From the NCBI GenBank assembly GCA_018433765.1, contig JAHDQO010000005.1, positions 124,001 through 188,000 on the forward strand: a DNA stretch of 64,000 nt, read 5' to 3'. This document shows, one piece after another, positions 1 to 64,000 of this stretch. The translations under genes were made by a program, and so were the position numbers. The notes below the pieces were generated by a model. The model saw only the letters and a list, made by a program, of their open reading frames with translations, searched no databases and had not been told where the DNA came from. The DNA is from Tissierellales bacterium. GTDB lineage: Bacteria > Bacillota > Clostridia > Tissierellales > Sedimentibacteraceae. Numbering within the stretch: the stretch's first letter is position 1; the number at the start of each line of letters is the position of its first letter.

Positions 1-345
1 ATTTATCTAGGCTATGTATGGTTTGTATTTTGCTCTGTTTCAATAATATTTTTATACAATGTAGGGATGTATCTAGAAAAACATATGACAAAAATATATA
101 AAGCAGTAAAGAGAGTAAGTAAAAGTTCTTATTATATATATTTAATGCATCCATTAATATTAAGTTTTTCTAGCATTGTTTCAATCAAATTAGGTATACA
201 ATCAATAACATTACAATTAATATTTCATATGATTTTAGTATCAACTATCAGTACAATAGTTTCAGTATTATATACAATATTTAAAGAAAAAGTTAAGAGC
301 AAAAACAAAAGTAAAGATTTTAATGTAGTAAAATCTAATAAATAA
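1..345 (+). CDS. Acyltransferase-3 family membrane protein, C-terminal part (cut by window edge)
   Basis: The reading frame is open from base 1, so the gene begins upstream of the window and only about 114 C-terminal residues are seen. They hold hydrophobic segments around a SSYYIYLMHPLIL motif, which is the end of the membrane O-acyltransferase (acyltransferase 3) fold; such proteins acetylate or succinylate surface polysaccharides. The tail closely matches the C-terminus of the next gene (SKSSYYIYLMHP, then a shared LQLIF block), so the two are tandem paralogues. Substrate unknown. Family call is firm; completeness cannot be judged. Confidence 0.8.
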   Translation: MYLGYVWFVFCSVSIIFLYNVGMYLEKHMTKIYKAVKRVSKSSYYIYLMHPLILSFSSIVSIKLGIQSITLQLIFHMILVSTISTIVSVLYTIFKEKVKSKNKSKDFNVVKSNK

Positions 346-373
346 AGCTCCTAGTTATATAGGAGTTTTTTTT
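346..373 (+). terminator. Intrinsic terminator after the partial acyltransferase
   Basis: CTCCTA and TAGGAG form a stem around a short A/T loop, followed by a run of eight T. It begins directly after the stop codon. Confidence 0.8.
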
Positions 374-447
374 ATTAATGTTTTTTATTAATTATGTTTA
401 AAATATGATATAATTATAAAGCATTAAATTAGTAAAGGACAGCATGT

Positions 448-1470
448 ATGGACAAACAAAAAGACAGAATAAGAGAGATTGATTATTTTAGAGTATTTGC
501 ATGTTTTTCAGTTATAGTTATTCATGTAAGTGCTATAGGTGTTGTTAGTTTTAATCAAACTAGCAGTTATTATAAATTTATTATTTTTATAAACAGATTT
601 TTTTCTTTTGCAGTACCTGCTTTTATATTTCTAAGTGGTATGACAAACTCATATAATAAATTAGGTAAAGTAAATTATTTTAAATTTATAAAAAGAAAAG
701 TATCAAGAATATTAATTCCATATCTAGTATGGAATATAATATATTATACAGTCCTTTTGATTTGCTATGATTGGCAGATTGATATAGTATTTTTTCTAAG
801 GAAATTTATAACAGGTGATATGTATTATCATTTATATTTTGTTGTTATAATTGTTCAATTATATTTATTGACACCTGTATTTGATTATATTTTTAGTAAA
901 TACAATAAAAATAATATTTTAATAATTGCAGCTATAATAACAATACTAAGCAGCATAAAACTTAAATTTATTTATTCAGATAGAATATTTTTAAAATATT
1001 TAATATATTATGTATTAGGAATATATGCAGCTAAAGAATATAAAACTTTTGTAAAAAAAGTAAAAAAATACAAAGTATTTTCATTTATAACATATATTAT
1101 ATTAACTATAATATATGCAGTATTATTTCACTATAAAAATTATACAGTTATAGATTATATATGCGTACCTTTTTCAATTGTTTCTATAATATTTTACTAT
1201 AGTGTATGCATGAATTTGAACATGTGTAAAAATAAAATATATAATGTAATAACTAAAATTAGTAAGAGTTCTTATTATATATATCTTATGCATCCATTAA
1301 TTTTAAGCATTTCTAAAAGTTTAGCATTAAAATTGCGTATACAGTCAACAACTTTACAGCTTATATTTTGCTTTATAGTAGTAACAATAAGCAGTAGTAT
1401 TGCATCAATTGTTTATACAAATAGTAAAGAAAAAATCATTAATGCTTCTAAGAAACTAAAAAGTACATAA
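448..1470 (+). CDS. Acyltransferase-3 family membrane protein
   Basis: 340 residues, the normal size for this family. The N-terminus has the family signature (IDYFRVFACFSVIVIHVSA) with the conserved Arg and the His that closes the first membrane helix, followed by about ten hydrophobic segments. Such proteins transfer acyl groups from acyl-CoA to cell-wall or exopolysaccharide sugars. The C-terminal 75 residues are near-identical in pattern to the preceding partial gene, showing a tandem duplication. A TATAAT box lies at about 409-415. No glycan genes are nearby, so the target is unknown. Confidence 0.85.
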   Translation: MDKQKDRIREIDYFRVFACFSVIVIHVSAIGVVSFNQTSSYYKFIIFINRFFSFAVPAFIFLSGMTNSYNKLGKVNYFKFIKRKVSRILIPYLVWNIIYYTVLLICYDWQIDIVFFLRKFITGDMYYHLYFVVIIVQLYLLTPVFDYIFSKYNKNNILIIAAIITILSSIKLKFIYSDRIFLKYLIYYVLGIYAAKEYKTFVKKVKKYKVFSFITYIILTIIYAVLFHYKNYTVIDYICVPFSIVSIIFYYSVCMNLNMCKNKIYNVITKISKSSYYIYLMHPLILSISKSLALKLRIQSTTLQLIFCFIVVTISSSIASIVYTNSKEKIINASKKLKST

Positions 1471-1499
1471 AAAAGAAATCCGAGTATGGATTTCTTTTT
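1470..1499. terminator. Bidirectional terminator between acyltransferase and pflA
   Basis: AAAAAGAAATCC pairs with GGATTTCTTTTT around a six-base loop. Both flanks are A/T tracts, so it can stop the plus-strand acyltransferase and the minus-strand pfl operon. Confidence 0.75.
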
Positions 1500-1518
1500 A
1501 AACTTTATAAACTTATTC

Positions 1519-2238
1519 TTAGATAAGATTAGCTAAATTCATATATGATTTTAATTTATTTAAGTTGTTTATATTCATAGAATCAATATTTTCTAACTTA
1601 TATGGTATACCTAATTCTCTATACTTAAATACTCCTAAAGTATGATAGGGAAGAAGTTCAATTTTTTCAATGTTTTTCAATTTAAAGCTTTTAATTTCTT
1701 CTTCAAGTTTTTTTATATGCTGTATGTCATCCGTTAGACTAGGTACTACAACATGTTTTATCCAAAGTTTCTTGTCATTTTTGATAACAGCATTTTTAAA
1801 TATTCTATAATCATTAATAGAGTGGCCTGTTACTTCTTTATACAATATAGGGTCTTCATGCTTTATGTCAAGAACAACAAGATCAGTATAACTTAATATT
1901 TCATCGTACATACCTAATCCTACGCCAGATGTATCTAAAGTAGTATGAATACCTTCTTTTTTACATAACTTTAAACATTCAATAAGAAAATCAGGTTGAA
2001 GTAAAGGTTCACCACCTGAAAAGGTAATTCCTCCGTTGTTTGATTTAAAATAAGGCTTATATCTAACAGCTTTTTTAACTATAGCCTCGGCAGTTTCTTC
2101 TATACCTCCGCTTAAAGACCAAGTATCAGGATTATGACAATATTGGCATCTAAGTTTACATCCTTGAAAAAAAACTACCATTCTTATACCAGGACCGTCT
2201 AGTGTGCCCATAGTTTCTATAGAATGAATTCTACCCAA
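1519..2238 (-). CDS. pflA: Pyruvate formate-lyase activating enzyme
   Basis: Radical SAM glycyl-radical-enzyme activase of 239 residues. The CxxxCxxC cluster motif is Cys27-x3-Cys31-x2-Cys34 and the SAM-binding GGEP is at about 75-78. It abstracts a hydrogen from the C-terminal glycine of PflB, using a 4Fe-4S cluster and S-adenosylmethionine. It lacks the extra ferredoxin-like insert of larger activases, as expected for a true PflA. It lies 150 bp downstream of pflB on the same strand and probably shares its riboswitch-controlled transcript. Confidence 0.95.
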   Translation of the reverse strand: MGRIHSIETMGTLDGPGIRMVVFFQGCKLRCQYCHNPDTWSLSGGIEETAEAIVKKAVRYKPYFKSNNGGITFSGGEPLLQPDFLIECLKLCKKEGIHTTLDTSGVGLGMYDEILSYTDLVVLDIKHEDPILYKEVTGHSINDYRIFKNAVIKNDKKLWIKHVVVPSLTDDIQHIKKLEEEIKSFKLKNIEKIELLPYHTLGVFKYRELGIPYKLENIDSMNINNLNKLKSYMNLANLI

Positions 2239-2388
2239 AATATCACCTCATTTTTTTTGATGTCTAGTCAATATTGATTAAGATAAAATATAAAAGTTTA
2301 AAGTAAGAGTTAATGGTAAAAATTTTTATGAAAATTTATTAATTACATTTAATATAAGTTTACGTAGTTGAACAAAGTTTCAATAACT

Positions 2389-4617
2389 TTACATTTTATT
2401 GTGGAATGTTCTGCTAATTACTTCCATCTGCTGTTCTTTAGTTAATCTGTTAAAATTAACAGCATATCCAGATACTCTTATGGTTAAATTAGGGTATTTT
2501 TCAGGATTGTCCATTGCATCTATAAGCTTTTCTCTATTAATTACATTTACATTTAGATGATGACCGTCTTGGATAAAGTAACCATCTAAAATAGTTTCTA
2601 GATTATCTATTCTATGCCTTTCAAGTTTTCCAATGGCTTCAGGGATTATAGTAAATGTATTAGAAATACCGTCTTCACATACATTTTCATATTGTAATTT
2701 AGCTACAGAATTTAATGAAGCTAAAGCTCCACTCTTATCTCTGCCGTGCATAGGATTAGCACCGGGTGCAAAAGGTGTTCCAGCTGTTCTTCCATCTGGT
2801 GTAGAACCTGTTTTTTTGCCATAAACTACATTTGATGTAATAGTTAATACAGATAAAGTATGCTTAGCATTTCTGTATGTTTTATGTTTCCTTAATTCAT
2901 TTATAAAGATATTTAATATATCTTTTGCTATAAAATCAACTCTATCATCATCATTTCCATACATAGGAAATTCGCCGTCAATATTAAATTCTACAGTAAC
3001 ACCGTTTTTTCTTACGGGTTTTACTTTAGCATACTTAATAGCACTTAAAGAGTCTGCAACTATAGATAAGCCTGCAACGCCAAAAGCCATATTTCTTCCT
3101 ATGTTATAATCATGCAGTGCCATTTGACCTGCTTCATAGGCGTATTTGTCATGCATATAGTGAATTATATTCATTGTGTTTACATACAACTCAGCAATAT
3201 ATTCAAGTACTTTCTTATAGTTATTATAAACCTTATTATATTCAAGTGTTTCGTCATTAATTGGTTCAATGCTGTCGATAACCTTAATACCTTTTATTTC
3301 ATCAACCCCACCATTAATTGCATATAATAGTGCTTTAGCTAAATTGCATCTAGCTCCAAAAAACTGCATTTCCTTGCCTACACGCATAGCAGAAATACAG
3401 CATGCAATAGCATAATCGTCGCCATACATTGGACGCATTATATCATCATTTTCATATTGAATAGAAGATGTTTCAATAGACATTTTAGCACAGTATTTTT
3501 TAAAGCTCTCAGGAAGGTCTTTTGACCATAATATAGTCATATTAGGCTCAGGTGCTTCTGAAAGGTTAGTTAATGTATGTAAAAATCTAAAAGATGTTTT
3601 AGAGACTAATGTTCTTCCATCACAGCCCATACCTCCAAGAACTTCTGTTACCCAGTTTGGGTCACCAGCAAATAATTCGTTGTACTCAGGAGTTCTTAAA
3701 TGTCTTACCATTCTTAATTTAAGCACTAATTGGTCTATAAGTTCTTGAGCTTCTTTTTCAGAAATTATGTTATTCTTTAAATCTCTTTCAATGTATATAT
3801 CGAGAAAAGTACTTATTCTTCCTAAAGACATAGCTGCACCATTGTTTTCTTTTACTCCAGCAAGATAGCCAAAGTATACAAACTGAACAGCTTCTTTAGC
3901 ACTTGAAGCTGGATTAGAGATGTCAAAACCATATTTTAATGCCATACTTTTAATTTTCTTTAATGCTTTTATTTGTTCTGAAATTTCTTCTCTTTCTCTC
4001 ATGCTGTCTTCTACCATAGGGAAAGATATATTTGATAATTCTTTATTTTTTTCATCTATTAATATATCTATACCATATAATGCAATACGTCTGTAATCAC
4101 CTATAATTCTTCCACGACCGTATGCATCAGGAAGACCTGTTAATAGACCTACGGTTCTAGCTTTTCTTATTTCAGGAGTATAAGCATCAAAGACTCCTGT
4201 ATTATGAGTTTTCCTATATTCATGAAAAACGTTATTTAGCTCTTCTGGCATTTCATATCCGTAAGCATTTAAAGCACCTTCAACCATTCTAATACCTCCA
4301 TAAGGATTAATCATCCTTTTTAGTGGAGCATCAGTTTGAAAACCTACAATTATTTCATTATCCTTATCTAAATATCCCGGGTTAAAATTATCTATGCCAG
4401 ATATCGTAGTAGTATCAATATCAAGAACTCCTTTTTTTAGTTCTTTCATCATTAATTCAGTAGCTTTTTTAAATAGTATTTTAGTTCTTTCTGTAGGATT
4501 TTCAAGAAAAGATTCATTACCACTGTAAGGGATATAATTTAGTTGAATAAACTCTCTTACATTAATTTCTTCTACCCATTTTCCTTCTTTAAAACCGTTC
4601 CACTGTGTTCTTAACAT
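2389..4617 (-). CDS. pflB: Formate acetyltransferase (pyruvate formate-lyase)
   Basis: Converts pyruvate plus CoA to acetyl-CoA plus formate. With the start at 4617 it has 742 residues, usual for clostridial PflB. The upstream in-frame ATG at 4641 lies before the GGAGGT ribosome site, so the start seven bases after that site is preferred. The adjacent catalytic cysteines are Cys406-Cys407 (IACCISAM) and the glycyl radical site is Gly717 in RVSGYAVNF, 25 residues from the end. The formate can feed 10-formyl-tetrahydrofolate, which fits the ZTP riboswitch in its leader. Confidence 0.97.
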
Positions 4618-4670
4618 ACAAAATACCTCCAAGTTATTCATTTTTGTAAATTTTGTTGTTAAGCCCAGAC

Positions 4671-4713
4671 AAAAAACGTAAACCGCCCGAGCTTTTTAGC
4701 CCAGGCGGTCGGC
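4671..4713 (-). terminator. Riboswitch expression-platform terminator upstream of pflB
   Basis: On the minus strand ACCGCCTGGGCT pairs with AGCTCGGGCGGT around a short A-rich loop, followed after a few bases by TTTTTT. The 5' strand is also the 3' part of the ZTP aptamer, so ligand binding and termination are mutually exclusive. This implies an ON switch: ligand bound, transcription continues into pflB. Confidence 0.85.
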
Positions 4714-4780
4714 AATTCGATTATTAGTCACACTCCCTTGTGGTAGTCTCCACAATATCCGCCAGTCATGTGATAGTATT
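4699..4780 (-). promoter_or_regulatory. ZTP/ZMP riboswitch (pfl motif) in the pflB leader
   Basis: The minus strand shows the pfl-motif order: a P1 arm, GACTGGCGGA, a GTGG/CCAC hairpin, GGGAGTGTGA closing P1, then GCCGACCGCCTGGGC. GGCGG in the junction can pair with CCGCC in the 3' domain, the expected pseudoknot. The class binds ZMP/ZTP, the signal of 10-formyl-THF shortage, and was named after pfl genes. Here it would switch on formate production. Recognised by motif, not by a covariance search. Confidence 0.92.
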
Positions 4781-4887
4781 ATAATATAAAATACCATCAT
4801 TTTTTAACAATGTCAATAAAAATTTGTTGTAAAAATAATCTATTTGGTATAACATAGAGAATAAGGCTAATAAAAGGAAGTGATAAA

Positions 4888-6231
4888 ATGTCTAAAGAGA
4901 TAGATTTAAGGAATGACCCCATAAAAAAGTTATTTTATCATTACTTGTTCGCATCAGTAACAGGAATGCTTGTTAAATCTATACATGGGGTTCTTGACGG
5001 TATCTTTGTAGGAAATGGAGTAGCGGATGTTGCATTAGGTGCTGTTAATATGGTAATGCCAGTTTTTTCATTATTTATGGGTGTAATAATGATGATTGGA
5101 GTTGGAGGTTCAACTCTTGTGTCAATGAACTTTGGAGAAGATAAAGAACAAAATGCAAAAAATGTATTTGTTCAGTCTCTGATATTAATGATTATTGTTG
5201 GTATAATAGCACAGATACTATTTTTAATAAATCCTGTAAAGATATGCCGATTTTTAGGAGCTGATGATGTAATATTAGACTATACAGTTGAATATGGTAC
5301 ATATCTAATATATTTTGCACCTTTTTTTGCTATAGCTATTGGATTAAATGTATTTGTTAGAAACGATGCTGATCCAAGAACTTCTATGTACAGTATGGTA
5401 ATAAGTGCAGTAGTTAATGCAACATTAAACTATATTTTTATATTTCCTATGAGAATGGGACTTAAAGGTGCAGCAGTTGCAACAGGTATAGCACAGATAG
5501 TAAGTTGCTTAATTTTGTTTACTCATTTTATTAGAAAGAAAGGCAAATTAAGATTAAAAACTAGTAATTTTAAGTTTTCAATAAACGATTTAATAAGGAC
5601 TTGTCAAATAGGATTTCCAAGTTTTCTTGGCGAAATATCCTTTGGTGTAGTATCCTTAGCTTTCAATAGAGTACTTATGGGTTTAGGTGGAGCACTCGCA
5701 GTATCAGCTTTTAGTATCATGATGTATGTTACTAATTTAACTTATATGGTATTTTTTGGAATAGGTCAAGCTGTTCAGCCTATAATAAGCTTTAATTATG
5801 GAGCGAAGAAATATGAACGAGTTTATAAAAGCTTTCATATGGCTGTAAAGACAGGTGTTATTTTAGGAATAATATTTACTGTTGTAGGGTTATTTTTTGT
5901 AAAAGATATAGTTATGCTCTTTAATAGAGATAATCCAGAATTAATAGAGATGGCAGTAGTAGCTAATAGATTCTTATTTTATACTTTTGCAGTGGCAGCA
6001 TACAACATATGTATTTCTACATTTTTTCAATCAACAGGGAATGCCAAAATTTCGTCAGCTTTAACATTCTTAAGAAGTTTTGTTATAGAATTATCTTTAT
6101 TATTTATATTAACTAATATATATGGCTTATTTGGAACTTGGTTAGTTTATCCTTTAGCAGAAATCATAGCACTAGCAATAGGTCTTTACTTTATGAAATT
6201 TAAACAGGACATAATACCTAGAATTTATTAA
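4888..6231 (+). CDS. MATE family efflux transporter
   Basis: 447 residues with about twelve hydrophobic segments in two similar halves, typical of MATE antiporters that export drugs or metabolites in exchange for Na+ or H+. The family patterns are seen in the N-terminal GVLDGIFVGNGVADVALGAVN region, in the matching G(I)GQAVQPIISFNYGAKK region of the second half, and in the QSTGNAK loop. A GGAAGTG ribosome site precedes the start. It is divergent from pflB and monocistronic. Substrate unknown. Confidence 0.88.
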   Translation: MSKEIDLRNDPIKKLFYHYLFASVTGMLVKSIHGVLDGIFVGNGVADVALGAVNMVMPVFSLFMGVIMMIGVGGSTLVSMNFGEDKEQNAKNVFVQSLILMIIVGIIAQILFLINPVKICRFLGADDVILDYTVEYGTYLIYFAPFFAIAIGLNVFVRNDADPRTSMYSMVISAVVNATLNYIFIFPMRMGLKGAAVATGIAQIVSCLILFTHFIRKKGKLRLKTSNFKFSINDLIRTCQIGFPSFLGEISFGVVSLAFNRVLMGLGGALAVSAFSIMMYVTNLTYMVFFGIGQAVQPIISFNYGAKKYERVYKSFHMAVKTGVILGIIFTVVGLFFVKDIVMLFNRDNPELIEMAVVANRFLFYTFAVAAYNICISTFFQSTGNAKISSALTFLRSFVIELSLLFILTNIYGLFGTWLVYPLAEIIALAIGLYFMKFKQDIIPRIY

Positions 6232-6329
6232 TATTAAAACATTTTAGAATTTATATAGTTAAAATTTAAATATTGTAATTTATTATATAAATAAGTGTTT
6301 GTATTTTATGAAAAGATTTTATATACTGG

Positions 6330-6355
6330 TTTTATATCAGATATAAAATTTTTTT
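6330..6355 (+). terminator. Intrinsic terminator after the MATE gene
   Basis: TTTTATATC and GATATAAAA form a perfect nine-pair stem with a single-base spacer in the DNA, followed by seven T. The stem is A/T-rich and therefore weak, but it is correctly placed. Confidence 0.6.
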
Positions 6356-6424
6356 ATACTTACATGTGGATTAGTTTTAATGTAGCTTGAGTTTTATATA
6401 ATTCAATGGAAGGAGAAAAGGTAA

Positions 6425-8035
6425 ATGAAATTTGATTGTACTTATCAGCCTTATACTTCTAATAGATATACTCATGTTGCCAGTAACGGAATGATAGCAA
6501 CATCTCAGCCTCTTGCAGCAAATGCAGGACTTGATATTCTGAAAGAGGGTGGAAATGCAGTTGATGCTGCAATTGCAACAGCAGCTTGTCTTACAGTAGT
6601 GGAGCCAACATCTAATGGAATTGGTGCTGATTCTTTTGCACTCGTATGGATAAAAAATGATGAAAAACTTTATGGAGTGAATGGCAGTGGATATGCACCT
6701 AAAAATTTATCTGCAGAAGAATTGAAAAAAAAAGGTATTAATAAGATACCTAAATTTGGATGGACTCCAGTAACAATATCTGGTACACCTGCTACTTGGG
6801 CAGCACTTTCTAAAAGATTTGGAAAACTCTCATTGAAACAAGTTTTAGAACCTGCTATTAGATATGCTAGAAATGGATATCCTATATCGCCTGTACTTGG
6901 ATATTTTTGGAACATAGCGTATAAAAGATACAGTAAAGAGTGTAAAACAGTGGAATTTAAAGAATGGTTTAAAACTTTTGCTCCAAAAAATAGAGCTCCT
7001 AAGATTGGTGAAATAATTAAGCTTGAAAATCATGCTAAAACACTTGAAAAAATAGGTGATACAGACGCAAAAAGTTTCTATACAGGTGAACTTGCAGAAA
7101 AGATTGATGCATGTTCTAGAAAATATGGTGGCTATATTACAAAGGAAGACTTAGCAAGCTATAAGGTAGAATGGGTTAATCCAATAAAAGTTAATTATAA
7201 AGGATACGATATATGCGAAATACCTCCAAACGGACAAGGTATAGTAGCATTAATGGCTCTTAATATTTTAAAAAAATATAATTTTACTTTCAAGGATTCG
7301 GTAGATACTTATCATAAACAGTTTGAAGCAATGAAACTTGCATTTGCAGATGGTAAGAAATATGTTACAGATCCTAAATATATGGGGGTAACATCTAAAG
7401 AATTATTGAGTGATTCATTTGCAGACGAAAGGAGAAAGTTAATAACTGATATAGCTATTGAGCCAGAACCTGGATGTCCTTCTTCAGGAGGAACAGTATA
7501 TTTATGTACTGCTGATGGTGATGGTAATATGGTATCGTTTATTCAGAGCAATTATATGGGATTTGGGTCAGGTATAGTTGTGGATGACACAGGCATTGCT
7601 TTGCAAAATAGAGGAGTGGATTTTTCTTTAAATAAATGCGACTATAATTATCTTATAGGAGGAAAACGTACATATCATACTATTATACCGGGATTTATAC
7701 TAAAAGATAATAAAGCTGTAGGTCCATTTGGTGTAATGGGTGGTTATATGCAGCCTCAAGGGCATGTTCAGGTAGTTATGAATCTTATTGATTTTGATTT
7801 GAATCCACAGATGGCACTAGATGCACCAAGATGGCAGTGGATAGAAGGCAAAAAATTTATAGTTGAACCTAATTTTCCAACTCATATAGTAAATGTCCTA
7901 GAAGCAAAAGGACATGAAATATCTATAGCTACTAATACAGGAATGTTTGGAAGAGGCGAAATGATTATTACAGATGGACAAGTCTTATACGGGGGAACTG
8001 AATCCAGAACAGATGGTTCAGTCGCATCGTACTAA
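6425..8035 (+). CDS. Gamma-glutamyltransferase family protein (YwrD-like, cytoplasmic)
   Basis: 536 residues of the Ntn-hydrolase gamma-glutamyltransferase family. Conserved blocks include GGNAVDAAIATAACLTVVEPTSNGIG and the QSNYMGFGSG region. The autocleavage site and nucleophile is probably Thr357 in SSGGT-VYLCTADGDGN, aligning with the Thr that starts the small subunit in classical enzymes. There is no signal peptide, unlike secreted Ggt, so it resembles B. subtilis YwrD, whose substrate is poorly known. A GGAGAAAAG ribosome site precedes the ATG. Likely role: hydrolysis or transfer of gamma-glutamyl or related amides. Confidence 0.88.
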   Translation: MKFDCTYQPYTSNRYTHVASNGMIATSQPLAANAGLDILKEGGNAVDAAIATAACLTVVEPTSNGIGADSFALVWIKNDEKLYGVNGSGYAPKNLSAEELKKKGINKIPKFGWTPVTISGTPATWAALSKRFGKLSLKQVLEPAIRYARNGYPISPVLGYFWNIAYKRYSKECKTVEFKEWFKTFAPKNRAPKIGEIIKLENHAKTLEKIGDTDAKSFYTGELAEKIDACSRKYGGYITKEDLASYKVEWVNPIKVNYKGYDICEIPPNGQGIVALMALNILKKYNFTFKDSVDTYHKQFEAMKLAFADGKKYVTDPKYMGVTSKELLSDSFADERRKLITDIAIEPEPGCPSSGGTVYLCTADGDGNMVSFIQSNYMGFGSGIVVDDTGIALQNRGVDFSLNKCDYNYLIGGKRTYHTIIPGFILKDNKAVGPFGVMGGYMQPQGHVQVVMNLIDFDLNPQMALDAPRWQWIEGKKFIVEPNFPTHIVNVLEAKGHEISIATNTGMFGRGEMIITDGQVLYGGTESRTDGSVASY

Positions 8036-8120
8036 CTCTATACTTAAACTCCAAACCTAATAATAAATTGCAATACACGGTTTTATTAATTAACATCAAA
8101 TACATTTAAATAAATTACTA

Positions 8121-8149
8121 TTGACAACGATTTCTAAATATTGTATCGT
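8121..8149 (+). promoter_or_regulatory. SigmaA-type promoter for the 8150-8571 leader
   Basis: TTGACA at 8121-8126 and TATCGT at 8144-8149 are separated by 17 bases. The predicted start near 8156 gives a leader of over 400 nt before the dehydrogenase. Confidence 0.55.
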
Positions 8150-8155
8150 TATCAT

Positions 8156-8324
8156 AATTGGATATAGCTCCGAGTTTATTTTCCTGTTTAAAGCTAATTT
8201 TATGGAATTTAAACCGTTAGGGTATAATTGGAAACGATTATGCCTCCCAGTGTGGAAAGGAGATTTAAACTGCGTAGATATCACATCTGCTTTTTTTTCG
8301 CATGGGCAGACTGTGATATTTTTT
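8156..8324 (+). promoter_or_regulatory. Structured leader RNA, unidentified riboswitch candidate
   Basis: The leader contains several possible stems, for example ATAATTG-GAAA-CGATTAT enclosed by AGGG/CCTC and a CAGT/ACTG pair, and then a strong terminator at 8278-8324. I could not match it to any riboswitch class I know (purine, THF, ZTP, SAM, lysine, glycine, c-di-GMP, T-box and others were considered). It sits upstream of a P5C-type dehydrogenase. Confidence 0.45.
8278..8324 (+). terminator. Leader terminator upstream of the P5C dehydrogenase gene
   Basis: ATATCACA-TCTGC pairs with GCAGA-C-TGTGATAT across a T-rich loop, and T-rich sequence follows at once. It lies about 250 nt before the next gene and far from the previous stop, so it is more likely an attenuator than the terminator of the upstream gene. 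Confidence 0.8.
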
Positions 8325-8417
8325 GTTTAAAAAGACTTTTTTCAAAGCTATACTTTCAATTATTACATAGTTTAAATACTATTATTAGACGTTTTGGAAA
8401 GAATAAGACTAAGATAA

Positions 8418-8522
8418 AAGTGAAAAGTTATGGTAGCTTTACTGACGTAAAGCAATTTAAATATAAAAATAAATATGGAATTTTCGAAAGAAAATTAACA
8501 TTAAATTTTTAACTTTTAACTC
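8418..8522 (+). repeat. Intergenic hairpin element, copy 1
   Basis: First copy of the dispersed element family. The 18-nt hairpin GCTTTACTGACGTAAAGC is at 8436-8453 and a second hairpin AATTTTCGAAAGAAAATT at 8479-8496. Arms are a left AAAAGTGAAAAGTTATGG-type tract and a right tract rich in TTAACTTTTAACT, which is roughly its inverse complement. It lies in the leader of the dehydrogenase gene. Confidence 0.8.
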
Positions 8523-8571
8523 TTAACTTATTTAACAATCGCCTAAATGCTATTAAATAATGGAGGTAATA

Positions 8572-10179
8572 ATGAAAGCAGGTATTTACAAAACAAGAAA
8601 ACCCGATAATGAAAAAATACTTGATTACAAACCTAAAAGTGTAGAAAGAAATAGGTTAAATCAGGAACTAGAAAAATTAAAAAGTCAAGAAATCCAAATA
8701 CCACTTATAATTGGTGGTAAAGAAATTATCACTGATAATAAAGAAAAATGTGTTATGCCTCACAATCATAGTCATGTATTAGCTACTTATTGTGTTGCAG
8801 GCGAGAAAGAACTGCAATTAGCTGTAGATGAGTCATTAAAAGCAAAAAAACAGTGGGAAAATATGCCTTGGGAACATCGAGCATCAATATTTTTAAAAGC
8901 AGCTAATTTATTATCAAAAAAATATAGATTTTTAATAAATGCATCAACTATGTTGTGTCAAAGCAAAACAGCTTATCAAGCTGAAATAGATTCTTCATGT
9001 GAGTTAATTGATTTTTTAAGATTTAATACATATTTCGCTCAAGAAATATATTCTGAACAGTTGCATTCAACAGAAGATGCATGGAACAGAATAGAGTATA
9101 GACCTTTAGAAGGGTTTGTAGTAGCTATTAGTCCATTTAACTTTACTGCTATAGGTGGAAATTTAACTATTGCTCCAGCTATTTTAGGAAATGTTGTTAA
9201 CTGGAAACCAGCTTCAGCTTCTGTATATTCAAACTACTTTTTATTCAAAATACTTCAAGAAGCGGGACTTCCTGATGGAGTAATTAATTTTATTCCTTGT
9301 AAAAGCAAAGATTTAAATAAAGTTATGATTATTCATAAGAAATTATCAGGAATACACTTTACTGGCTCTACAGACACCTTTAGTAAAATATGGATGACTA
9401 TAGCTGAAAATTTAAGAAATTATGAAAGTTATCCTAGATTAGTTGGTGAAACTGGTGGTAAAGATTTTATTTTTGCACACAGTTCAGCTGATATAGATCA
9501 TTTAACTGCATCAATGATTAGAGGTTCATTTGAATATCAAGGACAAAAATGCTCTGCATCATCAAGAGCATATATACCAGAGAGCATATGGTCTCAAGTT
9601 GAAAAATTATTGCTTAAAAGAATAAGAGAAGTTAGAGTAGGTAATGTAGAGGATCCAGCAAATTATATGGGAGCAGTAATAGATAATAAATCTTATGATA
9701 ACATTGTAAAATATATTGAATATGTAAAGAATTCTGAAGATGCTAAAATAATATATGGTGGTAGTTATGATGATACAGTAGGTTATTATATCAATCCAAC
9801 AATCATTGTAACTAAAAATCCTAAATATAAAACTTTAGAAGAAGAAATATTTGGGCCTATACTTACTATATACATTTATAAAGATGAGGAATTTAATGAA
9901 ACTTTAGAATTGTGTGACAAAACATCTCCATATGCTTTAACAGGAGCAGTATTTGCTAAGGATAGAAATATAATAAAATATATGGAAGATAAATTATGTT
10001 ATTCGGCAGGTAATTTCTATATTAATGATAAACCAACTGGTGCTGTTGTTTCACAACAGCCATTTGGAGGTTCTAGAGCTTCAGGAACTAATGACAAGGC
10101 AGGAAGTAAATTAAATCTTTATAGATGGCTGAATCCAAGAGTTATAAAAGATAATTTTAATTATAGTACAGATATTTAA
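8572..10179 (+). CDS. pruA: L-glutamate gamma-semialdehyde (1-pyrroline-5-carboxylate) dehydrogenase
   Basis: NAD-dependent aldehyde dehydrogenase oxidising glutamate-gamma-semialdehyde, the hydrated form of P5C, to glutamate in proline or ornithine breakdown. The chosen start gives 535 residues; the earlier ATG at 8560 overlaps the GGAGGT site. The general base is Glu293 (VGETGGKD) and the catalytic Cys327 (GQKCSASSR). The length, the N-terminal extension and the SPFNFTAIGGN block fit the single-domain P5C dehydrogenase group. No proline dehydrogenase is adjacent. Control is probably through the long leader with a terminator. Confidence 0.9.
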   Translation: MKAGIYKTRKPDNEKILDYKPKSVERNRLNQELEKLKSQEIQIPLIIGGKEIITDNKEKCVMPHNHSHVLATYCVAGEKELQLAVDESLKAKKQWENMPWEHRASIFLKAANLLSKKYRFLINASTMLCQSKTAYQAEIDSSCELIDFLRFNTYFAQEIYSEQLHSTEDAWNRIEYRPLEGFVVAISPFNFTAIGGNLTIAPAILGNVVNWKPASASVYSNYFLFKILQEAGLPDGVINFIPCKSKDLNKVMIIHKKLSGIHFTGSTDTFSKIWMTIAENLRNYESYPRLVGETGGKDFIFAHSSADIDHLTASMIRGSFEYQGQKCSASSRAYIPESIWSQVEKLLLKRIREVRVGNVEDPANYMGAVIDNKSYDNIVKYIEYVKNSEDAKIIYGGSYDDTVGYYINPTIIVTKNPKYKTLEEEIFGPILTIYIYKDEEFNETLELCDKTSPYALTGAVFAKDRNIIKYMEDKLCYSAGNFYINDKPTGAVVSQQPFGGSRASGTNDKAGSKLNLYRWLNPRVIKDNFNYSTDI

Positions 10180-10190
10180 TATAGATATAA

Positions 10191-10230
10191 AAAAAGAAAG
10201 AAAGTATTTCTAGTAAATACTTTCTTTCCT
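10191..10230. terminator. Bidirectional terminator
   Basis: GAAAGAAAGTATTT pairs with AAATACTTTCTTTC around a five-base loop, between the convergent dehydrogenase and ferritin-like genes. A/T tracts lie on both sides. Confidence 0.85.
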
Positions 10231-10259
10231 TTTCTTAGTTTTGAATATTTATATGATAA

Positions 10260-10685
10260 TTAATTCAAATTCCTAATTTTATCTAGACTCATTCTATCTT
10301 GCTCAAGTATGTCACCTATAAGATGTCTTGAAGAATCATCTAAAGTTCCTCTAGTAGCTTTTTCAGCCATATTTATACCTTTGGTTTCTCCTTCGATTGC
10401 TTTGCTGATAATTGTTGATCTGCTTGTTCCATCACGTATTTGCATATTTACCATTGCTTCTCCATAGGTACCTTTTAGTCCAAGTTTTTCATTTGGTTTA
10501 TGTCCTGCATCTTGTATAAAATTTGAAATTGTTGACATATTCTCTCTATGCTGATTTTGTACTTCTTCAAATACTTTTTTATCACTAGAAAATTCTAATT
10601 TATCAATATATGTGTTAAATGCTTCAATTGCCATATGTTCACCCTGAAGAAGCTTATTGAGAGAACTAAGTTCCTTTTTATTCAT
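10260..10685 (-). CDS. Ferritin-like DUF2383 (PA2169-type) four-helix protein
   Basis: 141 residues, almost wholly helical. The N-terminal pattern LNKLLQGEHMAIEAFNTYID and the central ENMSTISNFIQDAGHKPNEK segment fit the DUF2383/ferritin-like family, which forms four-helix bundles and is found in many spore formers. The Glu and His residues could bind metal, but no function is established for the family. A GGAG ribosome site precedes the ATG and the gene stands alone. Confidence 0.75.
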   Translation of the reverse strand: MNKKELSSLNKLLQGEHMAIEAFNTYIDKLEFSSDKKVFEEVQNQHRENMSTISNFIQDAGHKPNEKLGLKGTYGEAMVNMQIRDGTSRSTIISKAIEGETKGINMAEKATRGTLDDSSRHLIGDILEQDRMSLDKIRNLN

Positions 10686-10819
10686 GATTGCATCTCCTTG
10701 TATTAATTACCTAATAAATAAATTTTATGCAATCTTATTGTTTCCATTATTATTCTAAACAAACATCTAATTTTATCTATAAAAATTAAAAAGTTCCAAT
10801 GGATGATTATTTATGTATA

Positions 10820-12118
10820 TTATAATTTATAAAATTGTTCAAATGATTTTTGAACATAATATTGATCAAGTACTCCTCCAAATTCTCTAATAGAGTGCAT
10901 AGCAAGCATTGGGTTTCCTATATCAATTGAACGTATATCAAGGTGAGAAGATGATATAGGGCCTATAGTAGATCCTCCTCTTTCATCTGAGCGATTTACA
11001 AATTTTTGAACAGGTATTCCTGCCTTTTTACATATTAATTCATAAACTGTATCGGAATCGCTGTCAGTAGTGTAATTTTGGTTAGCATTAATTTTTATGA
11101 CAGGTCCTTTGTTTATTTTAGGCTTATTAGTTGGGTCATGCTTTTCATTATAGTTTGGATGTACTGCGTGAGCCATATCAGCGGAAATCATATATGAACT
11201 ATATATTGCTCTATGAAAATCTTCTGTATCTCCACCCAGTAAAAATACGATTCTTTCTAGGATGTTTCTCAGCATTGGGGAACCAGCTCCCTGCTTAGTT
11301 CTGCTTCCTATTTCTTCATTGTCAAAACATACCATTAGCTTAGTAGATTGACCTGCTTTTGTATTTATTAATGCTTCTATTCCGGCACTTACCATTGCAA
11401 GGTCATCTAGTCTTCCGCATGAAATAAATTCATCATTTATTCCCATTATGCATCCTTTTTCATATTCGTATAGGAACAGATCAAAATCTACAATATCAGA
11501 TGATGATACTTTTAATTCTTTAGATAATAAATATTTAATATAATCTTCCTTAGCAAAATCTCCATCAGCTAATGACATTACAGGAAGCATATCTTTTTGC
11601 TTGTTGAGTTCAATACCTTCGTTTATTTTTCTATTCATATGTATAGCTAAATTTGGAATAATTAAAACAGGTTTTTTTATATTTACTAATTTGTTAACGG
11701 GATTAAGCAAATCTTTTCCTTTAATACTTACACGACCAGCAAAAGATAAAGGTCTGTCCATCCAAGTATTTAGAATAGGTCCTCCATAAACTTCAGTATT
11801 TAATTTTAAATAGCCATCTGAAACAATTTCAGGTGAAGGTTTTATCCTAAATGTAGGAGAATCAGTATGTGCTCCAATAATTCTAAATCCAGTTTCATTT
11901 ATTTCTCCATTTCCTGCGATAAAAGCAATAATAGCTGAGTCATTTTTAGTAACAAAATATTTTTTTCCTTTTTTTATGTTCCATTTTTGTCTTAGATCAA
12001 GTTCTTTAAAGTCATTTTTTAATAATTTTGATTTTATATTTTTGACTGCATGAAAAGAAGTAGGACTTTCATATATAAAATCTATAAGTTTTTCTGAAAA
12101 ATTTACTTTTTCATTCAT
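10820..12118 (-). CDS. apeB: M18 family zinc aminopeptidase
   Basis: 432 residues, normal for the M18 family (aspartyl/broad-specificity aminopeptidase). Metal-binding and catalytic blocks are visible: GAHTDSP, SCGRLDDLAM, CFDNEEIGSRTKQGAGS and the C-terminal HAVHPNY and SSHLDIRSIDIG segments. It removes N-terminal residues from peptides in the cytoplasm, fitting a peptide-fermenting lifestyle. GGGAG precedes the start. It is monocistronic. Confidence 0.92.
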   Translation of the reverse strand: MNEKVNFSEKLIDFIYESPTSFHAVKNIKSKLLKNDFKELDLRQKWNIKKGKKYFVTKNDSAIIAFIAGNGEINETGFRIIGAHTDSPTFRIKPSPEIVSDGYLKLNTEVYGGPILNTWMDRPLSFAGRVSIKGKDLLNPVNKLVNIKKPVLIIPNLAIHMNRKINEGIELNKQKDMLPVMSLADGDFAKEDYIKYLLSKELKVSSSDIVDFDLFLYEYEKGCIMGINDEFISCGRLDDLAMVSAGIEALINTKAGQSTKLMVCFDNEEIGSRTKQGAGSPMLRNILERIVFLLGGDTEDFHRAIYSSYMISADMAHAVHPNYNEKHDPTNKPKINKGPVIKINANQNYTTDSDSDTVYELICKKAGIPVQKFVNRSDERGGSTIGPISSSHLDIRSIDIGNPMLAMHSIREFGGVLDQYYVQKSFEQFYKL

Positions 12119-12412
12119 TTACAACACTCCCTTTGTTATTTTTTGTAGACAATTGTAAAAACCAAATTTTTAATACTACTTGTGTGCATTTTATATACAA
12201 CTGCCTATTATTTTTAAAGTATTCGCTAGCTTTAAATTTATTATAAATATTATAACATAAATATAAAATTAATAATATTATATCAATATAATAATACTTT
12301 TCTAATTTATTTTTAATTCTATTTTAATAAATTATATATATAATATATAATTATACATAAAAAATAATAATAGATATAAATTTAAATTATTGGAATGAAA
12401 GGAGAACAATAG

Positions 12413-13426
12413 ATGAAATTAAAAAAGACTTTAATCTTTTTTGCCATATTATTTTTACCAACATTTATTATGACAGGATGTTGGGTTGATACAGGGATTG
12501 CAAAGAGTTTTGTAGGTATAGATTATAGTACTTATGATATAGACCATGAAGAGATATTTGAATTAGGTAAAATTCGTAAAATTGATATAGAAGCGAATTC
12601 AGATAATATAAACTTTTATAAATCTGATAGTGATGATATAAAAGTACATTTATATGGAAAAATTCAAACTAACTATAAACCAGAGTTAATTGTAACTAAA
12701 AAAACAAATTCAGTTATTATAGAAACAAAAAAAAGCGATGTAAAAAGTATATCAATAAAAAAAGGTGAATTGAATTTGGATGTATATTTACCAAAAAATT
12801 ATGACAAAGAACTCAATATATCTAATATATCAGGAGATATAAACATAGATAACTATTCATTATATAAACTAATCGTATCTTCAGTATCAGGTAGTGTAAG
12901 AATTAAAAATATAAATGCAGAAGAAGTTAATGTAAATACAACATCAGGAAATTTGGATCTTAATAATATAAACTGTGGCGAATATTTTGAAAGTTATTCA
13001 GTGTCAGGAAAATGTGAAATAGATAAGTTACAATCAAAAGAAGTTGAATGCTATTCAACTTCAGGCAGAGTTAGCATTAATAATCTTAATACTAATGAAC
13101 TAGATATTACTAGTGTATCAGGAGAAATAAAGGCTCATGGAAGTATTAAAAGTATAGATATAAATACAACATCAGGAGATGTAGATATTAAAACCGATGA
13201 AATAGCAGGAGATATTGATATAGAGACAGTTTCAGGTACATTGAAATTGAAATTACCAGAAGATTGTGATGTTAATTTTGTTTCAGAAACAATAAGCGGT
13301 ACTCTTGATGCTCAATATAAATTTTCTAATATAAAGATAAATAGAAATAAGTCAAGAGGAACAAAAGGCACCGGTAAATATGATGTTGATGTAAGCACAG
13401 TTTCCGGAGATATTACAATTTATTAA
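12413..13426 (+). CDS. DUF4097-type beta-helix lipoprotein
   Basis: 337 residues. Residues 1-23 form a lipoprotein signal peptide: Lys-rich start, hydrophobic core and a lipobox ending MTGC. The rest is a repeated beta-strand pattern of about 18-22 residues with the signature (S/T)(V/T)SG followed by alternating hydrophobic residues; nine or so turns are visible, ending in VSGDITIY at the C-terminus. This matches the DUF4097 putative adhesin fold, a right-handed beta helix. Function unknown; probably anchored on the outer face of the membrane. Nearly 300 bp of AT-rich, apparently empty DNA precedes it. Confidence 0.8.
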   Translation: MKLKKTLIFFAILFLPTFIMTGCWVDTGIAKSFVGIDYSTYDIDHEEIFELGKIRKIDIEANSDNINFYKSDSDDIKVHLYGKIQTNYKPELIVTKKTNSVIIETKKSDVKSISIKKGELNLDVYLPKNYDKELNISNISGDINIDNYSLYKLIVSSVSGSVRIKNINAEEVNVNTTSGNLDLNNINCGEYFESYSVSGKCEIDKLQSKEVECYSTSGRVSINNLNTNELDITSVSGEIKAHGSIKSIDINTTSGDVDIKTDEIAGDIDIETVSGTLKLKLPEDCDVNFVSETISGTLDAQYKFSNIKINRNKSRGTKGTGKYDVDVSTVSGDITIY

Positions 13427-13536
13427 ATTCAAAATTCAAAATTCTAAATTTAAAATTAAAATTAATGAAAAGAAATTTCTTTGGGAATTTCTTTTTTTCT
13501 TTTAATTTTGAATTTTTAATTTTGAATTTTTTTAGT
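13424..13536. repeat. A/T inverted-arm repeat enclosing a terminator, overlapping the ykuK 3' end
   Basis: Left arm repeats AATTCAAA several times; right arm repeats TTTTGAATTT and is its inverse. Between them AGAAATT and AATTTCT form a short hairpin with a T tract at 13470-13499. The arm starts at the stop codon of the DUF4097 gene and runs into the last codons of the convergent YkuK gene. Confidence 0.75.
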
Positions 13537-14049
13537 GTGTTTATTAGCGTATGAGCTAGCTGCGTAGCTTTCAGGTTTTATTTTTGGTTCAAAAGGATAA
13601 ATGTCAGCCATAGCTACCATTTCACTAATTAAATTTTTAGTAGGACCATTAACACCAACATCTAGATGAAATTCAAAATTAATATCACCATATTTTGTAT
13701 TAATAATAGGTTCAATAAAAGAATTTATAATTTCAGGAGTAAACATATATGCTATTCTCATAGTAAATGAAGTTTCGTAAAATATTTTTTCTCTTAAACT
13801 ATAAATTGGACGTGGAATCATTTGTTTAGTTATAAATCCAGTTGCACCTCTACCAACTCTGTGCAGATGAATTGCTGAAACTAGAAGAGTATATTTACTA
13901 TTAACTTGGGAGTCAGAACCTACAGATAGCTTATAATGATAATTGGGCATTTTTTTAATAAAAGTTAATAAATGATAACATACTTCATCAAAAGATATTC
14001 TCTTATATTTAATATTACTAAATTGAAGATTTGAATAATCAATTTCCAT
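13516..14049 (-). CDS. YkuK/DUF458 family RNase H-like protein
   Basis: 177 residues of the DUF458 family (B. subtilis YkuK), annotated as ribonuclease H-like. The DSQVNS block near residue 45 and the FHLDVGVNGPTKNLI block near residue 130 carry the conserved acidic residues. Found in spore formers; cellular role not established. The C-terminal KKIQN and the stop codon are encoded by an intergenic repeat arm, so the original end of the gene may have been replaced. Confidence 0.8.
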   Translation of the reverse strand: MEIDYSNLQFSNIKYKRISFDEVCYHLLTFIKKMPNYHYKLSVGSDSQVNSKYTLLVSAIHLHRVGRGATGFITKQMIPRPIYSLREKIFYETSFTMRIAYMFTPEIINSFIEPIINTKYGDINFEFHLDVGVNGPTKNLISEMVAMADIYPFEPKIKPESYAASSYANKHTKKIQN

Positions 14050-14316
14050 AATGAAACATTCCTTTCATCTTTCAATCTAACTAATATGCTTTACACTTTT
14101 ATACTATATTATACTATATTAAATAAACCAGTGTTAAAAATAAATTTTCATAAATTATAAAAAATGTATTGGAAAAAATATGAATAATTGTTATAATTAA
14201 GGAGTATTTGACGAATATACAAATATTACATTCTATTTTATTGGATAATATAACAAAATATGATAAAATATGTTTGCTAATAATGCGTTTTAAATTAATT
14301 TTTAGGAGGTGAGAAT

Positions 14317-14928
14317 TTGAAATATTATACAATTGGTAAATTTGCCGAACTAATAGGAAAAAGTATTCCAACTTTGAGATTATGGGATAGACAGGAAAAA
14401 TTAAAACCTCATCATGTAACTCAGGGAGGTACAAGATATTATTCTGAACAGCAGTATCATGATTATTTTAAGTCATATAAGAATTTAGAGTCTAAAAGTA
14501 AAATTATAGGTTACTGTAGAGTTTCAAGTAATAAAAATAACAATTATTTAGAAAAACAAATAAGATATGTATCAGAATACTGTATTGCTAGAGGGTATCA
14601 ATTTGAGATAATAACTGATATAGGGAGTGGAGTTGATTACAATAAAAATGGATTAAACAAGCTTATATATTTAATAGTAAGCAAACAAATTAAAACAATA
14701 GTTATTCTTAAAAAAGATAGATTATTAAGAATTGGTTATGAATTAATAGAGAATTTGTGTAAAGAATTTAATACATCTATAGAAATAATTGATAACACAC
14801 CAAAAGTTGATGAAAAAGAGCTTTTAGATGATATTAATCAAATAATTACAGAATTAAGTATTAGTTTACAGAGTGAAAAGGCAAATAAATTAAAGAAAGC
14901 ATTGAGGCAGTTGAAAGAAAATGAATAA
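14317..14928 (+). CDS. IS607-family serine recombinase (TnpA-like), solo
   Basis: 203 residues beginning with TTG, placed by the AGGAGGTGAG site. The N-terminal 50 residues form a MerR-like helix-turn-helix (YTIGKFAELIGKSIPTLRLWDRQ, with the GGTRYY wing). Then comes a serine resolvase domain with the nucleophile Ser70 in GYCRVSS and the KKDRLLR segment. This order, DNA-binding first and catalysis second, is specific to IS607 transposases. The usual overlapping tnpB gene is absent; an amino-acid racemase follows after 83 bp. It may be a remnant or a domesticated recombinase. Confidence 0.88.
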   Translation: MKYYTIGKFAELIGKSIPTLRLWDRQEKLKPHHVTQGGTRYYSEQQYHDYFKSYKNLESKSKIIGYCRVSSNKNNNYLEKQIRYVSEYCIARGYQFEIITDIGSGVDYNKNGLNKLIYLIVSKQIKTIVILKKDRLLRIGYELIENLCKEFNTSIEIIDNTPKVDEKELLDDINQIITELSISLQSEKANKLKKALRQLKENE

Positions 14929-15011
14929 TTTAATTTAACAATAAAAAGAATGCAGGAGGTGAAAACGTTATATAAAATTACCTAAGTTATTAAAATTTTA
15001 TGTAACGCGAT

Positions 15012-15710
15012 ATGAAAACTATAGGGATAATTGGAGGAATGGGACCACTTGCTACAGCCGATATATTTAAAAAAATTATAATAAAGACAAAAGCAGAAAA
15101 TGATCAAGAACATATACATGTATTGATAGATAGTAATACTAATATTCCTGATAGGACAAAAAGTATTATAGAAAATGGAGAAAATCCGCTTGTAGAAATG
15201 ACTAAATCAGCACTGATATTAGAAAAAGCTGGAGCTGATTTTCTCATAATGCCTTGCAATACAGCTCATTATTATTTTGATGAACTCATTAATAAAATAA
15301 ACATTCCATCTTTAAATATGCTAGAATTAACAGCAAAATATATAAAAAATAAATTTGGAAATAGTGTAACCGTAGGATTATTGGCTACTGATGGTACCAA
15401 TAAATCACGCATATATGATAAATATTTTAATGAAGCAGATATAAAACTAATAAAGCCTGAAAAATCGCAAAAATATGTTATGGAATTTATATACGAAGGC
15501 GTTAAAAAAGGTAATTATACAATGGGCACTAATGGATTTTTTAATGCTGTAAATGAATTAGAAGTAAAAGGTGCAGATATTATGATATTAGGATGTACAG
15601 AACTTTCAGCAGTATCTGAAATATATGAATTTAATAAAAAATTTATCGATCCAATGGATATTCTTGCAGTAAATGCAATTAAATTTGCAGGAGGAAATAT
15701 AAATGACTAA
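15012..15710 (+). CDS. Aspartate/glutamate racemase family protein
   Basis: 232 residues, PLP-independent amino-acid racemase. The two catalytic cysteines are Cys82 (MPCNTAH) and Cys195 (LGCTELS), and the N-terminus has IGIIGGMGPLAT. Closest type: aspartate racemase/RacX group, interconverting L and D amino acids. No good ribosome site lies at the ATG; a GGAGG at 14955 is too far, so the start is less certain. The last 8 bases overlap the next gene, indicating coupled translation with the DmpA peptidase. Confidence 0.88.
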   Translation: MKTIGIIGGMGPLATADIFKKIIIKTKAENDQEHIHVLIDSNTNIPDRTKSIIENGENPLVEMTKSALILEKAGADFLIMPCNTAHYYFDELINKINIPSLNMLELTAKYIKNKFGNSVTVGLLATDGTNKSRIYDKYFNEADIKLIKPEKSQKYVMEFIYEGVKKGNYTMGTNGFFNAVNELEVKGADIMILGCTELSAVSEIYEFNKKFIDPMDILAVNAIKFAGGNIND

Positions 15711-16740
15711 ACAAAAAAGAATTGAAGACTATGGAATAAAAATAGGAAGTTTATCTAAAGGTAAATTGAATAAAATTACAGATGTACAAGGAGTAAAAGT
15801 TGGTCACTGCACAATAAATACAGATCAGAACAAAACAGGGGTTACAGTAATAATACCTCAAAAAGAAAATATCTTTCAAAACAAATTGGTATCTGCATCA
15901 TATGTGTTAAATGGATTTGGTAAAACAGCTGGATTAATTCAAATAGATGAACTTGGAACATTAGAGTCTCCTATAGCTTTAACAAACACATTAAATGTTG
16001 GATTAGTTCATGATGCAGTTGTTGAATATATGATAAAAGAGTGCAATAGAGATAATATTGAAATGAAATCTATAAATCCAATAATATGTGAATGTAATGA
16101 CAGCTTCTTAAACAATATTCACATGAGAGCAGTAAAAAAAGAACATGTTTTTAAAGCTATAGAAAAAAGCTGTAAAGATTTTAAAGAAGGGGATGTTGGT
16201 GCAGGTAAAGGTATGTCATGCCATCAGTTAAAAGGTGGAATAGGTTCAGCTTCACGCATAGTAGAACTTGATGGTAAAGAATATACGCTAGGAGTTTTAG
16301 TACAATCCAATTATGGATTATTAGAGGATTTAACAATACTTGGTCAAAATATTGGTAAAGAACTTTCAAAAAAAATAAGTGTAAAAGGAAAATCAGATAA
16401 AGGTTCAATAATTATAATCATAGCAACAGATTTACCAGTAACAAGTAGACAGTTAAAGAGAATTTGCAAAAGAACTAGTGTTGGTTTAGCAAGACTGGGT
16501 TCGTATATAGGTCATGGAAGCGGTGAAGTAATTATAGGCTTTTCAACTGCAAATGTTTTAAAGCATAAAGAAAATAAAGGTGTAATATCAATAAATATTA
16601 TGGATGAAAACAAAATAAACAAGGCTTTTAGAGCAGCAGCAGAAACTTGTGAAGAAGCGGTATTAAATTCAATGGTTACGGCTGATAAAGTAATTGGGTA
16701 TAACGGTAATGTTAGAGAAGCTTTAAAAAAATATTTATAA
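15703..16740 (+). CDS. P1 family peptidase (DmpA-like aminopeptidase)
   Basis: 345 residues of the DmpA/S58 Ntn-hydrolase family (L-aminopeptidase/D-Ala-esterase/amidase, beta-peptidyl aminopeptidase). N-terminal block ITDVQGVKVGHCTI, middle GAGKGMSCHQLKGGIGSASR, and a probable autocleavage bond Gly234-Ser235 in KGSIIIIIATDLP, with Ser235 as nucleophile. Members release N-terminal residues, including D- or beta-amino acids, from small peptides and amides. GGAGG lies within the end of the racemase gene; the overlap suggests joint action. Confidence 0.9.
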   Translation: MTKQKRIEDYGIKIGSLSKGKLNKITDVQGVKVGHCTINTDQNKTGVTVIIPQKENIFQNKLVSASYVLNGFGKTAGLIQIDELGTLESPIALTNTLNVGLVHDAVVEYMIKECNRDNIEMKSINPIICECNDSFLNNIHMRAVKKEHVFKAIEKSCKDFKEGDVGAGKGMSCHQLKGGIGSASRIVELDGKEYTLGVLVQSNYGLLEDLTILGQNIGKELSKKISVKGKSDKGSIIIIIATDLPVTSRQLKRICKRTSVGLARLGSYIGHGSGEVIIGFSTANVLKHKENKGVISINIMDENKINKAFRAAAETCEEAVLNSMVTADKVIGYNGNVREALKKYL

Positions 16741-16891
16741 ATTTGACATACTTTAAAAATAAGGTTTCCTTTTAAAGCTAATATCTAAGTGACTCACAGA
16801 AAATCAGTATATTTTGTAAGATTTCTGTTCTCGACTTATTATTAAGCTAGATTTAGGTTATCTTTTTAACTTGTAAAAAATGGGAGGAAAT

Positions 16892-17761
16892 ATGAACAAA
16901 GAAGATACCTTTTTTGATAGACTTAATCAAAACTATAATAATTTATCAAAAAAACAATTAGTAACAGCAGATTATATTAAAGATAACTATAAAACTGCAG
17001 CATTAATGTCAATAATACCCCTGTCAAAAGAAATAGGTGTAAGTGAAGCTACAATAGTTAGATTTGCTAATGTTCTAGGATATAAAGGTTTTATCGAAAT
17101 GATGAAAGATATAAAAAAATATATAAAAAAAGAATTAACAACTGTTGACCGCTTTGAAAAATATAAACAAGAAAAAGATAAAATGTGCTTAATGTACAAT
17201 GTACTAAGCAATAATATCAATATTTTAAATAGACTATCTATAGACATATCCAATGAAAAAATATCTGTAATCGTGAATAAATTAAAAACTGCAAAAAAAA
17301 TTGTAGTTATAGGGTTTGAAAGTACAGCTCCGTTTGCAGAATATTTTGAATATCATATGGCGAGAACTGGAAAAGATGTACAAGCTATTACTGAAAAAAC
17401 AGGAAACTTGTTCAATATACTAAATTCTATTAATACAGAAGAATTTTGCATATCAATAAGCATTTCTAGACACTCTTCAAAGCAAATATCCATAATGAAA
17501 TATTTATATGAAAAGGGTATAGGAATATATTCTATTACTGATAGCTGTAAATCTCCAACAGAAAAATACAGTACATATAATACCTATCTGCCAACTATTA
17601 ATTCAATAATGAAAGTTTCTTCATTGCACATAGCTATCCTTACATTATTACAAATGATAATATCAGAATATATGATGATAAATGATACAGCAGTTAGCTC
17701 AGCTTTCAAAAATCTAGAATATTATGATGAATTTTTCAGCATGTTTTTTGATGAACAATAA
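16892..17761 (+). CDS. MurR/RpiR family transcriptional regulator
   Basis: 289 residues from the ATG eight bases after GGAGG; an earlier ATG at 16880 overlaps that site. The N-terminal helix-turn-helix (LSKEIGVSEATIVRFANVLGYKGFIEM) is the RpiR_HTH type. A SIS domain follows from about residue 110, with VVIGFESTAPFAEY and an ISISRHSS loop that usually binds a phosphorylated or acylated ligand. In this setting the ligand may be a D-amino-acid derivative. It sits between DmpA and D-aminoacylase and probably controls both. Confidence 0.88.
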   Translation: MNKEDTFFDRLNQNYNNLSKKQLVTADYIKDNYKTAALMSIIPLSKEIGVSEATIVRFANVLGYKGFIEMMKDIKKYIKKELTTVDRFEKYKQEKDKMCLMYNVLSNNINILNRLSIDISNEKISVIVNKLKTAKKIVVIGFESTAPFAEYFEYHMARTGKDVQAITEKTGNLFNILNSINTEEFCISISISRHSSKQISIMKYLYEKGIGIYSITDSCKSPTEKYSTYNTYLPTINSIMKVSSLHIAILTLLQMIISEYMMINDTAVSSAFKNLEYYDEFFSMFFDEQ

Positions 17762-17858
17762 TAATTAGATGATAGTTTTCAACTTCAAAAGTAAAAATAT
17801 TTACAAAATATATTTTAAAAACTTACTGTTGTAAAAATACTTAACAAAGGAGAATATT

Positions 17859-19430
17859 ATGGTTGACTTATTAATTAAGAATGCTGCAATTATTGATGGA
17901 AAAGGTACAAAAGCTTATAATGCAGACATTTTAGTAAAAGGTGACAGAATTTTAGAAATTAATAATAATATTAATACAGATGCAAAAAAAGTAATAGACA
18001 TAAATGGAAAGTATATAAGCCCGGGATTTATAGATGCTCATTCTCATGCTGATTTAAATTTAATTGAAGAAAGATTTCCTTTAAATAAACTATGCCAAGG
18101 GGTTACTACAGAAATAGCAGGTCATTGCGGAAATTCATTGTTTCCAGTTAATAAAAATGTAAGACCTATTTTTAATAAAATACTTGTATCTTCAGGCATA
18201 AACTTAAATATTGAATGGGAAAGTACTAGAGAATTTTTAAATAGACTTGAAGCAGATGGTATAGGTATAAACTATATGCCTTTAACAGGGCATGGTACTT
18301 TAAGACTTAATTCAGTTGGATTAGAAATGAAAAAAGCTGACAAATATGAGATTGATAAAATGAAAAAGTACTTATTAGATTCTATGGAAGAGGGTTCGTG
18401 GGGACTTTCAGCGGGTTTAGAATACTTGCCTGGATGCTTTGCTGATAGAGAAGAACTAAGAGAGTTAGCAAAGATTTCAGCAAAATATAATGGAGTTTTT
18501 ACAGTTCATTTAAGAAATCAAGATAATAACTTATTAGAGTCAGTTGAAGAAATAATATATGTTTGCAAAAATACAGGTGTTAAAACTGTAATATCTCATC
18601 TTAAAGCTTCAGGTAAAGAAAATTGGGGCAAAGTAAGAAAGGTCATTGAATTGATTAATAATGCTAGGAATAATGGATGTAACATAATTTTTGATTTTTA
18701 CCCTTATGATGCTTCTTATTCATTTTTATCAATTTTTTTACCATCTTGGATTAAAGAAGGTGGAGATGAAAAAATTATACAAAGGCTTAAAGAAAAACCT
18801 ACTGAAGAAAAAATTTTAAGTTATTTTAAAAAACAATATTACAATTGGGAAAACGTTATAATATCAAAATCAACCAATAAAGAACTAAAAAAATTTGAAG
18901 GTTTAAATATAGCAACTGTCTCAAAAAATTTAGGACTATCTCAAGAAGAAACCGTTCTATTCTTTTTGAAAAATGATCCTACTATATATGCATTGTATAT
19001 TTCCTTAAGTGAAGAAGATATAAAAAGCCTAGTAAATTGTCCATACTCAATAATAGGATCTGATTCTTTTGTTATACCTAATAATACTAAAGATACACAC
19101 TGCCATCCTAGGAATTATGGAACATTTCCAAGATTTATAAATAAGTACGTAAAAGAAGAAAAAATACTTACTATAGAAAAAGCAGTAGAGAAAATGACAG
19201 GATTAACAGCAGAATTTTACGGTATAGAAAATAGAGGTGTAATAGAAAAGGATAATTATGCTGATTTAGTAATATTTGATTTAGATAAACTTAATGATAA
19301 ATCAAATTATGAAAATCCAATGAAAAAATCAGAAGGAATAGAGTATGTAATAATCAATGGTGAAATACAGCTAGAAAAAGGTCAGCTTAAAAATAAGAAA
19401 GTAGGAAAAATACTAAAAAGAATGAATTAA
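17859..19430 (+). CDS. N-acyl-D-amino-acid deacylase (D-aminoacylase family)
   Basis: 523 residues, amidohydrolase superfamily. Metal ligands are seen at His61 and His63 (DAHSHADL), Cys90 (GHCGNS), and later HLRNQ and ISHLKASG. The closing DADL-like block (DNYADLVIFD) and the SDSF(V) segment fit D-aminoacylase and N-acyl-D-Glu/Asp deacylases. It hydrolyses N-acylated D-amino acids to free D-amino acid plus fatty or acetic acid. An AAAGGAG site precedes the ATG. With the racemase and DmpA it forms a D-amino-acid salvage route. Confidence 0.88.
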   Translation: MVDLLIKNAAIIDGKGTKAYNADILVKGDRILEINNNINTDAKKVIDINGKYISPGFIDAHSHADLNLIEERFPLNKLCQGVTTEIAGHCGNSLFPVNKNVRPIFNKILVSSGINLNIEWESTREFLNRLEADGIGINYMPLTGHGTLRLNSVGLEMKKADKYEIDKMKKYLLDSMEEGSWGLSAGLEYLPGCFADREELRELAKISAKYNGVFTVHLRNQDNNLLESVEEIIYVCKNTGVKTVISHLKASGKENWGKVRKVIELINNARNNGCNIIFDFYPYDASYSFLSIFLPSWIKEGGDEKIIQRLKEKPTEEKILSYFKKQYYNWENVIISKSTNKELKKFEGLNIATVSKNLGLSQEETVLFFLKNDPTIYALYISLSEEDIKSLVNCPYSIIGSDSFVIPNNTKDTHCHPRNYGTFPRFINKYVKEEKILTIEKAVEKMTGLTAEFYGIENRGVIEKDNYADLVIFDLDKLNDKSNYENPMKKSEGIEYVIINGEIQLEKGQLKNKKVGKILKRMN

Positions 19431-19439
19431 GATAAAATT

Positions 19440-19560
19440 GAAGAGTGTAAAGATAATAGTTAAGGTAACTTTACTAACATAAAGCAATTTTTAATAAATA
19501 ATAATAAATTTTAATAAAAATTCATACCATTAACTTTTAGTTTTTAACTTTTAACTATTA
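19440..19560 (+). repeat. Intergenic hairpin element, copy 2
   Basis: Hairpin 1 is ACTTTACTAACATAAAGC (19467-19484); hairpin 2 is AATTTTAATAAAAATT (19507-19522). The left arm contains AATAGTTAAGGT and the right arm ACCATTAACTTTTAG with TTTTAACTATTAA, approximately inverse. It separates the deacylase from the DUF5058 gene. Confidence 0.75.
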
Positions 19561-19589
19561 AATATTAACTTAAATGAAGGAGTGATAGG

Positions 19590-20297
19590 ATGGAAAGTTA
19601 TATTAACATAGCGAATAGTAAATATTTATTTATATGTTCAGCTGTATTAGTTTGTTTTGTTATTATGCAATCAATAATATTTTTAAGAATGGCATTAAAA
19701 AGAGGCAAAGAGTTAAATATTAGTAAAGATAAAATGAAAAAGGCTTTTAAATCAGGAATTATAACAAGTGTTGTACCGTCTATAGCTATAGTTGTTGCAT
19801 TAATTTCATTAGTACCTGTACTTGGAATTCCTGTTCCTTGGGGAAGATTATCTGTAATAGGTTCATTAACTTATGAAGTCATGGCAGCAGGTATAGGAGC
19901 ATCAGTAATGGGTGTGGATGGACTTGGAGGTAGTGGTTATACAGCAGAAGTATTTGCAAGTTCAGTTTGGGTAATGTGCTTTGGTTCAATATGGGCTGTG
20001 TCAATGGTAGCCTTATTTCTGAAGACATTCAAGAAAAAAGTTGCAGAGAAAAGAAACATAGATAAAAAGTGGAATGAAATTTTCAGCAGCGCAGCTTTTA
20101 TTGGGGTATTCTCAATTTTCATTACAGAACCTATAGTACAAGGAGGTATAGCATTAATTACACTTGCAGCTGGCGCAGTGTTAATGGCAGGAATGATTGC
20201 TGTAATGTATGCAACTAAAGTTAAATGGTTAAGAGATTTTGCACTACCGATAAGTATGCTTGGAGCAATGGGATGTTCTATACTTTTTTCAATGTAA
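19590..20297 (+). CDS. DUF5058 family membrane protein
   Basis: 235 residues, about six hydrophobic segments. The Gly-rich central part (VMGVDGLGGSGYT) between helices and the overall layout fit DUF5058, a family without known function. The start follows a GGAGTG site and the next gene begins 13 bases after its stop, so the two membrane proteins are almost certainly produced together. Their position after D-aminoacylase suggests a two-part permease for an N-acyl-D-amino acid, a D-amino acid or a peptide. That role is inferred from context only. Confidence 0.7.
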   Translation: MESYINIANSKYLFICSAVLVCFVIMQSIIFLRMALKRGKELNISKDKMKKAFKSGIITSVVPSIAIVVALISLVPVLGIPVPWGRLSVIGSLTYEVMAAGIGASVMGVDGLGGSGYTAEVFASSVWVMCFGSIWAVSMVALFLKTFKKKVAEKRNIDKKWNEIFSSAAFIGVFSIFITEPIVQGGIALITLAAGAVLMAGMIAVMYATKVKWLRDFALPISMLGAMGCSILFSM

Positions 20298-20310
20298 GGA
20301 GGAATAATTA

Positions 20311-20955
20311 ATGAATAAATATGAACAAAAAGTACATAAAATAGGGAGAATAAGTCTACTTATTGGATTAGCTGCAACTTTTTTACTTCCATTAACCATA
20401 AGGTACATTTATGGAGTTAAAATACCCATTAAAACTATGTTAAGCGGATTCATAGCAATAGCACCAGTAATGTTTATCGTATCATTAATTGAAATAATAA
20501 CTTTTACACCTTTAATAAGTTCGAGTGGAATGTACATTGCTTATTTAACAGGAAATATTACTAATTTAAAGATTCCTTCTGCGGTTATAGCTACAGAAAA
20601 TTGTGAAGTTGTTTCAGGCACAGAAGAGGGAGATATTATATCTACTATAGCGATGGCCGGTTCTGTTATAGCTTCAGAAGTAGTTATTTTACTTGGAGTA
20701 ATACTTATAGTACCTATATCCAGTCAGCTCAGCAACCCTGTAATAAAACCTGCTTTTGAACAAATAATGCCTGCGCTTTTTGGGTCGCTAGGTGCGTATT
20801 ATATCCTTAAAAATTGGAAAACAGCAGTTTTACCTATTATATTTGCACTTATAATAAACTACTTATTTAATATACCAACTGCAGTTTCAATACCATTATG
20901 TGTACTTATATCAGTATTTAGTGCTAAATTTATGTATAAGAAAAATATTATATAG
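20311..20955 (+). CDS. Unrecognised polytopic membrane protein, partner of DUF5058
   Basis: 214 residues with about six hydrophobic segments and no domain I recognise. A hydrophilic loop at roughly residues 95-110 contains TENCEVVSGTEEGD between the second and third helices and may bind a substrate or cation. GGAGG precedes the ATG by eight bases. It is tightly linked to the DUF5058 gene, so I read the pair as subunits of one transporter or channel. Last gene of the D-amino-acid cluster. Confidence 0.6.
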   Translation: MNKYEQKVHKIGRISLLIGLAATFLLPLTIRYIYGVKIPIKTMLSGFIAIAPVMFIVSLIEIITFTPLISSSGMYIAYLTGNITNLKIPSAVIATENCEVVSGTEEGDIISTIAMAGSVIASEVVILLGVILIVPISSQLSNPVIKPAFEQIMPALFGSLGAYYILKNWKTAVLPIIFALIINYLFNIPTAVSIPLCVLISVFSAKFMYKKNII

Positions 20956-20964
20956 AATATTAAA

Positions 20965-21005
20965 AACACTTCCAAGTTATGCTATAATAACTTAGGTGGT
21001 GTTTT
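20965..21005 (+). promoter_or_regulatory. Hairpin and -10 box before the macrodomain gene
   Basis: AAAACAC pairs with GTGTTTT and AAGTTAT with ATAACTT in one long stem that ends in TTTTT just before the next ATG. It may terminate the preceding operon. A TATAAT lies within it, and the ribosome site GGTGG is in the 3' strand, so the same stem could limit translation of the next gene. Confidence 0.5.
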
Positions 21006-21006
21006 T

Positions 21007-21534
21007 ATGTTTAAGTATAATAATATAACAATAGAAATAATTAAAGGTGATATAACAAAATTAGAATGTGATGCAATAGTAAATGCAGCAAATAAAACTC
21101 TTCTAGGCGGCGGTGGAGTTGATGGAGCAATACATAGAGCAGGTGGAAGTAAAATATTAGAAGAATGCAGAAAACTTGGAGGCTGTCAAACAGGTGAAGC
21201 AAAAATTACTACTGCGGGTAGGTTAAAAGCTAAATATGTTGTACATACTGTAGGCCCTGTTTATAAAAAGAATGAGGATAGGTCAGAATTATTATATAAT
21301 GCGTATTATAATTCTATGAAACTTGCAGATGAATACAATGCTAAGTCAATAGCTTTTCCCGCAATATCAACAGGAGTTTATGGATACCCAAAATCAGAAG
21401 CTTCAGATATTGCTGTAAAGTCTGTAAAAGATTATACAAAAATCAACAAAAATATTGAAAAAGTAACATTTGTGCTATTTTCAGAAGATGATTATAGATT
21501 ATATTGTACAAAATTAGAAAACTATATGAAATGA
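21007..21534 (+). CDS. Macrodomain protein (O-acetyl-ADP-ribose deacetylase type)
   Basis: 175 residues, a stand-alone macrodomain. Signature blocks are CDAIVNAANKTLLGGGGVDGAIHRAGG (ADP-ribose binding, with the Asn and Asp used by YmdB-type enzymes), CQTGEAKIT, VHTVGPVY and FPAISTGVYGYP. It removes acetyl or ADP-ribosyl groups from O-acetyl-ADP-ribose or modified proteins. It lies directly after the membrane pair but with its own probable promoter; no ADP-ribosyltransferase is adjacent. Confidence 0.93.
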   Translation: MFKYNNITIEIIKGDITKLECDAIVNAANKTLLGGGGVDGAIHRAGGSKILEECRKLGGCQTGEAKITTAGRLKAKYVVHTVGPVYKKNEDRSELLYNAYYNSMKLADEYNAKSIAFPAISTGVYGYPKSEASDIAVKSVKDYTKINKNIEKVTFVLFSEDDYRLYCTKLENYMK

Positions 21535-21745
21535 GAAATGAGAAATGAGAAATGAGAATGGAGAATTAATGATAGCTTTACTAACGTAAACATAAATAAA
21601 ACGAAGAACTAGGAACGAGGAACATGAATAAAACGAGGGATAAGTAACTAGAAACGAGTAACATTGAAAGAAATTTTCTGATGAAAATTTCTACCATTAA
21701 TTATCAACTATCAATTATCAACTATCAACTATAATGTGGGGGTTT
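21535..21745 (+). repeat. Intergenic hairpin element, copy 3 (with iterated arms)
   Basis: It begins at the stop codon of the macrodomain gene with AATGAGA iterations. Hairpin 1 is GCTTTACTAACGTAAAC (21575-21591); hairpin 2 is GAAATTTTC-TGAT-GAAAATTTC (21670-21691). The right arm repeats TATCAACTATCAATTATC. Between the hairpins are ACGAG/AACTAG iterations like those at 34940-35280. The element fills the whole space to the TauE gene. Confidence 0.8.
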
Positions 21746-21747
21746 GA

Positions 21748-22500
21748 ATGAATTATTTAATTATTTTTTTAGCAGGATGTGGTGCAGGTTTTTTAAATAC
21801 AGTAGGAGGAGGAGGTTCACTCATAACTTTACCGATACTAATATTTACTGGTCTGCCGTCAGCAACAGCAAATGGAACAAATAGGATAGCTTTACTAATG
21901 CAAAACATAGTTGCAGTCACTAATTTTAAACGAAAAGGGTATTTTTATCCTAAGATTGCACTATTATTAGGAATACCAGCGGTAATAGGTTCTTTAATAG
22001 GTTCTAATATAGCTGTTTCATTATCAGATGATATATTTAATAAAGTTTTAGGTATTGTCATGATAGTAGTATTAATATTAATACTGACAAGACCTGAGAA
22101 AAAATTTTTAAAAGATCAAAATTCTGATGAGTTATCTAAAAAGAGAAAGATTGCAGCAGTTATTTTATTCTTTTTTGTAGGTATTTATGGAGGGTTCATT
22201 CAAGCTGGAGTAGGATTCATATTTATAGTATCTTTAAGTATTATAACAGGTATGTCACTAGTAAAAGTTAACAGCATAAAAGTTTTTGTAATAGCACTTT
22301 ATACAGTATCTTCTCTCATAGTGTTCATTATAAATGGAAATATTAATTGGGCATTTGGAATCATTCTTGCGCTTGGTAACAGTATAGGTGCATATTTGGG
22401 AAGCAGTTTTGCAGTTAATAAAGGCGATAAATGGATAAGAATAGTTATTACAGGAGCAGTAATAGTTATGGCAGGAAAATTGTGGGGACTGTGGCTTTAG
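21748..22500 (+). CDS. TauE/SafE family (sulfite exporter-like) permease
   Basis: 250 residues, about eight hydrophobic segments in two repeats. The N-terminal AGCGAGFLNTVGGGGSLITLP pattern and the GGFIQAGVGFIF pattern of the second half are the family hallmarks. TauE/SafE proteins export sulfite or organosulfur and other small anions; the substrate here is unknown. A GGGGG ribosome site lies before the ATG. Confidence 0.85.
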   Translation: MNYLIIFLAGCGAGFLNTVGGGGSLITLPILIFTGLPSATANGTNRIALLMQNIVAVTNFKRKGYFYPKIALLLGIPAVIGSLIGSNIAVSLSDDIFNKVLGIVMIVVLILILTRPEKKFLKDQNSDELSKKRKIAAVILFFFVGIYGGFIQAGVGFIFIVSLSIITGMSLVKVNSIKVFVIALYTVSSLIVFIINGNINWAFGIILALGNSIGAYLGSSFAVNKGDKWIRIVITGAVIVMAGKLWGLWL

Positions 22501-22603
22501 GAAATTTAAAATTTAAAATGCAAAATGCAAAATTAAAGAACTCGCATAATGCGAGTTCTTTCCATTAATTTTGCATTTTTAATTTTTAATTTTGCATTCT
22601 AAA
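22500..22603. repeat. A/T inverted-arm repeat enclosing a terminator
   Basis: The left arm AATTTAAAATGCAAAATGC is inverse to the right arm ATTTTGCATTTTTAATTTT. Inside is a strong terminator, AAAGAACTCGC/GCGAGTTCTTT at 22535-22561. The right arm encodes the last residues (MQN) and stop of the convergent amidohydrolase gene. Confidence 0.75.
22535..22563. terminator. Bidirectional terminator inside the arms
   Basis: Eleven-pair stem AAAGAACTCGC/GCGAGTTCTTT with an ATAAT loop, between convergent genes. Confidence 0.8.
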
Positions 22604-23752
22604 GACTATTTTTCCGTTAATAATTGTCATAACTGTTTTGCAATCAATATCAGTTAATGGATTTCCTTTAAAAACTACTATATCAGCGTCTTTACCTGTT
22701 TCAATACTTCCAACTCTATTATTGATATTGATTATTTCAGCGGCATTTATTGTGATAGCTTTCCAAGCTTCTTCTTCGTCTAATCCTGATTTTACTGCTA
22801 AACCTGCACATAAACTTAAATAATGGACAGGAATTACAGGAGCATCAGTAATAATAGCGATTTTTATTCCTGCTTCATTCAAAATCTTAGGAGTTTCAAA
22901 TGTTAAGTTTTTTAATTCATATTTCACTTTTCCTGATAGAGATGGACCTACTAATGCACATTTTCCTTCTTTAGCAATTTCATCTGCAATAAGATGTCCT
23001 TCTGTACAGTGATCTAAAGTAATATCTAAGTCAAATTCTTTGGCTATTCTAATTGCAGTAAGGATATCATCTGCCCTATGAGCATGTGCTTTTAATGGTA
23101 TTTCTTTTTTTAGTACAGGAATCAATGCTTCCATTTTTAAATCAAAATCAGGCATTTTTTCAGGATCATTTTTAGCTTTTTCCTTTTTATCCATATAATT
23201 TTTAGCTTTATATAAATTTTCTCTTAATAAAGCAGCAACAGCCATTCTAGTCATAGGAGTTTTGTCGTTTTTACCGTAACATCTTTTTGGATTTTCACCA
23301 AAAGCAATTTTCATACCTATAGGATTTTTTACAATCATATTATCAATTCTTTTACCATAAGTTTTTATAGCACAAGCATGTCCACCTATAATATTTGCAC
23401 TCCCCGGTGCAACTACAGCTGTTGTTATTCCGCCTTTTATTGCTTCTTCGAATTCTTCGCATATTGGATTAATTCCGTCAATTGCTCTCATATGAGGAGT
23501 TATAGGATTAGTAATCTCGTTAGTGTCATCACCTTCAAAACCGATTCCTTCTTCCATAATACCTATGTGACAGTGAGCATCAATAAGTCCCGGTGTAACA
23601 ATGCATCCAGAAACATCTATGACATCAGCATCTTCAGGAATTTCTAAATCTTTACCAACAGCTTTTATTATACCGTCCTCAATTAAAATTTGACCATTTT
23701 CAATGTTTGTTCCAGACATAGTTTTTACTAGTCCGTTTTTAATAAGTAACAT
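22586..23752 (-). CDS. Amidohydrolase family protein (imidazolonepropionase-like)
   Basis: 388 residues from the ATG eight bases after GGAG; a TTG lies one codon earlier. Metal sites are seen at DAHCHIG near residue 60, AHAHRADD, DHCTEGH and ITDAP. The C-terminal GSIETGKDADIVVFKGNPL is the typical amidohydrolase end. The EEGIGFEGDDTNEIT segment after the HxH motif marks a widespread subgroup of unproven substrate. It probably hydrolyses a cyclic amide or a dipeptide. The last three codons lie in an intergenic repeat arm. Confidence 0.85.
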   Translation of the reverse strand: MLLIKNGLVKTMSGTNIENGQILIEDGIIKAVGKDLEIPEDADVIDVSGCIVTPGLIDAHCHIGIMEEGIGFEGDDTNEITNPITPHMRAIDGINPICEEFEEAIKGGITTAVVAPGSANIIGGHACAIKTYGKRIDNMIVKNPIGMKIAFGENPKRCYGKNDKTPMTRMAVAALLRENLYKAKNYMDKKEKAKNDPEKMPDFDLKMEALIPVLKKEIPLKAHAHRADDILTAIRIAKEFDLDITLDHCTEGHLIADEIAKEGKCALVGPSLSGKVKYELKNLTFETPKILNEAGIKIAIITDAPVIPVHYLSLCAGLAVKSGLDEEEAWKAITINAAEIININNRVGSIETGKDADIVVFKGNPLTDIDCKTVMTIINGKIVFRMQN

Positions 23753-23930
23753 CAAATCATCTCCTTTATTTCAAATAATTAACAGCTATATAAAGTATAA
23801 ATTAACAATTCCAAAATGTAAATAGGCAAAACATTAAAACTAGATTCTTAATGACAAAATGGGTTTAAATGAAATAAATTTTGTGATAGAATAAAAGTGG
23901 GTAAAAATATATAAAAAAGGAAGTAACATT

Positions 23931-25031
23931 ATGGATAATACATTTATACATACAGCGGATTTACATCTTGGATTAAAATTTCATAATAAATGGTTCAGTA
24001 TAAAAGAAAGAGAAAAAAGAAGACGTGAACTGTGGGAAACTTTTGATAAAATTATCGATATTGCAGATAAAGATAAAATAAAGTATTTATTTATTTGTGG
24101 TGATTTGTTAGAAGAAGAATACTGTACTTTTGGAGACATAAAAAGGATATCTTCAAGATTAGCAGATATTAAGGACACAAGAGTTATAATAACATCAGGT
24201 AATCATGACCCCTATGATGAAAATTCTTTGTACAAGTTTATAGATTGGTCAAATAATGTTTATATAATAGAAAGTACACAAAAAATCCAAAAAATTGAAT
24301 TCAAAGATGATAATATATGTATTTATTCTATAGGTTGGGACAAAAAAGAGGAAAACAAAGAAAAAGAAGATATTTATAAAATAAATACTGATGAAAGTAA
24401 GATAAACATTCTTCTCTTACACTGTGATGTTATAGACAAAAATTCAAAATATTTACCTATAAATAAAGAATTAATAAAAAATAAATTTGATTATTGTGCT
24501 TTAGGTCATATTCACAAATTTACTGAAATTGACGAAAACATAACTTATCCGGGTACACCAGAACCTTTAGATTTTAGTGAGACAGGATCTCATGGTATTA
24601 TAAAAGGTATATTGGATAAGAACAAAATAGTCAAAGAATTTGTTACACTTGCTAAAAGGAAATTTATCATACGTGAAATTAATATAGAAGCAGACTATGA
24701 TTTTAATAAAATACTTGATTTGATAAAGTATTCTGGAGATACATTTTCAAATACTAGAGACTATATAAGAATTAAATTAAAAGGAACTGTTGATAAAGAT
24801 ATTTCTGTAGAAGATTTAAAATATGAAGCACAGCAATTTTTTTACTATATAGAATTTGAAGACGAATTTTTATATGATTTGGATGTTGAACAAGTATCTG
24901 AACAAAACAAAGGAAATATAGTAGAAGAATATATTAAACAGTTTGAAAATTCAGCAAAACATAATAAAATTGCAAGAGAAGCTCTAAGAGTAGGACTTGA
25001 AGTACTCATTAGGGAAAAGGTGGTCAAATAA
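23931..25031 (+). CDS. yhaO: DNA repair exonuclease subunit, SbcD/Mre11-like (YhaO)
   Basis: 366-residue calcineurin-like phosphoesterase. Metal motifs are TADLHLG, CGDLLEE, SGNHDPYDE and GHIHK. It is shorter than SbcD and its stop overlaps the start of the next gene (TAATG), so the pair is translationally coupled. It is the nuclease subunit working with the YhaN-like ATPase in double-strand-break repair. A second, separate SbcD-SbcC pair lies at 41321-45442. Confidence 0.88.
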   Translation: MDNTFIHTADLHLGLKFHNKWFSIKEREKRRRELWETFDKIIDIADKDKIKYLFICGDLLEEEYCTFGDIKRISSRLADIKDTRVIITSGNHDPYDENSLYKFIDWSNNVYIIESTQKIQKIEFKDDNICIYSIGWDKKEENKEKEDIYKINTDESKINILLLHCDVIDKNSKYLPINKELIKNKFDYCALGHIHKFTEIDENITYPGTPEPLDFSETGSHGIIKGILDKNKIVKEFVTLAKRKFIIREINIEADYDFNKILDLIKYSGDTFSNTRDYIRIKLKGTVDKDISVEDLKYEAQQFFYYIEFEDEFLYDLDVEQVSEQNKGNIVEEYIKQFENSAKHNKIAREALRVGLEVLIREKVVK

Positions 25032-27751
25032 TGCACATTAAAGAACTTAATATACTATCATTCGGGAAGTTTAAAAATAAAAAAATAAATTTTAACAATG
25101 GCTTAAATCTAATTTATGGTGAAAATGAGGCTGGCAAGAGTACCATGCATAGGTTTATTGAAGCCATGTTTTATGGGTTATATATACCAAATAAAAAAAA
25201 TAAAATCTTAGATAGAGCATATTATAAATATTTACCATGGAACAGTGATACTTACAAAGGAATGTTAAAATATTCTTATGGTAGAGATACATTTAGGATA
25301 GAAAGAAACTTTTTAAAAGAAAAAGAAGATATAAAAGTACATAACGAGCAAACAGGTAAGGACATAAGTAATAAAATTAAATATAACAAGAAAACAAGAT
25401 TAATAGAACCAGGAGTTAATTTTTTTGGGATGAATCATACTGTTTTTAGTAATACTATTAGTATTGGACAACTTAACAGTAAAACAGATGAAGAACTTAT
25501 CAAAGAAGTAAAAGATAAAATAATAAACTTAAGTAAATCAAAAGACGAGTCAATATCAATTAAAAATGTTTTGGGTGAACTACAAAAGAAAAAAGATGAG
25601 ATTGGCACTAAGAATAGAAAGAAAAGTCCTTTAGGACAATCAGTATTGAGATACAATAAACTAAAAGAAGAAAAAGATGAAATAACAAAAACTAAAAAAT
25701 ATGTATTTGATAGAGCAAAAGAAATTAAACAATTAAAAGATCAATTAACTGTAATTGAAAATGGTATAAAAAGTGCTAATGAAATTTTGAAACAGCAGGA
25801 AGATGCATATACAAAAAACAAATACGAAAAAGCTAAGAAATTAGTTGAAGATATAACAATACTAGATAAACAAATAAAAAGTAATGATAAAAATAATGAA
25901 GTTAGTTCAGAAGACTATGAGGAAGCAATAAAAGTTATTTCTGTATTGGAACAGCTGAATAATGATAATAATGAAATAAAAAGCAATGTTAATAGAACAA
26001 AAGAAAAAATTGAAAAATTAAATAGTTCTATAATAGGTGAAAATTTAGAAAGTGATGATATAAGTAGACTCAATTCAAGATATCAATTATATAAGATAAA
26101 TATTGATAAAATAAATGCATTAGATAAAAAAATTAAATTAGGATTAAAACATTTAGATGAATTTAAAGAAGCTAGTATAATTCAATTCTTAGAAACATAT
26201 ACAGCAGTTATTAGAAATAATAGCAATATTAAAAACTTTGAAAAGATGATAGATTCTAATATTGAAAAAATTCTAGATAAAAGAATAAAGCAAGAGAAAA
26301 ATAGAAGACTTGTTAATACTTTGTTAGGAATACTGCTTGGGGCAGGTTCTTTATCGTCAATATATGCTGCATATTATTTTCAAAATAATATATATTATTT
26401 AGGTGCAATAGCAATAATTTTATCAATTAAATTTTTTGCAGTTTCTTCTAGAAATAAGAATTTGATCAAAGAATTAAATAAAGAAATAAAAAATACAATA
26501 GACGAACAAATAACTTTAGAGAAAGATATAAACAATCTTAAAGAAGAAAACAGAAGTATATTACAAAAATATGGTTGTAACAATTTAGATTCATTTACAA
26601 GCAAATATATTGAATATGTAGGTAAGAAAAAAGTATTCGATGAAAAGAAAAAATTATTAGATTTTGACAAGGAAGAATTAAAAAATGCGACAAGAAATAA
26701 TAAGATAATCTCAAATGAAATTTTAGATATACTCAAAACATTTGACTGTCATGAATTAACTAATCAAAATATAGAAAAAGCTAATAGATTATTTAAAGAA
26801 AGAAATCATACATTAGATGAAATGGAAAAAGAAGAAACACTGCTTAATGATTTCGAGAAAAGATATGAAAAACTTAATAGAGATATAAAATTTGAAAATC
26901 AAAGATTTAATATAATTCTTAATAAGAATAATGTAAAAAGTATCACTGAATTTAAAGATACACTAGAAAAAAATAAATTTATTCAGAAAAAATTACAGGA
27001 AAGAAAAAATAAAAAATTATTACTTGAAAATCTACTAGATAAAGGTAGCTTTGAAGAACTTGAAAAAAAATCAAAATCTATTACTAAGTTAAATAAATCA
27101 GCATGCGATATAGATAAAGAAAAGATACTAGAACTTTTGGAATCAGAAAATGAGAAAGCTAAAAAGTTGAGAGATGGTATATCTAAAATTTATGGAGAAG
27201 TAGAAAAGTTAGAAAATCAATATAGAAATTTAGCAGATGTAGAAGATGAAATACAATATTATGAAGAAAAAATAGCTATGTATGAAGATAAAATAGAAGC
27301 AATAAATATGGCTAATAAGAAAATAGTTGATATTTCTAATAATATACATAATAATTTCGTTCCAACGTTGAATAAATCTATTAGTGAAAATTTTTCTTAT
27401 ATTACAAATGGAAAATATAAAGAAATAAAAATAAATGATAATATGGATGTAACTATAATTGAGCCAATGAATGAACAAATGATAAAGATAGATTCTTTAA
27501 GTGGTGGAACCATAGATCAAATATATTTTGCACTTAGATTTAGTTTAAGCAATTTAATGAGTAGCAATTCTAATGTTCCAATTATTTTAGATGATAGTTT
27601 TGCTCAATATGATAGAAATAGGTTAGGTAAATCTCTTGATATGATTTATAAAGAAAGCAGTAATAGGCAGATATTACTTTTTACATGTCAAAAAAGAGAA
27701 ATACAAGTGGCAAACCAATTAGGATTAAAATATAATTATGTAGAACTTTGA
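25031..27751 (+). CDS. yhaN: SbcC/Rad50-like AAA ATPase (YhaN)
   Basis: 906 residues. Walker A GENEAGKST near residue 35, ABC signature LSGGTIDQIYFALR and Walker B with ILDDSFAQYD near the C-terminus. Between them are long Lys/Glu-rich coiled coils, interrupted at about 433-470 by two hydrophobic segments, as seen in YhaN proteins, instead of a CxxC zinc hook. This suggests membrane association. Partner of the upstream nuclease. Confidence 0.88.
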   Translation: MHIKELNILSFGKFKNKKINFNNGLNLIYGENEAGKSTMHRFIEAMFYGLYIPNKKNKILDRAYYKYLPWNSDTYKGMLKYSYGRDTFRIERNFLKEKEDIKVHNEQTGKDISNKIKYNKKTRLIEPGVNFFGMNHTVFSNTISIGQLNSKTDEELIKEVKDKIINLSKSKDESISIKNVLGELQKKKDEIGTKNRKKSPLGQSVLRYNKLKEEKDEITKTKKYVFDRAKEIKQLKDQLTVIENGIKSANEILKQQEDAYTKNKYEKAKKLVEDITILDKQIKSNDKNNEVSSEDYEEAIKVISVLEQLNNDNNEIKSNVNRTKEKIEKLNSSIIGENLESDDISRLNSRYQLYKINIDKINALDKKIKLGLKHLDEFKEASIIQFLETYTAVIRNNSNIKNFEKMIDSNIEKILDKRIKQEKNRRLVNTLLGILLGAGSLSSIYAAYYFQNNIYYLGAIAIILSIKFFAVSSRNKNLIKELNKEIKNTIDEQITLEKDINNLKEENRSILQKYGCNNLDSFTSKYIEYVGKKKVFDEKKKLLDFDKEELKNATRNNKIISNEILDILKTFDCHELTNQNIEKANRLFKERNHTLDEMEKEETLLNDFEKRYEKLNRDIKFENQRFNIILNKNNVKSITEFKDTLEKNKFIQKKLQERKNKKLLLENLLDKGSFEELEKKSKSITKLNKSACDIDKEKILELLESENEKAKKLRDGISKIYGEVEKLENQYRNLADVEDEIQYYEEKIAMYEDKIEAINMANKKIVDISNNIHNNFVPTLNKSISENFSYITNGKYKEIKINDNMDVTIIEPMNEQMIKIDSLSGGTIDQIYFALRFSLSNLMSSNSNVPIILDDSFAQYDRNRLGKSLDMIYKESSNRQILLFTCQKREIQVANQLGLKYNYVEL

Positions 27752-27754
27752 TTC

Positions 27755-27790
27755 ACCACAGAAAAACACGGAAGGACACGGAAAAGTGCT
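27755..27790 (+). repeat. CACGGAA short-period repeat, copy 1
   Basis: A phased repeat of CACGGAA units with about a 10-base period (CCACAG-AAAAACACGGAAGG-ACACGGAAAA), in the 87-base gap after the YhaN gene. Related copies lie at 35368 and 41266 in the opposite orientation. Confidence 0.65.
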
Positions 27791-27838
27791 TCTCACCTAT
27801 TAAAGAGATAAGAAGATAATTAAAAGTGGAGTTTATTT

Positions 27839-28531
27839 ATGAAGGTTTTTGCAATAGCAGATTTACATATGGATAATAAAAAAGAAAAGCCAATGGATAT
27901 ATTCGGAGACAATTGGAAAAACCATGAGGAACGTATATTTGATTCATGGCAGAGAAAAGTTAATAATGATGATTTAGTCCTAATACCAGGTGATATTTCC
28001 TGGGCAATGAACTTAGAAGGAGCATCAGAAGATTTAAAAAAAATAGACGGACTTTCTGGGAAAAAAGTCATGATTCGGGGAAATCACGATTATTGGTGGG
28101 CTACTAAATCAAAACTTGATAAATTGGATATGAAAACTATAGTTTTCTTAAAAAATGATAGTTTTGTAATAAATAATATAGGTATATTTGGCACTCGAGG
28201 CTGGATATCTCGTGATGATAGAGAATTTAGCGAAAATGACGAAAAAATATTTAAAAGAGAATTAATGAGATTAGAAAATTCACTATTGAGCATTAATCAA
28301 AAAGTAAAAACTAAAATAGCAATGGTACACTTTCCTCCATTTTTCGCAACAGGGGAAACTAATGAATTTGTTGACGTGATGAAAGAATATAACATTGATA
28401 TATGTTTGTATGGACATCTGCACGGAGAAGGACATAACAATATTAAGGAAGGTGTAATAAATGATGTAGAATTTCACTGTGTATCATCAGATTATTTGGA
28501 CTTTAACCTTAAAGAAATAAAAGAATTATGA
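27839..28531 (+). CDS. Metallophosphoesterase (COG1768-like phosphohydrolase)
   Basis: 230 residues. Calcineurin-like metal motifs are IADLHMD, IPGDISWAMN, IRGNHDYWW, MVHFPPF and YGHLHGEGH. The W-rich ISWAMN and NHDYWW pieces match a small predicted phosphohydrolase family common in Clostridia and Bacilli. The natural substrate is unknown. It follows the YhaO-YhaN operon and may share its transcript. An AGTGGAG site precedes the ATG. Confidence 0.85.
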   Translation: MKVFAIADLHMDNKKEKPMDIFGDNWKNHEERIFDSWQRKVNNDDLVLIPGDISWAMNLEGASEDLKKIDGLSGKKVMIRGNHDYWWATKSKLDKLDMKTIVFLKNDSFVINNIGIFGTRGWISRDDREFSENDEKIFKRELMRLENSLLSINQKVKTKIAMVHFPPFFATGETNEFVDVMKEYNIDICLYGHLHGEGHNNIKEGVINDVEFHCVSSDYLDFNLKEIKEL

Positions 28532-28554
28532 TAAATAAAAGTAAAGGGAAATTT

Positions 28555-28583
28555 CTTGACAAATTTGTACTATTGAGGTAATA
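28555..28583 (+). promoter_or_regulatory. SigmaA-type promoter for the hutG-like/folT operon
   Basis: TTGACA, a 17-base spacer and TAATAT lie just downstream of the phosphoesterase stop. The predicted start is about 75 nt before the riboswitch aptamer. Confidence 0.7.
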
Positions 28584-28666
28584 TATAGCGTAAACTATTA
28601 ATTTTAAAAATAATTGAGTGGTTTACATGTTTACTGCATCATTAAAATTTAATTTATGGTATTTAA

Positions 28667-28738
28667 ATCGTTATACGACTGACGGAAGTGGAATTAACCA
28701 CATGAAGTATATCGATTAACTAGCCGACCGTCTGGGCA
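28667..28738 (+). promoter_or_regulatory. ZTP/ZMP riboswitch (pfl motif) upstream of formylglutamate amidohydrolase and folT
   Basis: P1 ATCGTTATAC/GTATATCGAT encloses GACTGACGGAA and a GTGG/CCAC hairpin; then comes GCCGACCGTCTGGGC. GACGG pairs with CCGTC, where the pflB copy has GGCGG and CCGCC: a compensatory change in the pseudoknot. The conserved GGGAG stretch is here TGAAG, so this copy is slightly off consensus. It senses ZMP/ZTP accumulating when 10-formyl-THF is low. Confidence 0.87.
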
Positions 28739-28766
28739 AATAGCCCAATGCGTTCGGCTATTTTTT
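28721..28766 (+). terminator. Riboswitch expression-platform terminator
   Basis: TAGCCGA/TTCGGCTA and TGGGC/GCCCA form an interrupted stem followed by TTTTTT. It uses the 3' strand of the aptamer, predicting read-through when ligand binds. Confidence 0.85.
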
Positions 28767-28790
28767 ATTTAGAAAGGAGTATATAATATT

Positions 28791-29588
28791 ATGCAATTAT
28801 TTGAGGTGAGTAATAAATTAGTAAATGAATATCCTATCGTAATCAGCATTCCACACAGTGGAACTTTAATACCACAGAATATACGCAATAGGATGATAGA
28901 GTCAATCATATTACCAAACATGGATTGGTATCTACCAGAGTTGTATTCATTTATTCCCGATATGGGAATCACAGTAATAAAGTCAAACATAAGTCGTTAT
29001 GTTGTGGATTTGAACCGAAGTCTTGATGATAGTGACTATACAGGGGGATACCACAGCTTGGTATATCAACGAACAACATTTGACCGAGGAATGTATAAGA
29101 TTCCTTTAAATGAAGATGAAATTAAGCAACGTATTGAAATGTATTACTTGCCATATCACTATGAATTGGAACAACTTTTACGAGAAAAATTAACGAAGTT
29201 TCCAAAGGTTTATTTACTTGATATGCATAGCTTCTTTGCTGATTTTTATGGTAAGCCAAATGGTGATGTTATTTTATCTAATCGGGATCATGAAACATCG
29301 TCACCTCAAACAATGAGTGTACTTAGTAACAATCTAACATCAGAAGGATATATTGTTACAGAAAATTTAATAAAGGGTGGACATATAACAAGTGGTTACA
29401 AAAAGATATTTGGTAAAGATATTGAATGCATACAAATGGAACTGCGCTATACTGTCTATTTAGAAAAACGATATTTTGGTGAAGAAGAGGTTAATAAATG
29501 GGATGATGTCCTGTTTTCTTGTGCTCAGCAAAAGCTTAAAAATGTATTTAAAAATACTTTTGAAGCATATCGGCAAAAAATTCAATAA
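28791..29588 (+). CDS. N-formylglutamate amidohydrolase family protein
   Basis: 265 residues, FGase family (HutG type). The N-terminal ISIPHSGTLIPQ carries the conserved His-Ser-Gly, followed by DWYLPELY, VVDLNRS and LLDMHSFF. The family releases formate and glutamate from N-formylglutamate in histidine breakdown, but no hut gene is near. It is the first gene after a ZTP riboswitch and is followed by folT after 11 bases. So here it may recover formate, or act on a folate-related N-formyl or glutamate conjugate. The last point is inference. Confidence 0.85.
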   Translation: MQLFEVSNKLVNEYPIVISIPHSGTLIPQNIRNRMIESIILPNMDWYLPELYSFIPDMGITVIKSNISRYVVDLNRSLDDSDYTGGYHSLVYQRTTFDRGMYKIPLNEDEIKQRIEMYYLPYHYELEQLLREKLTKFPKVYLLDMHSFFADFYGKPNGDVILSNRDHETSSPQTMSVLSNNLTSEGYIVTENLIKGGHITSGYKKIFGKDIECIQMELRYTVYLEKRYFGEEEVNKWDDVLFSCAQQKLKNVFKNTFEAYRQKIQ

Positions 29589-29599
29589 GGAGATTTTTA

Positions 29600-30106
29600 A
29601 TGAGAAAAAATTCAGTACATAAAATAGTGTTCATAGGTTTACTTATAGGCTTACAGGTTATTTTGTCACGTTTTTTATCAATAGCAACGCCTATTGTTAA
29701 AATAGGTTTTTCTTTTTTGCCTGTAGTAATTACAGCTATTATGTATGGACCAATTTATGCGGGGATCGGCTCGGCCCTTGGTGACTTTTTAGGTTCTATG
29801 CTATTTCCAATAGCAAAGTTTTTCCCAGGGTTTACATTTTCATCATTTCTATCAGGCGTAGTTTATGGCATTTTTTTGCATAATAAACCAAAACAAATGT
29901 GGCGTGTTCTTTGTGCAGTTTTTATAGTAAATGTTGCTATAAACCTGTTCTTAAATACATTTTGGTTGTATATAATTTATGGACAAGGTTTTCTAGCATT
30001 AATGCCAACAAGAGTCATTCAAAATTTAATAATGATACTTGTTAAGGTCGTTACCATATGGAATATTTGTTATAGATCAAAATTGGGGTCAGGCTTGACA
30101 AGTTGA
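29600..30106 (+). CDS. folT: Folate ECF transporter S component
   Basis: 168 residues with about five or six hydrophobic segments. The features VHKIVFIGLLIGLQVILSRFLSI, FSFLPVVITAIMYGP and GIGSALGDFLGSMLFP mark the FolT substrate-binding subunit of energy-coupling-factor importers. The ATPase and EcfT subunits are not nearby and would be shared group-II modules. GGAG lies seven bases before the ATG. Control by the upstream ZTP riboswitch would raise folate uptake when formyl-folate is low. Confidence 0.9.
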   Translation: MRKNSVHKIVFIGLLIGLQVILSRFLSIATPIVKIGFSFLPVVITAIMYGPIYAGIGSALGDFLGSMLFPIAKFFPGFTFSSFLSGVVYGIFLHNKPKQMWRVLCAVFIVNVAINLFLNTFWLYIIYGQGFLALMPTRVIQNLIMILVKVVTIWNICYRSKLGSGLTS

Positions 30107-30112
30107 CGAATC

Positions 30113-30146
30113 AAAACTGCTGCATTATGCAGCAGTTTATTTTTTG
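30113..30146 (+). terminator. Intrinsic terminator after folT
   Basis: AAACTGCTGCA/TGCAGCAGTTT stem with a tight loop, followed by ATTTTTT. Confidence 0.88.
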
Positions 30147-30294
30147 TAGTATTAAGACCCTTTTTATTTGCTGCATATTATCAAATTAAAAGAAAAAAGT
30201 TCTAAGATATATTGTAAAATAATATAGTTTACGGTAAAATTATGTATTGTATCAATTAATAGGCTATAAAATTTCACGAAAGGAAGAATGTATA

Positions 30295-31254
30295 ATGAAT
30301 TTAGTAGAGCTTAATCAAAAAGTTAAAGGAAATGTTTCTAAAGTTATGGTTGGATGTGATGAAGTAGTAGAGTTAATTTTAACATCCATTTTAGTTTCGG
30401 GACATGTTTTATTAGAGGATGTTCCAGGATTAGGAAAAACTATGCTTGCAAGGAGTCTTTCAAAAACAATTGATGCAGAATTTAAAAGAATACAGTTCAC
30501 TCCAGATTTACTTCCATCGGATTTAATAGGTATAAATTATTATAATCAAAAAAAAGGAGAATTTGAATTCAAGAGAGGACCGTTGTTTAGTCAAATAGTG
30601 TTAGCAGACGAAATAAACAGAGCTACACCAAGAACTCAATCAAGCCTACTAGAAGCAATGGCAGAAAATCAAATAACAGTTGACGGAAAGTCATATAAAT
30701 TAGAGCAGCCATTTTTAGTAATAGCTACTCAAAATCCAGTAGAAAGTCAAGGTACATTTGCATTACCAGAAGCACAGCTTGATAGATTCATGATGAAACT
30801 TTCTATAGGTTATCTTGAAAAAGATCAAGAGAAAGATATTATAAAAAAACATGGGAATAGTAGTCCACTTATTCAGCTTAAAAGTATAATAAGTTGTGAA
30901 GATATAATTAAAGCAAGACAAAGTTATAAAAAAGTATATTTTAGTGATACGGTTATGGATTATATGCTTGAAATAATTAATGAAACAAGAATAAGCACAA
31001 ACATTATATTAGGTATTAGTCCTAGAGGCTCGTTAGGCATGTATAAATGCTGTAAAGCGTATGCAGGATTAAAAGGAAGAGATTATGTCTTACCTGATGA
31101 TGTAAAATATCTAGCTAACTATATCTTACCTCATAGAATGATAGTAAAAGGACAAGGGTTTACTTCAGAAAATACACCTCAAAAAGAAATAGAAAAGATT
31201 ATGAATAGAGTAAAGGTTCCTACAGAGAGTTTTAATAAAAAAAGAAATGAGTAA
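30295..31254 (+). CDS. MoxR family AAA+ ATPase
   Basis: 319 residues from the ATG after the AAAGGAAG site; an upstream frame extension to 30247 has no ribosome site. Walker A is LEDVPGLGKTMLA, Walker B VLADEINRATPRTQS, and sensor block ATQNPVESQGTFALPEAQLDRFM. MoxR ATPases act as chaperones or activators for products of adjacent DUF58 genes. It heads a MoxR-DUF58-DUF4129 operon. A repeat copy begins at its stop codon. Confidence 0.92.
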   Translation: MNLVELNQKVKGNVSKVMVGCDEVVELILTSILVSGHVLLEDVPGLGKTMLARSLSKTIDAEFKRIQFTPDLLPSDLIGINYYNQKKGEFEFKRGPLFSQIVLADEINRATPRTQSSLLEAMAENQITVDGKSYKLEQPFLVIATQNPVESQGTFALPEAQLDRFMMKLSIGYLEKDQEKDIIKKHGNSSPLIQLKSIISCEDIIKARQSYKKVYFSDTVMDYMLEIINETRISTNIILGISPRGSLGMYKCCKAYAGLKGRDYVLPDDVKYLANYILPHRMIVKGQGFTSENTPQKEIEKIMNRVKVPTESFNKKRNE

Positions 31255-31304
31255 TTAGTAACGAGTAACATGGAAGCTTTACTAGTGTAAAGCATAAGCG
31301 AAAG
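31245..31304 (+). repeat. Intergenic hairpin element, copy 4 (short)
   Basis: An AATGAGTAATTAGTAACGAG arm starts in the last MoxR codons, followed by hairpin GCTTTACTAGTGTAAAGC at 31276-31293. No second hairpin or right arm is present, so this is a truncated copy inside an operon. Confidence 0.75.
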
Positions 31305-31306
31305 GA

Positions 31307-32419
31307 ATGGATAGTGAGATGGGAGAAGTTAGTACCATTGTTATTATTGTAGTTTTACTTTATTTGATAAGTACATATTGGAGATATGTAAGCAGTAAAA
31401 ATGTCTTTATTAATATAGATTTTGACAAGTTTAGAATTATAGAAGGTGAAAAAGCTTTATTAATAACAGAAGTTGTTAATAGAAAATTTTTACCTCTGCC
31501 AATAATAAAATTTAATATGAAAATACCTATACAATTACATAAGAAAAACTATAAAGCTAAAGAGTATATAGATAAAACAGTATATTTATATACATTTATA
31601 ACATCTCTTATAAGCTTTCAGAAAGTAAAGAAAAAAAACGTATTTGTTGCAGAGAAACGTGGATATTATATTTTAAGAAATATAGAAGTAGAACTCATTG
31701 ATTTATTTGGGAAATCAAGAGAAAATATAAAATTTAAAAACACACCTCATATGATAGTACATCCAAAACCCGAAAATTTAGGACAGCTTATATTTGATAA
31801 TAAGAGTTTACAAGGAGAGCAAATAGTTAGAAGATGGATAATGCCAGATCCTATACTTTGTTCTGGTGTTAGACAGTATAACATTGGAGATAGTTTTAAA
31901 GATATAGATTGGAAAGCAACAGCAAAATTAGGTGAATTATATGTCAAAAAATATGAATATACTTCAGATCCATCTCTAATAGTTTTAATAGATGTGCTAT
32001 TAGATAAAAGGAAAATATATTTTGATGAACAATATGTTGATAAAGCTGTAAAAATTGCTGCTTCAATAGCTAAATATACATCGAGATTAGGTATACCATT
32101 TGGATTAGCAACAAATGCTTTTGTTAGATATTTAGATATAGAAGCGATAATGCCTGATACGGGAAGTGAACACCTCACAAAAACATATGATTTACTTGCT
32201 TGTATATCTCCTCATCCTAATAATTTTATAAGAAATATTGTTGAACATTATTATAGAAATTATTATGAGAATAATACTTTTATTTTCATGGTTTATAAAA
32301 TAACTGAAGAAACATACGAATTAATTTCAAATATATCCAGACATAACAAGATTAAGCTGTTTGTATATAACAAAAGTAATGTAATTTTTAACAACAACGT
32401 AGAAATTTTCAGCATATGA
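31307..32419 (+). CDS. DUF58 domain-containing membrane protein
   Basis: 370 residues. One hydrophobic segment lies near the N-terminus, then a beta-rich part, then the DUF58 core with VRQYNIGDSFKDIDWKATAKLGELYVKKYE and a von Willebrand A-like region (LIVLIDVLLDKR). Partner of MoxR in a conserved gene pair of unknown detailed role, often linked to cell-envelope or peptidase maturation. The start is uncertain: AAAGGA abuts the first ATG (31307), while another ATG lies at 31319. Confidence 0.88.
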   Translation: MDSEMGEVSTIVIIVVLLYLISTYWRYVSSKNVFINIDFDKFRIIEGEKALLITEVVNRKFLPLPIIKFNMKIPIQLHKKNYKAKEYIDKTVYLYTFITSLISFQKVKKKNVFVAEKRGYYILRNIEVELIDLFGKSRENIKFKNTPHMIVHPKPENLGQLIFDNKSLQGEQIVRRWIMPDPILCSGVRQYNIGDSFKDIDWKATAKLGELYVKKYEYTSDPSLIVLIDVLLDKRKIYFDEQYVDKAVKIAASIAKYTSRLGIPFGLATNAFVRYLDIEAIMPDTGSEHLTKTYDLLACISPHPNNFIRNIVEHYYRNYYENNTFIFMVYKITEETYELISNISRHNKIKLFVYNKSNVIFNNNVEIFSI

Positions 32420-32465
32420 TATTAAGAGTTAAAAGACAAATTTATTTGAAAGGAAAATAGGTAGT

Positions 32466-33785
32466 GTGGTAACATTTGATAAGATAATAGGATTATTAAC
32501 TAAATCATTGTATTTAACTTTAAGAGTATTTCTCATTTTTGTAATTCCATTAAATATTCTGTTTTCAAATTTATTTGGAAGCTACAATACTGATATACTA
32601 TTGATAGTAAGTATATTATTATACTTAATTAGTTTATTAATAACAAAACAAATATTAAGTACAGAAGAAAACAAGCAAAAAAATACAAAGATTTTTCTAT
32701 TTATTAGTTTAATATTATCAGTAGTTTTATCATTAATTTTGTTTAAAAACATGCCAATTTATATTTATGCTCTAGGTATACTTTATTTTATTTTTTTATT
32801 GTATGATAGTGTTAAAAACAGTACACGTAAAGAAAATTTAGATAGAGAATTAAATTCAACTATAAAGACAATATTAATATTTATTGTTCTTATCGTATTA
32901 GCTAAGATTTCTTTAGATAAGCTAGCTGTAAGTTTAAATAGATATTTAATATTATATTTTTTAATATCATTAGTTTACTTATGTAGAATAAATATTAAAT
33001 CCGAATACGAATCAATGTATCATGATACTATAAATAAATCTAAGAATATGGTTTTATTTAATATAATCTCTGTAGCATTGATAGCTTTTCTGTATTTATC
33101 AAAAGATATTACATACATAATAATAAATGGCTTCAAATATTTTACAGGTATAATACTGAAATTTGCAGAATTTGTTATAACTAAAATAATATATTATATT
33201 GCTTACTTTTTTGTTTTTTTAATAAGCAAAACACCATTATTTAAGAAAAAAATAGAATATGAGGATATAAACATTTCAGATATAGAAAGTACTAAAATTG
33301 TATTAGAATCTAGTTCTGGAAGTAATATAATTGGATATATAATTAAATCATTATTATTAATATTTTTCATACTAATAATAATTAAAATTATTAAAGCTAT
33401 ATATAAAAAAATAGCAGAATATTTAACAAAACAATCAGAAACTGAAGATACAGAGGAAAAAGAATTTGTTTATGAAGGTGGATATTTATTAAATAATATT
33501 AAAAATAGGATTCAAAATATTATGAATAAATTAAGAAGTAAAGAAGAACTATATTACATTAGAAAAATCTATAAAAATAATGTTAATAAACTTATATCAA
33601 AAGGATATATGTTTAAGAAATATTATACACCAAATGAGTATATAAAGAAATTACCTCAAGAACAAGTGAAAGAACTTAAATTTAATGAGTTAACTAAAGC
33701 ATATAATGATTATAGATACGGACATAATATGTCAGTAAAATACAAACAATACAGTGAAAGTGAGTACAACAATAATACAGAATAA
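32466..33785 (+). CDS. Membrane protein with DUF4129-like C-terminus
   Basis: 439 residues starting with GTG. The first 250 residues hold about six hydrophobic segments, another lies near 300, and the C-terminal 100 residues are soluble. That tail (YYIRKIYKNNVNKLISKGYMFKKYYTPNEYIKK) resembles the DUF4129 domain usually attached to transglutaminase-like proteins in MoxR-DUF58 operons. No transglutaminase domain is visible here or next door. It completes the three-gene operon. Confidence 0.6.
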   Translation: MVTFDKIIGLLTKSLYLTLRVFLIFVIPLNILFSNLFGSYNTDILLIVSILLYLISLLITKQILSTEENKQKNTKIFLFISLILSVVLSLILFKNMPIYIYALGILYFIFLLYDSVKNSTRKENLDRELNSTIKTILIFIVLIVLAKISLDKLAVSLNRYLILYFLISLVYLCRINIKSEYESMYHDTINKSKNMVLFNIISVALIAFLYLSKDITYIIINGFKYFTGIILKFAEFVITKIIYYIAYFFVFLISKTPLFKKKIEYEDINISDIESTKIVLESSSGSNIIGYIIKSLLLIFFILIIIKIIKAIYKKIAEYLTKQSETEDTEEKEFVYEGGYLLNNIKNRIQNIMNKLRSKEELYYIRKIYKNNVNKLISKGYMFKKYYTPNEYIKKLPQEQVKELKFNELTKAYNDYRYGHNMSVKYKQYSESEYNNNTE

Positions 33786-33831
33786 TAGACAATTGTGTTC
33801 GTATAAAACACACAATTACTGTAAAATGCAT

Positions 33832-33860
33832 TTGACTTAAACACAAAAAAGAGATATGAT
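33832..33860 (+). promoter_or_regulatory. SigmaA-type promoter for tdh
   Basis: TTGACT and TATGAT are separated by 17 bases, ending about 30 bases before the tdh start. Confidence 0.65.
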
Positions 33861-33894
33861 ATATTCAAAGAAAATAGAAAAGAGGGATATGTCT

Positions 33895-34932
33895 ATGTCT
33901 AATATGATGGATGCTTTAGTTAAAAAATATGCCGAACCGGGATTGTGGCTGGAAAAAGTTTCAATACCAAGTCCGGGTCAAGATGAAGTTTTAATAAAGT
34001 TACATAAGACTGCAATTTGTGGAACCGATATACACATATATAATTGGGATGAATGGTCACAAAAAACTATACCTGTCCCAATGACTATAGGACATGAATT
34101 TGTTGGAGAAATTATTGAACTGGGAGAAGGAGTAAAAGACATAAAGGTTGGAGATATAGTATCTGGAGAAGGACATATTGTATGTGGAAAATGCAGAAAC
34201 TGTTTAGCAGGTAGAAGGCATTTATGTAAAGATACTCAAGGCGTAGGAGTGAACAGAACAGGTATTTTCTCAGAGTATGCTGTTTTACCAGTATCTAACA
34301 TATGGCTTTGCGATCCTAATATTTCTGAAGAAGTGTTAAGTATTTTTGACCCACTTGGAAACGCTGTCCACACAGCTCTTTCATTTGACTTATTAGGAGA
34401 AGACGTTTTAATAACAGGTGCTGGACCTATAGGTATAATGGCAGCAGCAATAGCTAAACATGCAGGAGCAAGATTTGTTGTTGTAACAGATGTTAATGAC
34501 TATAGACTTGAACTAGCAAAAAAAATGGGAGCAACAAGAGTTGTAAATCCAACTAAAGAGACTTTAAATGATGTAATAAAAGAATTAGAAATGAAAGAAG
34601 GCTTTGATGTCGGACTTGAAATGTCTGGAAATGCATCAGCATTTAACGATATGATAGATGTAATGTTCCACGGTGGTAAAATAGCTATGTTAGGCATACA
34701 AGGACCAGAAACAAAGATAGACTGGAATAAAGTTGTATTTAATGGATTATTCTTAAAAGGAATATATGGAAGAGAAATGTTTGAAACATGGTACAAAATG
34801 TCATCAATGCTTCAATCTGGACTAAATATAGAACCTATTATAACACATAAATTTAATTACAAGGAATTTAAAAAAGGCTTCGAAATAATGAAAAGCGGAC
34901 AGTCAGGTAAAGTAATCTTAGAATGGAATTGA
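33895..34932 (+). CDS. tdh: L-threonine 3-dehydrogenase
   Basis: Zinc-dependent medium-chain dehydrogenase oxidising threonine to 2-amino-3-ketobutyrate with NAD+. The ATG eight bases after AGAGGG is preferred, giving 345 residues; earlier in-frame starts lie in or before that site. Catalytic zinc motif [11 protein letters not shown] and GHEFVGE, structural zinc cysteines in [15 protein letters not shown], Rossmann loop [10 protein letters not shown]. Kbl, the next enzyme, lies 546 bp downstream behind a repeat nest. Confidence 0.95.
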
Positions 34933-35285
34933 TAAAAAAATGAAAAATGATAAACGATAAACTAGAAACATGGAAACTTTACTGACGTAAAGTATTAATA
35001 AATAGAACGAGAGACGAGAAATGAGAAACGAGGAACATGGAAACTTTACTAATGTAAAGTATTAATAAAATAGAACGAGGGACGATAAATGAGAAACGAG
35101 CAATATGGAACTTTACTTATGTAAAGTATTTAATAAAATAAAACGAGAGACGATAAATGAGAAACGAGCAATATGGAAACTTTACTTATGTAAAGTATTT
35201 AATAAAATAATAAAATAAATTTTCATTAGAAAATTTATACCATGTTACTCGTTATTAATTACTACTTACTCGTTACTGATTACTC
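34933..35285 (+). repeat. Tandem array of intergenic hairpin elements, copies 5-8
   Basis: Four units of 67-69 bp, each with a CTTTAC-tetraloop-GTAAAG hairpin starting at 34977, 35044, 35111 and 35180 and an ACGAG-rich spacer. The array ends with a single second hairpin, AAATTTTC-ATTA-GAAAATTT (35217-35236), then a right arm ACCATGTTACTCGTTATTAA that is inverse to the left arm AACGAG-AACATGG. Confidence 0.85.
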
Positions 35286-35292
35286 ATTCATT

Positions 35293-35330
35293 ACGTCATC
35301 CTGAGCGTTAGTCGAAGGATCTTGAGTTAG
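35293..35330 (+). repeat. GTCATCCTGAGCG-type repeat
   Basis: The string GTCATCCTGAGCG-TTAG-TCGAAGGATCTTGAG is a partial inverted repeat and is far more G/C-rich than its surroundings. I recall very similar strings in intergenic DNA of unrelated bacteria. It lies within the repeat nest before kbl. Confidence 0.55.
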
Positions 35331-35367
35331 ATGTAGAGTTGCAAAGTTTGAAGTTGCAAAGAAATAA

Positions 35368-35395
35368 TTCCGTGTATTTCTGTGGTTAATTAAAG
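35368..35395 (-). repeat. CACGGAA short-period repeat, copy 2
   Basis: TTCCGTGTATTTCTGTGGTTAATTAA, the reverse orientation and shorter form of the repeat at 27755. Together with the elements before it, it fills the tdh-kbl gap. Confidence 0.6.
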
Positions 35396-35478
35396 ATTTA
35401 CGAAGAATGAGTAAATCATCATTTAACTATCAATTGTACACTATCAACTATAAATTAAATAAGTTTGGAGGGTGAAAA

Positions 35479-36669
35479 ATGTTTAAAAAAGCAAAAGAAG
35501 CGTATCAGAGTCAGTTAAAAGAAATTAGAGATAGCGGATTATGGAAAGATGAAAGAATTATAACAACACCGCAAAAAGGCAGAATAAACACTACACAAGT
35601 TGATGGAGTTCTTAACATGTGTGCAAATAACTACTTAGGATTAGCTAACAATTCTTTAGTAAGAGAAGCTGCTAAAGCAAGTTATGATAATTGGGGATAT
35701 GGATTATCATCAGTTAGATTTATATGTGGAACTCAAGAAATACATAAAAAATTAGAGCAAAAATTAACAGAATTCTTAGAAACAGAAGATACAATATTAT
35801 ATTCTTCATGTTTTGATGCAAATGGAGGATTGTTTGAAACAATTACGACAAAAGAAGATGCAATAATAAGTGATGAACTTAACCACGCCAGTATAATTGA
35901 CGGGGTAAGACTTAGCAAAGCAAAAAGATATAGATATAAAAACAATGATATGTCAGATTTGGAAGCACAATTAATTCAAGCAGAAAAAGATGGAGCTCGT
36001 CTAAAACTAATAGCTACAGACGGGGTATTCTCAATGGATGGTATTATAGCAAATCTCAAGGGAATATGTGATTTAGCAGATAAATATGATGCTCTTGTAA
36101 TGGTAGATGACAGCCATGCAGTAGGATTTGTTGGAAAACATGGAAAAGGAACGCCGGAATATAGAGATGTTATAGGCAGAGTAGATATAATTACAGGAAC
36201 ATTAGGGAAAGCTTTAGGAGGAGCAAGCGGAGGATATACAAGTGGAAGAAAAGAAATAATTGATTTATTGAGACAACGTTCAAGACCTTATTTATTCTCA
36301 AATACTTTAGCACCTGCTATAGCTTCAGCATCATTAAAAGTTCTTGAAATGCTTACAGAAAGCACAGAATATAGAGATAAAGTTGAAGAAAATACTAAAT
36401 ATTTTAGAAAGAAAATAAAAGAATTGGGATTTGATATAGTAGAAGGAGAACATCCAATAGTTCCAATAATGTTAGGAGATGCTGTATTATCACAAAAAAT
36501 GGCAGAAAAAATGCTTGAAAAAGGAGTATATGTAATAGGATTCTATTATCCTGTAGTTCCAAAAGGAAAAGCAAGAATTAGAACACAAATATCAGCCGCT
36601 CATTCAAAAGAAGACTTAGATTTCGCAATAAATGCATTCAAAGAAGCAAAAGAAGAATTAGGAATTTAG
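35479..36669 (+). CDS. kbl: Glycine C-acetyltransferase (2-amino-3-ketobutyrate CoA ligase)
   Basis: 396-residue PLP enzyme of the alpha-oxoamine synthase family. It cleaves 2-amino-3-ketobutyrate with CoA to glycine and acetyl-CoA. The PLP lysine is in [16 protein letters not shown], with the aspartate of [13 protein letters not shown] and the N-terminal NNYLGL block. With tdh it makes the threonine-to-glycine pathway. GGAGGG precedes the ATG. Because 546 bp of repeats separate it from tdh, it may have its own promoter; none is clear. Confidence 0.95.
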
Positions 36670-36723
36670 TAAATTTAAAATTAAAAATGTAAAATTTAAA
36701 GTGAAATACGAAATTACAATTAA

Positions 36724-36753
36724 AAAAAATCTGCTGAAACATGCAGATTTTTT
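36724..36753. terminator. Bidirectional terminator between kbl and the RiPP cluster
   Basis: AAATCTGC/GCAGATTT stem with an eight-base loop and A/T tracts on both sides. It touches the last base of the minus-strand peptidase gene. Confidence 0.85.
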
Positions 36754-37502
36754 TATACTTTAGGTTGAAGATAATGATGACTTAAATTTTTATATACTTC
36801 ATAAAGATTTTTTTCAATTTTCTTATAAATTGCATTAAAATATAAAGAACCATACTCATAAAATATTGTTGAATCTAAATTAGGATAGTTGTAATAGTGA
36901 TTTTCTTTTATACCAAAGTCTTTTCTGATAGTATTTTCATAATATCGTGCATAACCTTCTTTCCACTCATAAAATGTAATATATTTAATGTCATTTAAAT
37001 TCAGCTTTTCAAATAATTCTTGCTTCATAAGTATAGAGTCATTAACCATGTTCTGTTCTAATAGCAGTACAGATTTTAAATAATATTTAATAAAATATTT
37101 ATTTGAATAGTCAAAATTATAATATATATCCCACATCATCTTATCTATATTAAGTTCTTTTTTTATCAGCATTTCATAATTTTCGTATTGATAGCAGTGA
37201 ACAAATTCATGAAATACATAAATCATATTAATTTTGCTTTTAACGATTTCTTTTCCTAAAATACAGCATGCTTTATATTTAAATTCTTGTACAGGAAATG
37301 ACGCAGCTGTTCTATCAGAAAAGTTTTTTTTCATAGTTACTTTTTTTGCATATTCATATCTATTAGTAATCTCATTATATTCATATATAGAAATAGTATT
37401 AAACTCTGCAATTCCTATTGGATATAGTTTATTAAAAAATGGATATAGTTTGTTTATTTTTTTATAATTTGAAATTACATTTGATAAAAAATTCTCTAAC
37501 AT
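36753..37502 (-). CDS. HExxH metallopeptidase-like protein of the RiPP cluster
   Basis: 249 residues from the ATG following AGAGGTGG; an in-frame ATG at 37556 would overlap the ABC gene but has no ribosome site. A zinc-peptidase motif HEFVH lies at about residue 100 and a possible third ligand glutamate about 85 residues later in YEWKEGYARYYEN. There is no signal peptide or membrane helix, so it is probably cytoplasmic. As last gene of the cluster, and because the exporter has no C39 peptidase domain, it is the best candidate for removing the leader peptide. I recognise no named family. Confidence 0.65.
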   Translation of the reverse strand: MLENFLSNVISNYKKINKLYPFFNKLYPIGIAEFNTISIYEYNEITNRYEYAKKVTMKKNFSDRTAASFPVQEFKYKACCILGKEIVKSKINMIYVFHEFVHCYQYENYEMLIKKELNIDKMMWDIYYNFDYSNKYFIKYYLKSVLLLEQNMVNDSILMKQELFEKLNLNDIKYITFYEWKEGYARYYENTIRKDFGIKENHYYNYPNLDSTIFYEYGSLYFNAIYKKIEKNLYEVYKNLSHHYLQPKV

Positions 37503-37548
37503 GATGAATTTACCACCTCTATATTCAAAGATTAAGCTTACAATTTTA

Positions 37549-39249
37549 TCAAGCATTGTTAGTACTGTAAATTTGATTATAAAAAAGTTTATTGAATGTT
37601 TTTGAATTATTTAAAGCATCATCAATACTTGAATATATCTCACATCCATTATCTAAATCTGTAAGTACTACTACTTTGTCCATGTCATTTATACTAGAAA
37701 ATCTGTGTGATATTTTTATTATTGTCTTTCCTTCAATATACTTTTCTATGCATTCAAATAATTTATTTTCAGATTCAGAATCTAATGCTGATGTAGATTC
37801 ATCAAAAACTATTAAATCAGGATCATACATTAACATTCTTGCTATATTTATCTTTTGTTTTTGTCCACCAGATAAATTACCACCAGTGTCTAATAAATCA
37901 ATATCAATACTTCCAACATCATTTATTAAATCTTTCATAAAAGGTTCATTGCATATTTTATCTAGTAAATGTTCATTATATTTATTTTCTATACCGATAA
38001 CAATATTTGATTTTAAACTTCCGGGAAATATACTTACATTTTGATTAACAACAAAAACTTTACTTCTTAGAGATTCTAATGAATATTCGTTTAGTTTGAT
38101 ATCATTAATATAAATTTTGCTGCTTTGATATAGGCCTAAAAGAATATTCAGTAAAGTTGATTTACCTACACCAGATTTGCCAACCAATGCTAATTTATCT
38201 CCCTTTTTTATACAAAACTTTGTATTTTTTAGAATATTACTTACACTATTATCATATGAAAAATTATCAAGGTTAAATTCTAATGTATCTATGTTGTTCA
38301 AAGTTTTTGTACCAGTATTTATTTCATTTTTTAAAAAAACACTATCATTTAAAAATAAAATAGAAGCTCTTAAGTCTCTTAAACCTATATTTGTATTTTT
38401 TAATTCTACAAGTGCATTAAAATATATATTTAAAATCATTTGTATGAAAATTATATCTTGTAAATAAAATTCATTTTTCAAATACAAAAAAACGCAAAAT
38501 ACTAATATTAATATCTTAATTATAGTAATTATCCCTTCTAGAATAATGCTTACTTTACCGGCATAAATATTTACTTTATTATTTTCACTTTCTATTTTTT
38601 CTACATATTTTGATACTTTATTAGAAAAGTTATTATATTTAAAACTTTGCTTTATGAAATCAATGTTTTTGCATAAATTAATAATATTTTTAAAGTTAGT
38701 AGAAGTTAAATTTTGCATTTTTAAACATAAATTCTGCAATTTTAAATTTAATCTCTTATAGAATATAACATTAACAATAAATAATGCAACAAAAAGGGCA
38801 GTAATAACAAAATTAAAAGTCGAGGATATTATTAAACTTATACAAATAGTAATAATTGAAACTATAAATCTTGTTACATTATTACATATAAAATTTGATA
38901 TATTATTTAAACTATCATTGATTCTTGAAACGTAATAAGTTGTATCAAAATTTTTCAACAATGAATAATCTACTTTAAACATAGATTCATATAGTTGTTT
39001 AGATTCTTTAACTTTAATATTTTTATTAAATTGATATCTAATAAAGTTGCTTAAATATCTTAGGAAATAAATTAATAGTATACATACTAAAATACTAATA
39101 CCATATATGTAAAAATCTCTATTAAGTTCTACTAAACTTAACATCTCTCTAATTAAAATAGGATTAATAAATTGCAAAATAACAACAATAGAATTTAATA
39201 TTAAAAAGATTAGAATGTATTTAATATATTTCTTAATATAATGTTTCAT
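37549..39249 (-). CDS. ABC transporter, membrane plus ATPase (RiPP exporter)
   Basis: 566-residue half-transporter: six hydrophobic segments in residues 1-310, then an ATPase domain with Walker A VGKSGVGKSTLLN, signature LSGGQKQKINIARML and Walker B LIVFDESTSALDSESE. There is no N-terminal C39 peptidase domain, and a full exporter would be a homodimer. It lies 45 bases after the radical SAM gene with its own GGAG site, so it should export the modified peptide. The sequence is unusually Asn/Ile/Phe-rich. Confidence 0.88.
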   Translation of the reverse strand: MKHYIKKYIKYILIFLILNSIVVILQFINPILIREMLSLVELNRDFYIYGISILVCILLIYFLRYLSNFIRYQFNKNIKVKESKQLYESMFKVDYSLLKNFDTTYYVSRINDSLNNISNFICNNVTRFIVSIITICISLIISSTFNFVITALFVALFIVNVIFYKRLNLKLQNLCLKMQNLTSTNFKNIINLCKNIDFIKQSFKYNNFSNKVSKYVEKIESENNKVNIYAGKVSIILEGIITIIKILILVFCVFLYLKNEFYLQDIIFIQMILNIYFNALVELKNTNIGLRDLRASILFLNDSVFLKNEINTGTKTLNNIDTLEFNLDNFSYDNSVSNILKNTKFCIKKGDKLALVGKSGVGKSTLLNILLGLYQSSKIYINDIKLNEYSLESLRSKVFVVNQNVSIFPGSLKSNIVIGIENKYNEHLLDKICNEPFMKDLINDVGSIDIDLLDTGGNLSGGQKQKINIARMLMYDPDLIVFDESTSALDSESENKLFECIEKYIEGKTIIKISHRFSSINDMDKVVVLTDLDNGCEIYSSIDDALNNSKTFNKLFYNQIYSTNNA

Positions 39250-39294
39250 TCTCTATACTCCAATCTAATATATTGATATTTATTTGTTTATGAA

Positions 39295-40599
39295 TTAACC
39301 ACAAGATATTTTGGTTTTTTCAATTGCATCTTTAGCATCAGCTTGTAAGAAATCGCAAAAATATGATATATGATCTGTTAAAGATCCATATACTTTATAA
39401 GCAATAGCTCTACACCCTCCACCGCATATATGTCTGTAACTGCAATCTTTACATTTTTCTATATCATCAACACTTAAATTAGATAACAGTTTTGTTATGT
39501 CACTATTAATTAATTCTTCATACCAGTTTTCATTTAAAATATTGCTAATTTTAAGCTCTTTGGTCATTAAATTTTGGCAAGGATAAATATTACCGGCTGG
39601 ATCTAGCGCTATAATACTAGTTGCTGCACCGCATGCGAGTTTATTTAAAATACTGATAAAATTAACATTTTTAGGGCGTATACTACTAGGATTTTCTAGC
39701 TTTCTATATTTTGGTACTAAAGGAATTTCACTATAATTATTAGGTATAAACCATCCATGTGTACTTTCTATTCCATATTCTTCATAGAGCTGTTTTGAAA
39801 AATGTTCAACATCATCAATATTATTTTTATTAACAACACTTCGAACTAAAATTTTATCTTTATTATATTCTGAAAATAGCTTAAGTGTTGAAATTATATC
39901 ATAATAATTAACATCACTCCTGTTTTTAGAGTTTATGTTAATATCAAAACTGTCGAGACTTACAGTAAATTTATCTACTATGTCTATCAAATCGTAGAAT
40001 TGATCCTTTAGAAGACTGCCATTAGTTAGCACTTCAATATATGTATTTTTATCCTTCACTGATAATATTAATTCTTTTAAATCTTTTCTTATTAAAGGTT
40101 CTCCACCAGTGAAAATAAATTTAACAACACCTTGCTTTTTTAATTTCTTTAATATTTTTATCCATTCAGATGTACTGAATTCTTTATAATCTTTATTAAT
40201 AAGTGTTCTATTATAGCAGTATGAACAATTAAAATTACATCTTAATGTTGCATGTATATAAGCTACTTTTAAATTACCTTGCTTTAATTTTTTTAAATAG
40301 CCAATATGATTTAATTTTTCTATTTGCATATCATTATTGGAAGCGAATAATATTTTTACTTCTATTAATTTATTGATGAATTTATTTATTTCATCATTAC
40401 ATACATCTAAATTATATTTCGAGATAAAGTAATTTCTTATCTCATTGATAGAGATATTGCCATTGCTATTATAGATATAATCAATTAAATTTTTTGATTT
40501 TTCATTTATTTCTATATATTTATCATTTAACGGACTATAAATAAAATATTTATTATTTTTATTTATTTCTATATATTTATCATCATAATATACTTTCAT
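39295..40599 (-). CDS. Radical SAM/SPASM peptide maturase with N-terminal PqqD-like domain
   Basis: 434 residues. Residues 1-90 look like the PqqD-type peptide-recognition domain (winged helix with beta strands). The radical SAM core has CNFNCSYCYN near 120 and GGEPLI. The C-terminal SPASM part has CGAATS, PCQNL, CKDCSYRHICGGGC and FC, enough cysteines for two extra 4Fe-4S clusters. Such enzymes install thioether or carbon cross-links in ribosomal peptides. It lies 118 bases after the precursor gene. GGTGAT precedes the ATG. Confidence 0.92.
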   Translation of the reverse strand: MKVYYDDKYIEINKNNKYFIYSPLNDKYIEINEKSKNLIDYIYNSNGNISINEIRNYFISKYNLDVCNDEINKFINKLIEVKILFASNNDMQIEKLNHIGYLKKLKQGNLKVAYIHATLRCNFNCSYCYNRTLINKDYKEFSTSEWIKILKKLKKQGVVKFIFTGGEPLIRKDLKELILSVKDKNTYIEVLTNGSLLKDQFYDLIDIVDKFTVSLDSFDININSKNRSDVNYYDIISTLKLFSEYNKDKILVRSVVNKNNIDDVEHFSKQLYEEYGIESTHGWFIPNNYSEIPLVPKYRKLENPSSIRPKNVNFISILNKLACGAATSIIALDPAGNIYPCQNLMTKELKISNILNENWYEELINSDITKLLSNLSVDDIEKCKDCSYRHICGGGCRAIAYKVYGSLTDHISYFCDFLQADAKDAIEKTKISCG

Positions 40600-40667
40600 A
40601 ATTCATCACCATATTTATTATTTTTTAAAACTAATTTCACATATTTATAAATACTTAATAATATGTT

Positions 40668-40699
40668 TACCCTGATAGATATAAATATCTATCAGGGTA
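40668..40699. other. Perfect 14-bp hairpin between precursor and maturase genes
   Basis: TACCCTGATAGATA pairs with TATCTATCAGGGTA around a four-base loop. No T tract follows on the minus strand, so it is not a standard terminator. It could protect the 3' end of a short precursor mRNA or damp transcription into the maturase, giving more substrate than enzyme. Confidence 0.8.
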
Positions 40700-40716
40700 T
40701 TAAAACTGCTTTTTTA

Positions 40717-40833
40717 CTATTCGTCTAAAATTCCACTTCCTGCACCTGAGCCAGAAGCAATGCCGCATTCACATGCACAATCTTTAGGTTTTTCATTTTC
40801 AAAGTCTACTACTTTTACATCAAAATTTTCCAT
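40717..40833 (-). CDS. Cys-rich RiPP precursor peptide (38 aa)
   Basis: A short gene with GGAGGG seven bases before the ATG. The product is 38 residues: an acidic leader (MENFDVKVVDFENEKPKD) and a core starting CACECG, followed by a run alternating Ser or Ala with Gly and ending ILDE. Three Cys in the first five core residues facing a Ser/Gly/Ala-rich tail resemble the hairpin layout of sactipeptides, in which N-terminal Cys sulfurs bond to alpha carbons in the C-terminal half. It is the first gene of the maturase-exporter-peptidase operon. Coding by position and ribosome site is convincing; the modification type is inferred. Confidence 0.85.
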   Translation of the reverse strand: MENFDVKVVDFENEKPKDCACECGIASGSGAGSGILDE

Positions 40834-41160
40834 GTTCTACCCTCCTTTCCTTCTCATTTTAAGTAAACGTAAATGTCTGTAACCATTATAAAATAATGGT
40901 AAATGTATGTTATTTAATCTTTTGGAATTATAGAGTATTAATTAACAAAGCATGTCCAAAAAATTATACATTTTATAGTAAATATTAACAATAATAACAT
41001 TTATACTAAATTATATACATAATATTAAAATATATATAAAATAACAAAATATAATATATATGTAATTATTTACTATTATAACACAAAAAAGAAATTTTTC
41101 AACAATACATATAAAAATTTTACATTAAGAACATAGCAGATTTTTTTTTATTTTAATGAT
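40834..41160. other. AT-rich non-coding stretch upstream of the RiPP precursor
   Basis: No coding frame with a ribosome site was seen on either strand. It should contain the RiPP operon promoter. A minus-strand TATAAT lies near 40901 within a CCATTAT/ATAATGG dyad flanked by two GTAAATGT repeats, a possible operator. No regulator gene is nearby. Confidence 0.4.
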
Positions 41161-41189
41161 ACAATTATAAATAAACGAAAAATAAATAA

Positions 41190-41301
41190 TGAGAAACAAG
41201 TAATAAGGAAGCTTTATTAACATAAAGCAATATAGTTAAAAAGTAGAGGTTGTTTAACTGTAATATTCCGTGTTTTTCCGTGCCCTTCCGTGGTTAATTA
41301 A
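41190..41301. repeat. Composite repeat: hairpin element copy 9 and CACGGAA repeat copy 3
   Basis: A left arm AATGAGAAACAAGTAATAAGG leads to hairpin GCTTTATTAACATAAAGC (41211-41228). The C-to-T and G-to-A changes at the loop-closing pair are compensatory. TTCCGTGTTTTTCCGTGCCC and TTCCGTGG follow at 41266-41293, the reverse-orientation CACGGAA repeat. Confidence 0.8.
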
Positions 41302-41320
41302 ATAGAAAGGAAATAAATTT

Positions 41321-42535
41321 ATGAAGATTTTACATACATCAGACTGGCATCTTGGTAAGCATCTTGAAGGAAAAGATAGAATAGAGGAACAAAAACTAAT
41401 ATTAGAAGATATAGTGAAATTATCGGAACAAAACGATATAGATATAGTAATTATAGCAGGTGATATTTATGATTCATATAATCCTCCTGTTAAAGCAGAA
41501 AAATTATTTTTTGATACAGTGAAAGAGATAACCAAAAGTTATAAAACTATAGTCATAGCCATTGCAGGTAATCATGACAGTCCTGAAAAATTAACTGCTG
41601 CTAATTCATTAGCTAAAGAACAGGGAATATTCATATTTGGAACAATAAACGATGAAATAGAAGAAACAAATTACGGAGATTTTCATATATACCAGCTAGA
41701 TAAAGGTGTACTCCAAGTGAAAAAAGAAAACGAGACATCAATAATTGCTCTACTTCCTTATCCAAGTGAGAAAAGAATAAATGAAGTTATTACTTGTTCT
41801 ACAGAAGATACAGAAGAGCAGATTGATTATTCTCAAAAGGTTAATCAACTATTTAATAAAATGAGTAAATACTATAAAGAAGATACAATAAATTTTGCTG
41901 TTTCTCATTTATATGTTATAGGTGGAGAAGAGACGGACTCAGAAAGGGTATTGAATGTAGGAGGGAGTTTAGGAGTTAATAAAGCTCATTTACCAAGCAA
42001 AAGCCAATATACAGCATTAGGTCATTTTCATAAACCACAAGTAGTATCTAATAAGAAATCAGCTTTTTATTCAGGATCAATCTTACAGTACAGCAGAAGC
42101 GAGATAAACTATGCTAAGCATATTAAAATTGTGAAAATAAAAGCAGGTCAGAAAGCAGAAATTGAAAATAAATATTTAAACAATTATAAACCAATAGAAT
42201 TGTTTAAATGTAAATCTATTAGTGAAGCAATTGAAAAATGTGAACAAAACAAAAATAAATCAATTTGGGCATATTTTGAAATACAAACAGATAGAGTCCT
42301 TAATCAATCTGAAATAAAAAAAATGTACGAGCTGTTACCTAACATAGTAGAAATAAGACCAACATTTAATGACAGCATAGAAGATTCTGAAGAAATATTC
42401 CTAAAAGAAGATAATATATATGATATGTTTAAAGAATATTATAAAAAAACTTATGGTATAGAACCAGAAAAAGAAGTTCTCGACATGTTTAATGAAATTA
42501 TAGATAAATTAAATACAGAAACTAGTGAGGTGTAA
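41321..42535 (+). CDS. sbcD: Nuclease SbcD, Mre11-like subunit
   Basis: 404 residues. Phosphoesterase motifs are TSDWHLGK, AGDIYDSYNPP, AGNHDSPEK, VSHLY and GHFHKP, and a C-terminal capping domain is present. With SbcC it forms an ATP-dependent exonuclease/endonuclease that opens hairpins and trims blocked DNA ends. AGAAAGGA precedes the ATG and sbcC starts three bases after its stop. This is the second such pair in the window. Confidence 0.95.
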   Translation: MKILHTSDWHLGKHLEGKDRIEEQKLILEDIVKLSEQNDIDIVIIAGDIYDSYNPPVKAEKLFFDTVKEITKSYKTIVIAIAGNHDSPEKLTAANSLAKEQGIFIFGTINDEIEETNYGDFHIYQLDKGVLQVKKENETSIIALLPYPSEKRINEVITCSTEDTEEQIDYSQKVNQLFNKMSKYYKEDTINFAVSHLYVIGGEETDSERVLNVGGSLGVNKAHLPSKSQYTALGHFHKPQVVSNKKSAFYSGSILQYSRSEINYAKHIKIVKIKAGQKAEIENKYLNNYKPIELFKCKSISEAIEKCEQNKNKSIWAYFEIQTDRVLNQSEIKKMYELLPNIVEIRPTFNDSIEDSEEIFLKEDNIYDMFKEYYKKTYGIEPEKEVLDMFNEIIDKLNTETSEV

Positions 42536-42538
42536 ATT

Positions 42539-45442
42539 ATGAAACCCATCAGCTTAAAAATAGAAGGTTTGAACAGTTTTTCAGAAATGCAAACTATAGA
42601 CTTTACAAAATTAACTGAAAAAAGATTATTTGGTATATTTGGTCCAACAGGAAGTGGAAAGACAACAATACTTGACGGTATAACTTTAGCTTTATATGGA
42701 AGTATATCTAGAGGAAGCAGTGAGTTTATCAATTCAAACAAAAAATCAGCATATGTTAAATATGTATTTCAAATAGGTTTAGGCGAAAAAAGAAAAGAGT
42801 ATTCAGTAGAAAGAACATTTAAGAAGAAAAAAAATTCAGATAAAGCACAGCACTATAAATCCATTCTCATAGAAATGGATAGAGATGACAAGGTACTAGC
42901 TGATAAAAAAACAGAAGTTGATGAGGAAATAATAAAAATATTAGGACTAACTAAAGATGATTTCACACGTTCAGTAGTTATACCACAAGGAAAATTTAGT
43001 GAATTTTTAAAATTGAAAAACAAAGAGAAAAGAAAAATGCTAGAAAGAATATTTAACCTGGAAAAATTTGGTCTAAAATTAACAGATGAAGTAAATAAAC
43101 ATAAAAGCAGAAATATAAGAGAAATAGAAAAAATAAATGCATCTTTAGAACAATATAAAAATGTTTCATCAGAAAAAATAGAGGAAAACATAAGACTTAC
43201 AGATAAACTCAACAAAGAAAAAGAAGAAATAGGACATAAACTAGCTTATGTACAAAATGAAAAAAATCAAATACAGAAAATAAAATCAGAACTTGATGAA
43301 TTGATTGAAATAAGAATTAATCTAGAAGAACTTAAATTACAAGAGAAAAAATTAATGGAGCAAAAAGATATTGATAAAAGCAAACAATCAGAAATTGAAA
43401 TCATATATGAAAAAAACAAAGAAGAAGTAAATTCATATGAATTAAAATTAAACCAGCTTTTCATAAGTTCAGAATACAGGAAAATTGTATTTGAATCATA
43501 TAACTCAGAAAAACAAGTAAAAGAACTTATAGAAAAATATAAAATAATTAAATCCAAAAATAATAATTGTAAAAATAACATATTAAAAAACTATCAAAAA
43601 ATTACAGATATAGAAAAAGCATTAATAGAAAAAAATGAAGAATTAAAAAATATAGTAAATAATATAAAAGATATAGAAGATAAAACAGAAGATAACAATT
43701 ATTTTATATCTTTAATGGAAAAAATAAATAATAAAGAAAAAGAATTTAATGATATAAAACAAATAAAAAAAGAGAAGACAGATATAGGAGAAAAGTTTAA
43801 AATATTATCAAAAAACATAAATGAAATTGTTATTGTAATAGATAAATTAAAAAAACAATACAAATTAAAAATAGAAGAATTTAATAAGAAAAATAATGAA
43901 TATGAAAAAAATAAATTAGAAAATATATCTACTTTAATAGCGTCAAAACTCGAAAAAGGTAAACCGTGTCCTGTATGCGGTTCTATAGAACATCCCGGTA
44001 TAGCAAATATATTGCAGGAAAAAAACTATCAAAAATTAATTAGTGAAACAGAAAAAGATGTAAAAAATATAGACAAAGAATTAAATAAAATTCAGATAGA
44101 ATTAATAGAAAAAAAACAATTAAAATCACAGTTAGATACTCAAGCAAATGAATTAATTAATAAAGAAAAATTACTAGAAGATAATGAAACAGTTGATATA
44201 GAGAAAATAAAAGAAGAACTAACAATACTAAAAAGTAGTTTTAAAACAAAAAAAGAAGAATCAGATATTTTAAGAAGAACTCATAAAGAATTAAAAATTA
44301 AAAAAGAGAATTTAAGTCTTAATATAAACAATTTATCATTAGAAAAAGCAAAATTGGAAAAAGGTATTGAATATTATCAAAAAAGTCAATTAGAAAACAA
44401 TATTGAGTTAGAAGAAATTAAAAAATTAGTAAAATACCATAATGATATATTAGAAAAAAATAAACAATCAAATAATATTGACAATTTTTATCAAGAGTAT
44501 AAAAGAATTAATAGCAATGATAAATTTATGGAACAAATTCAGAAAAAGAAAAAGGAAACTGAACTAAAAATAGAAGATAATAATATTCAAAAAAATAAGC
44601 TGATTGAGAAACTGTCAAAATTAGCACAGAAAGAAGCAGTTATAAAAGTAAAAATTAAGTCTTTAGATACAAATAAACAATCATTAATGAATGATATACA
44701 AAATATGTATAAAATTATAGAACAAGAAAAATCGATTAAAACTAGCGAAAAAGAATTATATGATATTACTATAAAAAAAGAAAACAAAATTATAGATAAA
44801 ATTGATGATTTAATGAAAAATAAAGAATTCTGCAATATGAAAATAGGCAGTTTAGCTAAAGAAATAAAAATATTAGAAAATGGTTTAATAAAAATATATG
44901 AGTTAACTAAAACTAAAAACGAAATAGAAAAAGAATTAGACATAGTTAACAAAATTCAAAATTTAATAAAGGGAGGTAGCTTTGTAGAGTTTGCTGCTCA
45001 AAAATATTTAAAATATATATCTTACGAGGCATCTAAAAGACTTAAAAATATAACAAATGAAAGATATGCTCTTGAGATAGATGAAGAAAGTAGTTTTATT
45101 ATAAGAGATGATTTTAATGGAGGAATGAGAAGAGAATGCAGCACTTTATCAGGTGGAGAAACTTTTCTTGTATCATTAGCTCTTGCCCTTTCCTTATCAA
45201 GCCATGTGCAATTAAAAGGAAAAATTCCACTAGAATTCTTTTTCCTTGATGAAGGTTTTGGTACATTAGATGATAACATACTAGAGCTAGTAATAGAGTC
45301 ATTGGAAAAATTAAATGAAGAGAAGCTTACAGTAGGAGTTATAAGTCATTTGAGCAAATTAAAAGATAGAATGCCCGTAAAACTTTTAGTAGAACCTGCA
45401 CAAACTGGTATTTCTGGTACAAAAGTTAGAATAGATTATTAG
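42539..45442 (+). CDS. sbcC: Nuclease SbcC, Rad50-like ATPase
   Basis: 967 residues. Walker A is FGPTGSGKTT near residue 38, long Lys/Glu coiled coils follow, the zinc hook CPVCG is near 478-482, and the signature LSGGETFLVSLALALSLS and Walker B FFLDEGFGTLD are in the C-terminal 100 residues. The hook distinguishes it from the YhaN-like protein at 25031. It holds two DNA ends together while SbcD cuts. GAGGTG lies in the end of sbcD. Confidence 0.95.
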   Translation: MKPISLKIEGLNSFSEMQTIDFTKLTEKRLFGIFGPTGSGKTTILDGITLALYGSISRGSSEFINSNKKSAYVKYVFQIGLGEKRKEYSVERTFKKKKNSDKAQHYKSILIEMDRDDKVLADKKTEVDEEIIKILGLTKDDFTRSVVIPQGKFSEFLKLKNKEKRKMLERIFNLEKFGLKLTDEVNKHKSRNIREIEKINASLEQYKNVSSEKIEENIRLTDKLNKEKEEIGHKLAYVQNEKNQIQKIKSELDELIEIRINLEELKLQEKKLMEQKDIDKSKQSEIEIIYEKNKEEVNSYELKLNQLFISSEYRKIVFESYNSEKQVKELIEKYKIIKSKNNNCKNNILKNYQKITDIEKALIEKNEELKNIVNNIKDIEDKTEDNNYFISLMEKINNKEKEFNDIKQIKKEKTDIGEKFKILSKNINEIVIVIDKLKKQYKLKIEEFNKKNNEYEKNKLENISTLIASKLEKGKPCPVCGSIEHPGIANILQEKNYQKLISETEKDVKNIDKELNKIQIELIEKKQLKSQLDTQANELINKEKLLEDNETVDIEKIKEELTILKSSFKTKKEESDILRRTHKELKIKKENLSLNINNLSLEKAKLEKGIEYYQKSQLENNIELEEIKKLVKYHNDILEKNKQSNNIDNFYQEYKRINSNDKFMEQIQKKKKETELKIEDNNIQKNKLIEKLSKLAQKEAVIKVKIKSLDTNKQSLMNDIQNMYKIIEQEKSIKTSEKELYDITIKKENKIIDKIDDLMKNKEFCNMKIGSLAKEIKILENGLIKIYELTKTKNEIEKELDIVNKIQNLIKGGSFVEFAAQKYLKYISYEASKRLKNITNERYALEIDEESSFIIRDDFNGGMRRECSTLSGGETFLVSLALALSLSSHVQLKGKIPLEFFFLDEGFGTLDDNILELVIESLEKLNEEKLTVGVISHLSKLKDRMPVKLLVEPAQTGISGTKVRIDY

Positions 45443-45603
45443 AAACCTAATAAAAGATTAATAACTGTCTAATTAATTTTTAATAAAAATATTGTATTCT
45501 TATGATATTGAAATAAATATTAGCTACTATTAGAAATAACAACATATAATTATAATTTATTAACTATCAACTAAAATTAATGAAATGGTTAGGAGGAGTT
45601 TAA

Positions 45604-45834
45604 ATGAATAGAAAACTATATAAAAATCCTGCAAAAAAGAAAATAGCTGGTGTATGTCAAGGATTTGCTGAATACTTTGATATAGATCCAACCATTGTTA
45701 GAGTAATATGGTTTATAATTTCATGGTTTTATGGAATAGGTATAGGTATTTATATATTACTATGGATAATACTACCTGACAAAGAAGAAGCTATAGGAGT
45801 AATAGATAAGGATGAAACTTTTTATAAGAAATAA
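45604..45834 (+). CDS. PspC domain-containing small membrane protein
   Basis: 76 residues. The PspC fold is clear: KNPAKKKIAGVCQGFAEYFDIDPTIVRVIW, then one hydrophobic helix and the closing ILPDKEE. PspC proteins sense membrane stress, but short stand-alone members in Firmicutes are uncharacterised. AGGAGG precedes the ATG. It stands alone with a terminator after it. Confidence 0.88.
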   Translation: MNRKLYKNPAKKKIAGVCQGFAEYFDIDPTIVRVIWFIISWFYGIGIGIYILLWIILPDKEEAIGVIDKDETFYKK

Positions 45835-45887
45835 TATTATCAGAAAAAATAAAAAGTCTTTGAAAAACTTAAAATTCAATATATGTT

Positions 45888-45931
45888 AAATTGAGTAAGC
45901 TTAATGTAATAATTTTGGCTTACTCAATTTT
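45888..45931. terminator. Bidirectional terminator between PspC-domain gene and murC
   Basis: AAATTGAGTAAGC pairs with GCTTACTCAATTT across a 17-base loop; T or A tracts lie on both strands. Confidence 0.75.
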
Positions 45932-45967
45932 ATTAACAATGAATTTTGATTTATCTATAGCTTAACT

Positions 45968-47314
45968 CTATTTTTTTATATATTCCATAACTTTATAAAC
46001 ACTACCTGCTCCAACAGTTAAAACAGTATCATTAACAGATATATTATTTTTAGCAATTTCGGCGGCTTTTTCTAAGCTGTCAGTATAAATACTATTTATG
46101 CCTAAAGATTTCATCTTTTTAACAAGATCTTTTGAATGAACAAGACCTGTATCTTTTTCTCTTGCAGGATAGATGTCTATTACAATGGCTAAATCAGATA
46201 ATTCAAATGATTTAGCAAACTTATCTAGAAGCGAATAAGTTCTAGAAAAAGTATGAGGTTGAAAAATAGTTATTATTTTTCCCTTTGTATGATTTTTTGC
46301 AGTAGTTAAAGTTGCATTTATTGCCGTTGGGTGATGAGCATAATCATCAATCAATAAAGCATTATTATAATTACCAATTACCTCATATCTTCTTTTAACA
46401 CCTATAAAAGAATTAAGTCCGTCAATAATTTCATTAGAACTTACATTAAGACAAAGACATGCAGTAATTGCAGCAAGAGAATTTAGTATATTATGCATAC
46501 CAAATACTTTCAACTCAATATTTTTAATTTCTTTGTTTTTATAAACTACCGTATAACATGGATATGGAGTATAATGCAAATCTTTAATATGTACATCAGA
46601 ATTATCATCAAGTCCATAAGTAACTATATTACAATCTAAATCGTTAAATAAATGTGTATACTTATTATTAACAACAAGAGTGCCTGAACTGGTAATTTTA
46701 TTTCCAAACTGTTTAAAGGCCAATTCAATATCAGTTATGTCTTTATAATAGTCAAGATGATCTTCATCTATATTCAAAATTACACCTATAGTTGGATTGA
46801 ACTTTAGAAAATTTCTTTTATATTCACAAGCCTCAGTTATTAGGCAGTGATTACTTCCGATTCTTGTATTTCCTCCAATATTAATAAAATCTCCTCCAAT
46901 TAAAATTGTAGGATCTAAATTAGTTTTTGTTAATATAGATGACACCATACCCGTAGTTGTTGTTTTGCCATGAGTACCAGAAATTGCAATTGTTTCAGAA
47001 TAATCACTCATTAATTTCCCTAAAAATTGTGCTCTATCCATTACATCTATATTTAATTCTTTAGCTCTAATATATTCAGGATTATCTCCATTAATTGCAG
47101 AAGTATATACTACTAAATCACAATCTTTAATGTTTTCTTTGTTGTGGCCAATATAGATAGTAGCACCTTTATTTCTTAAATTTTGTACCAATTCTGAATT
47201 ATTCATATCAGAACCAGAAACTGTAAAACCTTTATCAAGTGAAATTTCAGCTAACCCGCTCATGCTTATGCCGCCAATTCCAATAAAAAATATATGATTA
47301 TAATTATTAAACAT
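45968..47314 (-). CDS. murC: UDP-N-acetylmuramate--L-alanine ligase
   Basis: Adds L-Ala to UDP-MurNAc in peptidoglycan synthesis, in the cytoplasm. About 448 residues. FIGIGGISMSGLAEI is the UDP-binding loop, SGTHGKTTTTGM the ATP P-loop, then CEYKRNFL and NIDEDHLDYY, and the C-terminal DDYAHHPTAI. The first ATG (47326) directly abuts AAAGGA, so the ATG four codons later is preferred. In many Firmicutes murC lies near purR, as here, but divergent. Confidence 0.94.
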   Translation of the reverse strand: MFNNYNHIFFIGIGGISMSGLAEISLDKGFTVSGSDMNNSELVQNLRNKGATIYIGHNKENIKDCDLVVYTSAINGDNPEYIRAKELNIDVMDRAQFLGKLMSDYSETIAISGTHGKTTTTGMVSSILTKTNLDPTILIGGDFINIGGNTRIGSNHCLITEACEYKRNFLKFNPTIGVILNIDEDHLDYYKDITDIELAFKQFGNKITSSGTLVVNNKYTHLFNDLDCNIVTYGLDDNSDVHIKDLHYTPYPCYTVVYKNKEIKNIELKVFGMHNILNSLAAITACLCLNVSSNEIIDGLNSFIGVKRRYEVIGNYNNALLIDDYAHHPTAINATLTTAKNHTKGKIITIFQPHTFSRTYSLLDKFAKSFELSDLAIVIDIYPAREKDTGLVHSKDLVKKMKSLGINSIYTDSLEKAAEIAKNNISVNDTVLTVGAGSVYKVMEYIKK

Positions 47315-47525
47315 AAAAAAATACATTCCTTTCTAAAAACTAAACTAGCAAAATTATAAAAATTAGTTTTTCTCTTATACTTAAGTTGATAATTAAAGAG
47401 TTTTTGATGTTATAAACAAATATATTTAAATTTCAAATTTTTATTTCATTTTATCTTTTTAATTATATCACAGCGTAAGTTGAGCATGCAATTTTTTTGT
47501 ATTTTTATATTTGTAGTAAAATTAC

Positions 47526-47554
47526 TTGAAAAGCACGAACAATTAATGTATAAT
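47526..47554 (+). promoter_or_regulatory. purR promoter with possible PurBox core
   Basis: TTGAAA (47526), 17 bases and TATAAT (47549). The spacer contains CGAACAAT, the core of the B. subtilis PurBox, and an ATTCG in inverse sense follows at 47566. The spacing of the pair is a few bases larger than the usual arrangement, so autoregulation is only suggested. Confidence 0.5.
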
Positions 47555-47585
47555 TACCATAAAATATTCGCATGAGGTGAATGTT

Positions 47586-48410
47586 GTGCAGAAGTTTAGA
47601 AGAAATCAAAGAATAGGTGCATTAATGAAGATATTTGCAGAAAGACCTAATCATGTCTTTTCATACAACTATTTTTCAGAACTTTTTAATGCAGCTAAGT
47701 CTACAATAAGTGAAGACATTGTGATTATAAAAGAATTAGTTAAGAAATTTGAATATGGAAATATAGAAACCATCTCTGGAGCTGCTGGAGGTGTAGTTTT
47801 TGTACCTTATTTAAGCTTAAAAGAAACAGAAGAAATATTAACTAGACTTTGCAGTATTTTTTCCCAAAAGGATAGAATAATTCCTGGAGGGTATATGTAT
47901 ATGACGGACATATTTAATAATCCGTACATAGTTACTAATATTGCTAAAGTAATAGTTTCGAATTTTAGAAATAAAAAAATAGATTATGTAGTTACAGTAG
48001 AAACTAAAGGAATTCCCATTGCAATTATGACAGCACAAAAACTTGATATTCCTTTTGTTGTTATTAGAAGAAATAATAAAGTAACAGAAGGTGCAACATT
48101 AAGTATAAATTATGTTTCAGGATCTTCAGAAAAAATTCAGACTATGTCACTTTCGAGAAAAGCATTAAAAGAAGGTTCTAAAGTTTTAATTGTGGACGAT
48201 TTCATGAAAGGTGGAGGTACTGCTAAAGGTATAACAGATTTGATGGAAGAATTTAGAGTAAAAGTTGAGGGAATAGCAGTTGTAGTTTCAACTAAAAATC
48301 CCATGAATAAACTTATAGAAAATTATCTTCCACTCTTAATACTAGAAGATATAAATGAACAAAAACAAACCATAAGAATAAAACCCAATAGTCGATTGCT
48401 TAAAATTTAA
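47586..48410 (+). CDS. purR: Pur operon repressor
   Basis: 274 residues starting with GTG after GAGGTG; a frame extension to another GTG at 47577 lies inside the ribosome site. An N-terminal winged helix (RNQRIGALMKIFAERP, then SELFNAAKSTISEDIVIIKE) precedes a phosphoribosyltransferase-like domain with the PRPP loop VLIVDDFMKGGGTAKG. It represses purine genes and releases DNA when PRPP is high. First gene of the block ending with spoVT, as in B. subtilis but without yabJ. Confidence 0.95.
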   Translation: MQKFRRNQRIGALMKIFAERPNHVFSYNYFSELFNAAKSTISEDIVIIKELVKKFEYGNIETISGAAGGVVFVPYLSLKETEEILTRLCSIFSQKDRIIPGGYMYMTDIFNNPYIVTNIAKVIVSNFRNKKIDYVVTVETKGIPIAIMTAQKLDIPFVVIRRNNKVTEGATLSINYVSGSSEKIQTMSLSRKALKEGSKVLIVDDFMKGGGTAKGITDLMEEFRVKVEGIAVVVSTKNPMNKLIENYLPLLILEDINEQKQTIRIKPNSRLLKI

Positions 48411-48450
48411 ACAAAAATAGAAAAAAATACAAAAAAATTTAATAGTTTCT

Positions 48451-48479
48451 TTGCATTTTTGTTAAATATGTAGTAAAAT
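48451..48479 (+). promoter_or_regulatory. Promoter for spoVG
   Basis: TTGCAT, 17 bases and TAAAAT, ending about 40 bases before spoVG. In B. subtilis spoVG uses a sigmaH promoter; I see no clear sigmaH match here. Confidence 0.5.
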
Positions 48480-48521
48480 GAAATAAATGGACATAATTTA
48501 CCGGGGGAAGGTGGTGAAACC

Positions 48522-48791
48522 ATGCAAATCACTGACGTAAGAGTGAGGAAAATCAACTCAGAAGGTAAAATGAAAGCAATCGTTTCTGTAACCTTTGATG
48601 ACTGTTTTGTGGTACATGATATAAAGATCATCGAGGGACAAAATGGCCCATTTATTGCTATGCCAAGTAGAAAAATGCCAGATGGAGAATTTAAGGATAT
48701 AGCACATCCAATAAATACTGATACAAGGGCATTAGTTCAGGAAGCAGTATTCAAGGCTTATGAAGAAAAGCGGACAGAAGATGACGAATAA
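48522..48791 (+). CDS. spoVG: Septation protein SpoVG
   Basis: 89 residues: [57 protein letters not shown] small nucleic-acid-binding regulator of sporulation septum formation and cell-envelope genes. GGTGG precedes the ATG. It has its own terminator, so transcription is probably separate from glmU. Confidence 0.97.
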
Positions 48792-48807
48792 AATCAATCT
48801 GTCAGCT

Positions 48808-48834
48808 AAGGGTCTTTATTAAGACCCTTTTTTT
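48808..48834 (+). terminator. Terminator after spoVG
   Basis: AAGGGTCTT/AAGACCCTT stem with a short loop and seven T. Confidence 0.88.
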
Positions 48835-48865
48835 ACGGTTACCAAAAAAATTCCGGAGGTAATAA

Positions 48866-50236
48866 ATGTTAGTTTCAATAATTCTTGCTGCTGGTGAAGG
48901 AACTAGAATGAAATCTTCTGTTCCTAAGGTATTGCATAAAGTCTGCGGTAAAGAAATCATAAAATATATTATTGATAAATCAAAAAAAGCAAACATAGAA
49001 AAAAATATTGTGGTGTTAGGGCATGGGAGATCACAAATAGAAAAAGAAATATCTGATTATGATGTAAAGATTGTAGAACAGCCAATAGGAAAAGATATTC
49101 CATACGGTACAGGTTTTGCAGTTAAACAAGCAGTTAAATATGTTGAAAAAAATGATAAAGTACTTATAATAAATGGAGATGTACCATTAATAAGAAGTGA
49201 ATCTATAGAAGATTTCATTAAATTTCACGAAAAAGGGAGATATGCAGTTTCAATCTTAACTGCTAAATTTGATGATCCCACTGGATATGGCAGAATAGTA
49301 AGAGATTCAGATGGAGATGTTACAGCTATAGTAGAACATAAAGATGCTTCAGAAGAACAAAAACAAATAAATGAAATTAATTCAGGCATATATTGTTTTG
49401 AAGGTGATAAACTCATAGAAACATTAGATAAACTAAATACAAATAATTCACAAAATGAATTTTATATAACGGATGCTGTTAAGATACTAAATTCAGAAGG
49501 ATTTAGTATAGGCGGATATGAAATTGAAGATAGTTTAGAAATTAGTGGTGTAAATAACAGGGTACAATTAGCAGAAGTAAATCAAGCTATGAAGGAAAGA
49601 ATAAATAAATTTCATATGCTTAATGGAGTAACTCTAATAAACCCTGATAGCATATATATAGAAGAATCAGTTGTTATTGGAAAAGATACAATAATATACC
49701 CGGGAACTTTTCTTGAAAAAGAAACAAAAATAGGTGATAATTGTACTGTTGGACCAAATACAAGAATAATTAACTCAATTATTGATGATGAAACAACAGT
49801 AGAAAGTTCAAAAGTTATAGACTCAAAAATTGGAAGTAAATGCTCTATAGGACCATTTGCATATCTACGACCTGGTAGTAAAATAGGAAATCAAGCAAAA
49901 ATAGGTGATTTTGTAGAAGTTAAGAATTCATCAATAGGTAATAATACAAAAGCTTCACACTTAGCATATATAGGGGACGCTGAGGTAGGAAGCAATGTAA
50001 ATATTGGTTGTGGAGTTGTATTTGTCAATTATGACGGAAAAACTAAACATAAAACAATAGTTAAAGATGGAGCTTTCATAGGAAGTAATGCTAATTTAGT
50101 AGCACCTGTTATTGTAAAACAGGGTGCTTTTGTTGCATGTGGCTCTACTATTACTGATGATGTTGACGAAGATGATTTAGCTATTGCAAGAGCACGGCAA
50201 GTAAATAAAAAGGGTAGAGGGAAAAACAGATTTTAG
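48866..50236 (+). CDS. glmU: Bifunctional UDP-GlcNAc pyrophosphorylase/glucosamine-1-phosphate acetyltransferase
   Basis: 456 residues. The N-terminal uridylyltransferase has [18 protein letters not shown] and GDVPL. The C-terminal left-handed beta helix of hexapeptide repeats contains the acetyltransferase site ([19 protein letters not shown]). It makes UDP-GlcNAc for peptidoglycan. GGAGG precedes the ATG, and prs follows after 10 bases as in most Firmicutes. Confidence 0.97.
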
Positions 50237-50246
50237 GAGGAAAAAA

Positions 50247-51194
50247 ATGCTAATGAAAAACAGCGAAGTTAAAATTTTTACTGGCAATGCAAACAAAGAA
50301 TTAGCACAAAAAATTAGTGAAGAACTAGGTATACCTTTAGGTAAAGCTGAAGTAAAAACATTTAGTGATGGAGAGATAGCACTTCAGATCCATGAATCTG
50401 TAAGAGGTGATGATGTGTTTGTTATTCAGCCTACGTGTCCGCCTTCAAATGATAATTTAATGGAATTATTAATATTTATAGATGCTTTGAAGAGAGCCTC
50501 AGCTGGAAGAATAAATGCAGTTATACCTTATTATGGATATGCTAGACAGGACAGAAAATCAAAAGCTAGAGATCCAATTACATCAAAACTTGTTGCTGAT
50601 TTGATATCTACAGCAGGAGCTCACAGGGTGATAACAATGGATTTACATGCAGGACAAATACAAGGATACTTTAATGTTCCTGTAGATCATATGCTAGGAG
50701 AACCTATACTTGTTAATTATATTCAAAAATATGTAGATAATAATACAGTTGTAGTATCACCTGATGTAGGAGGAGTTTTAAGAGCACGAAATTTTGCAAC
50801 TAAATTAGATACACCATTAGCTATTATTGAAAAAAGAAGACAAAAAGCAAATGAGTCTGAAGTAATGAACGTAGTTGGTGATATTACTGGTAAAAATGTT
50901 ATTATTATAGATGATATAGTAGATACTGCTGGTTCGTTAACAAAAGCAGCAAATGAATTAAGAAAATTAGGTGCAGAAAAAGTTTATGCATGTGCTACAC
51001 ATGGTGTTCTTTCTGGACCCGCAATAGAAAGATTAAAAAACTCAGCAATAGAGAAACTAGTAATTACAGATACAATTCCATTAACTGAAGAAAAAAGAAT
51101 AGACAAAATAGAAACAGTATCAGTTGCTCCTTTATTAGCAGATGTTATAAAAAGAGTATATGAAAGCAGATCAGTAAGTAAACTTTTTGAATAA
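50247..51194 (+). CDS. prs: Ribose-phosphate pyrophosphokinase
   Basis: 315 residues. Makes PRPP from ribose-5-phosphate and ATP. Motifs: [20 protein letters not shown], the flexible loop, [14 protein letters not shown] and the PRPP loop [22 protein letters not shown] precedes the ATG; a second ATG two codons later is possible. PRPP also controls PurR, encoded upstream. Confidence 0.97.
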
Positions 51195-51218
51195 TATATA
51201 AAAGCAAGGAGAATACAT

Positions 51219-51788
51219 ATGTACATAGTTATTGGATTAGGTAATCCCGGTAGAAACTATGTTAATACTAGACATAACGTTGGATTTGATGCAGTTGATT
51301 TATTATCAAAAAAATATGATGTGAAATTAAACAAATTAAAATTCCATGCTGTGTTTGGTGATTTTAAACTAGGAAATGAAAAAGTAATGCTTGTAAAACC
51401 GCAGACATATATGAATAGAAGCGGTATATCAGTACTTGATATAATGAACTATTATAAAGTGCCTATTGAAAATGTTATAGTAATCTATGACGATATAGAC
51501 CTTGAGTTGGGTATGCTGAGAATTAGAGCTAAAGGAAGTTCAGGTACACACAATGGTATGAAGTCAGTTATATATCAAATACAAAGTGAAGATTTTCCTA
51601 GGATAAGAATTGGAATAGGAAAAAACCCAGGGATAAACTTAGCTGATTTTGTTTTGCAGAAATTCAGCAGTAAAGAAAGAGAACTAGTAAACGAAGTAAT
51701 TGTAACAGCAGTAGAAGCAGTAGAAGATATAATAATAAACAATGTAGATTCAGCAATGAATAAGTACAATAAGAAAATTCAAAATTAA
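51219..51788 (+). CDS. pth: Peptidyl-tRNA hydrolase
   Basis: 189 residues. Frees peptides from dropped-off peptidyl-tRNA. Catalytic His in NTRHNVGFD, plus KPQTYMNRSG, YDDIDLELG and KGSSGTHNGMKS. AAGGAG precedes the ATG. The last five residues KKIQN and stop are encoded by the AATTCAAAATT repeat arm that follows, the same ending as the YkuK gene at 13516. Confidence 0.95.
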   Translation: MYIVIGLGNPGRNYVNTRHNVGFDAVDLLSKKYDVKLNKLKFHAVFGDFKLGNEKVMLVKPQTYMNRSGISVLDIMNYYKVPIENVIVIYDDIDLELGMLRIRAKGSSGTHNGMKSVIYQIQSEDFPRIRIGIGKNPGINLADFVLQKFSSKERELVNEVIVTAVEAVEDIIINNVDSAMNKYNKKIQN

Positions 51789-52070
51789 AAATGTAGAAAA
51801 TGCAAAAAACAAAATTGAAAATTTAAAATTACAAAACGGGTAACTTGTAACTAGAAATATGAAGTTTTACTTTTGTAAAACAATATAATAAAAAACGAGT
51901 AATTAGTAACTAGAAACATGGGTATAATATTTTTATTAAGTTTTAACCATGTTGCTCTTTATGCGTTACTAATTATTCGTTTTAAATATGATGATTTACG
52001 AATTAATATGAGTAAATTAACAAATAATTATCAATTATACATTATCAACTCTCAACTATAATTATGTATA
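51778..52070 (+). repeat. Composite intergenic repeat, including hairpin element copy 10
   Basis: It starts within the pth stop region with AATTCAAAATT iterations, then TAACTTGTAACTAG iterations, hairpin GTTTTACTTTTGTAAAAC (51864-51881) and a second ACGAGTAATTAGTAAC block. A right arm with ACCATGTTGCTC and TATCAATTATACATTATCAAC follows. The second pair of hairpin 1 is T-A instead of C-G, a compensatory change. It fills the pth-mfd gap; no gene is seen. Confidence 0.8.
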
Positions 52071-52098
52071 TTTTGTAAAAAATTACATATAAATAATA

Positions 52099-52140
52099 TT
52101 GAGTAATAGGCTCGGGTGTTATAATCCGGGCATATTACTA
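52099..52140 (+). promoter_or_regulatory. Hairpin before mfd with TATAAT in its loop
   Basis: AGTAATA-GGCTCGG pairs with CCGGGC-A-TATTACT (13 of 14 positions, one G-T) around a loop containing TATAAT. A TTGAGT lies 15 bases before that box. It may be the mfd promoter, a leader structure or both. Confidence 0.5.
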
Positions 52141-52163
52141 TGTTGTGTGATTCAGGAGAATTT

Positions 52164-55100
52164 ATGAACCAATTATATTTTGGACAACTTAAGAAAAGTC
52201 AGAAATACAATAAAATAATAAACAATTATAAAAATAATAAAAGCCAACTTATACATGGTCTTACAGAAGAAGGATTGGCTTATTTGTGCTGTGCATTAAA
52301 TGATGATAATGTTGGTCAAATATTAGTAATAACAAGTGATGATCTAAGAGCGAGAAAATTAGATAACATAATAAGATCATTTGAATTAAATGTAGAACAA
52401 TTCTTATCTAAACAATTTATACTATATAATATAGATGCATTAAGCAGAGATACAATTAATAAAAGAATACAGATATTAGAAAAAATTATAAACAAAGAAA
52501 AGATAATAATTGTAGCTTCAATTAGTTCATTATTGAACAAAATAATGACTAAAGATAGGTTTAAGAAAAGTACATTAAAATTAGTATATGATAATTCTTA
52601 TGAATTTGATGAGCTGATAAAAAAACTAATTCTTTTAGGATATGAAAGAGTTGATTCTATTGAAGGCGTAGGACAATTTTCTGTTAGAGGAGGAATATTG
52701 GATATATTTTCTCCTAGTGAAAATGCTCCTTACAGGATAGAATTTTTTGATGATGAAATTGATTCTATACGTTTATTTGATACTAAATCACAGCGTTCAC
52801 TTAATAATACAGATTATGCAAAGATAAGTCCATGTAACGATATCTTAATTAATAGAGAAGATATTAAAAAAATAAGAGAAGGTTTAGAAAAAGACTATAA
52901 TAAAAGATATGAAAAAATAAAGAACAGCAAAGTAGAAAGAAATGTAGAAGAGAGATTAAAAAAGTATTATAACAGTATTACATCAAAGCTAGAAGAAAAT
53001 ATGTTATCTGATAACATAGATTTAGTAACACCTTATATGAAGGATAAATTTGAAACATTAATTGATTACTTTGATGAAAAAGCATTGATAATTTTAGATG
53101 AGCCTAACAGAATCTATGAAGACATAAATGTTTTTAAAAAAGATTTTGTATCTAAATATGCTGACCTTTTTAGTCAAGGGGAAATATTAAATAAACAAAA
53201 GAATATCTATTTTGATAGTGAGATAATATTTCAAAAAATATTAAAAAGACCTAGTATTTCTTATAATTCAGTATTGAAAAATAATCGTAATTTAAAATTT
53301 GATAACATAGAGCAGCTGCAAATAAAAGAAGCAAACTCATATTATAGTAAAATTGATGCTCTTTCTAAAGACTTAAATCAATATAAATATAAAGGTTATA
53401 AAACAGCAATAGTCCTAAAAGATGAAGAAAAATGTGAGAAATTATATAATTTATTGAATGATTATGACTGTACCACATCAATCCTAAAAAACAGAGATGA
53501 AATTATACAAACCGGTCAGGTAGTTATAACTCAAGGTAAGCTGAAAAAGGGATTTGAATATACTGAAAATAAGATACTATTTCTAACCGAAAATGAAATA
53601 TTCGGCACATTTAAAAAAAGAACAAGAGCAAAAAAGAAAACTAAGTCTTCAAAAATAGAGAGCTTTACAGATTTGAAACTTGGAGACTATGTAGTACATG
53701 AGCATCACGGTATTGGTCAGTATGTAGGTATAGAAAAAATTGTAGTTCAGGATGTCAAAAAAGATTATTTGTGTGTGAAATACAAGGGTAAAGATAAACT
53801 ATACGTACCTATAGACCAAATGAGCCTAATCCAAAAGTATATTGGATCAGATGCTGTTAAGCCAAAGCTTAATAAAATGGGAAGCTCTGAGTGGGTTAAA
53901 ATAAAAACTAAGACACAAAAAGCTATAGAAAATATGGCAGAGGAATTAGTAAATTTATATGCAAAAAGACAGGCTGTAAAGGGATACGCTTTTTCTATAG
54001 ATACAGAATGGCAGAGAGAATTTGAAGACAAATTCCCATATGAAGAAACAGACGATCAATTAAAATGTATTAGTGATATAAAAAGAGATATGGAAAGTAC
54101 AATTCCTATGGATAGATTGTTATGCGGTGATGTAGGATTTGGAAAAACAGAAGTAGCTCTCAGAGCAGTATTTAAAGCAGTAATGGAAAATAAACAAGCC
54201 GCATTTCTTGTTCCAACAACAATATTAGCTCAACAGCATTATTCTAATATGATAGAAAGATTTAAGAATTATCCAATTAAAATTGAAATGCTCAGCAGAT
54301 TCAGAACGCCATATCAGCAGAAGAAAATCATTAAAGATGTTAAAGCTGGTGTAATTGATGTAATAGTTGGAACTCATAGAATGCTTTCAAAGGATATGAA
54401 GTTTAAAGATTTAGGTCTATTAATTATAGATGAAGAACAGCGTTTTGGTGTAAAACATAAAGAAGTAATTAAGCAGATGAAAACAGCAGTTGATGTATTA
54501 ACACTAACAGCTACACCAATTCCAAGAACTTTACATATGTCTATGATAGGAATAAGAGATATGAGTATAATAGAAGAACCTCCGGGAGATAGATTTCCAA
54601 TACAGACTTATGTGCTAGAATACAATGATAGAATTGTAAAAGAGGCTATAATAAAGGAATTATCAAGAGGCGGTCAAGTATATTATGTTCACAACAGAGT
54701 AAATGACATAGATAAAAAAGCTGCAAAAATTAAAGAGCTTGTTCCTGATGCTAGAGTAGTTATCGGTCATGGGCAGATGAGCGAAAGAGAATTAGAGAAT
54801 ATAATGATAGATTTTATAAATCATGAATATGATGTTTTAGTTTGTACAACAATAATAGAAACTGGAATGGATATATCTAATGTTAACACTATAATAATTA
54901 ATAATGCTGATCAAATGGGACTTTCACAATTGTATCAGCTTAGAGGAAGAGTTGGACGTACAAATAAAGTGGCATTTGCATACTTAACATATCAAAAAAA
55001 TAAAGTATTAAGTGAAGTAGCAGATAAAAGACTTAAAGCTATAAAAGAGTTTACCGAATTTGGATCAGGATTTAAAATTGCAATGAGAGACCTTGAGATA

Positions 55101-55697
55101 AGAGGTTCAGGTAATATTTTAGGAGCAGAACAGCATGGCCATATGGCAGCTATTGGTTACGATTTATATGTTAAATTTTTAGAAAGAGCAGTTAGAAAGA
55201 TAAAAGGTGAACAAAGTGAAAATGTTGAATTTGAAATAGCTGTAGACATAAATGTTGATGGATACATACCTAAAAAATATATATCTGATGAAGAGCAGAA
55301 AATAGAAATATATAAGAAAATTGCATCTATCTCAAATAAAGATGATATACTTGACATAACAGAGGAAATAATAGATAGGTTTGGAAATCCTCCAAAAGAA
55401 ATAAATAATTTAATAAAAATAGCATATATAAAAGTATTATGTAAAAAAATTAATATAAAATCTATTTTACAAATAAGCAGAACTATTAATTTTGAATTCG
55501 TTAAGCAGAAAGATATATCTGGAAATCTGATAAATTTCCTTGTTAATAATTTCAAAAACAAAATTAAATTTGATATATCTAAAAAACCTATAGTTAAATA
55601 CAAATTAGACTCATTAGAACAGGACCAAATTCTAAAAGAACTTGAAAATGCTTTGGAAAGAATGTATAATTCTGTTAAAGACCAAAATAAAAGCTAA
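52164..55697 (+). CDS. mfd: Transcription-repair coupling factor
   Basis: 1177 residues from the ATG after AGGAG (an in-frame ATG at 52140 lies upstream of that site). An N-terminal UvrB-like region is followed by the RNA-polymerase-binding domain (LKLGDYVVHEHHGIGQYVGIE), then the RecG-like helicase with Walker A CGDVGFGKTEVALR, LIIDEEQRFGVKHKE and TATPIPRT, and a C-terminal TRCF domain. It removes stalled RNA polymerase and recruits UvrA. Confidence 0.96.
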   Translation: MNQLYFGQLKKSQKYNKIINNYKNNKSQLIHGLTEEGLAYLCCALNDDNVGQILVITSDDLRARKLDNIIRSFELNVEQFLSKQFILYNIDALSRDTINKRIQILEKIINKEKIIIVASISSLLNKIMTKDRFKKSTLKLVYDNSYEFDELIKKLILLGYERVDSIEGVGQFSVRGGILDIFSPSENAPYRIEFFDDEIDSIRLFDTKSQRSLNNTDYAKISPCNDILINREDIKKIREGLEKDYNKRYEKIKNSKVERNVEERLKKYYNSITSKLEENMLSDNIDLVTPYMKDKFETLIDYFDEKALIILDEPNRIYEDINVFKKDFVSKYADLFSQGEILNKQKNIYFDSEIIFQKILKRPSISYNSVLKNNRNLKFDNIEQLQIKEANSYYSKIDALSKDLNQYKYKGYKTAIVLKDEEKCEKLYNLLNDYDCTTSILKNRDEIIQTGQVVITQGKLKKGFEYTENKILFLTENEIFGTFKKRTRAKKKTKSSKIESFTDLKLGDYVVHEHHGIGQYVGIEKIVVQDVKKDYLCVKYKGKDKLYVPIDQMSLIQKYIGSDAVKPKLNKMGSSEWVKIKTKTQKAIENMAEELVNLYAKRQAVKGYAFSIDTEWQREFEDKFPYEETDDQLKCISDIKRDMESTIPMDRLLCGDVGFGKTEVALRAVFKAVMENKQAAFLVPTTILAQQHYSNMIERFKNYPIKIEMLSRFRTPYQQKKIIKDVKAGVIDVIVGTHRMLSKDMKFKDLGLLIIDEEQRFGVKHKEVIKQMKTAVDVLTLTATPIPRTLHMSMIGIRDMSIIEEPPGDRFPIQTYVLEYNDRIVKEAIIKELSRGGQVYYVHNRVNDIDKKAAKIKELVPDARVVIGHGQMSERELENIMIDFINHEYDVLVCTTIIETGMDISNVNTIIINNADQMGLSQLYQLRGRVGRTNKVAFAYLTYQKNKVLSEVADKRLKAIKEFTEFGSGFKIAMRDLEIRGSGNILGAEQHGHMAAIGYDLYVKFLERAVRKIKGEQSENVEFEIAVDINVDGYIPKKYISDEEQKIEIYKKIASISNKDDILDITEEIIDRFGNPPKEINNLIKIAYIKVLCKKINIKSILQISRTINFEFVKQKDISGNLINFLVNNFKNKIKFDISKKPIVKYKLDSLEQDQILKELENALERMYNSVKDQNKS

Positions 55698-55726
55698 CAT
55701 CATGTGGCAAATTAGGAGGTAAATAA

Positions 55727-56677
55727 TTGAAAAAATTTAGAAAAATAGCACTACTATTAACATTGTCTATGCTTGTAATAACGGTGTTTTCAGGATGTGT
55801 TAGAAAAAAAACAGAAGAAATAACAGCAGCTGTTGTTAATGGAGAAGAAATAACACTTGCAGATTTTGAAAAAATGGTAGATTTACAAAAAAAGCAATAT
55901 GAAACTCAATATCAATTTACAGAAGATACCTGGAAGCAAGAAGTAGAAGAAGGAAAAACTTACGAAGCATTCTTAAAAGAAAATGTTTTAGAAAATATGA
56001 TAACTGAAATGCTGCTTATGCAAAAAGCAGATGAAGAACAAATACAAATTACAGACGAGCAGATAGAAGAAGAATTTACAAAATTAAGAGAAAACTTCGA
56101 AACAGATGAAGCTTACAACCAATTTTTAGAATTAAATGGTTACACAGAAGAATCTTTAAAAGATATGATTAGAAAAGATTTTACTTTAAATGAATATCTA
56201 ACTAAAGTAATTGATGCTGAAAACATAGATGATGAAGCTGCGAAAGCTTATTATGATGAAAATATCAATGAATATAAGCAACAGGTTGATGCAAGGCATA
56301 TTTTAGTAAAAACAGAAGACGAAGCAAAAACAGTTATTGATAGAATAGATAAAGGTGAGGATTTTGCCGAATTAGCAAAAGAATTGTCTTTAGATACTAC
56401 AAGTGCTGCTATTGGTGGAGACTTAGGTTCCTTTGGAAGAAATATTATGGTTCCTGAATTTGAAGATGCAGCTTTTTCATTAGAGCCGGGAGAGATAAGC
56501 GATCCAATTCAAACTATTCATGGATATCATGTTATAGAAGTAAAAAACTATGATCTATATAATTTTGAAGATATTAAAGGTTATATAATACAGCAGATAG
56601 AAAATGAAAAAGTAAATGTTCATATTGAAGAATTAAAAAACAATGCACAAATAGAAAAAAAAGTAAAAATTAAATAG
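55727..56677 (+). CDS. Parvulin-type peptidyl-prolyl isomerase lipoprotein (PrsA/SurA-like)
   Basis: 316 residues starting with TTG after AGGAGG. Residues 1-24 are a lipoprotein signal with lipobox VFSGC. A SurA-like N-terminal helical part follows (AAVVNGEEITLADFEKMV), then a parvulin domain: ARHILVKTEDEA, GEDFAELAKELS, GGDLGSFGR and FEDAAFSLEPGEIS. It folds secreted proteins outside the membrane. It lies between mfd and spoVT as in many clostridia. Confidence 0.92.
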   Translation: MKKFRKIALLLTLSMLVITVFSGCVRKKTEEITAAVVNGEEITLADFEKMVDLQKKQYETQYQFTEDTWKQEVEEGKTYEAFLKENVLENMITEMLLMQKADEEQIQITDEQIEEEFTKLRENFETDEAYNQFLELNGYTEESLKDMIRKDFTLNEYLTKVIDAENIDDEAAKAYYDENINEYKQQVDARHILVKTEDEAKTVIDRIDKGEDFAELAKELSLDTTSAAIGGDLGSFGRNIMVPEFEDAAFSLEPGEISDPIQTIHGYHVIEVKNYDLYNFEDIKGYIIQQIENEKVNVHIEELKNNAQIEKKVKIK

Positions 56678-56758
56678 CAAAAATGAATAAAATTCACACT
56701 CCTGTTAAATACTATTAACACAAACATTTTATGAAAAATGAGGAGTGTGAAATTATTT

Positions 56759-57310
56759 ATGAAAGCAACAGGAATAGTCAGAAGGATAGATGACTTAGGA
56801 AGAGTTGTTATTCCTAAAGAGATAAGACGTACACTAAGAATTAGAGAAGGTGACCCATTAGAAATTTTTACTGACAGAGAAGGGGAAGTAATACTAAAAA
56901 AATATTCCCCAATAGGTGAACTTAGTGAATTTGCTAATGAATATGCAGAATCTCTTTATGAAACGACCAGATATACATCAATAATTACAGATAGAGATGC
57001 AGTAGTAGCCGTTTCAGGATCATCAAAAAAAGAATATCTAGAAAAAAGGTTAAGTCCCGAGCTAGAAAAAATTATTGAGAGCAGAGAACTTTATTCAGCT
57101 TCAGGAGTTACTAAGCCTATAAGAATTACAGCTAATGAATTTAATCCTGACACATATACTAGTCAGGTTATTTCTCCAATAATTGCCAATGGAGATCCTA
57201 TAGGTGCAGTAATACTTGCTACTAAAGAAAAAAATGCTAAGATGGCAGAACTAGAAGAAAAACTAGCAAAAACAGCAAGCTCATTCCTATCAAGACAAAT
57301 GGAACAGTAA
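56759..57310 (+). CDS. spoVT: Stage V sporulation protein T
   Basis: 183 residues from the ATG after the GAGGAG site (an earlier in-frame ATG at 56738 overlaps that site). An N-terminal AbrB-like swapped hairpin (MKATGIVRRIDDLGRVVIPKEI) is followed by a GAF-like domain. It regulates sigmaG-dependent genes in the forespore. Length equals that of known SpoVT proteins. Confidence 0.96.
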   Translation: MKATGIVRRIDDLGRVVIPKEIRRTLRIREGDPLEIFTDREGEVILKKYSPIGELSEFANEYAESLYETTRYTSIITDRDAVVAVSGSSKKEYLEKRLSPELEKIIESRELYSASGVTKPIRITANEFNPDTYTSQVISPIIANGDPIGAVILATKEKNAKMAELEEKLAKTASSFLSRQMEQ

Positions 57311-57335
57311 TAATAAAATAAAAAATTGATAAGTA

Positions 57336-57360
57336 AAAATCCGCGTAAGCGGATTTTTTG
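57336..57360 (+). terminator. Terminator after spoVT
   Basis: AATCCGC/GCGGATT stem, GTAA loop, then a T run. Confidence 0.9.
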
Positions 57361-57512
57361 TTTTTATCTTTCAAAGTTGAATAAATAATGTTATAATTGT
57401 CAGATAAGGGGGAAATTTGTTGGTGATTATCAAATTATCACCAAATGTGCTGCTTTTTGCTATTATAATAACTCCTGTTGAATTAGAATTCAACATAACT
57501 TTGGAGGTTTGG

Positions 57513-58232
57513 ATGTACAAAATAGTAATTTGTGAAGATAACGATTGGTTTTTAGAAAAAATAGAACATATAGTAACTAAATCACTTATGTCAGATGAGC
57601 ATAATTATAAAACTTATACATTTACAAGGTATAATAAAGAATTTGAAAACATAATTAATGAATCAGGTAACAAAATATATATTTTAGATATAGAATTGTT
57701 AGGAAATGTTGACGGCATTAGCATAGCACGTAAAATTAGATTAAACGATTTAAATAGTGTAATTATTTTTATAACTGCACATGAAGGATTGAGAAATAAA
57801 ATATTTGAAAATCAATTGCTGGCATTAGAATTTATTCCTAAAAGTGAATTAAATGAACAGCGTATAAAAAAAGCATTAGGCGGAGCATTAAAGTTGTTAA
57901 ATGGAACTAGTGAAAAGAAGCTGAAAGTCAAAGTAGGAAAGATAATATATAAAATATCCTTTGACAAGATTGTGTATGCTCAAAGTCAGCCTTTAAGCAA
58001 AAAAGTATTAATAAGAACAATTAATGAGGAAATAGAATGTTATTATACTATTAAAGAATTATTAGAAGATTTAGATGAACGTTTCATTAAAACTCATAGA
58101 GCATGTATAGTAAACAGAGACTATATTAATAAAGTTAAAATGGACGAGCCACTTATTTACTTAGAAAATGGTGACAAAATAGATCTCATTTCAAGGAATG
58201 GGAAGGTGGAATTAAAAAATAATGGATTTTAA
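57513..58232 (+). CDS. LytTR response regulator, AgrA-like
   Basis: 239 residues from the ATG after GGAGG; the frame extension upstream is not coding-like. The receiver domain has acidic residues in VICEDND and the phosphoacceptor Asp in YILDIELLG. A LytTR DNA-binding domain (THRACIVNRDYINKV) ends the protein. It overlaps the sensor kinase by 11 bases. With the convergent agrB/agrD genes it should read the peptide signal. Confidence 0.88.
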   Translation: MYKIVICEDNDWFLEKIEHIVTKSLMSDEHNYKTYTFTRYNKEFENIINESGNKIYILDIELLGNVDGISIARKIRLNDLNSVIIFITAHEGLRNKIFENQLLALEFIPKSELNEQRIKKALGGALKLLNGTSEKKLKVKVGKIIYKISFDKIVYAQSQPLSKKVLIRTINEEIECYYTIKELLEDLDERFIKTHRACIVNRDYINKVKMDEPLIYLENGDKIDLISRNGKVELKNNGF

Positions 58233-59550
58233 TTTAATAGATATAATAGGTGTATTAATTTTATCTTTTGCGATTATCTTTGTGATAGCCAAACTATTAG
58301 GTATGAATTTAAAAGATAGAAAAATACTAATAAAATTTATAAGTTGTGTAGTATTAATGTGTGTTGGAGGATTTCTAAATTATAGTTTCAAAAATTCAGC
58401 ATTTAGAGTTTGTACAAATTATATTATTATAATTTTCTCAGCTTTTGTTTTTTGTAAATCTGTAATATCTTCTGTGCTCTCTTCACTTTTTACTATTGTT
58501 CTTATAACTTTATCTGATATGTTTGTTGGTATTTTGTTTTTAAGTACAGTAAAAGTAAATATGGAAACAGTAAGAACTAGTACAAGTTACTTGTTTTTTT
58601 CAAATGTAACTGTTTCTATAATTATGATAACAATTATTTCTATAAAACAAATATATAATGCAATAAATAATTTAATAAAAGGACTTAATAAAAAGAAAGA
58701 ATTAACAGGAATAATTATTTTTACTTTAATAACTGTTATAGGAATAATATTAATATATTTTTATTATATTTTTGTTGAACAGTCATATGTAAAAACTTAT
58801 TTAAATGTATCACTTATTGTAATATATATTTTGATAAGTTGTTCATTCTTTTATCAAACGGTTAAAAATATCCAGCATAAAAACAATTTGATGGAAATAA
58901 ACGAAAGATACAACAGGCTTGAAATATATTCACAATTTAATGAAAGTTTAGTAGAACAGCTTAGAAAACAGAAACATGAGTTTAAAAACAATCTTGTGAC
59001 AATTAGAGCAATGGCTGACAGTGAACATCTTGTAAATTATATAAACAGCTTAATTAAAGATAACACAGAGATGGATATAACCTACATAAGTAAATTTAAA
59101 TCAATAGACGATGATGGGTTAAAAGGACTGTTAGCATATAAAGTTTTAAAAATGAAAGAAAAAAATATTAACGTAAGTATACATATAGAAAACAGCATTG
59201 AAAAATTTAATTTAAATAAACTCAAGTGTGATGACTCTAAAGACTTATATAATATAATGGGTATAATCATTGATAATGCAGTAGAAGCAACTGAAATAAC
59301 AGAAGATAAGCTTATAGTAATTCAAGCTTATGCTGAAAAGAATAAAGTTAATTTTGTTATATCAAATACTTTTAACGGAAGTGTAGATTTTAATAAAATA
59401 TTTTCACATGGGTATTCTACAAAAGGGAGTAAAAGAGGTTACGGTTTAGCTATTCTTCAAGATATTGTTGATAAAGATAAAAAGATAAATATAAATACTG
59501 AAGTAGAAGATAATATTTTTTCACAGCATATAATCATAAAAATAACTTAA
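58222..59550 (+). CDS. AgrC-like sensor histidine kinase
   Basis: 442 residues. The first 215 residues carry six or seven hydrophobic segments, the peptide-sensing part of AgrC-type kinases. Then come the phosphorylated His in LRKQKHEFKNNLV, the N-box IIDNAVEATE and the G-box RGYGLAIL, with SNTFNGSV as in the HPK10 class. It would phosphorylate the AgrA-like partner after binding a cyclic peptide. Confidence 0.88.
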   Translation: MDFNLIDIIGVLILSFAIIFVIAKLLGMNLKDRKILIKFISCVVLMCVGGFLNYSFKNSAFRVCTNYIIIIFSAFVFCKSVISSVLSSLFTIVLITLSDMFVGILFLSTVKVNMETVRTSTSYLFFSNVTVSIIMITIISIKQIYNAINNLIKGLNKKKELTGIIIFTLITVIGIILIYFYYIFVEQSYVKTYLNVSLIVIYILISCSFFYQTVKNIQHKNNLMEINERYNRLEIYSQFNESLVEQLRKQKHEFKNNLVTIRAMADSEHLVNYINSLIKDNTEMDITYISKFKSIDDDGLKGLLAYKVLKMKEKNINVSIHIENSIEKFNLNKLKCDDSKDLYNIMGIIIDNAVEATEITEDKLIVIQAYAEKNKVNFVISNTFNGSVDFNKIFSHGYSTKGSKRGYGLAILQDIVDKDKKININTEVEDNIFSQHIIIKIT

Positions 59551-59571
59551 TGCATATGCATTAAGTTTTTA

Positions 59572-59739
59572 TTAGTGATTTTTAATCTGCTTTTTAATCA
59601 TACTTTCAGGCATTTTAGGTTCATCAAATCCCCAAAAAAAGCATGCATAAGTAGAGTGAACTGCACTTGATATACCTAATATAGCTATGAATGATGCTAA
59701 AAATTTAACTGCTTTCGAAAATAGTTTAGATGAAATCAT
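59572..59739 (-). CDS. agrD: Cyclic lactone autoinducer peptide precursor, AgrD-like (55 aa)
   Basis: Small gene with AGGAGG 11 bases before the ATG. The product of 55 residues has an amphipathic N-terminus, a hydrophobic middle, then TYACFFWGF followed by DEPKMPESM and a Lys-rich tail. A single Cys before aromatic residues and a following D-E-P block is the AgrD pattern; the ring would join Cys33 to about Phe38 or Gly37. It lies 34 bases downstream of agrB on the same strand. Confidence 0.88.
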   Translation of the reverse strand: MISSKLFSKAVKFLASFIAILGISSAVHSTYACFFWGFDEPKMPESMIKKQIKNH

Positions 59740-59773
59740 ATAAATTTCACCTCCTTGTTTTACTTTGATAATC

Positions 59774-60388
59774 CTAAATATTTTCTACATGCTCATATTT
59801 CTTATAATTATTAAACTCCATGGAAAGTATGCGGTAGAAAAAAGGAGTAATGTTTATTCCTTCAACAAGCAAACATAAAATTATTAAATTACTTATAAAT
59901 ATGTTTGTCGTAAACAGTGCTGTGATAGAATAACCGATTGCTAATAATATAGAAAATATTTTCAGTTTTTTTCTGATACTCTTAGATACTAACGGCCTTT
60001 TATTAGTATCTGCGGGTGCATATAGAAAATATAGGATTATACAAAATATACAAACCAATACCTTTATATATATAGATAATACTAATACTTCAGAAATTAT
60101 AGGTAGTCCAAACATCATGATAAAAGATACCAATAAACATGTAATACTATTATTTGCATGTGCTCCGAAAGCAGTCATCCTTATAGCTCCAAAAATCACA
60201 GAGCATAAAATTACTTCTTTTAAATATCCTGCTATCCAAGCTGTTAAAAATATAACAATTAATTTTGTTATCCCTAAATACAAGGTTTCAAGTCCGTAAT
60301 GAATTTCTTCAATCTTATCTTCATCATATTCAGGAAAGTTATTTTTAACTAAGGTTATTGATGCTTTTAAAAATTTATCTTTTATCAC
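59774..60388 (-). CDS. agrB: Accessory gene regulator AgrB-like peptidase/transporter
   Basis: 204 residues, GTG start. Five to six hydrophobic segments and the catalytic His and Cys of the family in FGAHANNSITC, with RMTAFG before. It cuts the C-terminal tail from AgrD and cyclises the peptide. A minus-strand TATAAT at about 60402-60407 gives a likely promoter. The agrBD pair faces the agrC-agrA pair, unlike the agrBDCA order of staphylococci. Confidence 0.9.
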   Translation of the reverse strand: MIKDKFLKASITLVKNNFPEYDEDKIEEIHYGLETLYLGITKLIVIFLTAWIAGYLKEVILCSVIFGAIRMTAFGAHANNSITCLLVSFIMMFGLPIISEVLVLSIYIKVLVCIFCIILYFLYAPADTNKRPLVSKSIRKKLKIFSILLAIGYSITALFTTNIFISNLIILCLLVEGINITPFFYRILSMEFNNYKKYEHVENI

Positions 60389-60798
60389 AATCGTTCACCA
60401 TCGAGATTATAACACTTTTTTATATACTAAAACCAAAAAAGCCGTATTCTGTCGGTTTTTTTCCTTTTTTGGTTTTTGAAAGACCAAAAAAAGCAAAAAT
60501 ATAACAGAATAAGTAAAAAACTTACCCTTTTTTAAATTTTATGTTATAATATTAACAAGTACTTAATATTTTACATAATAATTAGGGTTGAAATTGGCAA
60601 TTGATTTTGTTTTGGGGGGATTTTACCATTACAACTCTTAATTACAAAGAGCACCTTATTTTAATTAATAAGGTGTTTTTTGTCGATTATTTCATATATT
60701 ATCAAAAACATGTCCAATTATATCTTATTTTATGATATAATTTTATAAGAACTTGGTGGTGGAGTAGAAATATATAATAGTAGGTTAAGGAGGAACAA
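60389..60798. other. Intergenic region with hairpins and a possible small transcript
   Basis: About 410 bases without a gene. Contents: the agrB promoter on the minus strand; AAAAAAGCCG/CGGTTTTTTT at 60436-60459 inside a larger CCAAAAAAG/CTTTTTTGG dyad; a plus-strand TATAAT near 60544, then a terminator ACCTTATT/AATAAGGT with TTTTTT at about 60651-60680; and a second TATAAT near 60735 for the S-layer gene. Confidence 0.5.
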
Positions 60799-62682
60799 AT
60801 GAAAAGTAAAGTGTTTGTGAAAGTTATAGTTTTTTGTACGATTTTTACAATGTTGCTTACAAATATGGCTTTGGCTGTTAGTTTTACAGATATTGATGAT
60901 TGTTGGGCTAAGTCATATATTAAAGATATGGCTGAAAAGGGTGTAATAAAAGGTGAGCCGGATGGTAGATTTAATCCGAAAGGGAAAGTAACATTTTTAC
61001 ATGCATTTTTAATGATGTCAAGAATGTATGATATTAAGGATGAACTTGTAAAACAAGAAATTTATGATTACTATAAGGATTTTAAAGATATCCTTGAACA
61101 AACTTCTAATGGAGATTATGCGTGGGCATATGAAGATTTATCTGTAGCATTAGCATCAGATATGATTTTGCAATCAGCACTTGTAACTTATATAAAGACA
61201 GGAAAGATAAATCAACCAGCTACTAAACAAGAAATAGCTACTTTCTTAACAAAAGCGATGGTACTGCAAGATGAAGCACAAAGTCAAGACAATTGTGTAT
61301 TACCTTTTAATGATGCTGATGAAATATCTAGCTTAAACAAGCAGTATGTTTATACAATGTATGAAAAGGGAATAATTACAGGAGATGAAAAAAATAGATT
61401 TTTGCCTAAATCTCATGTAACTAGAGACGTAATGGCTACTATGCTTTCTAGAAGTATGAAATATATGGATAAAAATGATATTGAACCAGATTTTTCATCA
61501 TTTTTAGAAGATTTGACTACTGTTGAAGGTAGTATATCAGATATAACAAAAAGTCGTAACACAACACACATAAAAGTTAAGAAATCAGATGGCTACAACA
61601 GTATTTATGAAACAAATGAAGATATGATTTTAACTATAGAAGGAAAGAAATCTAGTGTTTCAAAACTTGAAGTAGGTATGGTTGTAGAATGTAAGATAAA
61701 AGATGATAATATATTGCGTTCAATAAAAGCAGAGCATAAATCAGAAGAGTATAAAGGTAGAGTCAATTATACTTCTTATGTTAGTCCAAAAGAAATAAGT
61801 ATTATTTTGGAAGACGATGAGGATAGTAAAGAAAAAACTAAGAAAATTGCTGTAGATAATGAAGTTGATGTAATCTTAAACGGTAATGAAGCTGAACTTA
61901 AGGATTTAAACCGAGGGGATGTAGTTACAGTTAAGGTAAAAAATGAAAAAGCTCACGAAATAGTTGCAGAAAGTAAAAATAAAAAATATCAAGGTGTGTT
62001 TGACCAAATAATATATGATAGAACAATTAAAATTGCTTTCACAGACTTAAATGATAAGTATAAACAATTTGAAATACAATCTGATTTAGATGTTGAAAGA
62101 AATGATAAAGAATCTAGCATAGATCAATTAACAAAAGGCGATAAAATAGAAATAGAAACTGAATACGACTTAATAAAGTCTATAGATGCTACATCAGTTG
62201 AGTCTGAATCAAATGGATATATTAAACAGATTGTTATAGGACCTAAAAATAAGATTACACTATCTAATGAAGACCATTCGGTAGAATATATTGTTAGTGA
62301 GAATGCTAATATAAATGTTGATAAAAAATTGTCTTCAATATATGATTTAAGAGTTGGATATTATATAGAATTTAATTTGCAGGGAGAAGAGATTGTATCT
62401 ATTGAGGCTAAGGCAATTGCGGATAATAAAGAAGTAGTAGGTATAGTTTCATCTATTTACAAAGACATAGGCGTACTAATGGTGAGTGTAACAAAAAATA
62501 ATGGAGATGTAGAGACAAGACGTATTGAAGTTACTTCTAAGACTAAAATTATGGACATATATAGTATTAGAAGTGAAAAATTAAGCGATATAGATGTTGG
62601 AGACCAAGTAAGAGTTTTAGGAACAAATGAAAGTGGGTTATTTACTGCAACAACCATTATGTGGTACAACCCAGAAAGATAA
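60799..62682 (+). CDS. S-layer-homology (SLH) domain surface protein
   Basis: 627 residues. Signal peptide 1-27 ends after LALA. Three SLH domains lie in residues 28-230: FTDIDDCWAKSYIKDMAEKG with GEPDGRFNPKGKVT, a degenerate middle one, and YVYTMYEKGIITGDEKNRFLPKSHVT. SLH domains bind cell-wall polymers. The remaining 390 residues are about five similar beta-rich units of some 75 residues with a V-x-G-x-V core. Partner unknown. GGAGG precedes the ATG. Confidence 0.9.
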   Translation: MKSKVFVKVIVFCTIFTMLLTNMALAVSFTDIDDCWAKSYIKDMAEKGVIKGEPDGRFNPKGKVTFLHAFLMMSRMYDIKDELVKQEIYDYYKDFKDILEQTSNGDYAWAYEDLSVALASDMILQSALVTYIKTGKINQPATKQEIATFLTKAMVLQDEAQSQDNCVLPFNDADEISSLNKQYVYTMYEKGIITGDEKNRFLPKSHVTRDVMATMLSRSMKYMDKNDIEPDFSSFLEDLTTVEGSISDITKSRNTTHIKVKKSDGYNSIYETNEDMILTIEGKKSSVSKLEVGMVVECKIKDDNILRSIKAEHKSEEYKGRVNYTSYVSPKEISIILEDDEDSKEKTKKIAVDNEVDVILNGNEAELKDLNRGDVVTVKVKNEKAHEIVAESKNKKYQGVFDQIIYDRTIKIAFTDLNDKYKQFEIQSDLDVERNDKESSIDQLTKGDKIEIETEYDLIKSIDATSVESESNGYIKQIVIGPKNKITLSNEDHSVEYIVSENANINVDKKLSSIYDLRVGYYIEFNLQGEEIVSIEAKAIADNKEVVGIVSSIYKDIGVLMVSVTKNNGDVETRRIEVTSKTKIMDIYSIRSEKLSDIDVGDQVRVLGTNESGLFTATTIMWYNPER

Positions 62683-62696
62683 AATATTAAAAAATT

Positions 62697-62734
62697 AATC
62701 CCTTTATCTATAAGTAGTAGATAAAGGGATTCTT
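62697..62734. terminator. Bidirectional terminator after the SLH gene
   Basis: AATCCCTTTATCTA pairs with TAGATAAAGGGATT around a short loop, between convergent genes. Confidence 0.85.
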
Positions 62735-62737
62735 TAA

Positions 62738-63820
62738 TTACTTTTCTTTATATAATTTTTCACTTTCTGTTATAAGCTCTTTAAAAATTTGTTTCACCGT
62801 TTGTATTTTATCAATCTTATATACATTTGAACCTGCAAAAACAAGACCATTCTTAACATTACCTTTTACAGAATTAATTAGAGCTTGAGATATGCAGTAG
62901 GGTGCTTCATTATAATTACAAGATTTTAGGCAGTTAGAGCATTTTTCTATTTTAGGTTTGATACCTTTTTTTATTTTATTTAGAAACTCGTTGTTTACTG
63001 CTCTTCCGGGCATTCCTACAGGACTTATTATAATTTCAACGTCTTCTTTTTTAGCATTAACATACATTTCCTTAAATTCTTTAGATGCATCGCATTCTTC
63101 TGTTGCAACAAATCTAGTAGACATTTGTACTGCTGAAGCACCTGCTTCTAAATATTCTGCAATATCAGCACCAGTAAATATTCCGCCACCAACGATTATG
63201 GGTACTTTTCTATTGTATTTTTCTTCAAAAGGTTTGATAGTTTTAATAATCTCTATCAAGGTTTCTTTTAAATTAAAATTATTATCTTCTATAGACTTTT
63301 TCTTAAAACCTAAGTGACCTCCTGCTTCAATTCCTTCTAGAACTATAGCATCTGGAATAGTGTTGTATTTTTTATCCCATAATTTTGTAATTAAATTTGC
63401 AGCTTTAGCAGAAGAAATAATAGGTGCAATTTTAGTTTTTGTATTTTTAACAAGTTCGGGAAGCTCTATTGGCAGCCCTGCACCAGAAATAATAATATCA
63501 ATTCCTTCTTCAACAGCAGCCTTGACATGCTCCTTATACTTATTCATAGCAACCATAAAATTAACACCAATGATTCCCCTAAGACTGTTTTGCTTAGCCT
63601 TTCTTATCTCCTTTTTTAGTGCTCTGATGTTTGCTTGTAAGTGATTAGTAGTAAAATCAGGCTCATTATATCCTATGTTTACACCCGAAATTACACCTAT
63701 TCCACCTTGATTTGCAACAGCTGCTGCTAATTTTGATCCGCTCACACCGATTCCCATACCTCCTAATACAATAGGAGTTTCTGCTATAAGACTGCCAATT
63801 TTAAGTTTTGGTAATTTCAT
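62738..63820 (-). CDS. NAD(P)H-dependent flavin oxidoreductase (nitronate monooxygenase family)
   Basis: 360 residues from the ATG after GAGGAGG (an earlier in-frame ATG lies upstream of that site). TIM-barrel FMN protein with PIVLGGMGIGVSGSKLAAAVANQGGIGVIS, GGHLGF, GGGIFTGADIAEYLEAGASAVQMSTRF and CDASKEFKE. The C-terminal CSNCLKSC-x5-APYC cysteine cluster marks a clostridial subgroup. The family contains nitronate monooxygenases and FabK-like enoyl reductases; no fab genes are adjacent, so the reaction is open. Confidence 0.87.
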   Translation of the reverse strand: MKLPKLKIGSLIAETPIVLGGMGIGVSGSKLAAAVANQGGIGVISGVNIGYNEPDFTTNHLQANIRALKKEIRKAKQNSLRGIIGVNFMVAMNKYKEHVKAAVEEGIDIIISGAGLPIELPELVKNTKTKIAPIISSAKAANLITKLWDKKYNTIPDAIVLEGIEAGGHLGFKKKSIEDNNFNLKETLIEIIKTIKPFEEKYNRKVPIIVGGGIFTGADIAEYLEAGASAVQMSTRFVATEECDASKEFKEMYVNAKKEDVEIIISPVGMPGRAVNNEFLNKIKKGIKPKIEKCSNCLKSCNYNEAPYCISQALINSVKGNVKNGLVFAGSNVYKIDKIQTVKQIFKELITESEKLYKEK

Positions 63821-64000
63821 TTGTACCTCCTCATCAAGCAAATTTACAATGATAACAGTTATATGTTACTAATTTATTGTTTTAAATTTTATGATGAAAA
63901 GATTATACTATAAATACTTTGATAATACAAATATTTTATTATTAAAACAATTAACCTATTTTATAATTAAATCTACAAATTTAAAGTTTAAAGTATCAAC

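Follow-up and report, generated by a model that had tools for sequence, protein, structure and literature searches.

Organization of the Locus

A radical SAM RiPP cluster of four genes lies in the window, the whole 64,000-nucleotide stretch of DNA that was analysed. The genes are read from the minus strand in the order precursor, maturase, ABC exporter, and HExxH protein. All of the genes that the first-pass annotation had placed here as a compact cluster are present, and the intergenic gaps (117, 45, and 46 bases in the same order) are close to the 46-118 bases it gave. The features of the locus are as follows:

36753-40833, minus strand: radical SAM RiPP cluster, four genes (open reading frames and sequence)
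40840-40850, minus strand: strong Shine-Dalgarno sequence of the precursor, GGAAAGGAGGG (sequence)
40717-40833, minus strand: RiPP precursor, 38 aa, MENFDVKVVDFENEKPKDCACECGIASGSGAGSGILDE (open reading frame; StsA match; homologues by eight other maturases)
40732-40779, minus strand: precursor core, residues 19-34, with Cys19, Cys21, Cys23, Gly28, Gly30, Gly32, and Gly34
40668-40699, minus strand: stable 14-bp hairpin between the precursor and maturase genes (fold -22.6 kcal/mol over a 77-nt stretch, z -6.5)
39295-40599, minus strand: radical SAM/SPASM peptide maturase, 434 aa (Pfam Radical_SAM E 8e-25, SPASM E 1e-4)
40354-40599, minus strand: predicted RRE (PqqD-like) leader-binding domain, residues ~1-82 of the maturase (fold of the model; CteB profile match from about residue 42/36)
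40216-40239, minus strand: CX3CX2C radical SAM motif, C121-C125-C128 (invariant in a ten-sequence alignment)
39355-39633, minus strand: SPASM domain with seven invariant Cys, C323, C341, C383, C386, C392, C396, and C415 (ten-sequence alignment)
37549-39249, minus strand: ABC exporter, membrane plus ATPase half-transporter (Pfam ABC_membrane, ABC_tran)
36753-37502, minus strand: HExxH putative metallopeptidase, 249 aa (or 267 aa from 37556, an upstream ATG overlapping the ABC gene)
37197-37211, minus strand: HEFVH motif of the HExxH protein
36723-36754, minus strand: terminator-like hairpin followed by a T run at the 3′ end of the cluster (fold -12.5 kcal/mol, z -4.5)
35479-36669, plus strand: flanking kbl (name read from the translation)
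41321-42535, plus strand: flanking sbcD (name read from the translation)

The four genes probably form one operon. The strong ribosome-binding site of the precursor, the 14-bp hairpin, and the terminal hairpin together suggest a single operon with extra expression of the precursor, and the 14-bp hairpin may damp read-through such that more precursor than enzyme is made. The hairpin at 36723-36754 was not among the sites listed by a simple terminator scan, and the number of sites from a promoter scan was not above that in shuffled sequences.

A recent gain of the cluster is likely, because its G+C content is low (~18-28% versus ~28-35% in the nearest flanking genes), the maturase is absent from every same-family genome searched, and its own genome has a single copy. 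In sister genomes, kbl and sbcD homologues occur at unrelated positions and no syntenic empty site was found; thus, the insertion site is not definable. Short repeated CACGGAA units (ccacggaagggcacggaaaaacacggaat, minus strand) are present between sbcD and the precursor, at ~41260-41295. Elsewhere in the window, one molybdenum/tungsten cofactor and two ZTP riboswitches were observed (8156-8278, plus; 4692-4779, minus; 28665-28744, plus).

The Precursor Peptide and Its Family

The precursor is comprised of an acidic leader (residues 1-18), which has no double-Gly site, and the core CACECGIASGSGAGSGILDE. Among its short open reading frames, the window has a single occurrence of a CxC motif with a Gly/Ser/Ala-rich tail; 100 sequences simulated from the window by a first-order Markov model gave none (mean 0.0), which argues that the precursor is not a chance product. 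In 1.23 Mb of fetched loci, all matches to the conserved-core motif adjoin relatives of the window maturase, the remaining motif matches being a few unrelated GC-rich frames and a more distant candidate (L028). The latter is an 83-aa peptide ending CLCKCNITSSCGGGGGGGKSLEV (~8611, minus strand), encoded upstream of a related maturase that has StsB as its top NCBIfam model; the two are likely a further sactipeptide branch.

A conserved short precursor beside a modifying enzyme is the general mark of a RiPP cluster, and the first-pass annotation proposed looking for homologous short peptides beside related maturases. Such peptides, intact and just upstream of the maturase, were found at eight other loci (L022, L023, L024, L030, L031, L115, L116, and L117), whose maturases are 29-41% identical (alignment A2). 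They come from genomes of the same order, an uncultured Clostridiales (RUG111, L030), and an uncultured Lachnospiraceae (L031). L030 and L031 were the useful ones among the matches listed from a profile search of genome contigs with the maturase alignment, the others being generic radical SAM motifs. All nine intact peptides, that of the window included, carry CxCG...GxG with Gly at every second residue, and C21, C23, G24, G28, and G30 (window numbering) are common to all in their alignment; the leader is not conserved among them. A ninth relative, L025, has a decayed precursor (~5760-5900, minus strand) that lacks an in-frame start codon and has a stop inside the core; it adjoins an intact maturase, a YcaO protein, an S41 peptidase, and an exporter.

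The family is rare. Within the order, 249 genomes yielded 11 with a match at E <= 1e-32, among them the window's own genome and some with more distant maturases. A sample of the class (391 genomes, E <= 1e-55) yielded two, including the window's own, and in a phylum sample of 398 the window's own genome alone was matched. No close maturase relative was found in plasmids and phages, where the best matches showed 32% identity over 69% of the query, or ~24%.

Several other clusters were observed during these searches. A YcaO cyclodehydratase is encoded beside the radical SAM maturase in L030 (7244-8899) and L025 (3036-4487), a hint of hybrid peptides with thioethers plus azolines or thioamides. 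Different clusters, with at least two radical SAM proteins, a subtilase-like or S8 peptidase, and ABC/FtsX genes, occur in L121 (Paraclostridium sordellii plasmid NZ_CP124296.1, where the cluster adjoins an agr-type autoinducer gene) and L053 (Peptostreptococcus). In L027, paired Cys-containing precursors of 53-56 aa (LDVEAQADPCK...; 5720-5890 and 11917-12078) belong to a cluster that also encodes several radical SAM proteins and a subtilisin-like peptidase.

Relationship of the Precursor to StsA

The window precursor matches the NCBIfam StsA model (NF045558) over residues 7-34 with 26.0 bits (E 6.7e-6), below the cut-off of 42, and this match links it to the known SACTIPEPTIDES. It also matches a StsA-related 'CxC' model weakly. 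The StsA match depends on residue order and not merely on composition, because it was lost in all five shuffles of the whole core, and shuffling the tail only lowered the score from 26 to 16-18 bits or abolished the match. Three other family precursors match StsA weakly (E 0.0035-0.032), and a search of 150 relatives with the model matched this genome alone. The first-pass annotation had considered the core unlike known sactipeptides. That claim is weakened by these two matches: the cluster appears as a variant of an already known sactipeptide kind, for which 'unrecognised kind' is too strong. An identification of StsA with the streptosactin precursor GggA was rejected; StsA is described as a sactipeptide precursor from Actinomycetota, with a separate RRE protein, StsC, that binds a WxxP leader (PMC12710340).

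The Maturase

The window maturase has the features that define radical SAM/SPASM peptide maturases, i.e., the CX3CX2C motif, a seven-Cys SPASM domain, and an RRE fold. In its AlphaFold2 model (pLDDT 81), an N-terminal RRE fold of three strands and three helices is followed by the radical SAM domain and then SPASM. The PqqD-like domain named in the first-pass annotation has no Pfam match; what stands is the predicted beta-beta-beta-alpha-alpha-alpha fold, as in an RRE. The nearest solved folds, CteB (best), TigE (second), SuiB, and SkfB, are all peptide maturases, EpeE is also among the fold matches, and CteB ranks first in a sequence profile search.

With regard to named families, the enzyme scores 113 bits with CbpB, 110 with ScmE, and 106.2 with StsB (NF045574), all far below the cut-offs; that of StsB, 625, places the enzyme outside this family. 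For the other named maturase models listed, its scores likewise stay under the cut-offs. The maturases of L022 and L024 have their best NCBIfam match in StsB, an enzyme reportedly shown by Precord et al. in 2023 to make sactionine bonds. With intact motifs and folds and all NCBIfam scores below cut-off, the window maturase is, judging from its sequence, a complete enzyme of an unnamed subfamily.

Export and Leader Processing

The ABC protein has no match to the C39 peptidase domain in Pfam, in agreement with the C39-less exporter of the first-pass annotation. Since the precursor also has no double-Gly site, another protease must cut the leader, and the HExxH protein is a candidate leader peptidase by its motif and position. 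This protein matched nothing in Pfam, NCBIfam, or PDB in sequence and fold searches and so falls in no known peptidase family found there, and its HEFVHC and WKEGYARYYEN segments are mostly invariant in four homologues, with HEF-HC and WKEG-ARY-EN as the invariant positions. The homologues from three other genomes (L128-L130) are stand-alone, none being beside a maturase, and the HExxH gene therefore looks recruited. Five relatives (L024, L025, L030, L031, and L116) encode an S41 peptidase in the cluster instead; in L022, L023, L115, and L117, the stretch from precursor through maturase to exporter showed no protease gene. The protease thus appears exchangeable within the family, and the swapped peptidase (HExxH, S41, or none) and occasional YcaO point to ready exchange of parts among such small clusters.

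Cysteine and Glycine Spacing

The nine precursors were compared by offsets counted from the Cys of CxCG (position 0). In the window, Cys are at -4, -2, and 0 and Gly at +1, +5, +7, +9, and +11. L024, L116, and L117 have the same Cys positions with Gly at +5, +7, and +9, and L031 has them with the Gly register shifted by one (+4, +6, and +8). In L030, L023, and L115, clustered Cys occur only at -2 and 0 and the Gly series ends at +7. L022, with Cys at -8, -6, -2, and 0 and Gly from +3 to +11, fits the mirror loosely. The Gly at +1 never varies and those at +5 and +7 hardly do; position +3 is not conserved. The third Gly rung (+9, or +8 in L031) is present in all five peptides with Cys at -4/-2/0 and absent in all three with -2/0 only. 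This correlation is suggestive of a third clustered Cys being accompanied by a third Gly rung, and it is statistically weak because the sample is small and L023 and L115 are close relatives.

Cys at -4/-2/0 mirroring Gly at +5/+7/+9 is the geometry expected for a nested thioether hairpin. The Cys lie in the N-terminal half of the core and the candidate acceptors in the C-terminal half, a nested-type arrangement that is compatible with the sactipeptide class and not proof of it, and that is absent from streptosactin. Because Gly has no beta carbon, Gly acceptors would require an alpha-carbon (sactionine) bond. The nested sulfur-to-alpha-carbon thioethers suggested by the first-pass annotation are plausible. 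The predicted pairs would be Cys23-Gly28, Cys21-Gly30, and Cys19-Gly32, and this exact pattern is put forward tentatively; the conserved Gly may also be structural instead of acceptors.

Nature of the Modification

The cluster is probably of the sactipeptide type. In favour of this reading are the conserved peptide beside eight maturases, the StsA match, the intact motifs, the fold matches, the mirrored spacing, and the invariant Gly. Against it count the StsA score of 26 versus 42 bits, the StsB score that is no better than those of CbpB or ScmE, the loose fit of L022, and the fact that CteB, the closest fold, makes a non-alpha thioether. The HExxH gene, not being common to the other clusters, counts against the pathway proposed below.

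It is unlikely that the maturase installs a modification other than a thioether (epimerisation, cyclopropanation, or a C-C bond) on a peptide whose Cys are free, disulfide-forming, or metal-binding. TigE, SuiB, and EpeE among the fold matches would fit such chemistry, and the YcaO enzyme encoded in L025 and L030 could act on those very Cys; however, no part of the precursor is better conserved than CxCG, the similarity to StsA argues for a thioether, and most systems that pair a Cys-rich precursor with an RRE/SPASM enzyme make thioethers. Quite unlikely as well is a ranthipeptide-type cluster, in which Cys would be linked by thioethers to beta or gamma carbons, the chemistry of CteB on SCIFF peptides. 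CteB (5WHY/5WGG) is both the best structural and the best profile match of the window maturase, and the SCIFF maturase model gives the L022 maturase 103.6 bits, but the window enzyme reaches 76.8 bits with that model (TIGR03974) against a cut-off of 425, and its precursor matches the sactipeptide model and not the SCIFF one. In addition, no Asp, Glu, or Thr acceptor is conserved at a fixed distance from Cys, the invariant positions being Gly. Sactionine bonds in unnested small rings (Cys i to i+3), with no nested hairpin, are very unlikely: small residues follow Cys23 as in streptosactin, whose four-residue rings are Cys25-Ser28 and Cys31-Gly34 (PMC8172795), but the conserved positions are +1, +5, and +7 instead of +3, and a run of two or three Cys separated by single residues leaves no room for such a ring on every one of them.

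On the sactipeptide reading, the precursor would be bound through its acidic leader by the RRE of the maturase. The radical SAM centre would abstract an alpha hydrogen from acceptors in the Gly-rich half, and attack by the Cys sulfurs would be assisted by the two auxiliary clusters. The product would carry up to three nested thioethers, most simply the pairs given above, with CxCxC zipped onto GxGxG in a small hairpin. The HExxH protein would then cut off the leader and the ABC protein would export the finished peptide, which is probably a narrow-spectrum bacteriocin or a fratricidal/signalling peptide. The joint proposal, that the family forms two-residue zippers by joining Cys at every second position to mirrored Gly alpha carbons in these pairs, and that a HExxH peptidase of unclassified fold removes the leader, is possible, yet doubtful as a whole.

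The cluster is best regarded as a rare, divergent subfamily of the sactipeptide type, set apart by its sub-cut-off NCBIfam scores, and not as a new kind of system. If true, it would offer a minimal, easily expressed system of one 38-aa peptide and one enzyme, allow study of the way a single maturase places several alpha-thioethers on glycines in register, and provide a simple sequence rule (CxCG-x3-GxG) for locating more members.

Comparison with Known Systems

To our knowledge, the proposed rungs would be tighter and more regular than those of other nested sactipeptides and cross-linked on glycine. Thuricin Z/huazacin and ruminococcin C share the nested hairpin, with mirrored and CxC bridges, respectively, although their cores are longer and their acceptors bulkier. 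In thuricin Z, Cys 16/12/8/4 are joined to residues 26/30/34/38, a spacing of four residues versus two in the window, and in RumC2 the Cys22-x-Cys24 pair is joined to residues 35 (Cys22) and 31 (Cys24) (PMC8172795). StsA/StsB likewise combine a short precursor with a radical SAM/SPASM maturase; however, as described in PMC12710340, they come from actinobacteria, where the RRE is a protein of its own (StsC) and the leader carries a KPxWxxP motif, whereas the RRE in the window is fused to the maturase and the leader lacks WxxP.

The streptosactin system (GggA/GggB) is similar in its short precursor, small acceptor residues (Ser and Gly), and single maturase. It differs in having two Cys six apart, unnested i+3 rings, and Rgg/SHP regulation in streptococci; in the window, Cys occur at every second residue and no regulator is present in the cluster, and no conserved set of CxxS/CxxG pairs was found in the nine precursors. 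CteB of the thermocellin/SCIFF ranthipeptides shares the RRE, radical SAM, and two-cluster SPASM architecture, but SCIFF precursors pack six Cys into 45 residues and carry a Cys-Thr link, features absent from the window precursor with its three Cys. TigE, of the poly-cyclopropylglycine RiPP system TigE/TigB, is the second-best fold match and acts at Ile in TIGSVS-type repeats, which are absent from the window precursor.
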